Origin: a virus
Direction: 5' to 3' (one strand)
DNA: 23,751 bases
IMG/VR virus record: IMGVR_UViG_3300037114_000274
Span: 1 to 23,751 of that record
Positions 1-23,751 of the stretch are shown piece after piece. The notes under the pieces are model-generated. The model ran no database searches. It was not told the origin of the DNA and saw only the letters and a list, made by a program, of their open reading frames with translations. How positions within the stretch are numbered: position 1 is the first letter of the stretch; every line of letters starts with the position of its first letter. The translations under genes were made by a program, and so were the position numbers.

Positions 1-66
1 CAAAGGGGGCGGACTGTAAATCCGCTGGCTATGCCTTCGTAGGTTCGAGTCCTACCTCTCCCACCA
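1..66 (+). tRNA. tRNA-Tyr (GTA), 5' end outside window
   Basis: The anticodon loop CTGTAAA with anticodon GTA (16-18) is flanked by complementary GGA/TCC stem bases. It is followed by a long variable arm, a T-arm with GGTTCGAGTCC, and an encoded CCA at 64-66. The long variable arm and GTA anticodon identify bacterial tRNA-Tyr. About 20 bases of the acceptor and D-arm lie before the window. The integrase gene that ends 57 bp downstream suggests the 3' end of this tRNA is the attachment site of an integrated element. Confidence 0.95.
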
Positions 67-105
67 CGCCGCCAGTAGGCTATTGAAAAGATTATCGAAA
101 CAGAA

Positions 106-127
106 GTGGGTCAATTAGGTGGGTCAA
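106..127. repeat. Direct repeat GTGGGTCAA x2 beside the attachment site
   Basis: The 9-mer GTGGGTCAA occurs at 106-114 and again at 119-127, with a 13-bp period, between the tRNA end and the integrase gene; the second copy overlaps the integrase stop codon. Short direct repeats at this position often act as integrase arm-binding sites. That role is inference only. Confidence 0.4.
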
Positions 128-1230
128 CGCGGTTCACTATCCGATCCGGTTGGCAGATTCATTCTTCGTTCGATCATGCGCGCGGCTTCGCCGGCAAGCT
201 TCTTCTTGTCGGCGCTTGCGGTGTAGATCGTCGCTTGCCTTTCGCTCGTCCAGTCGAACAGCGCCATCAACTGCCGATCGCTCGCGCCGGCATCGGCGCA
301 AATAGTCGCGCCAACCTTCCGTAGCCCATGCGCGGTGCATTCTTTTAGACCGGCTTCATCGCAGCGGTCGCGGAACCAGTTGCCGAAACCTTTGGCCGTG
401 AACGGCTTGCCGAATGATGTCACTAAAAACGTCTTTGAGCCGTGCGCGGTCGCCGCGATGCTGCGTGCTAATGGGGCGAGAATAGGTTTGTGCGATAGAT
501 CGTTACGCACATAGCTCGTCTTGCTTGGCACGAAACTAATGACGCCGTCGCTGACTTGTTGGGGGCCGAGCCGCACGGCATCGCCTCGCCGCACGCCGAG
601 ATAGAGCATCAAATCAAGCGCGAGGCGGGGCATGGTGCCGACTTTATGGCGCGCCTCGAACTGCCGCACCTCCTCGACGCTCCAACTGTGAAAGCCCTCG
701 CTCACAGATTTGATGTGGCGAAGCTCGCGCGCCGGGTTGACCTTGATCAATCCCTCTTCGACTGCCCAGCCGAACAAAGTGGAAAGATACTTGCGTCGGT
801 TATTGGCGGCACCCGGCAATCCTTTCTTGCGATCGCGTAGGGTCTTGATGTGCTTTGGCGCTAGGATAGTGAGCGGGCATCCCGCCATCGTTTCCCTAGC
901 GCCGGGACGAATAGGCTCGGCCATACAGGCGTCGAGGATGGCGCGTCGGGTGGCCCGTGAGTCGGGCACCAGCTTTCCGAACTCTTCCGATGCCAGATAG
1001 CGCGCCGTTAGCCAGCCGAAGGTGCCTATCGTGGTCTTGCCTGTGATCGGCGCAACCAAACCGGCAAAGGCGTTCAGCTCGGCCAGCGCCTCGGTATAGG
1101 CGGCAAGAAACTCGCTGGTACCCGGCGTTTGTCGAATGCGGATTTTGCGGCCGTGCCGGCGGACAAACACACGCTTGTTGCCGTGCCGATCATAATCTGA
1201 AAACAGATAGGGGAGATCGACGCGGCTCAA
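124..1230 (-). CDS. Tyrosine recombinase / phage-type integrase
   Basis: A site-specific recombinase that most likely integrates and excises the element at the adjacent tRNA-Tyr. The C-terminal catalytic domain shows the family residues: Arg in GVRRGD (about residue 214 from the chosen start), the HGLR box (His301, Arg304), Trp in the usual His/Trp position (FDW, about 327), and the nucleophile Tyr in TIYT (about 336). The N-terminal part is an Arg-rich, SAM-like core-binding region. The open frame begins at a TTG at 1260, but a TTG at 1230 is preferred: it overlaps the upstream stop codon as TTGA, has GAGGA 9 bases upstream, and gives the family-like start LSRVDLPYLF (368 aa). This implies translational coupling to the small gene upstream. 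Family assignment is firm; the exact start is less so. Confidence 0.92.
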   Translation of the reverse strand: MSRVDLPYLFSDYDRHGNKRVFVRRHGRKIRIRQTPGTSEFLAAYTEALAELNAFAGLVAPITGKTTIGTFGWLTARYLASEEFGKLVPDSRATRRAILDACMAEPIRPGARETMAGCPLTILAPKHIKTLRDRKKGLPGAANNRRKYLSTLFGWAVEEGLIKVNPARELRHIKSVSEGFHSWSVEEVRQFEARHKVGTMPRLALDLMLYLGVRRGDAVRLGPQQVSDGVISFVPSKTSYVRNDLSHKPILAPLARSIAATAHGSKTFLVTSFGKPFTAKGFGNWFRDRCDEAGLKECTAHGLRKVGATICADAGASDRQLMALFDWTSERQATIYTASADKKKLAGEAARMIERRMNLPTGSDSEPR

Positions 1231-1418
1231 GCTCTCGTGTCCTCGTAAGGGGACGAACAATCGCCAGCTTGAATCCTAAAAACCTTAGGGTCAACCGGGG
1301 TGTCGGACACCAGCACGGTGCCATCCGCCTTGATCGCCGTGACAAACAGCCCCGCCCTGCGCGCGCCGTTGATGGCGCGCGTGAGGCTCGCTTGGGTGAA
1401 GCCGACAGACCTTGTCAT
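1227..1418 (-). CDS. Small protein upstream of integrase (possible excisionase-like partner)
   Basis: A 63-aa protein with an N-terminal GFTQASLTRAINGARRAG segment that reads like a short helix-turn-helix, followed by a basic strand region and a TPVDPKVF tail. Small genes of this type are common directly upstream of integrases in Bradyrhizobium-like genomes; their role is not established, and a recombination directionality or regulatory role is my inference. Its stop codon TGA overlaps the proposed TTG start of the integrase, so the two form one operon. No ribosome binding site is visible, but a TATAAC box lies 6 bases before the ATG, so leaderless translation is possible. Confidence 0.65.
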   Translation of the reverse strand: MTRSVGFTQASLTRAINGARRAGLFVTAIKADGTVLVSDTPVDPKVFRIQAGDCSSPYEDTRA

Positions 1419-1424
1419 AGCTTA

Positions 1425-1430
1425 GTTATA
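1425..1430 (-). promoter_or_regulatory. Possible -10 box of the integrase operon
   Basis: On the minus strand CTTGC-TATAAC lies 6 bases before the ATG of the small gene, which would place transcription start at or next to the start codon. A similar CTTGC-TATAAA occurs on the minus strand near 2800. No convincing -35 box was found, so this is tentative. Confidence 0.3.
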
Positions 1431-1513
1431 GCAAGTATGGAGCGGCTTGAATCGCCTTGTAGTTTTAGTGACTTAGACAATTTTGACGGTTTTCCGTCCC
1501 AGGATGAGCGGAA

Positions 1514-1546
1514 ATGAAAAAGCCCGGCGCGATGGCCGGGCTTTCA
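1514..1546 (-). terminator. Rho-independent terminator, minus strand
   Basis: A perfect 10-bp stem (1519-1528 paired with 1535-1544) with a 6-base loop. On the minus strand it is followed by TTTTTCATTT. It lies downstream of the HUH gene and upstream of the integrase operon, so it would end transcription of the HUH gene. On the plus strand the U-tract is only three bases, so minus-strand function is more likely. A related but less perfect hairpin sits at 6474-6512. Confidence 0.75.
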
Positions 1547-1782
1547 ATGGCAAGTCATATGGATGGGCCGGTCTAGTGTTAAAATCTGACGCTGGGTACC
1601 CACGGCTTGAAATGCCGGTCGCTTTCGGAGAAGCGGACAAGTGCCAGCATCGACCTTGATTAGCTCAGTCACACATGACCCTGAGCGACTTCCGTCGTGA
1701 ATTCGATATTCTGCTATCAGCGAGTTGCATAGGCGAATCCTGCCCGCCGTTCGAACTCCATAGGGCTTAGATAACCGTCAAA

Positions 1783-2667
1783 TCAGCGCACGTGCCAGAC
1801 CAATTTCACTGCCTCGGCGTGCATTAAAGCCGCTCTTCGCTGCAAGTCCTCACTAGCTGTGAGAGCCTTTCCCTCAAATCCATGCACATAACGCCTATCC
1901 GATTCCACACCGTATCGGCGCAAGAACTTTAGCCCAGGCTTATTCAAGTTTTTCAAGGAGTAGCCCATCCAGCCGATATCCGGGGCGCTTGTGAATTTAA
2001 CCGGGACCTTATCGTCATCATATTCAGGAACCCAATTCCCGCCGGCGCGCTTAAGGGCGGCGCGGAACTTCTCAACATCGCGTTCGCTCACACTTGGCCC
2101 CATAGAAATCTCACCGTGAATGTGGAGCCGGGCGCGGCGGCTCATGCGGCGGCTTTCTTCGAGGACGAATACGAATGGCACCGCGCCGGCCCTACAGAGG
2201 TCACGCAGAGGCCGTAGCTGCCTAACGACCCTTCGGTGCAGCCAAGCGAGGCCATGCTTCCCTAGAGCACGCACGTGCTTTTCTACGTCCATGCTCAGCA
2301 TCAACGTGAAGGCTTTTACGCTCGGCTCGCTTGCCAATGCTTCATGAAGAAATAAGCCCTTAATAGCCGTGCCTGTGTCTCGCCATGCCTTTAGTGCTTT
2401 TCTAGGTAACTCATGGTGTGTGCTAGGGAGAGAGATTGGTTTGAGGTGTTTAATGTCTAATCCTACAAGGGGTGGTACACGCCGCTTTCGCGGCCCAAAG
2501 TAGCCAATCTTCATCAAATCATTGACGAAATCGCCGTCCGCGATGAGCGATTTGCGAGGTTTTTGTTTTCCGATTTTGTCATTGCGTTCCGCTTTTGTCA
2601 TTGCGTTCCGTTTTTTCATGCCGATACGCTTTTGTTCGTCGCGTTCGGCGGGAAAAACCTGTTTCAC
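1783..2667 (-). CDS. Probable HUH endonuclease (rolling-circle Rep / REP_ORF2-G2P-like)
   Basis: A 294-aa protein with the marks of an HUH nuclease. After a hydrophobic strand (VPFVFVLEES, 163-172) comes RLHIHGEI, giving His182-x-His184 with Glu186, a candidate metal-binding motif. A later GYSLKN (235-240) gives Tyr236 and Lys239 in a YxxK arrangement typical of the nicking tyrosine. The N-terminal 60 residues are highly basic. The GTG start at 2667 is supported by AGAGGG 5 bases upstream; Met17 and Met23 are alternatives. Such proteins nick one DNA strand to start rolling-circle replication or transfer. Next to an integrase, this suggests a replicating or mobilisable stage of the element. 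The assignment rests on motifs only; no partner genes for conjugation are seen. Confidence 0.6.
   Translation of the reverse strand: MKQVFPAERDEQKRIGMKKRNAMTKAERNDKIGKQKPRKSLIADGDFVNDLMKIGYFGPRKRRVPPLVGLDIKHLKPISLPSTHHELPRKALKAWRDTGTAIKGLFLHEALASEPSVKAFTLMLSMDVEKHVRALGKHGLAWLHRRVVRQLRPLRDLCRAGAVPFVFVLEESRRMSRRARLHIHGEISMGPSVSERDVEKFRAALKRAGGNWVPEYDDDKVPVKFTSAPDIGWMGYSLKNLNKPGLKFLRRYGVESDRRYVHGFEGKALTASEDLQRRAALMHAEAVKLVWHVR
2574..2610. repeat. Short tandem repeat, 18-bp unit x2
   Basis: The unit TTTTGTCATTGCGTTCCG occurs at 2574-2591 and 2593-2610, separated by one base, inside the basic N-terminal part of the HUH gene (encoding overlapping MTK/NAM and RND-like repeats). Because the period is 19 bp, an expansion or contraction would shift the reading frame upstream of Met17 and Met23. 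Confidence 0.7.
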
Positions 2668-3199
2668 AAAGCCCTCTGCGTTGCGATCATGCAGTTGAGC
2701 TAATTGGCCTGTTCAGTCATTTTCCTCGTCATTGACGTAAATCAGCGTTCCGCTGCGGCTGAATGCCGTCGCGGACTGAAATTTGTCAGAATTTCCGCTG
2801 TTCTCATTTATAGCAAGATCCTGCACGCACCGCGCGCCTAATTCAGGTCGGATCGCGGATCTCCGATTGCCGAGCGGTAGTCACCGAGCAATGCGTTGTG
2901 GCACTTCGGGATGCCTCTGGTTGACCCAGGGAAGCGCGTACGTGAGTCTAAAGGTGTTGTCCGCGGTTACCCTAGCGCGGGCGTCACACAATTTTGCGAA
3001 GAGGCTCCGTTCACACGGTTTCCATCATAGCCGGACCAGGAAGGCGGCGCAGATCGCTTGGTGCTGTCCTGAGTGCATTCCAAGCATAATCTGTCCAGAC
3101 GGTTAACCGCCTGGGCCCAATTCGGAGGTTAAATGCCGATCGTAGAAACTTTGTTACTGGTCGAGGGGCTCAATCTCTAGAATACGGCACAACTCAAAT
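2668..3199. other. Intergenic region with dispersed repeat and gene debris
   Basis: There is no convincing complete gene here. On the minus strand, a reading frame ending with TGA at 2713-2715 (C-terminus SGTLIYVNDEEND) looks protein-like for about 50 codons but has no good start, so it may be a truncated gene or a short leader ORF. Two mini-ORFs (ending AAT-TAG near 2700, and an 8-codon one whose TGA overlaps the GTG of the HUH gene) follow it. The right half contains a dispersed repeat at 2908-2970. Confidence 0.5.
2908..2970 (+). repeat. Dispersed repeat, copy A
   Basis: This resembles 13133-13190: both contain GGATGCCTC, then CAGGGAAG, then GTACGTGAG, and finally TTGTCCGC at matching spacings, with one 1-base gap. 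About two thirds of the bases match by eye. No reading frame is obviously conserved. Its origin is unknown. Confidence 0.6.
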
Positions 3200-3778
3200 T
3201 CAATCGCGTAAAGCAACGAGAACACGTCTGACCGATAAAAATCGCTTTTGAAGAACTTGGATAGATGAAGGCCATTGGTAGCTTTCTTCCGGTTGAATTT
3301 GCGAGAATGTTTCCGCCAAATCCATCCTAATTTTCTTACGCAGTTTACTTATATACGCTTGCGTCATGGGCGGCCCAATGGCCTCTGAATATCCCATCGT
3401 CGCATGCCCTTGACAGTCCCCTCTCTCGACTCTGTCAACTATACAAACTGAACGCACCTTTTGTTTGACTCCTTGTTGCTCAAATTCCACGCGCATATCT
3501 CTGATTTTGGAAACAATGACGCTAGCAACGCCAGCTAGGCGTCGGTTATTTACAATCTTTCTTCGAAAGGTGGCGCGCGCGACATAAGAAAGACGTGCAA
3601 TGGACTCTGAGGTAGAGTTCAGATTCTTACTAAATGAATCTGCGGTTAATGTGTTTTTCCTGCGGTCCTGATTTTCGAAGACCGCAAACAGTACCGTTTC
3701 GTCATTCTGAACGGGACCAAATCCACACCATTTGCCGCGATAGTGTTTTGTTGTTTGTTCTTCGACGCACTCAGGCAT
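3200..3778 (-). CDS. Uncharacterised protein, third gene of an unknown three-gene operon
   Basis: A 192-aa soluble protein without signal peptide or membrane segment. Near the N-terminus it has a WCGFGPVQNDETV motif, followed by a segment ending FSKNLNSTSESIARLSYV; the GFGPV..DE pattern recurs in small uncharacterised bacterial proteins, but I cannot name the family. The C-terminal half is basic (KLRKKIRMDLAE). The ATG is 10 bases after the stop of the preceding gene, without a clear ribosome binding site, so translation is probably coupled. Together with the two genes upstream it forms the AT-richer block 3200-5432, which stands out from the GC-rich neighbours and suggests acquisition as a unit. 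The function is unknown. Confidence 0.75.
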   Translation of the reverse strand: MPECVEEQTTKHYRGKWCGFGPVQNDETVLFAVFENQDRRKNTLTADSFSKNLNSTSESIARLSYVARATFRRKIVNNRRLAGVASVIVSKIRDMRVEFEQQGVKQKVRSVCIVDRVERGDCQGHATMGYSEAIGPPMTQAYISKLRKKIRMDLAETFSQIQPEESYQWPSSIQVLQKRFLSVRRVLVALRD

Positions 3779-3788
3779 TTGTAATGGT

Positions 3789-4697
3789 CTATTGGACAGT
3801 TACCGATTCAAGTGCATCATAAAATTCCTTCGGCAGATGATCGTCAATCTGAGATTCAATGCCATTCTCTGCATAATATTGACCTGGGCGCCTAAATGCG
3901 ATCGACGCAAAACCATCACCCGCAAAAATTAGTGCCACACCCCTGTCGCCCCTCTGCCATTGCAGTCCCAAAATTCCATCTTCAGAAAGCGTTATGAGAT
4001 GGACACCCCCCAGATTGTTCTTTCGAACAAGCGTGATTGCATCGCGCATTCCGGCGTTGGCTACTGTAACATTCTCAGGATCAATGACGGAGCTGGCGCG
4101 TTTTGTAACGATCTCATCTATCAGTTGACGGCTTGCGTCGACGAATATTGAGTTCGCACCAGATTGTGCAATAATGCTCGTTCCATTAAAACCTAGATCC
4201 TCAATAGAAATTTGTCCAAGTTGACTCCTAAGATTATTAGTTGGAAAAAAGACAGCGCGATCTGTTGGCGTAATCATTACCCCTGGTAAGCTTAGCAACA
4301 TTACTGAGCCCGCAATTCCAGCGATAATATTGTTATTGGGATCGAAGATCGATTGGTTTTCTGTTTGTCGATGAACTTTCCTCATCGCCACTGCGGTGTT
4401 TGCCCGATCTGTGCCGCCGATCAAAATTGTATTTGGTGCGAGGGGGTTCCTTGATTGCGTCCCTGATGTCAACAAAACCGTCGGTGGAAATTCGATCCCA
4501 CCTGTATGAGACAACACGAAGCCTTGCGGGACCAGAACACCCGTGGATAAAAATTCTGTTGTCCCTATGCTAGCGGTCGAGGACAAATTGCTAGAGACGC
4601 TGAGTATGTCGTTAGAATAAAATTTAGACCCTTCGATCGCGACGGGGCTGACTGTAGTCGCCGATACTGGAAAAGCCAACGATCCGCTGATTGCCAT
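3789..4697 (-). CDS. Uncharacterised protein, second gene of the three-gene operon
   Basis: A 302-aa protein. The first 100 residues are rich in Ser, Thr and beta-forming residues; a hydrophobic stretch (IIAGIAGSVMLLSLPGVMI, about 123-141) could be a membrane segment or buried helix. The C-terminal third contains LSEDGILGLQW and GVALIFAGDGFASIAF, which look like a compact beta domain with repeated strand-turn-strand elements. The ATG start at 4697 has TTAGGA eight bases upstream, and this ribosome binding site includes the TAG stop codon of the preceding gene, so the two are translationally coupled. I do not recognise the family. The hydrophobic stretch leaves open whether the product is membrane-attached. 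Confidence 0.75.
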   Translation of the reverse strand: MAISGSLAFPVSATTVSPVAIEGSKFYSNDILSVSSNLSSTASIGTTEFLSTGVLVPQGFVLSHTGGIEFPPTVLLTSGTQSRNPLAPNTILIGGTDRANTAVAMRKVHRQTENQSIFDPNNNIIAGIAGSVMLLSLPGVMITPTDRAVFFPTNNLRSQLGQISIEDLGFNGTSIIAQSGANSIFVDASRQLIDEIVTKRASSVIDPENVTVANAGMRDAITLVRKNNLGGVHLITLSEDGILGLQWQRGDRGVALIFAGDGFASIAFRRPGQYYAENGIESQIDDHLPKEFYDALESVTVQ

Positions 4698-4706
4698 GGC
4701 GATATC

Positions 4707-5432
4707 CTAAGCGAGCGCAGCAAATGTGTTATTATTACAAAGTCTTTCGACCTCATCACCAATTTCTTGAAACATTACATCTTGTTCCGCGGGAGTAAAT
4801 TGGCGTGGGGTTACAGGAGAAGCCGAACTCACGTCTACCGTCAGCGTTGCAACGTTTGCCGAACCGATTTGGGGGGTCCCCGCGACAATATTGACCAAAC
4901 TGAAGCTGTCGCTTTGCCACTTCATTATTCGAAACATATCAATGCCCGCAATCGACTGAAATTGTCTTTTGCGATTGATTTGAAAAATCAGCTCTCTACC
5001 GTCCTGAAACGGCAAAGTAATATTTAGTATTGGCAAAATCAGCCCCGCCGCAGCCTCAGGACTTGGCTGCTCCTCTGAGGTGTTCACTACCATAGCAATA
5101 CGATCGACACTGCCAATCGTCGCGCTTCCTTTCGGAAGGTTGGCTCGAAAACGATTCATTGCTGAATCAAAATCAGAAAAGAGTGGAAATACATTCGGCG
5201 ACGCAGGCAATGGGTTATGAAAAAAATCCACACGACCGCCTTGGATCTGCACGCGATAAATGCCGTGAGCATCCTGACCTTGAGCTAAGGAAAGACCCCC
5301 GGTTGGGTTGGATTGAATAGCTGTGGGAGCCGTGCCGACCACAGCAGAGTAAATGCTGTTCGCCGTTGATTGAGGAGAAATTGCAGCCGCGTACCATACA
5401 GCCTGTAAGGACTGTAAACCCCAACGAGGCAT
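4707..5432 (-). CDS. Uncharacterised protein, first gene of the three-gene operon (TIGR04255-like?)
   Basis: A 241-aa protein. The open frame begins at an ATG at 5438, but that codon abuts the ribosome binding site AAGGA; the ATG at 5432 has ideal spacing (7 bases) and gives the start MPRWGLQSLQ. The middle contains an alternating IYRVQIQGGRVDFF strand region and the C-terminus a VATLTVDVSS strand, then FTPAEQDVMFQEIGDEVERL. This overall pattern (late beta strand with Asp, then a helix ending in a short F-rich tail) is reminiscent of TIGR04255-type proteins, which are scattered among bacteria and of unknown function; this is a weak match. It is the promoter-proximal gene of the operon. The upstream 290 bp (5433-5723) contain no gene I can support. 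Confidence 0.75.
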   Translation of the reverse strand: MPRWGLQSLQAVWYAAAISPQSTANSIYSAVVGTAPTAIQSNPTGGLSLAQGQDAHGIYRVQIQGGRVDFFHNPLPASPNVFPLFSDFDSAMNRFRANLPKGSATIGSVDRIAMVVNTSEEQPSPEAAAGLILPILNITLPFQDGRELIFQINRKRQFQSIAGIDMFRIMKWQSDSFSLVNIVAGTPQIGSANVATLTVDVSSASPVTPRQFTPAEQDVMFQEIGDEVERLCNNNTFAALA

Positions 5433-5723
5433 AATCATTTCCTTCGTGTCAGTGGCAGGTAACTCTCGCCACAGCGAATAAATGTACTAAATCTTAAAAA
5501 AGGAGTCTCCCCGTTAGCCGGGCTAGGCATTTGACAGTAAAAGGCCCGTGTTTCAAGCATATTTCGAAGGCGGCCCCTCCGACCTACATCTGGCCAAGGC
5601 GGAGGCCCAGTCTGCAGCGGCCCTTATGCAAGGGCTGGCGGCACTTCAAACAGCTGCTCGACCGGCCGCTAATAATTCAGCCAGATGCATCTCAACGGGC
5701 CCTTACTCTAACGGCACCATGAT

Positions 5724-6002
5724 TTAACCAAGCTCGATTGCTGCAATGAATTCAGCGTTCGGATAAATCTGCGTAGCGGCCTCCGGCGCTTCAAAGTGCG
5801 ACAGCTTTTTGAAACCGACAACATGCTTTTCTATCCTCGCGCCGCTGTAACCGTGAGACAACCTGGCAGCGCGACCGATACGACACGTGCGCTCGTTCCA
5901 GCGGCTGCCATAAGCGCGATATTCGGTTGTCTTTGTTCCTGCCTCAAACATGCGGAACCACCGAGTTCGCAGCGGAATGAACAGTGGCTTCTCTGGGGTC
6001 AT
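5724..6002 (-). CDS. ASCH/PUA-like small protein (phage type)
   Basis: A 92-aa protein with the pattern PLFIPLRTRWFRMFEAGTK followed by TEYRAYGSRWN and later HVVGFKKL. This matches small ASCH-superfamily proteins found in phages and islands, in which a K-x-x-E-x-R segment (here TKTTEYR) lies in the predicted RNA-binding or nuclease groove. ASCH domains are PUA-like folds; some are RNases or act in RNA modification, but the role of this one is unknown. The gene starts 7 bases after the stop of the HEPN-like gene, so they are probably one transcript. Length is typical for stand-alone ASCH proteins. Confidence 0.7.
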   Translation of the reverse strand: MTPEKPLFIPLRTRWFRMFEAGTKTTEYRAYGSRWNERTCRIGRAARLSHGYSGARIEKHVVGFKKLSHFEAPEAATQIYPNAEFIAAIELG

Positions 6003-6009
6003 GAATTCC

Positions 6010-6420
6010 TCATTCTGAAGAGACGGCAGTGACCGGCTCGGTCGCGAGGATCGCCGCCTTGTAATCCAGCTCTTTGCTCTCGATCAGCAATCCTTCGATA
6101 GTGAATTCGCCGTGCGCCAATTTATTTCGAAAGCTATTGTATTGGTCGGCACGACCTAGCGCTTTCTCGATGAATTTTTGTTCGTCAGATTCTAATTGGT
6201 TGGATTTGAGCGCGGCGCGGATCAAGTTTGTTCGCGCTTTGAAGCTAGTTGGAGCAAAATATAAAGGCTGCGCTTGCCTCATATCGAGCAACGTAATGTG
6301 TTCAAACCATGCGTAAAAGCCTTTTTCGAGTTTGGCCCATGCGGCCATTGCTCTGCCGAATAGAAGAAAGGCTTTGTCGCGTTCTGAGGGCGCGTCAGAT
6401 TTTCGTCGTGCATCAGGCAT
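6010..6420 (-). CDS. HEPN-like small protein with RNxxAH motif
   Basis: A 136-aa, mostly helical protein. The open frame extends upstream to 6888, but that part overlaps a small gene (6528-6683) and a terminator hairpin and has non-protein-like composition, so the ATG at 6420 (MPDARRKSDAP) is chosen; no clear ribosome binding site is visible. A long helix (FGRAMAAWAKLEKGFYAWFEH) is followed by YNSFRNKLAHGEF, about 103-115, which contains R-N-K-L-A-H, an exact R-x4-H motif. That motif is the catalytic signature of HEPN ribonucleases, found in toxins and abortive infection proteins. The paired downstream ASCH-like gene is in keeping with a small RNA-targeting cassette. HEPN assignment is by motif only. 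Confidence 0.6.
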   Translation of the reverse strand: MPDARRKSDAPSERDKAFLLFGRAMAAWAKLEKGFYAWFEHITLLDMRQAQPLYFAPTSFKARTNLIRAALKSNQLESDEQKFIEKALGRADQYNSFRNKLAHGEFTIEGLLIESKELDYKAAILATEPVTAVSSE

Positions 6421-6473
6421 TTTGTACGCAACCGCGTTGGACCTGATAATAGGCGCGTTCAAGGGGGTTGGAA

Positions 6474-6512
6474 ATGAAAAAGCCCGGCGCAACTGGTCGG
6501 GTCTTGAAGTTC
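6474..6512 (-). terminator. Rho-independent terminator, minus strand
   Basis: On the minus strand AAGACCCGACC, a 6-base loop, and GCCGGGCTT form a stem with a bulge and a mismatch, followed by TTTTTCATTT. It lies 16 bp downstream of the small membrane-protein gene that ends at 6528. About 20 bases on the T-run side are identical to the terminator at 1514-1546, so the two are related. Confidence 0.65.
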
Positions 6513-6527
6513 GCTGCCTTGCGTCAC

Positions 6528-6683
6528 TCAGAACTTCAACAATCCGATCATCAAGCGCACCACGAGGTCCACCCAAGCCAAACCGATCAAGAACAAGATC
6601 GCGCCGATGACACCGCTGGTCTTGGCGCGCAACCGAGCGACCGTCGCGACGCCGACCTTGTTTTGCCGCGTTCGCGCCCCCAT
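6528..6683 (-). CDS. Small membrane protein, 51 aa
   Basis: A short gene, ATG at 6683 to TGA at 6528. The product has a basic N-terminus (MGARTRQNKV, then RLRAK) and one or two hydrophobic segments: GVIGAILFLIGLAW (about 24-37) and VVRLMIGLLKF (41-51). The positive-inside rule places the N-terminus in the cytoplasm. It is followed by a terminator, which supports it being a real transcription unit. No strong ribosome binding site is visible before the ATG. Function is unknown; tiny basic membrane proteins of this kind are seen in prophages and islands. Confidence 0.55.
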   Translation of the reverse strand: MGARTRQNKVGVATVARLRAKTSGVIGAILFLIGLAWVDLVVRLMIGLLKF

Positions 6684-6714
6684 TTATTGAAACGGCACGG
6701 CTAGGTATCTGGAA

Positions 6715-6963
6715 ATGGAAAACCCAGTTCGCATTTTTAGACGATGGGCAGGCTGTGTCTGCCTCGCCGCCGTTTGCATTTGCACCGTGGTCAGCGAACA
6801 AAATGACGCCTGCTTGGACCCGCGACCGGGCGGTTATTGGTGTCCGCTGGGTGCGCAGCCGCCCGTGGATGCTCCATCGGGCGATCATGGCCCAGGGTCG
6901 GGCGGCGGCTATACCCTGACACAGTCAGTAGGGGCGACAGGTCCGGTAGGACCGCAGCGATAG
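6715..6963 (+). CDS. Doubtful ORF, possible small exported protein
   Basis: An 82-aa frame starting MENPVRIFRRW followed by a hydrophobic, Cys-rich stretch AGCVCLAAVCICTVVS that could be a signal sequence or lipoprotein-like region, then a Gly/Pro-rich tail. There is no good ribosome binding site and overlapping frames on the other strand are also open, so this may be noise. Confidence 0.25.
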   Translation: MENPVRIFRRWAGCVCLAAVCICTVVSEQNDACLDPRPGGYWCPLGAQPPVDAPSGDHGPGSGGGYTLTQSVGATGPVGPQR

Positions 6964-7004
6964 CAGTGCTGGTAAAGGTATCGGATTCGCGTGACGCCGC
7001 CGCC

Positions 7005-7128
7005 ACCGACGGGATAATTGCGCCTTGAAAAAAACCTCGTGACCACAGAGCGCATGGGGGTCCGAGCGATCAAATTTCAATGGGACTTCGACCGATAGCG
7101 CGATCGCGCCCACCGACGCGAAATCTCA
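7005..7128 (+). repeat. Direct repeat, left copy (framing R-M and hydrolase block)
   Basis: About 120 bp that match 18251-18372 in the same orientation, roughly four bases out of five by eye, including TTGCGCCTTGAAAAAAAC, ATGGGGGTCCG, CAATGGGACTTCGA and GCCCACCGA. The frame that is open in the right copy (GTG at 7039) is stopped here by TAG at 7096-7098, so this copy is decayed. The rest of 6964-7411 contains no gene I can support; it leads into hsdR. Confidence 0.85.
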
Positions 7129-7411
7129 GCGCATAATCACTACTCTGCGTACCTCAACAGCGCGCAGCTAGACGACATCGCTATGGTTCGGAGCTGTGAA
7201 TGCCTCCGCACCCATCAGTGGTGGATACGTGCCGTTTTTCTCGAAGTTTTCCTAGTTAGTCAATGTTCCAAGGATCTGCACTTGTTTAGTAGAGCCAGCC
7301 TGATCCGTTTTTCGAGCGGTTTAGTGGCAATTTTTCTGGGTTGTTGCTCCCCGATGCTGATAATGGTTGCACCGACAGCATCCACAGCTAAAACGAGGAC
7401 CGGCTGCCATC

Positions 7412-9865
7412 GTGGATAAGCACACGCTCAGCGAACGCGACATCTGCACCAAATTCATTACGCCGGCCCTGCGTCAGGTAGGCTGGGATGAGATGTTGCA
7501 AATCCGCGAGGAGGTGAGCTTCACCAAAGGCCGCATCATCGTCCGCGGCAAGCTCGTCAGTCGCGGAAAAGCCAAGCGCGCCGACTATGTCCTCTATTTT
7601 AAGCCCAATATCCCGCTGGCTCTGATCGAGGCCAAGGATAATTCTCATAGCGTCGGTGACGGGATGCAGCAGGGCCTCGAGTACGCCGTGACGCTCAAAA
7701 TACCCTTCGTGTTTTCATCCAATGGCGACGGCTTCGTGTTTCACGACAGCACCGGCGCGAGCGGTGCGATCGAAACGAACCTCGCGCTCGATGCCTTTCC
7801 TTCGCCAGCCGATCTGTGGGCGCGCTATCGCGCCTGGAAGGGCCTGACGGATGAGGCCGAGCAGATCGTGCTTCAAGACTACTTCGACGACGCCAGCGGT
7901 AAGGCCCCGCGCTATTACCAGGTCAATGCCGTCAACGCGGCGATCGAGGCCATCGCCAAGGGCCGCGACCGCATCCTCCTCGTCATGGCGACCGGCACGG
8001 GCAAAACGTACACCGCGTTTCAGATTCTTTGGCGTCTTTGGAAGGCTGGCCGTAAGAAGCGCATCCTTTATCTCGCCGACCGCAATGTGCTTATCGATCA
8101 GACGATGGTGAACGACTTCCGGCCGTTCGGCACAGTTATGGCAAAATTAAGCGTGAATGCGAAGACCATTGAGAAGTTAGATGGCACGACGACGGAACTG
8201 GCAACGGCGTTCGACCCAACACGGCAGATCAACAAATCCTACGAGGTCTATCTCGGCCTCTATCAGGCGATCACCGGCCCAGAGGAACGGCAAAAGTTGT
8301 TCCGCGATTTCTCGCCCGGATTCTTCGATCTGATCGTGATCGACGAGTGTCATCGAGGCAGTGCGGCGGAGGATTCGGCTTGGCGCGAGATTCTTGAATA
8401 CTTCTCATCCGCAACGCAGATCGGCATGACTGCAACTCCCAAAGAGACCAAATACATCTCCAACATCGCCTATTTCGGCGACCCGGTTTTCTCTTACTCA
8501 TTGAAGCAGGGCATCCGCGATGGATTTCTCGCTCCCTACAAGGTTATCAAGGTCCATATCGACCTCGACGTGGAAGGCTACCGACCTGAAAAGGGCCAAC
8601 TCGACCGCGAGGGCGAGGAAGTCGAGGACCGCATCTATAACACCAAGGATTTCGACCGCACCCTGGTGCTGGACGACCGCACCAAGCTGGTTGCCCGCAA
8701 AGTCACCGAGTTTCTAAAGGAAAGTGGCGACCGCTTCCAGAAAACCATTATCTTCTGCGTCGATCAGGAGCACGCGGCGCGGATGCGCCAGGCGCTCATC
8801 AATGAGAACGCCGATCTCGTTGCCGAAAACCACCGTTATGTCATGCGCATCACCGGCAATGACAAAGAAGGCCAAGATCAACTTGGCAATTTTATCGACC
8901 CGGAATCCAAATATCCCGTCCTCGTCACCACCTCGCGCCTGCTCTCTACCGGCGTGGATGCGCAGACATGCCGGCTGATCGTGCTCGACCGCGAAGTCGG
9001 CTCGATGACCGAGTTCAAACAGATTGTCGGGCGCGGCACCCGCGTGCACGAGGACACCAAAAAGTTCTATTTCACTTTGATCGACTTTCGGGGTGATACC
9101 AGCCATTTCGCCGATCCTGATTTCGACGGCGAGCCAGTGCAGATATACGAGCCAAGCGAAGGCGACCCCGTCGTGCCACCCGATGACGTGCCACCCGCCA
9201 GCGACGAAGATGAGCCCATTCCACCGACCCCAGGAGATGACGAAACGATTGTTGACGGGCAGCCGCCCGACATCACAATTCCGGCGGGCGGACAAAGACA
9301 AAAGAAAGTTTATGTCGATGGCATCGAAGCCCGCATCATTGCCGAGCGCGTGGAATATCTCGACGAGAACGGTGAACTCATCACCGAGTCCCTGCGCGAC
9401 TTCACCAAGGCGGCCCTAAAGAAGCGCTTCGCCAGCCTCGACGATTTTCTCAAGCGGTGGAAAGCGGCGGAGCGCAAGCAGGCCATCATCGATGAATTGG
9501 AGGCGGAGGGTCTGCCGCTCGACCCCATCGCCGAGGAACTGGGCAAGGACCTCGACCCTTTCGACCTCATTTGCCACGTTGCCTTCGGTCGGAAGCCACT
9601 CACCAGGCGCGAGCGGGCCGACAACGTCAAGAAGCGCGATATTTTCACTAAGTACGGGCCGCAGGCTCATGCTGTTCTCGATGCGCTCCTCGCCAAATAT
9701 GCTGACGAGGGCGTTCTCAATCTCGACGACGGCAATGTGCTGAAAATCTCGCCGTTCACCGAAATGGGCAGCGTCGTTCAACTCATCAAGGCGTTCGGCG
9801 ACCGGCAAGGCTTCGAGCGAGCCGTCCACGAACTGCAATCCGCCCTCTATCAGGAAGCCGCGTAA
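7412..9865 (+). CDS. hsdR: Type I restriction enzyme, R (restriction/translocase) subunit
   Basis: This is the motor and nuclease subunit of a type I R-M complex. The frame is open from 7367, but the GTG at 7412 gives the family-typical start VDKHTLSERDICTKFITPAL (817 aa). From that start: an N-terminal PD-(D/E)xK nuclease domain with Asp58 (RADYVLYFKP) and EAK at 73-75; Walker A ATGTGKT at 193-199; Walker B DECH at 311-314; motif III GMTATPKE soon after; and motif VI QIVGRGTR in the second RecA-like lobe. A Pro/Asp/Glu-rich linker separates this from a helical C-terminal domain of the EcoEI R type. It is the first gene of a three-gene operon; all key motifs are intact, so it is probably functional. 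Confidence 0.97.
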   Translation: MDKHTLSERDICTKFITPALRQVGWDEMLQIREEVSFTKGRIIVRGKLVSRGKAKRADYVLYFKPNIPLALIEAKDNSHSVGDGMQQGLEYAVTLKIPFVFSSNGDGFVFHDSTGASGAIETNLALDAFPSPADLWARYRAWKGLTDEAEQIVLQDYFDDASGKAPRYYQVNAVNAAIEAIAKGRDRILLVMATGTGKTYTAFQILWRLWKAGRKKRILYLADRNVLIDQTMVNDFRPFGTVMAKLSVNAKTIEKLDGTTTELATAFDPTRQINKSYEVYLGLYQAITGPEERQKLFRDFSPGFFDLIVIDECHRGSAAEDSAWREILEYFSSATQIGMTATPKETKYISNIAYFGDPVFSYSLKQGIRDGFLAPYKVIKVHIDLDVEGYRPEKGQLDREGEEVEDRIYNTKDFDRTLVLDDRTKLVARKVTEFLKESGDRFQKTIIFCVDQEHAARMRQALINENADLVAENHRYVMRITGNDKEGQDQLGNFIDPESKYPVLVTTSRLLSTGVDAQTCRLIVLDREVGSMTEFKQIVGRGTRVHEDTKKFYFTLIDFRGDTSHFADPDFDGEPVQIYEPSEGDPVVPPDDVPPASDEDEPIPPTPGDDETIVDGQPPDITIPAGGQRQKKVYVDGIEARIIAERVEYLDENGELITESLRDFTKAALKKRFASLDDFLKRWKAAERKQAIIDELEAEGLPLDPIAEELGKDLDPFDLICHVAFGRKPLTRRERADNVKKRDIFTKYGPQAHAVLDALLAKYADEGVLNLDDGNVLKISPFTEMGSVVQLIKAFGDRQGFERAVHELQSALYQEAA

Positions 9866-9868
9866 GTT

Positions 9869-11326
9869 ATGTCAGTCCGCACCGTCGTAAAATCCATCCA
9901 GGACATCATGCGCCAAGACACCGGCGTCGATGGCGACGCCCAGCGCATCAGCCAGTTGTGCTGGATGTTCTTCCTCAAGATCATCGACGACCAGGACCAG
10001 GAACTGGAACTGTTGAATCGTGATTACCGGTCGCCGATTCCGAAGAAGCACCAGTGGCGCACCTGGGCCGCAGACCCGGAGGGCATCACCGGCGAGGAAC
10101 TCATGGCCTTCGTCAACGGTGAACTATTCCCGGCGCTGAAAAGTCTTGGGGTCTCGACCAAACCCGGCGACCGCCGTCGCGTAGTCAAGGACGTCTTCGA
10201 GGACGCTTACAACTATATGAAATCCGGCCAGCTCATGCGGCAGGTCGTGAACAAGATCAACGAAGTCGACTTCAACAATCTGGCCGAGCGTCAGCATTTT
10301 GGCGATATCTACGAGCAGGTGCTCAACGACCTGCAATCGGCAGGCAACGCGGGTGAGTACTACACGCCGCGCGCCGTCACCGCCTTCATGGTGGACCGCA
10401 TCGACCCGCATCCCAGCGAAATCCTGCTCGATCCGGCGTGCGGCACCGGCGGCTTCCTCACCTGTGCGCTGCGCCACATGCGCGAACGCTACGTGAAGAA
10501 GCCCGAGCATGAGAAGATGATGCAGGCCGCCTTGCGCGCGGTTGAGAAGAAGCAGCTTCCGCACATGCTCTGCGTCACCAACATGCTGCTGCACGGCATC
10601 GAGGACCCGAGCTTCGTGCGCCACGACAACACGCTGGCCCGGCCCTACATCAGCTACACCCAGTCCGACCGGGTGGACATCGTGCTGACCAACCCGCCCT
10701 TCGGCGGGCGCGAGGAGGACGGCATCGAGAGCAATTTCCCGAAACATTTTCAGACGCGCGAGACTGCCGATCTTTTTCTCGCTCTCATCGTGCGCCTGTT
10801 GAAAAAGGATGGCCGCGCCGCCGTGGTACTGCCGGATGGCACGCTGTTCGGCGAAGGCGTGAAGACGCGGCTCAAGGAACATCTGATGGAGGAGTGCGAT
10901 CTCCATACCATCGTCCGCCTGCCCAATTCGGTGTTCAGGCCCTACGCCTCGATCGGCACCAACCTGTTGTTCTTCGAGAAGGGCGAACCAACGAAAGACA
11001 TTTGGTTCTACGAGCACCGCGTGCCGGAAGGCCAGAAAGCTTACTCGATGACCAAGCCGATCCGCTTCGAGCATCTGCAAGGCTGCATCGACTGGTGGGG
11101 CGGGCCGAAGAGGAAGGGTCGCGATGAGACTCCACAGGCGTGGAAGGTGACGGCCGAGGCGGTGAAAGCGCGCGGCTACAACCTCGATATTAAGAACCCG
11201 CATACCATCGCCGATGACCACGGCGACCCGGAGGTTCTGCTCGAAAGTCTGAACGCCGCCGAGGCCGAGACGGCGAGCCTCCGCGACCAATTGAAAGCAA
11301 TCCTCGCCGAGGCGCTGGCTCGATGA
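9869..11326 (+). CDS. hsdM: Type I restriction-modification, M (N6-adenine methyltransferase) subunit
   Basis: A 485-aa protein that transfers a methyl group from S-adenosylmethionine to adenine N6 and forms the core of the M2S and R2M2S complexes. The N-terminal helical HsdM_N domain (IMRQDTGVDGDAQRISQLCW) is followed by the GNAGEYYTPRAVTAFMV segment typical of HsdM, motif I DPACGTGGF for cofactor binding, and motif IV NPPFGG, the catalytic (N/D)PP(Y/F) motif. The ATG lies 3 bases after the hsdR stop, and the last codons overlap hsdS by 4 bases (ATGA), so translation along the operon is coupled. Length is normal for the family and no damage is visible. Confidence 0.97.
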   Translation: MSVRTVVKSIQDIMRQDTGVDGDAQRISQLCWMFFLKIIDDQDQELELLNRDYRSPIPKKHQWRTWAADPEGITGEELMAFVNGELFPALKSLGVSTKPGDRRRVVKDVFEDAYNYMKSGQLMRQVVNKINEVDFNNLAERQHFGDIYEQVLNDLQSAGNAGEYYTPRAVTAFMVDRIDPHPSEILLDPACGTGGFLTCALRHMRERYVKKPEHEKMMQAALRAVEKKQLPHMLCVTNMLLHGIEDPSFVRHDNTLARPYISYTQSDRVDIVLTNPPFGGREEDGIESNFPKHFQTRETADLFLALIVRLLKKDGRAAVVLPDGTLFGEGVKTRLKEHLMEECDLHTIVRLPNSVFRPYASIGTNLLFFEKGEPTKDIWFYEHRVPEGQKAYSMTKPIRFEHLQGCIDWWGGPKRKGRDETPQAWKVTAEAVKARGYNLDIKNPHTIADDHGDPEVLLESLNAAEAETASLRDQLKAILAEALAR

Positions 11327-13014
11327 ACGCGGCGCAGCTTCTGGAACATTTCGATCGTGTCGGCGACGCACCTAACGCGATTGTGCGCCTCCGCCAGGCC
11401 ATTCTTAAACTCGCCGTGCGCGGCAAGTTGCTTCCACAAAAGCCGAGGGATTGTTGGCCTGAGAAGTCATTGGAGTTGGTCCGCGAGCGACTTGAAGCGA
11501 AAGCCGAGAAAACCAGTCGGCTGCAGTGGAAGCGTTCTGATCCCCTCGAATCTGACGAATATCCGGCTGATATTCCGTCAGGATGGATGCCCGCGCGCAT
11601 TAATGACTCTGGCCTCTACATCAATGGCATGGCCTTCAAGCCCTCCGATTGGAAGAAAAGTGGGCTACCGATAGTCCGCATCCAAAACCTGACTGATCGG
11701 TCAAAGGAATTTAATTACGCACAGGGCACATTCCCGGACGAAGTGCTTGTTCGGGACGGAGATATCCTTGTTTCTTGGTCGGCGACGCTAGAGGCATTTA
11801 TTTGGTCGCGAGGTGCGGGAGTACTGAACCAGCATATCTTTCGCGTCTTGCCTAATGAAGAACTTACAACCACGAGGTTTCTGCATTTATTGCTACGTAA
11901 CGCAATCCAAATAATGGCTCAGAGTGAACATGCACACGGCCTAGCCATGATGCACATCAATCGCGCGCCGTTCCTCGCTCACGTTTTACTTATTCCACCC
12001 GTTGCTGAACAAGAGCGCATCGTCTCCAAGTTTGATGAGTTGATGGCCTTTTGCGATCGGCTGGAGACGGCGAGGGCGGAGCGGGAGGCAACGCGCGACC
12101 GGCTCTCGGCGGCGAGCCTCGCCCGCCTCAACGCGCCCGATCCCGAAGCTTTCCAGGCCGACGCCCATTTCGTGCTCGACGCGTTGCCTGCCCTGACCAC
12201 GCGTCCTGACCAGATCAAGCAGCTTCGCCAGACCATCCTCAACCTCGCAGTGCGCGGCAAACTGGTGCCGCAGGTGGCGGGCGACGAACCGGCGTCGGAA
12301 TTGTTAAAACGGATCGCGAAGGCAAAGGGTGGCGCTAGGCGTCCCGTCGCCGTGATCGATCCCGAGGGCGAACCCTATCCTTTGCCCGAAACATGGAAAT
12401 GGGCCACGCTTGACCAATTGATTGTATCGGGACCGCAGAACGGCATTTCTCCTAAGCCAACGACCCGCGAAGATGCGCCTAAGGCAATAACCTTGACCGC
12501 AACAACAAGCGGTGCGTTCAATCCGAACTATTTCAAACACGTTGAAGCAAACATTGCTCCCGACTCGGACTTCTGGCTAAAAGACGGCGATCTACTTTTT
12601 CAAAGAGGGAACACGCGCGAATACGTTGGGATTGCAGCGGTCTACCAAGGCCCGCCGAACAGGTTTCTCTTTCCCGATCTGATTATGAAGGTGAGGGTGT
12701 CCGCTCTGCTTAGCCTTCAATTTGTTCATCTCGCGTCGGTGTCGCCGCCCGCGCGCGCTTTTCTTTCCACAAATGCGTCGGGCGCGCAGGCAACAATGCC
12801 GAAGATAAATCAGACGACGCTCGTCTCGTTGCCAATTCCACTCCCACCCCTCGCCGAGCAGCACCGCATCGTCGCCATGGTCGATGAGCTGATGGCGCTG
12901 TGCGACCGGCTTGAGGCGAGCCTCTCCACCGGCAACGACACCTGCCGCCGCCTGCTCGACGCGCTGCTCGCTGAGGCGCTGGCGCCCGCCGAGAAACGCG
13001 AAGAGGCTGCATGA
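11323..13014 (+). CDS. hsdS: Type I restriction-modification, S (specificity) subunit
   Basis: A 563-aa DNA-recognition subunit with the usual two-fold layout. An N-terminal conserved block (RLRQAILKLAVRGKLLPQ, 22-39) recurs in the centre (QLRQTILNLAVRGKLVPQ, about 299-316). Each is followed by a target recognition domain, TRD1 at about 85-230 and TRD2 at about 345-520, and each TRD ends in a conserved segment (PPVAEQERIVSKFDELMAFCDRLE and PPLAEQHRIVAMVDELMALCDRLE). The two TRDs read the two halves of a split target sequence. The DNA encoding the TRDs is visibly richer in A and T than the conserved blocks, as expected from domain exchange between hsdS genes. The recognition sequence cannot be predicted by eye. 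Confidence 0.96.
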   Translation: MNAAQLLEHFDRVGDAPNAIVRLRQAILKLAVRGKLLPQKPRDCWPEKSLELVRERLEAKAEKTSRLQWKRSDPLESDEYPADIPSGWMPARINDSGLYINGMAFKPSDWKKSGLPIVRIQNLTDRSKEFNYAQGTFPDEVLVRDGDILVSWSATLEAFIWSRGAGVLNQHIFRVLPNEELTTTRFLHLLLRNAIQIMAQSEHAHGLAMMHINRAPFLAHVLLIPPVAEQERIVSKFDELMAFCDRLETARAEREATRDRLSAASLARLNAPDPEAFQADAHFVLDALPALTTRPDQIKQLRQTILNLAVRGKLVPQVAGDEPASELLKRIAKAKGGARRPVAVIDPEGEPYPLPETWKWATLDQLIVSGPQNGISPKPTTREDAPKAITLTATTSGAFNPNYFKHVEANIAPDSDFWLKDGDLLFQRGNTREYVGIAAVYQGPPNRFLFPDLIMKVRVSALLSLQFVHLASVSPPARAFLSTNASGAQATMPKINQTTLVSLPIPLPPLAEQHRIVAMVDELMALCDRLEASLSTGNDTCRRLLDALLAEALAPAEKREEAA

Positions 13015-13132
13015 CGATCCGGCTGGTGGATGCGGGATTACGCGCGGCGAGGGCAAGTCTGTAACGGCAACTTTGGGCTTGAGCGGGCGGCGATGCGCCC
13101 ACTACATGCCGCCACCAATCGCTCAACGCCTA

Positions 13133-13190
13133 CCGGATGCCTCACGCTGAGTCAGGGAAGGCGGTACGTGAGCCGCAACGCATTGTCCGC
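13133..13190 (+). repeat. Dispersed repeat, copy B
   Basis: This matches 2908-2970 in the same orientation, with shared blocks GGATGCCTC, CAGGGAAG, GGTACGTGAG and TTGTCCGC. It lies in the 425-bp gap 13015-13439 between hsdS and the next gene, where I find no gene. Confidence 0.6.
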
Positions 13191-13306
13191 AGATATGTGC
13201 GTTCGGGGCAGGAGCACGGCCGGTCTATCCCATTCGCTGCGTTCGCTGCGCCGCAAAATCCAGGACGCGATCGGACTAACAAGGGACAAAGGGCCGCCCG
13301 GAGGCC

Positions 13307-13354
13307 GAATAGCTCCGCAGCGAATGACCCGAAGCGGACATGCCAGCATGAGCT
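13307..13354 (+). repeat. Dispersed repeat fragment (CGAATGACCCGAAGCGGACA type)
   Basis: This stretch aligns with 14076-14123: shared blocks are GAAT.GCTC, GCA.CGA.TGACCCGAAGCG and GAGCT near the end. Similar degenerate sequence is, to my recollection, common between genes in Bradyrhizobium-like genomes. It is non-coding here. Confidence 0.55.
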
Positions 13355-13439
13355 GTCGGAAAAGAAAAATATTTGACTTACACGCGAAGAGTGTATTCAC
13401 TCAGGAAGACGCGGTACGTCGAGCCATTGGGAGGTGGTA

Positions 13440-13952
13440 ATGCGTTCGTTTGTTTCTGCGCTCGTTGTGTTAATTTTTTGCTTTTGCGAGAGCGCACACG
13501 CGGCAGAATACTATAACAAAAAATGGTTTGACTATCCTGATCTATTTACTGCACCGCGGGTCACAACTAGTACAGGTTGCGCGCACTGGGTGGAAGGGTT
13601 GGGGGCCAAAATTTGCACCAACCCAACGCATTTTACGGTCCGTACAGAACTTTTAAGACGTGACGTCGTTTTTGTTGTATCGGGGCCAGACTCTCCAAGT
13701 GAAGCTGTACGACGAGCAGTGGCAGGTTACGCCACCGGATGTTCTGTAATTGCTGTCCATGCAGCGACGACGGCTGCCGCTGCAACACCATCTCCCGAGC
13801 CTGGCGCCAGGATTGCTGCTGCTGCTGCCAGCCTTTACGGCTCATTCGCGGCGTGCATTTCTGCAATCTCAGTTGGTGGTGTTGCTGGAAGCATCCTCGG
13901 GCAACTAAATATACGAATAGATACGTCCAGCAGCCATTGGTCGCCGCTATAG
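13440..13952 (+). CDS. Small secreted protein of unknown function
   Basis: A 170-aa protein with a clear Sec signal peptide: MRSFVSALVVLIFCFCESAHA with likely cleavage after AHA or AHAA. The mature part begins AEYYNKKWFDYPDLF, contains Cys residues in TGCAHW and KICTNPT and further ones at ATGCSV and FAACIS, so disulfide bonds are possible. The second half is Ala/Gly-rich (HAATTAAAAT, RIAAAAASL) and may be a helix or hydrophobic hairpin. The ATG at 13440 is chosen over the GTG at 13434 because GGAGGT lies just upstream. It sits alone between the R-M operon and the hydrolase remnant. No family recognised. Confidence 0.65.
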   Translation: MRSFVSALVVLIFCFCESAHAAEYYNKKWFDYPDLFTAPRVTTSTGCAHWVEGLGAKICTNPTHFTVRTELLRRDVVFVVSGPDSPSEAVRRAVAGYATGCSVIAVHAATTAAAATPSPEPGARIAAAAASLYGSFAACISAISVGGVAGSILGQLNIRIDTSSSHWSPL

Positions 13953-14032
13953 ACCGCGCTTGGTCGAATAACGAAAAGTACAGAAGTAAGCGTGTAGACA
14001 CTTCGCCGACGTGCTGTCAGATGCGTCGGAAA

Positions 14033-14123
14033 GGTCGCTATCGGACAAAAGCGGACAAAGGTGGGCATGGGCGCGGAATCGCTCGGCAACGATTGACCCG
14101 AAGCGCAACTCCTGCCGCGAGCT
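14033..14123 (+). repeat. Dispersed repeat fragments between the secreted protein and hydrolase genes
   Basis: 14033-14059 (GGTCGCTATCGGACAAAAG, then CGGACAAA) matches 18197-18222, and 14076-14123 matches 13307-13354. These are degenerate intergenic repeats without coding potential, in the 252-bp gap 13953-14204. Confidence 0.55.
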
Positions 14124-15548
14124 TACGAGGGGGGATTCGTCCGCTCGCCGAATGAGCCGCGATGTTTTGAGGTTGGGCCAGATTATTGGGGGGGGCGGGC
14201 GGCGATGAGCACTTGGGTAGATTTTGAGCTGGTCCGTATTGCTGGGGCATATTTTCGACAACTTGCAACTACCAGCATAGGCCTCAATCCTCACAGCGAC
14301 GACTTTAGTTCAGACGGTTCATCATTCCCAGCTTCGCAATTATCAGCGTTACATTAGGGGGCATTCCAGAAGGGAGCTGATTGGATCAACTATGCTGCCT
14401 CGCCTGTTGCCGACGCTTTAGGTGTTTCGTCCGTCCCTGACGATGTTTTCCCACATCCGCAAAGCTCTATCATTTCGATGACAGCAGATGTGGCCGCGAC
14501 AATCGTTAGCGCCAGCAAGATCCAGGTCGACGGGGAATTACAATCGGGTGCGCAGGCGCTCAACAACTCGCAAGTAATAACGGCGCTGGGCGCATCCTCG
14601 CAGCAATTTTACGACAATGATGTTTCTTCCTATTCGGGCGGTTCGGGCTTGAACCTGCCGCGGGACGCGCACGCAACTATGATCGACGGCAGCTGTGTAG
14701 AGAGCAATACAGATACCACAGCAGCTCTAATGACGATCGTTGAAAGGTCGCCCTTTTTTGTTGCGGGGCAAGCGATCACCAACAGCGTCAACGCCACCGC
14801 CTCGTCGATTCAGACTTTCAGTGATAGTAGCGACGCGATGTTGCCAAATAATGCTACGAACAGTGCAGGCGGCAACGTGGGCGTGTTTGCAATCCAAGGC
14901 ATGAGTATGACGAGTTATACCGTGCAGGGATATTCAACCTCGAATTATCCTTCGATGCTTACCGAGGCTAAGACGGATGGCGCAAATTGGGTAGAACTTA
15001 GTTCCGTCTCTCAAATAAATATGTCTTCGGGGGCTATAACTTCCCTGAATCTTGGCGATGTGTTTCCTGGTAATACCATCTCATTGAGCAGCCTCGGGTC
15101 TGCAATCGCGGCCGCTGAGGCTCAAGGCCTAAACGTCTTGTTGAAGCCGCAAATTATGACGTTAGATGCGGATGGCAACTACAATAATCTTTTACAAGAC
15201 TCTCCGAGCGATTCGTTGGTTATTGCCAACCCTGCCGCATTTTTCGCTAGCTACGAAGCTTACATTTTACAATTTGCCGAATTGGCGCAGCAATATAATG
15301 TCAGCATGCTTTCAATCGGCAACGAAATGGCATATGCGACGCTACCGCAATACACGCCATACTGGGATAATATCATTGCTGCTGTACGGGGGGTGTACAG
15401 CGGGGCGCTGACTTATTCTGCTGAGATTGGCACTCCATTTTTTTACAATTCGTCCGACCCTTCCGCGGCCGTGAATGACGAAGTACAGCACATTCAGTTT
15501 TGGAACCTGCTCGATTATGTTGGAATGGATGTCTACCCGGGGCTCACT

Positions 15549-15556
15549 CAACAATC
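15549..15556. repeat. Target site duplication, left copy
   Basis: CAACAATC directly before the MITE-like element; identical copy at 15856-15863. Confidence 0.85.
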
Positions 15557-15855
15557 CGTGCTTATCCGGTTAAGACACACAGCCCTACATCTTGTGGTCA
15601 TCGCGGCGGCCCAATTGCATCGTTCTCGATGGCTTCGGCTATCGCATTTGCGACGCCTTGTGCAACCGGCGTCTTACAATGTTGCTCGGCAAAGCGAGCG
15701 ATGTTGGCGCAACGCTGACGCTCGTTAGCTATGGCTTGGGCCACGGCAGGTTTAAGTGCTCCCGGCGTCTTTCGTCCCAATCCTCTGCGGTCTGTCATGG
15801 TTGTTCCTAGATGTAGTGGCTCTCAGCGTTTGTGTGCGTCAACCGGATAAGCATG
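15557..15855. mobile_element. MITE-like element, 299 bp, with ~25-bp TIRs and 8-bp TSD
   Basis: The left end CGTGCTTATCCGGTTAAG... and the right end, read on the minus strand, CATGCTTATCCGGTTGAC..., form imperfect terminal inverted repeats with about 22 of 25 positions matching, both running into CACACA. The flanks carry an 8-bp direct repeat, CAACAATC (15549-15556 and 15856-15863). Deleting 307 bp (element plus one copy) joins GLTQQS to NPTVAQF in frame. There is no transposase inside, so it needs one in trans. An 8-bp target duplication occurs in several IS families (for example IS1595, IS66, IS6); which one applies here is not determined. Confidence 0.9.
15598..15798 (-). CDS. Short ORF inside the MITE-like element (passenger or gene fragment)
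   Basis: A 66-aa minus-strand frame (MTDRRGLGRKTPGALK ... AIAEAIENDAIGPPR) that fills most of the element between the inverted repeats. The composition is protein-like: an Arg/Lys-rich start, then amphipathic Ala-rich helices (AQAIANERQRCANIARFAEQ). It could be a captured gene fragment or an accidental open frame. It does not resemble a transposase. No ribosome binding site was checked as convincing. Confidence 0.35.
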   Translation of the reverse strand: MTDRRGLGRKTPGALKPAVAQAIANERQRCANIARFAEQHCKTPVAQGVANAIAEAIENDAIGPPR

Positions 15856-15863
15856 CAACAATC
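15856..15863. repeat. Target site duplication, right copy
   Basis: CAACAATC directly after the MITE-like element; identical to 15549-15556. Confidence 0.85.
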
Positions 15864-18127
15864 TAACCCAACCGTTGCCCAGTTTGATGCTGCATGGAAC
15901 AATTCGACGTACTTTGGAACATCCCCCCAAAACTGGGTTCAGAGCATTACTCAAATAGCTGAGAGTATCGGCAAGCCCGTATTATTTACAGAAACGGGAG
16001 CTGCAAGCTTTGTAGGATCAAACTTGAATACTGGCAGCGGTGGCTCGGCCGGATCAGTATCTGATTTGCAGATCCAAACAAATTGGTGGGAATCATTTTT
16101 TAACACGTGGGCCGTGAATGAGCCCAGCTGGCTTGCTGGAATATTCGCATGGGACATGGATCCGAATCTGACAAGTTCAGCCAATCCCGGCTACTCAACC
16201 GACTTTGCCATAAACGGTAAGCCTGCTGAGCAGGTTATTTCATCTTGGTTTGGTGGAAAAGAGTATTTGTCATTCAACCAGTCGTCCTTCACGGGCAGCG
16301 TGGCCAATGACCAGATCTATCTCTATGGCAATCAGATCAGCAACGCCCTTCAGGCAGCCGACGGAAAACCTGTTACTCAATTAGAAACGTTTAGCACTAC
16401 GATTTCCATTACGCTTAGCGGACCCATAATTAATGGAGCGGTTCAAACCATCCATTTTTATATTAATGGTGCCGATGAGGGCGCGCAGTCATTGGCGAAC
16501 ACGCCCGGCACCTATGTAGACTCCAGTGGTGTTACGTGGACGCAGCAGCAAACGTTCAACTTCACGCTTTCTGGGGCCGTCAGCATCAGCCAACTGAAGA
16601 TCGCGATCGATAGTGCCGTCAGTGTTGGCGGTCCGGAGAACGAAACGACGTACATAGATTCAATTGAGATAAACGGCGTACAGTCAACAAACGCAACCTA
16701 TTACCCTCTTGTCGGATCGCCACAACAGCAAACATTGAGTAACAGTAGCTGCAGTATGTATGATGGCGGCTACATCATCATCAACGCCTCACCGTGGAAC
16801 AACACGTTGGCCGGGTATGCGGTGGGTACAGCGGCACAGCCAATACAGGTCAATGGCGGCGGCGGAACGGACACGGTCTACGTTCTTGGTAATCCGGCCG
16901 ACTATAATATAGTTGAAGTCAATGCGAGCACGGTGACGCTTACCGAAAATGCTGGTTTGGACCAAAATGCGGTTCTGACCGATATTTCATACATTGTTTT
17001 TCAAGATGGTGCCATCTTCAACGTATCTACCGACACTTTCGTGCCGACGGCGGCGTCGATCTCGGCCACAACAGACAACAACGCCACTAACGTGAATGCC
17101 GGTCACCTGGTCACGATAACCCTAACGACCAGTTTGGTGGAGACAGTGACCGGCACGCCAACGTTGCAACTCAATGATGGTGAAGTGGCGGGCTATACCA
17201 ACGGCTCAGGCACCAACACGCTCACTTTCACTTATGCTGTGCAGCCGGGGGATAACACCGCTGACCTGCATGTAACCGGCCTCAATCTGCCGACTGGCAC
17301 CAGCATCGTCGATAACAATGGCAATAGCCTCTTAGGACCGGTCACCAGTGATCTCGGCATCCAGGTGGATACCACGACGGTGCCGCCGACCTCGGTGCAG
17401 CAGGAGATTCTTGGGCTTTATGCGGCACTTTACGGTCGCGCCACTGACTCCGGCGGTGTTTCATACTGGGCCGGTATTGTGGGGCAGCAGTCCGATGGCG
17501 CGGGCGTAACGACTGCCAATGCCGGGACCACGGCCGTCACGCTCAACGATGCTGCGGTGCTGGGGCAAGCCTTCGTCAATACACAGAGCACATATTTCAA
17601 CTCGCTCTACGGTAGCCTGAACGACAGCGCGTTCATCAACGCGCTCTATGTCAACATCGGCGGCAATGCTGGTGACCCCGGTGGCATCGCCTATTGGGCC
17701 AATATTCTGGCTCAGTCCGAGGCCGGAGGGCAGAGCGTACAGGCGGCACGTGCCGGACTGGTGGGGCAGTTCGTGCATGATCTGGTCGATTACAATCTGG
17801 CGGCTGGCGCCGCTGGGCTAACGGCCGCGCAACTTCTGGCAGCGACGCAGCGCCAGGCAGCCGTCGATAACAAGATTGCGGTATCGCTGGACTTGTCCAA
17901 TGCCTCGCAGCAGCCCGGCGGCAGCATTCTTGTTGTGCAGACCGTTGGCGATGCGGCCTTCCAGGCGGACAGCACCGTTATTCAGGGTGTGACCTACAAT
18001 CCTGCCACGGTCACGGCTGCGATCCTCGGCATCAACAATGCTGTTGCTCACCAGAACCTGTTGTTGATCTGAGGGTCGTTATACCGCAGATGCTGCTCGC
18101 CCGCGCCGACGAGACCGTCGATCAGCG

Positions 18128-18222
18128 ATGTTGTTTGTTGCGGTGCATGAGTCTGGTTATGGCACAAAGCGTCGTTCGCCGCGATGCAAACAACATGGTC
18201 GCTATCGGACTAAGAGCGGACA
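18128..18222. repeat. Inverted repeat plus dispersed repeat fragment downstream of the hydrolase
   Basis: ATGTTGTTTG (18128-18137) and CAAACAACAT (18187-18196) are perfect 10-bp inverted repeats 49 bp apart. Directly after the right arm lies GGTCGCTATCGGACTAAG, matching 14033-14059. The region 18073-18250 contains no gene I can support. Confidence 0.5.
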
Positions 18223-18250
18223 TCGAAAACCACAGCGACCATGTTTCCCA

Positions 18251-18372
18251 CCGATGATTGCGCCTTGAAAAAAACGTCGTGAGCACAGAGCGGATGGGGG
18301 TCCGCGAATCCGAAAACCAATGGGACTTCGATCGATTGCGCGATCTCGCCCACCGATACGACATCTCCCCGC
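18251..18372 (+). repeat. Direct repeat, right copy (framing R-M and hydrolase block)
   Basis: Matches 7005-7128 in the same orientation; see that entry for shared blocks. Four of the codon differences between the copies are synonymous in the frame starting at the GTG at 18279, which hints that this was once coding. Confidence 0.85.
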
Positions 18373-18380
18373 AATGTTAG
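18279..18380 (+). CDS. Possible 33-aa small ORF inside the right direct repeat
   Basis: A GTG-initiated frame (alternative ATG at 18294) whose product contains ERMGVRESENQWDFDRLRD followed by LAHRYDISPQC. The same frame exists in the left repeat copy but is stopped there by TAG. The 3' end overlaps the end of the convergent minus-strand gene by four bases. The sequence WDFDRLRDLAHRYDIS reads like part of a helix-turn-helix or recombination-related protein tail, but this is speculative. No ribosome binding site was recognised. Confidence 0.3.
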   Translation: MSTERMGVRESENQWDFDRLRDLAHRYDISPQC

Positions 18381-19114
18381 CGTAGATGGTCTCGCACTAG
18401 TCTCCCGCCGAGAGCTATCGTAGCCGCGGTGAGAGGTTTTGCCGGTTCCTCCACTTCAATTTCCACAATTCCACCCTCCACAATGATGTCATCGGAGTCA
18501 TCGCTGTCCGTGCCAGTGGAATCAATATCTGCGTCATCCGCCGGGGCAATAGGTGTGCCCAGCTCGCCCTCGTCGTCGGCTTCATCGCGCTCTTGAAGCA
18601 CTTTTAGTTCGCCTGGGGTAAGATCGCGGAAAATTAGAACTGGAAGTTCGTCGGGCAGGGCATTTTCCTTATCCAAGCCAAGCGCACGCAATTTGGTAGC
18701 GTGCAGCCTCTCCAATGCAGAAGCTGCGAGCGAGAGCGCTTTTAAAGCGTTTGCTGCCTTGAATGCCTGCGTCGGGTCTTTTTGGGCAAGCTGGAGCTGA
18801 GCCATGACAAGTTCTTCGACTATTTTTGCGTTGGCGTAGGCGGTTTCGCGGGTCTCCTTTGCTCGATGAACAAGTGTGCCCTGGTCCCCCAACTCTTCTT
18901 TGAATATCTCTTTCTGCACCGCTGCCGCCATTTCGGCCGCTTTTGCACCTTTTACGCTGCCAAGCTTCGACAAATGGGTTTGGATCGCACGCGGGCTCAC
19001 GCCATATCGGTCCGATAGCTCGGCCAACGTATGATCGCCTGCCTCCCAATAGCCTTTTAACTCAGCCCAGGCAGAGGGAATTAGGCGATTGTATTTCCGT
19101 TTTGGCCGGGTCAT
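18377..19114 (-). CDS. Phage-type HTH protein, probable small terminase (Gp27-like)
   Basis: A 245-aa protein. Residues 29-51 (TLAELSDRYGVSPRAIQTHLSK) form a clear helix-turn-helix. This is followed by a long helical region (EEELGDQGTLVHRAKETRE-like through ANALKALSLAASALERLHATK) and LGLDKENALPDELPVLIFRDLTPGEL, a pattern seen in phage DNA-packaging small subunits and related Gp27-type proteins. The C-terminal part is strongly acidic (DDADIDSTGTDSDDSDD). It overlaps the upstream serine recombinase gene by 4 bases (ATGA), so it is translated from the same mRNA. Small terminase subunits bind phage DNA for packaging; no large terminase lies next to it, so it could instead regulate the recombinase. 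Confidence 0.55.
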   Translation of the reverse strand: MTRPKRKYNRLIPSAWAELKGYWEAGDHTLAELSDRYGVSPRAIQTHLSKLGSVKGAKAAEMAAAVQKEIFKEELGDQGTLVHRAKETRETAYANAKIVEELVMAQLQLAQKDPTQAFKAANALKALSLAASALERLHATKLRALGLDKENALPDELPVLIFRDLTPGELKVLQERDEADDEGELGTPIAPADDADIDSTGTDSDDSDDIIVEGGIVEIEVEEPAKPLTAATIALGGRLVRDHLR

Positions 19115-19788
19115 GTGCTGCTTCCTTGGTTAGCGCGCTCCAGCACCCTCTTAACTTGCGTGGGATGCCAACTACCGCCGCGCGCCGACCTAACGCCGCG
19201 TGCATTGAGTGCTTCAGCGACCTCTCTGAGCGAGGTCAGACCCGTTGCTTGAATTTGTCTGATTATCGGAATCGAGTTCTGCACGAATTGGATTGAGGTC
19301 TTTGAGCGAACAGCGCGGGAGTTGCGTTGAGCGATCTCTATGTTGGTACGATTGCCGAGCAGGGTTCCACGCGCTTTTGCCGCAGCAAGCGCAGACTTCG
19401 TCCGCTGACTGATCATTTCCCTTTCGTGCTCGGCCACCGCCGCTAGGATATGAACCGTCAGTCGGTTTGCCATGGGCATGTCCACGGCGACAAACTCGAC
19501 ATCGCCTTCCATAATCTCGGAAATGAATGCGACGCTACGGGCTAAACGGTCCAGCTTCGCGATAACGAGCGTTGCCTTATGGCGTTTGGCAGCCCGCATG
19601 GCTTCGGCCAGCTTTGGGCGATCGGAGCGCTTTCCACTCTCTATTTCTGTGAATTCAGCAATTAGCTTCCAGTGTCCACCGTCGAGAAAATCTCCCACGG
19701 CCTTTCGCTGGGCTTCTAGTCCCAAACCAGAGCGCCCCTGGCCTTGGGTGCTCACGCGGTAATAGGCAACGAACCGACCTTCAGCCAT
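19111..19788 (-). CDS. Serine recombinase (resolvase/invertase family)
   Basis: A 225-aa site-specific recombinase. The N-terminal catalytic domain starts VAYYRVSTQGQ with the nucleophile Ser13 and Arg11, followed by the EAQ segment, AKLDRLARS with conserved Arg81 and Arg84, and the E-helix region EHEREMISQRTKSALAAAK. A C-terminal DNA-binding segment (TSLREVAEALNARGVRSARGGSWHPTQVKRVL) matches the helix-turn-helix found in this group. The ATG at 19788 has GGAG six bases upstream. It is the first gene of a two-gene operon driven by the promoter at 19820-19847, which is embedded in a palindrome. It could resolve, invert or integrate DNA; which reaction is not evident. Confidence 0.93.
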   Translation of the reverse strand: MAEGRFVAYYRVSTQGQGRSGLGLEAQRKAVGDFLDGGHWKLIAEFTEIESGKRSDRPKLAEAMRAAKRHKATLVIAKLDRLARSVAFISEIMEGDVEFVAVDMPMANRLTVHILAAVAEHEREMISQRTKSALAAAKARGTLLGNRTNIEIAQRNSRAVRSKTSIQFVQNSIPIIRQIQATGLTSLREVAEALNARGVRSARGGSWHPTQVKRVLERANQGSST

Positions 19789-19814
19789 TGGATCGCTCCA
19801 TAAACGGCAGAATG

Positions 19815-19847
19815 TTACAATTATATACGGTCATATATAAATGTAAA
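19815..19847 (-). promoter_or_regulatory. Promoter of the serine recombinase operon inside a 32-bp palindrome
   Basis: On the minus strand TTTACA (19847-19842), a 16-bp spacer and TATAAT (19825-19820) form a near-consensus sigma-70 promoter about 30 bp before the recombinase start. The same stretch (19815-19846) is a near-perfect inverted repeat: outer arms TTACA/TGTAA and inner TTATATA/TATATAA with a few central mismatches. A dimeric repressor, or the recombinase itself, could bind here and shut off the promoter; the size also fits a serine-recombinase crossover site. Confidence 0.75.
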
Positions 19848-19918
19848 GACCCAGTGCTGCATACTGCGGCCATAGGCCCGTTGCGCGCCGCGGCCGATTA
19901 GCTCAACGTTTGATGTTA

Positions 19919-20104
19919 ATGGCCACGATTGCCGACCTCACCGCCGCTGTTGACGCCTTTATGGCGGCGCCCAAGCGACTCGTGGGCTACGACGTAATCC
20001 CGCAATGGGGTCCTGCATTCAGCCCTTACGAGACTGCAACAAGATACTTGCGTCACTACGTCATGTGTCGAAGTCGAAGTTTTCGCAATGAGAGGTTTGG
20101 GTGA
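19919..20104 (+). CDS. Doubtful small ORF, possible gene fragment
   Basis: A 61-aa frame from the ATG at 19919 (MATIADLTAAVDAFMAAP ... IPQWGPAFSPYETATRYL). The first 45 residues look protein-like, the last 15 do not, so this may be the start of a truncated phage gene. No ribosome binding site is visible. Confidence 0.3.
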   Translation: MATIADLTAAVDAFMAAPKRLVGYDVIPQWGPAFSPYETATRYLRHYVMCRSRSFRNERFG

Positions 20105-20176
20105 ATTCCAGCGGGCCCAAAGGCGTCCCTGACATTACCCAGCACAGCGAACGCACAGGCTGCCGCGACGCGGTCA

Positions 20177-20581
20177 TCATGGTTTTTCGTCGGCGTTCTC
20201 ATAGACTGTCACATCTACGCTGTCGCCATCCTTGACTGGTAGCCAATCGCGCAAATACTCCTCGGCCATTATTTCGAGCATGTTGTCCCCGTGAAAATTC
20301 GTGCTGGTGCGCAATATGAGGGCTTTTAGGCTTCGTCCATGTCGCCCAACACGGCAGATTTCAAAAGACCAATCTTCTCCTCCGCGTTCGGGTTTCCGCC
20401 GCTCGCTGTTGCGTAAGTAAAAATCCCCACGAGTCGGATGAGGCTCCGGTAGTTTTACGTTTAGGGTTCCGGCCCTTAGCCCGCGAAAGCCGGTGCGTTC
20501 GCGAATTTCGTCGATGACGTTTGACGTTATCGGACTAGCGACGCTCACGCCCGACCCAACTTTTCCCATCAGTATCTTCAT
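20177..20581 (-). CDS. DUF120-type protein, CTP-dependent riboflavin kinase-like
   Basis: A 134-aa protein with the archaeal RibK/DUF120 pattern: an N-terminal GKVGSGVSVAS strand-turn, GFRGLRAGTLNVKL with the diagnostic GTLNV at 38-42, then NFHG (about 95-98), MLEIMAEEYLRDWL (101-114) and a final KDGDSVDVTVYE strand (117-128). In archaea this fold phosphorylates riboflavin with CTP to make FMN; bacteria normally use the unrelated RibF, so this would be either a transferred enzyme or a related protein with another role. Catalytic function is not proven here. It stands alone on the minus strand, with the Doc toxin gene upstream in the same direction (129 bp away). No clear ribosome binding site was found; the ATG at 20581 gives a family-typical start. 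Confidence 0.7.
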   Translation of the reverse strand: MKILMGKVGSGVSVASPITSNVIDEIRERTGFRGLRAGTLNVKLPEPHPTRGDFYLRNSERRKPERGGEDWSFEICRVGRHGRSLKALILRTSTNFHGDNMLEIMAEEYLRDWLPVKDGDSVDVTVYENADEKP

Positions 20582-20709
20582 CTGGTGAACTCAAACTGTG
20601 AGCCTGTGGGGCATCGGTTGCAGCATAAGTTTGGGGCGGGATCACGCCGGAAACGACCGCGCCGGATCGTCGATAGCGCTTCACGGTAATTGAAGGAGGC
20701 CGCGAATAG

Positions 20710-21141
20710 TCAAGATCTCATTCGCGTTCGCTTGAACTCTTCCCATTCTTCCGTCGTGATCACGCACTTTCGTAACGTATCCAAAAATACAGATTCTGAA
20801 ATTGAACCCAGTATTGATCGCTCAACAAACATTCCCAATGGCTCCCCATCGGGAGCCACAAATGAATAGCCATTTAATCTTAAAAATACCGATGCCGCCG
20901 CCATAGCAGTACGTTTATTGCCCTGTTCAAATGCGTGATTTCGTCCAATTCCCAGGAGAAGGCTGCCTGAGAGACTCACAATATCATGATCGGAGTATGC
21001 CCATCTATTTTGGGGTCTTGCCACTGCGCTTGAAAGAAGACCCGCATCGCGCAAAAAGTGAGGCTCGCCGCTAGCAGCGACGAGCCTCCGATTGATACCA
21101 ATTACTTGGCTATCCGTTAGCCAGATTGGTTCATTTGGCAA
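20710..21141 (-). CDS. doc: Doc-type Fic toxin
   Basis: A 143-aa toxin of the Fic/Doc family. The Fic motif HAFEQGNKRTA (His69 to Ala79) is present, with Phe71 and Asn75-Lys76-Arg77 matching the Doc version HxFxxxNKR; this segment binds the nucleotide. Doc phosphorylates elongation factor EF-Tu and halts translation. The N-terminus (PIWLTDSQVIGINRRLVAASGEPHFLRD) is typical for Doc. The frame starts at a TTG at 21141, with TGGA a few bases upstream, and overlaps the antitoxin gene by 11 bases. Catalytic residues are intact, so an antitoxin is expected; it is encoded just upstream. Confidence 0.92.
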   Translation of the reverse strand: MPNEPIWLTDSQVIGINRRLVAASGEPHFLRDAGLLSSAVARPQNRWAYSDHDIVSLSGSLLLGIGRNHAFEQGNKRTAMAAASVFLRLNGYSFVAPDGEPLGMFVERSILGSISESVFLDTLRKCVITTEEWEEFKRTRMRS

Positions 21142-21346
21142 GATAATCCAGCGTTTTAGGAAATCGCGCCATTACTTCCTCAAGCGCAATTTCGACGTTC
21201 ACCGGCTCTTTCGGAGCCAGCGGCAAAAAGGCCTTTGGATGCATTGAACCATGTTCAATGCGCGTGTCTTCCTCGCGGGGACGAGTTTTGAGAGCGAACA
21301 CTATATGATCCTTAGCGCGTTTTTCAGCGTCCAAAATCATAGACAT
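21131..21346 (-). CDS. Antitoxin of the Doc system
   Basis: A 71-aa protein encoded directly upstream of doc and overlapping it by 11 bases, the usual order antitoxin first. The N-terminal half (LDAEKRAKDHIVFALKTRPREEDTRIE) is charged and of uncertain fold; the C-terminal tail EEVMARFPKTLDYLAK matches the short amphipathic tail by which antitoxins insert into or cover the Doc active site. It is not a close Phd by eye. AAGGG lies about 10 bases before the ATG at 21346. Autoregulation by the pair is expected but no operator was identified with confidence. Confidence 0.75.
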   Translation of the reverse strand: MSMILDAEKRAKDHIVFALKTRPREEDTRIEHGSMHPKAFLPLAPKEPVNVEIALEEVMARFPKTLDYLAK

Positions 21347-21528
21347 AGAAACGTGCCCTTACAATGGTCGGTCCCTACAGAATTTCAACCATCCCGATAG
21401 CATCGCATCGTTAACGACCTTTTAAATGATTTAATTCCTATAATTTTGGTGGCCTGATTTGCCATCACGAGTGGCAGAAATGATGCAGAAATGCGATTCC
21501 CGTTAAGCGCATCCGATTGTAAGTACCT

Positions 21529-21567
21529 CGCAAACCTGTTGGTGCCAGAGCGCTAAACAGGTTTGCG
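21529..21567. repeat. Perfect 12-bp inverted repeat, 15-base loop
   Basis: CGCAAACCTGTT (21529-21540) is followed after 15 bases by AACAGGTTTGCG (21556-21567). No T-run follows on either strand, so it is not a typical terminator. It lies in the 316-bp gap 21347-21662, between the divergent antitoxin gene and the next plus-strand gene, where no other gene is seen. It could be an operator, an RNA hairpin, or a recombinase or relaxase site. Confidence 0.8.
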
Positions 21568-21662
21568 CGACTGCCAATAGGTCAACAATCCTGACTGGTA
21601 AAGTTCCGACCGTTTCCTAACTGAAAGCACCGCTATACCGGCGGCTCCAGAAAGGAAAGACG

Positions 21663-22175
21663 ATGCGCTTGGACTTGATTGGTACCTTAAAGCCATTTGT
21701 AGACGTGAACCCCGGAGAATTCTTTTTGCATTTTGCAGGGGGCGCCCGCGGATTGGGACTGAAAATCCACAGGCAAGCCGCCGCCAACGATGCATTGGTT
21801 TTGGCCTTTGACAACCCGCCCCATCCGTCGATTGCGCTGCCTTGGATCGTGACGAAAGACCAATTTCAAAATCGCGACGTGATGGTGATTTCGGACACGG
21901 TAGTGCAGCCCAATCGCAATCTTAAACTGCTACAAGACGGCTCGCCCAGCGCCAATAATATCGGCGCGCTCGTTTTCGTCGGCGGCGTTGCATTCGTCCG
22001 CGCGTGGGACACAAACGTGACGACCGATGTAAACTTGGCTACTGGTGAGGCAGTCCCGGCCCGCGCCCACCCCGGTTCGATGTGGGCGGATCAGTGGAAA
22101 ATCTTGTTCTCGACAGCGGTTGAACAAGACCCCATTTTTGAACGGGTGCCACCTGCAAAGGCGAGGGCGGCGTAG
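21663..22175 (+). CDS. Uncharacterised soluble protein
   Basis: A 170-aa protein without signal peptide or membrane segments. Strand-rich start (MRLDLIGTLKPFVDVNPGEFFLHF), a middle with LVLAFDNPPHPSIALPWIV and a repeated hydrophobic segment (GALVFVGGVAFVRAWD). AAGGA lies 6-7 bases before the ATG. The stop TAG shares its last base with the GTG of the next gene (TAGTG), so both are translated together. I do not recognise the family. The partner is a membrane protein, so this could be its soluble component. Confidence 0.65.
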   Translation: MRLDLIGTLKPFVDVNPGEFFLHFAGGARGLGLKIHRQAAANDALVLAFDNPPHPSIALPWIVTKDQFQNRDVMVISDTVVQPNRNLKLLQDGSPSANNIGALVFVGGVAFVRAWDTNVTTDVNLATGEAVPARAHPGSMWADQWKILFSTAVEQDPIFERVPPAKARAA

Positions 22176-22669
22176 TGTCCGATCCTCACCAAATCAATAT
22201 CGAGCAAGCGCGGATTTCCCATAACGCTGTCCGAGAGTCAGCGTCAGACGCTTTTACATCGGTCATCTCCGCGAGCATAAACGCGCTTCGTGCGTTTATG
22301 ACAATCAATGCTGGCGGCGTCATCGCGCTGCTCGCCTTCGTGGGCACTATCGCAGGAAAGAAAGAACGAGTCTTCGAAAGCATTCAGCCGTTTATTTTGC
22401 CAATGACTCTCTTTGGCTTGGGACTTATTTGTGCTGCGATTGCAAGTGGAGGCATGTATTTCGCTCAAGCGTGTTTCGCAAACGTGCCGTTAGCACTTAA
22501 ACACGATTTTGTGCACCCCTACGTGCACAAAACGCCGAAGTCAGAACGATGGACTCGTGTGGGAAAATGCTTCCAATATGGCAACATTGCCTTTGGGCTT
22601 GCTTCACTGATTTTATTTATCGTTGCTTTGTACTCGTGTCGCACGCTCCTAATGACGGCAAGGCTTTGA
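22175..22669 (+). CDS. Membrane protein, three predicted TM segments
   Basis: A 164-aa protein starting with GTG, overlapping the upstream stop by one base. A charged N-terminal region of about 38 residues (with HNAVRESASDAFTSVISASI, likely helical) precedes hydrophobic segments at about 41-61 (FMTINAGGVIALLAFVGTIAG), 72-98 (PFILPMTLFGLGLICAAIA...) and 136-154 (GNIAFGLASLILFIVALYS), with a polar loop between the last two. Small proteins with an N-terminal helix followed by several TM segments occur in effector modules of anti-phage systems, but no named family is recognised. A terminator follows at 22717-22747. Confidence 0.65.
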   Translation: MSDPHQINIEQARISHNAVRESASDAFTSVISASINALRAFMTINAGGVIALLAFVGTIAGKKERVFESIQPFILPMTLFGLGLICAAIASGGMYFAQACFANVPLALKHDFVHPYVHKTPKSERWTRVGKCFQYGNIAFGLASLILFIVALYSCRTLLMTARL

Positions 22670-22716
22670 CGGCGGAACGGCTGCGGCGCGGGCGACCTAA
22701 ATGGCCGGCGAAGGCC

Positions 22717-22747
22717 GCCGGCTCAAGGCCAAGCCGGCTCGGATTTT
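22717..22747 (+). terminator. Probable rho-independent terminator
   Basis: GCCGGCT (22717-22723) and AGCCGGC (22732-22738) form a perfect 7-bp stem with an 8-base loop, followed by TCGGATTTTC containing four T. It lies 47 bp after the stop of the membrane protein gene and would end that operon. The U-tract is short, so efficiency is uncertain. Confidence 0.55.
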
Positions 22748-22928
22748 CTCACATAATTAGAATAGCTTAAGAGTATCCGGCCTCCCAGTTGATGCGGAGC
22801 CGGTGTTGTTGAAAACCCCCTAGCGGGCATCTAGCGGTTAATGTGAGCATTCAACATCACTCATGATAAAGCGCGGGAACGAGAATGAATTCGAATAAAG
22901 AGAAAATGAATTTTGCAAGTGAGATTTT

Positions 22929-23276
22929 GTGCTCGCCGACAGCGTGCGCGGCTACTGCAAACACCTGCGCGATCTGGCCACCGGGCGCGGCGGCGAGACC
23001 GCTATCGCCAGCGCAACCGCCCAGCGCGCCAGATTGGCCAAGGCGCAAGCGGATCACGTCGAACTGAAAACCGCGCGCCAGCGGGGCGAGCTTGTCGCTG
23101 CCACCGAGGTTGAGGCAGAATGGTCTGGGGTGTTGCGAGCCGTTCGTGGTGGTATGCTGGCAGTGCCGAGCCGTTGCGCGGCTCGGCTTCCGCATCTATC
23201 CGCGCATGACGTCACCGAGATCGACAGCGAGGTGCGTGCGGCGTTGACGGAGCTTTGTGATGGCCGAAGACCTTGA
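22929..23276 (+). pseudogene. Remnant of phage terminase small subunit (N-terminus missing)
   Basis: The frame from a GTG at 22929 encodes 115 aa matching the C-terminal half of phage Nu1-type small terminase subunits: GYCKHLRDLATGRGGE, then a helix with AKAQADHVELKTARQRGELV, EVEAEWSGVLRAVRGGMLAVPSRCA and AHDVTEIDSEVRAALTEL. The expected N-terminal winged helix-turn-helix is absent: a stop codon lies 7 to 9 bases before the GTG, and the upstream DNA is AT-rich and unlike the GC-rich gene. It overlaps the following start codon by 17 bases, as is usual for terminase small-large gene pairs. This is probably a decayed fragment. Confidence 0.7.
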
Positions 23277-23751
23277 GCAGGCACATCGAATTGAAGCGGC
23301 GGCCCCGCGTTTCGCTTTCAGCAAAGACATTTTGTACTTGATACCGATATTGGGAACGGCTCTCGCATTTATTTACGACGTCGGATTTTTCGGCGGTATT
23401 GGGATAATTTTTTTCACAATGTTCTCTATTAACGAACACATCGTTTTCGCGCTCGAAGTCTTTCCTTTGGCTCTTCTCTTCGCGATCTTTATGGGGTGGC
23501 TTATCCAAGGCCGAATTGATGAACATGCACTACAAATGATTTCAAGTCGTGATGTGGCACATCAAGTGACTGTGGTGATTTGTACGCTCGCTCTTTTTGC
23601 TCCGGTTGCTTATTTTTTGATTTTTGTTGTTCATTTTATTGGAAGCGTAGTCGGTATAGTGGCTTTAAGTACGGTGATAATTTTGTCCCGTCGCGTGGAA
23701 GCCATTATTGGCCGCACAGCAATGTTTTTCTTTGCGACCATAATTATTACG
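23260..23751 (+). CDS. Membrane protein, apparently fused to the start of a terminase large subunit; runs off the end
   Basis: An ATG at 23260 opens a frame of 164 codons to the window end without a stop. The first ~15 residues, MAEDLEQAHRIEAAA, look like the start of phage terminase large subunits of the GpA type. The rest (PRFAFSKDILYLIPILGTALAF...) is unrelated: AT-rich coding with hydrophobic segments at about 26-38, 42-54, 63-81, 101-126 and 127-142. The composition changes sharply near 23305, so a recombination joint is likely. The membrane protein may have its own, unseen start inside. Function is unknown. Confidence 0.55.
   Translation, partial: MAEDLEQAHRIEAAAPRFAFSKDILYLIPILGTALAFIYDVGFFGGIGIIFFTMFSINEHIVFALEVFPLALLFAIFMGWLIQGRIDEHALQMISSRDVAHQVTVVICTLALFAPVAYFLIFVVHFIGSVVGIVALSTVIILSRRVEAIIGRTAMFFFATIIIT

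Follow-up and report, generated by a model that had tools for sequence, protein, structure and literature searches.

The three minus-strand genes at positions 3200 to 5432 of the DNA considered here raise the question of whether a compact, AT-rich block of genes forms a functional unit and, if so, what such a unit might do for its carrier. The DNA (the window) is an IMG/VR contig analysed over its full 23,751 bases. An earlier note, made from the sequence letters, had described tightly coupled genes of 241, 302 and 192 codons spaced by 9-10 nt, and the open reading frames and the intergenic gaps (9 and 10 nt) are as described there. The features of the operon, all on the minus strand, are these:

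4707..5438, minus: P1 open reading frame (243 aa; 241 codons, 4707..5432, from the ATG at 5432), from the ORF call
3789..4697, minus: P2 open reading frame (302 codons), from the ORF call; its place in the cassette and its C-terminal domain fit the P2 family
3200..3778, minus: P3 open reading frame (192 codons), putative effector, from the ORF call, HMM and alignment
5440..5444, minus: Shine-Dalgarno AAGGA of P1, 7 nt ahead of the ATG at 5432, from sequence
4705..4709, minus: TAGGA, with the P1 stop codon TAG within the P2 Shine-Dalgarno, 7 nt ahead of the P2 ATG, from sequence
4272..4328, minus: probable membrane segment, P2 residues 124-142 (IIAGIAGSVMLLSLPGVMI), from hydropathy
3810..4130, minus: P2 C-terminal domain, residues 190-296, probable counterpart of the WDG/dG.v.l.W domain, from hhalign and blastp
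3698..3727, minus: CGFGPVQNDE motif of P3, kept as GPV..DE in family members

The ATG at 5432 was chosen as the P1 start on the basis of its better-placed Shine-Dalgarno sequence and its agreement with the starts of homologues. The coupling in which a stop codon lies inside the next ribosome binding site is found at the P1/P2 junction (TAGGA) but not at the P2/P3 junction, TAGACCATTACAAATG, where the stop codon does not overlap the ribosome binding site. Promoter and terminator consensus matches in the operon region did not rise clearly above shuffled expectation. At 48.5, 47.0 and 45.8% GC (GC3 about 44%) the three genes are AT-richer than the 54.4% GC of the whole window, as had been stated, and they contrast with the restriction-modification (R-M) operon of the same island (58.3% GC, GC3 72%).

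That the block sits in an island with R-M and toxin genes was likewise borne out, the following landmarks having been identified:

1..63, plus: 3' portion of a tRNA gene, lying at the edge of the contig and likely the site of integration (Rfam RF00005, 29.1 bits, barely above the gathering score of 29)
124..1260, minus: tyrosine integrase of the island (PF00589, 9.7e-12)
7367..13014, plus: EcoAI-type I restriction-modification operon hsdR-hsdM-hsdS (NF046051, PF02384, PF01420)
20710-21141: Fic gene

Since the tRNA-like start adjoins an integrase, the contig probably represents one end of an element integrated at a tRNA gene, which also carries a GH113-like gene pair and a serine recombinase. 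Several further features of the island may be recorded. A 294-aa protein encoded next to the integrase (1783-2667, minus strand) has a HIHGEI (HUH-like) motif and no family match, and could be an initiator of rolling-circle type belonging to the island. The R-M operon and the GH113 genes lie between the copies of a 121-nt direct repeat (7013-7133 and 18253-18373, 83% identical, 11.2 kb apart), which may mark a separately acquired segment. The GH113 domain itself (14478-18072) is split across two adjacent plus-strand ORFs, with profile positions 12-189 in the first and 193-289 in the second and an inverted repeat (15559-15581/15831-15853) at their junction. Next to Fic, at 20177-20581, is a DUF120 domain (CTP-dependent riboflavin kinase), of a kind known chiefly from archaea. 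The nearest plasmid relative of the window hsdM is L008 (Paracoccus plasmid p420573; loci compared here bear L numbers), in which the R-M operon is interrupted by FRG-domain and NucS-domain genes.

The three window proteins gave no convincing match in Pfam, NCBIfam, PADLOC or PHROGs, and single-sequence searches of IMG/VR, GTDB contigs and plasmids (to E 10) returned no relative; the plasmid matches at E 0.4-7 that were opened were chance. A Cas_Csm6_CARF candidate on P1 (0.013) fell below the cut-off and was unsupported by relatives, and a two-sequence P1 profile run over 299 genomes of proteobacteria and 249 others gave nothing real. Relatives of P1 came from a six-frame search in 397 genomes chosen around the host that carries a related integrase (one homologue, L016, with a single-genome E of 8e-6 and followed by two further small genes), from the PDC-M32A model (L095) and from P1b profiles (L097 and L108). 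In blastp the window P1 matches L016 P1 at 2e-11 and L095 P1 at 4e-4, and an HMM of L016, L095 and L097, with the window left out, matches it at 1.8e-8, the next window ORF scoring 0.2. These four and the window P1 make up P1b, a family defined here by match to an HMM of the other members, to which the window P1 may be firmly assigned on its profile match.

A weak TIGR04255 resemblance had also been suspected in the first gene. It could not be detected in the window P1, which does not match the NCBIfam TIGR04255 model (criterion 30 bits) at E up to 1, and comparison of the window P1/P1b with 17-32 TIGR04255 sequences by hhalign gave p 0.25 or worse. The hunch was nevertheless right for the related cassettes, most of which start with a TIGR04255 gene. 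TIGR04255 (NCBIfam 'sporadTIGR04255', function unknown), matched in about 8-9% of sampled proteobacterial genomes (24/299; 11/121 in one order), is like P1b in occupying the first cassette position ahead of the same P2 and P3 and in its similar size (241-285 aa), but P1b appears to be a separate family, undetected by model or by profile-profile comparison.

Membership of the third gene is well marked. The CGFGPV..DE motif picked out by eye in P3 does indeed typify the P3 family, whose pattern is GPV..DE, LS..R, D.p and HA; in the alignment the window P3 keeps the subfamily-invariant E27, S59, R62, R109, D115 and H125. P3-family HMMs made without the window sequence match it at 5.8e-4, 5.8e-5 and 9.1e-8 as members were added, with the best unrelated ORFs at 0.15 or worse, and hhalign of the window P3 against the family gives 92% and 6.4e-7 (reversed control 0.52). 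By these comparisons the window P3 can be placed firmly in the cassette P3 family. The eight-member P3 alignment was too variable for an IMG/VR scan.

The second gene is the weakest link of the window cassette. The hallmark of the P2 family is a C-terminal domain with the pattern WDG...P...dG.v.l.W (also written WDG...dG.i.l.W); the P2-family HMM score of the window P2, 0.49, is not significant, and the WDG tripeptide is absent from the window copy. Its C-terminal domain, compared with the P2 family by hhalign, gives p=0.0018 and 0.0045, against 0.15 or worse for reversed-sequence and cross-family controls, and the C-terminal part matches the phage-borne L108 P2 at 2e-5 in blastp. Homology to the cassette P2 family is supported in part, for the C-terminal domain only, and outside residues 190-296 the sequence of the window P2 is unique. 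Its 19-residue hydropathy maximum, 2.15, is the highest among 39 P2 entries. An LptD assignment of P2 (0.057) was set aside, being below the cut-off and unsupported by relatives.

The cassette in which these families occur consists of three adjacent same-strand genes in the order P1-P2-P3, the arrangement found in the window, and about 36 loci have HMM-recognisable P2 and P3 directly behind P1 in that order. A search led by TIGR04255 found P2 and P3 right behind at 18 of 33 usable genome loci, and P1b-led searches yielded L097 and L108, both with P2 and P3. Single occurrence of homologues, which the earlier note had set as grounds for refutation, was not seen for P3: a P3-only search of 165 genomes gave seven matches, all seven in complete cassettes, six of them already known (L042, L043, L046, L047, L051 and L052) and one new (L113). 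The full cassette was present on all 15 IMG/VR contigs with room downstream, a biased sample picked with cassette-type P1 profiles and in which L080 duplicates L052. Seven Rhizobiales loci supplied the first-round P2 and P3 HMMs, with which the other loci were found; later HMMs include most members, whose E-values are consequently not independent, while members outside the training set score 7.6e-23 (P2) and 4.8e-27 (P3) for L113 and 3.6e-4 (P2) and 3.7e-10 (P3) for L108. The P2 and P3 of L016 were not recognised by the family HMMs. The three genes almost certainly belong together as one unit, and on the strength of its sequence matches the window operon is a divergent version of this three-gene cassette (P1 or P1b, P2, P3), which is mobile. 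The suggestion that the three products work together is upheld as regards gene order, which is the same in homologous and often mobile loci; from this we infer joint function.

TIGR04255 genes are also followed by other genes, at L044, L054-L060, L066, L067, L070, L071, L074 and L075, and this variety downstream suggests that TIGR04255 may be a shared module paired with different outputs. At L044, L056, L059, L066 and L074 the TIGR04255 gene precedes a small hydrophobic protein and then a 190-230 aa protein with the motif LSN(T/S)CD(M/I), constituting a second recurrent TIGR04255 gene set, the third protein of which (L044 tested) has no Pfam match. Further partner sets are a 213 plus 233 aa pair in L054 and L055, an HTH_3 protein plus a 271 aa protein in L058, and, in L071 and L075, two proteins of 188 and 125 aa; in the latter two loci the third gene looked HEPN-like by eye, which Pfam did not confirm.

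The surroundings of the cassette are diverse. By Pfam, it neighbours an M15 peptidase and an integrase in L083, an amidase and an integrase in L091, and an integrase in L077; in L076 it adjoins a relaxase-like protein (Pfam match under the curated cut-off) and in L080 a Toprim protein, while L106 and L107 are chromosomal spots with no recognised phage genes. The L108 contig is phage-like by eye; a portal assignment for the 790-aa gene after its cassette, also by eye, was not confirmed by Pfam or PDB sequences. Two P1 queries went unmatched among 50,697 phage records (tblastn, E 0.01), which argues that prophages and islands are the home of the cassette, and not the well-sampled isolated phages.

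What the cassette does must be weighed among several readings. That the three genes are unrelated chance neighbours would accord with the lack of any pairwise blastp match between the window P2 and P3 and those of L016, but the window P1, P2 C-terminus and P3 all find their counterparts in one set of cassette families, arranged in the same order, and this reading is very improbable. The best reading, to which we give an even chance, is that the operon is a conflict system, probably directed at phages or superinfection, by which whatever carries the mobile element would be protected from rival phages or from mobile DNA of other kinds. This reading draws on the mobile-element settings, the R-M operon on the same island, the link to PDC-M32A treated below and the membrane segment of P2. 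A defence or conflict role would fit this context and the PDC-M32A link; the defence-island association is guilt by association, and the unmatched fold of P3 and the low TM (about 0.3) of the fold matches for the P1 counterpart count against the reading. An addiction (toxin-antitoxin-like) module, in which P3 or a membrane-anchored P2 would be toxic and P1 and/or P2 would neutralise it, so stabilising the island or prophage with protection being secondary, is rather unlikely. The small size and tight coupling of the genes, their location on mobile elements, the Fic gene on the same island, and the several unrelated partner sets of TIGR04255, one with HTH_3 (L058), as of a shared control part with varied outputs, all point toward it; however, there are three genes and not two, neither a known toxin fold nor a Pfam match was seen in any partner, and P1-P3 have no known DNA-binding domain.

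In L083, L091, L092 and L108 the cassettes adjoin genes for lysis or large genes of phage-like character, which speaks for lysogenic-conversion or phage-biology genes at prophage ends, with roles for example in lysis timing, the particle or the envelope. This seems improbable, since cassettes also reside on the relaxase-bearing element of L076, at the chromosomal spots of L106 and L107 and on the R-M island of the window, and the P1 queries went unmatched in the phage records. Carriage by mobile elements themselves would suit counter-defence cargo shielding the element from host immunity, but stable chromosomal copies and R-M company are atypical of such cargo, there is no similarity to described families, and we regard this reading too as quite improbable.

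If the operon is a conflict system, P1 or P1b would be a ligand- or nucleic-acid-sensing (or scaffold) partner, P2 an adaptor linking P1 to P3 and, in the window, to the membrane, and P3, which is compact, of alpha/beta type and carries an invariant E / S..R / R / D / H set, an effector acting on infection. Which protein plays which part is guesswork that follows fold and conservation. The pointer for the first protein is the TBP/AdoMetDC-like topology of its TIGR04255 counterpart: the AlphaFold2 model of the L083 protein (pLDDT 89, pTM 0.85) has two repeats of strand-helix-strands-helix, and Foldseek aligns it with an AdoMetDC prozyme (E 2.7e-4) and a TBP complex (8.4e-4) at probability 0.99, a resemblance of topology (TM 0.27-0.33) for which no homology is claimed. 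The AlphaFold2 model of L076 P3, made with the window sequence in the alignment (pLDDT 83, pTM 0.80), matched no PDB or viral fold significantly; its likeness to Tse2, FHIT and other small alpha/beta proteins is at chance level (TM 0.26-0.35, E above 1), and an enzyme of the ART or HIT type, a reading of P3 prompted by the weak Tse2 and FHIT rows, was rejected.

None of the libraries searched contains the complete cassette, and TIGR04255 is not named in the literature searched, subscription papers and preprints being outside its scope; the cassette itself, the second P1 family (P1b) and the membership of the window seem undescribed. Roughly half of the TIGR04255 loci carry the cassette, although neither P2 nor P3 has a family in Pfam. 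For defence discovery, a three-gene unit that is common, often mobile and includes a protein fold unmatched in the PDB makes a good target. P1b shows that the first cassette position can vary. A wider picture, in which prophages and islands share a widespread, undescribed immune system of three proteins, with a P3 effector of no known fold, a first gene drawn from at least two families and a modular platform through the TIGR04255 shared with several other partner sets, is offered tentatively, as one that we somewhat doubt.

One of the nearest known systems is PDC-M32 (PDC-M32A + PDC-M32B), a two-gene PADLOC phage defence candidate (PMC12429752) that is also reported in Sinorhizobium meliloti prophages (PMC12429752, Table 4) and for which no experimental test was found in the literature. 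The window P1-P3 matched no defence-system model of PADLOC 2.0.0, neither PDC-M32A nor PDC-M32B. The first ~245 positions of PDC-M32A have no match to cassette P2s, and the window proteins do not reach the model. The L092 P2, however, matches PDC-M32A at 2.6e-5, the sole PADLOC match among the relatives, and the last third of the model (positions 247-363 of 375) is like the C-terminal domain of the P2s in L092, L049, L050 and L095.
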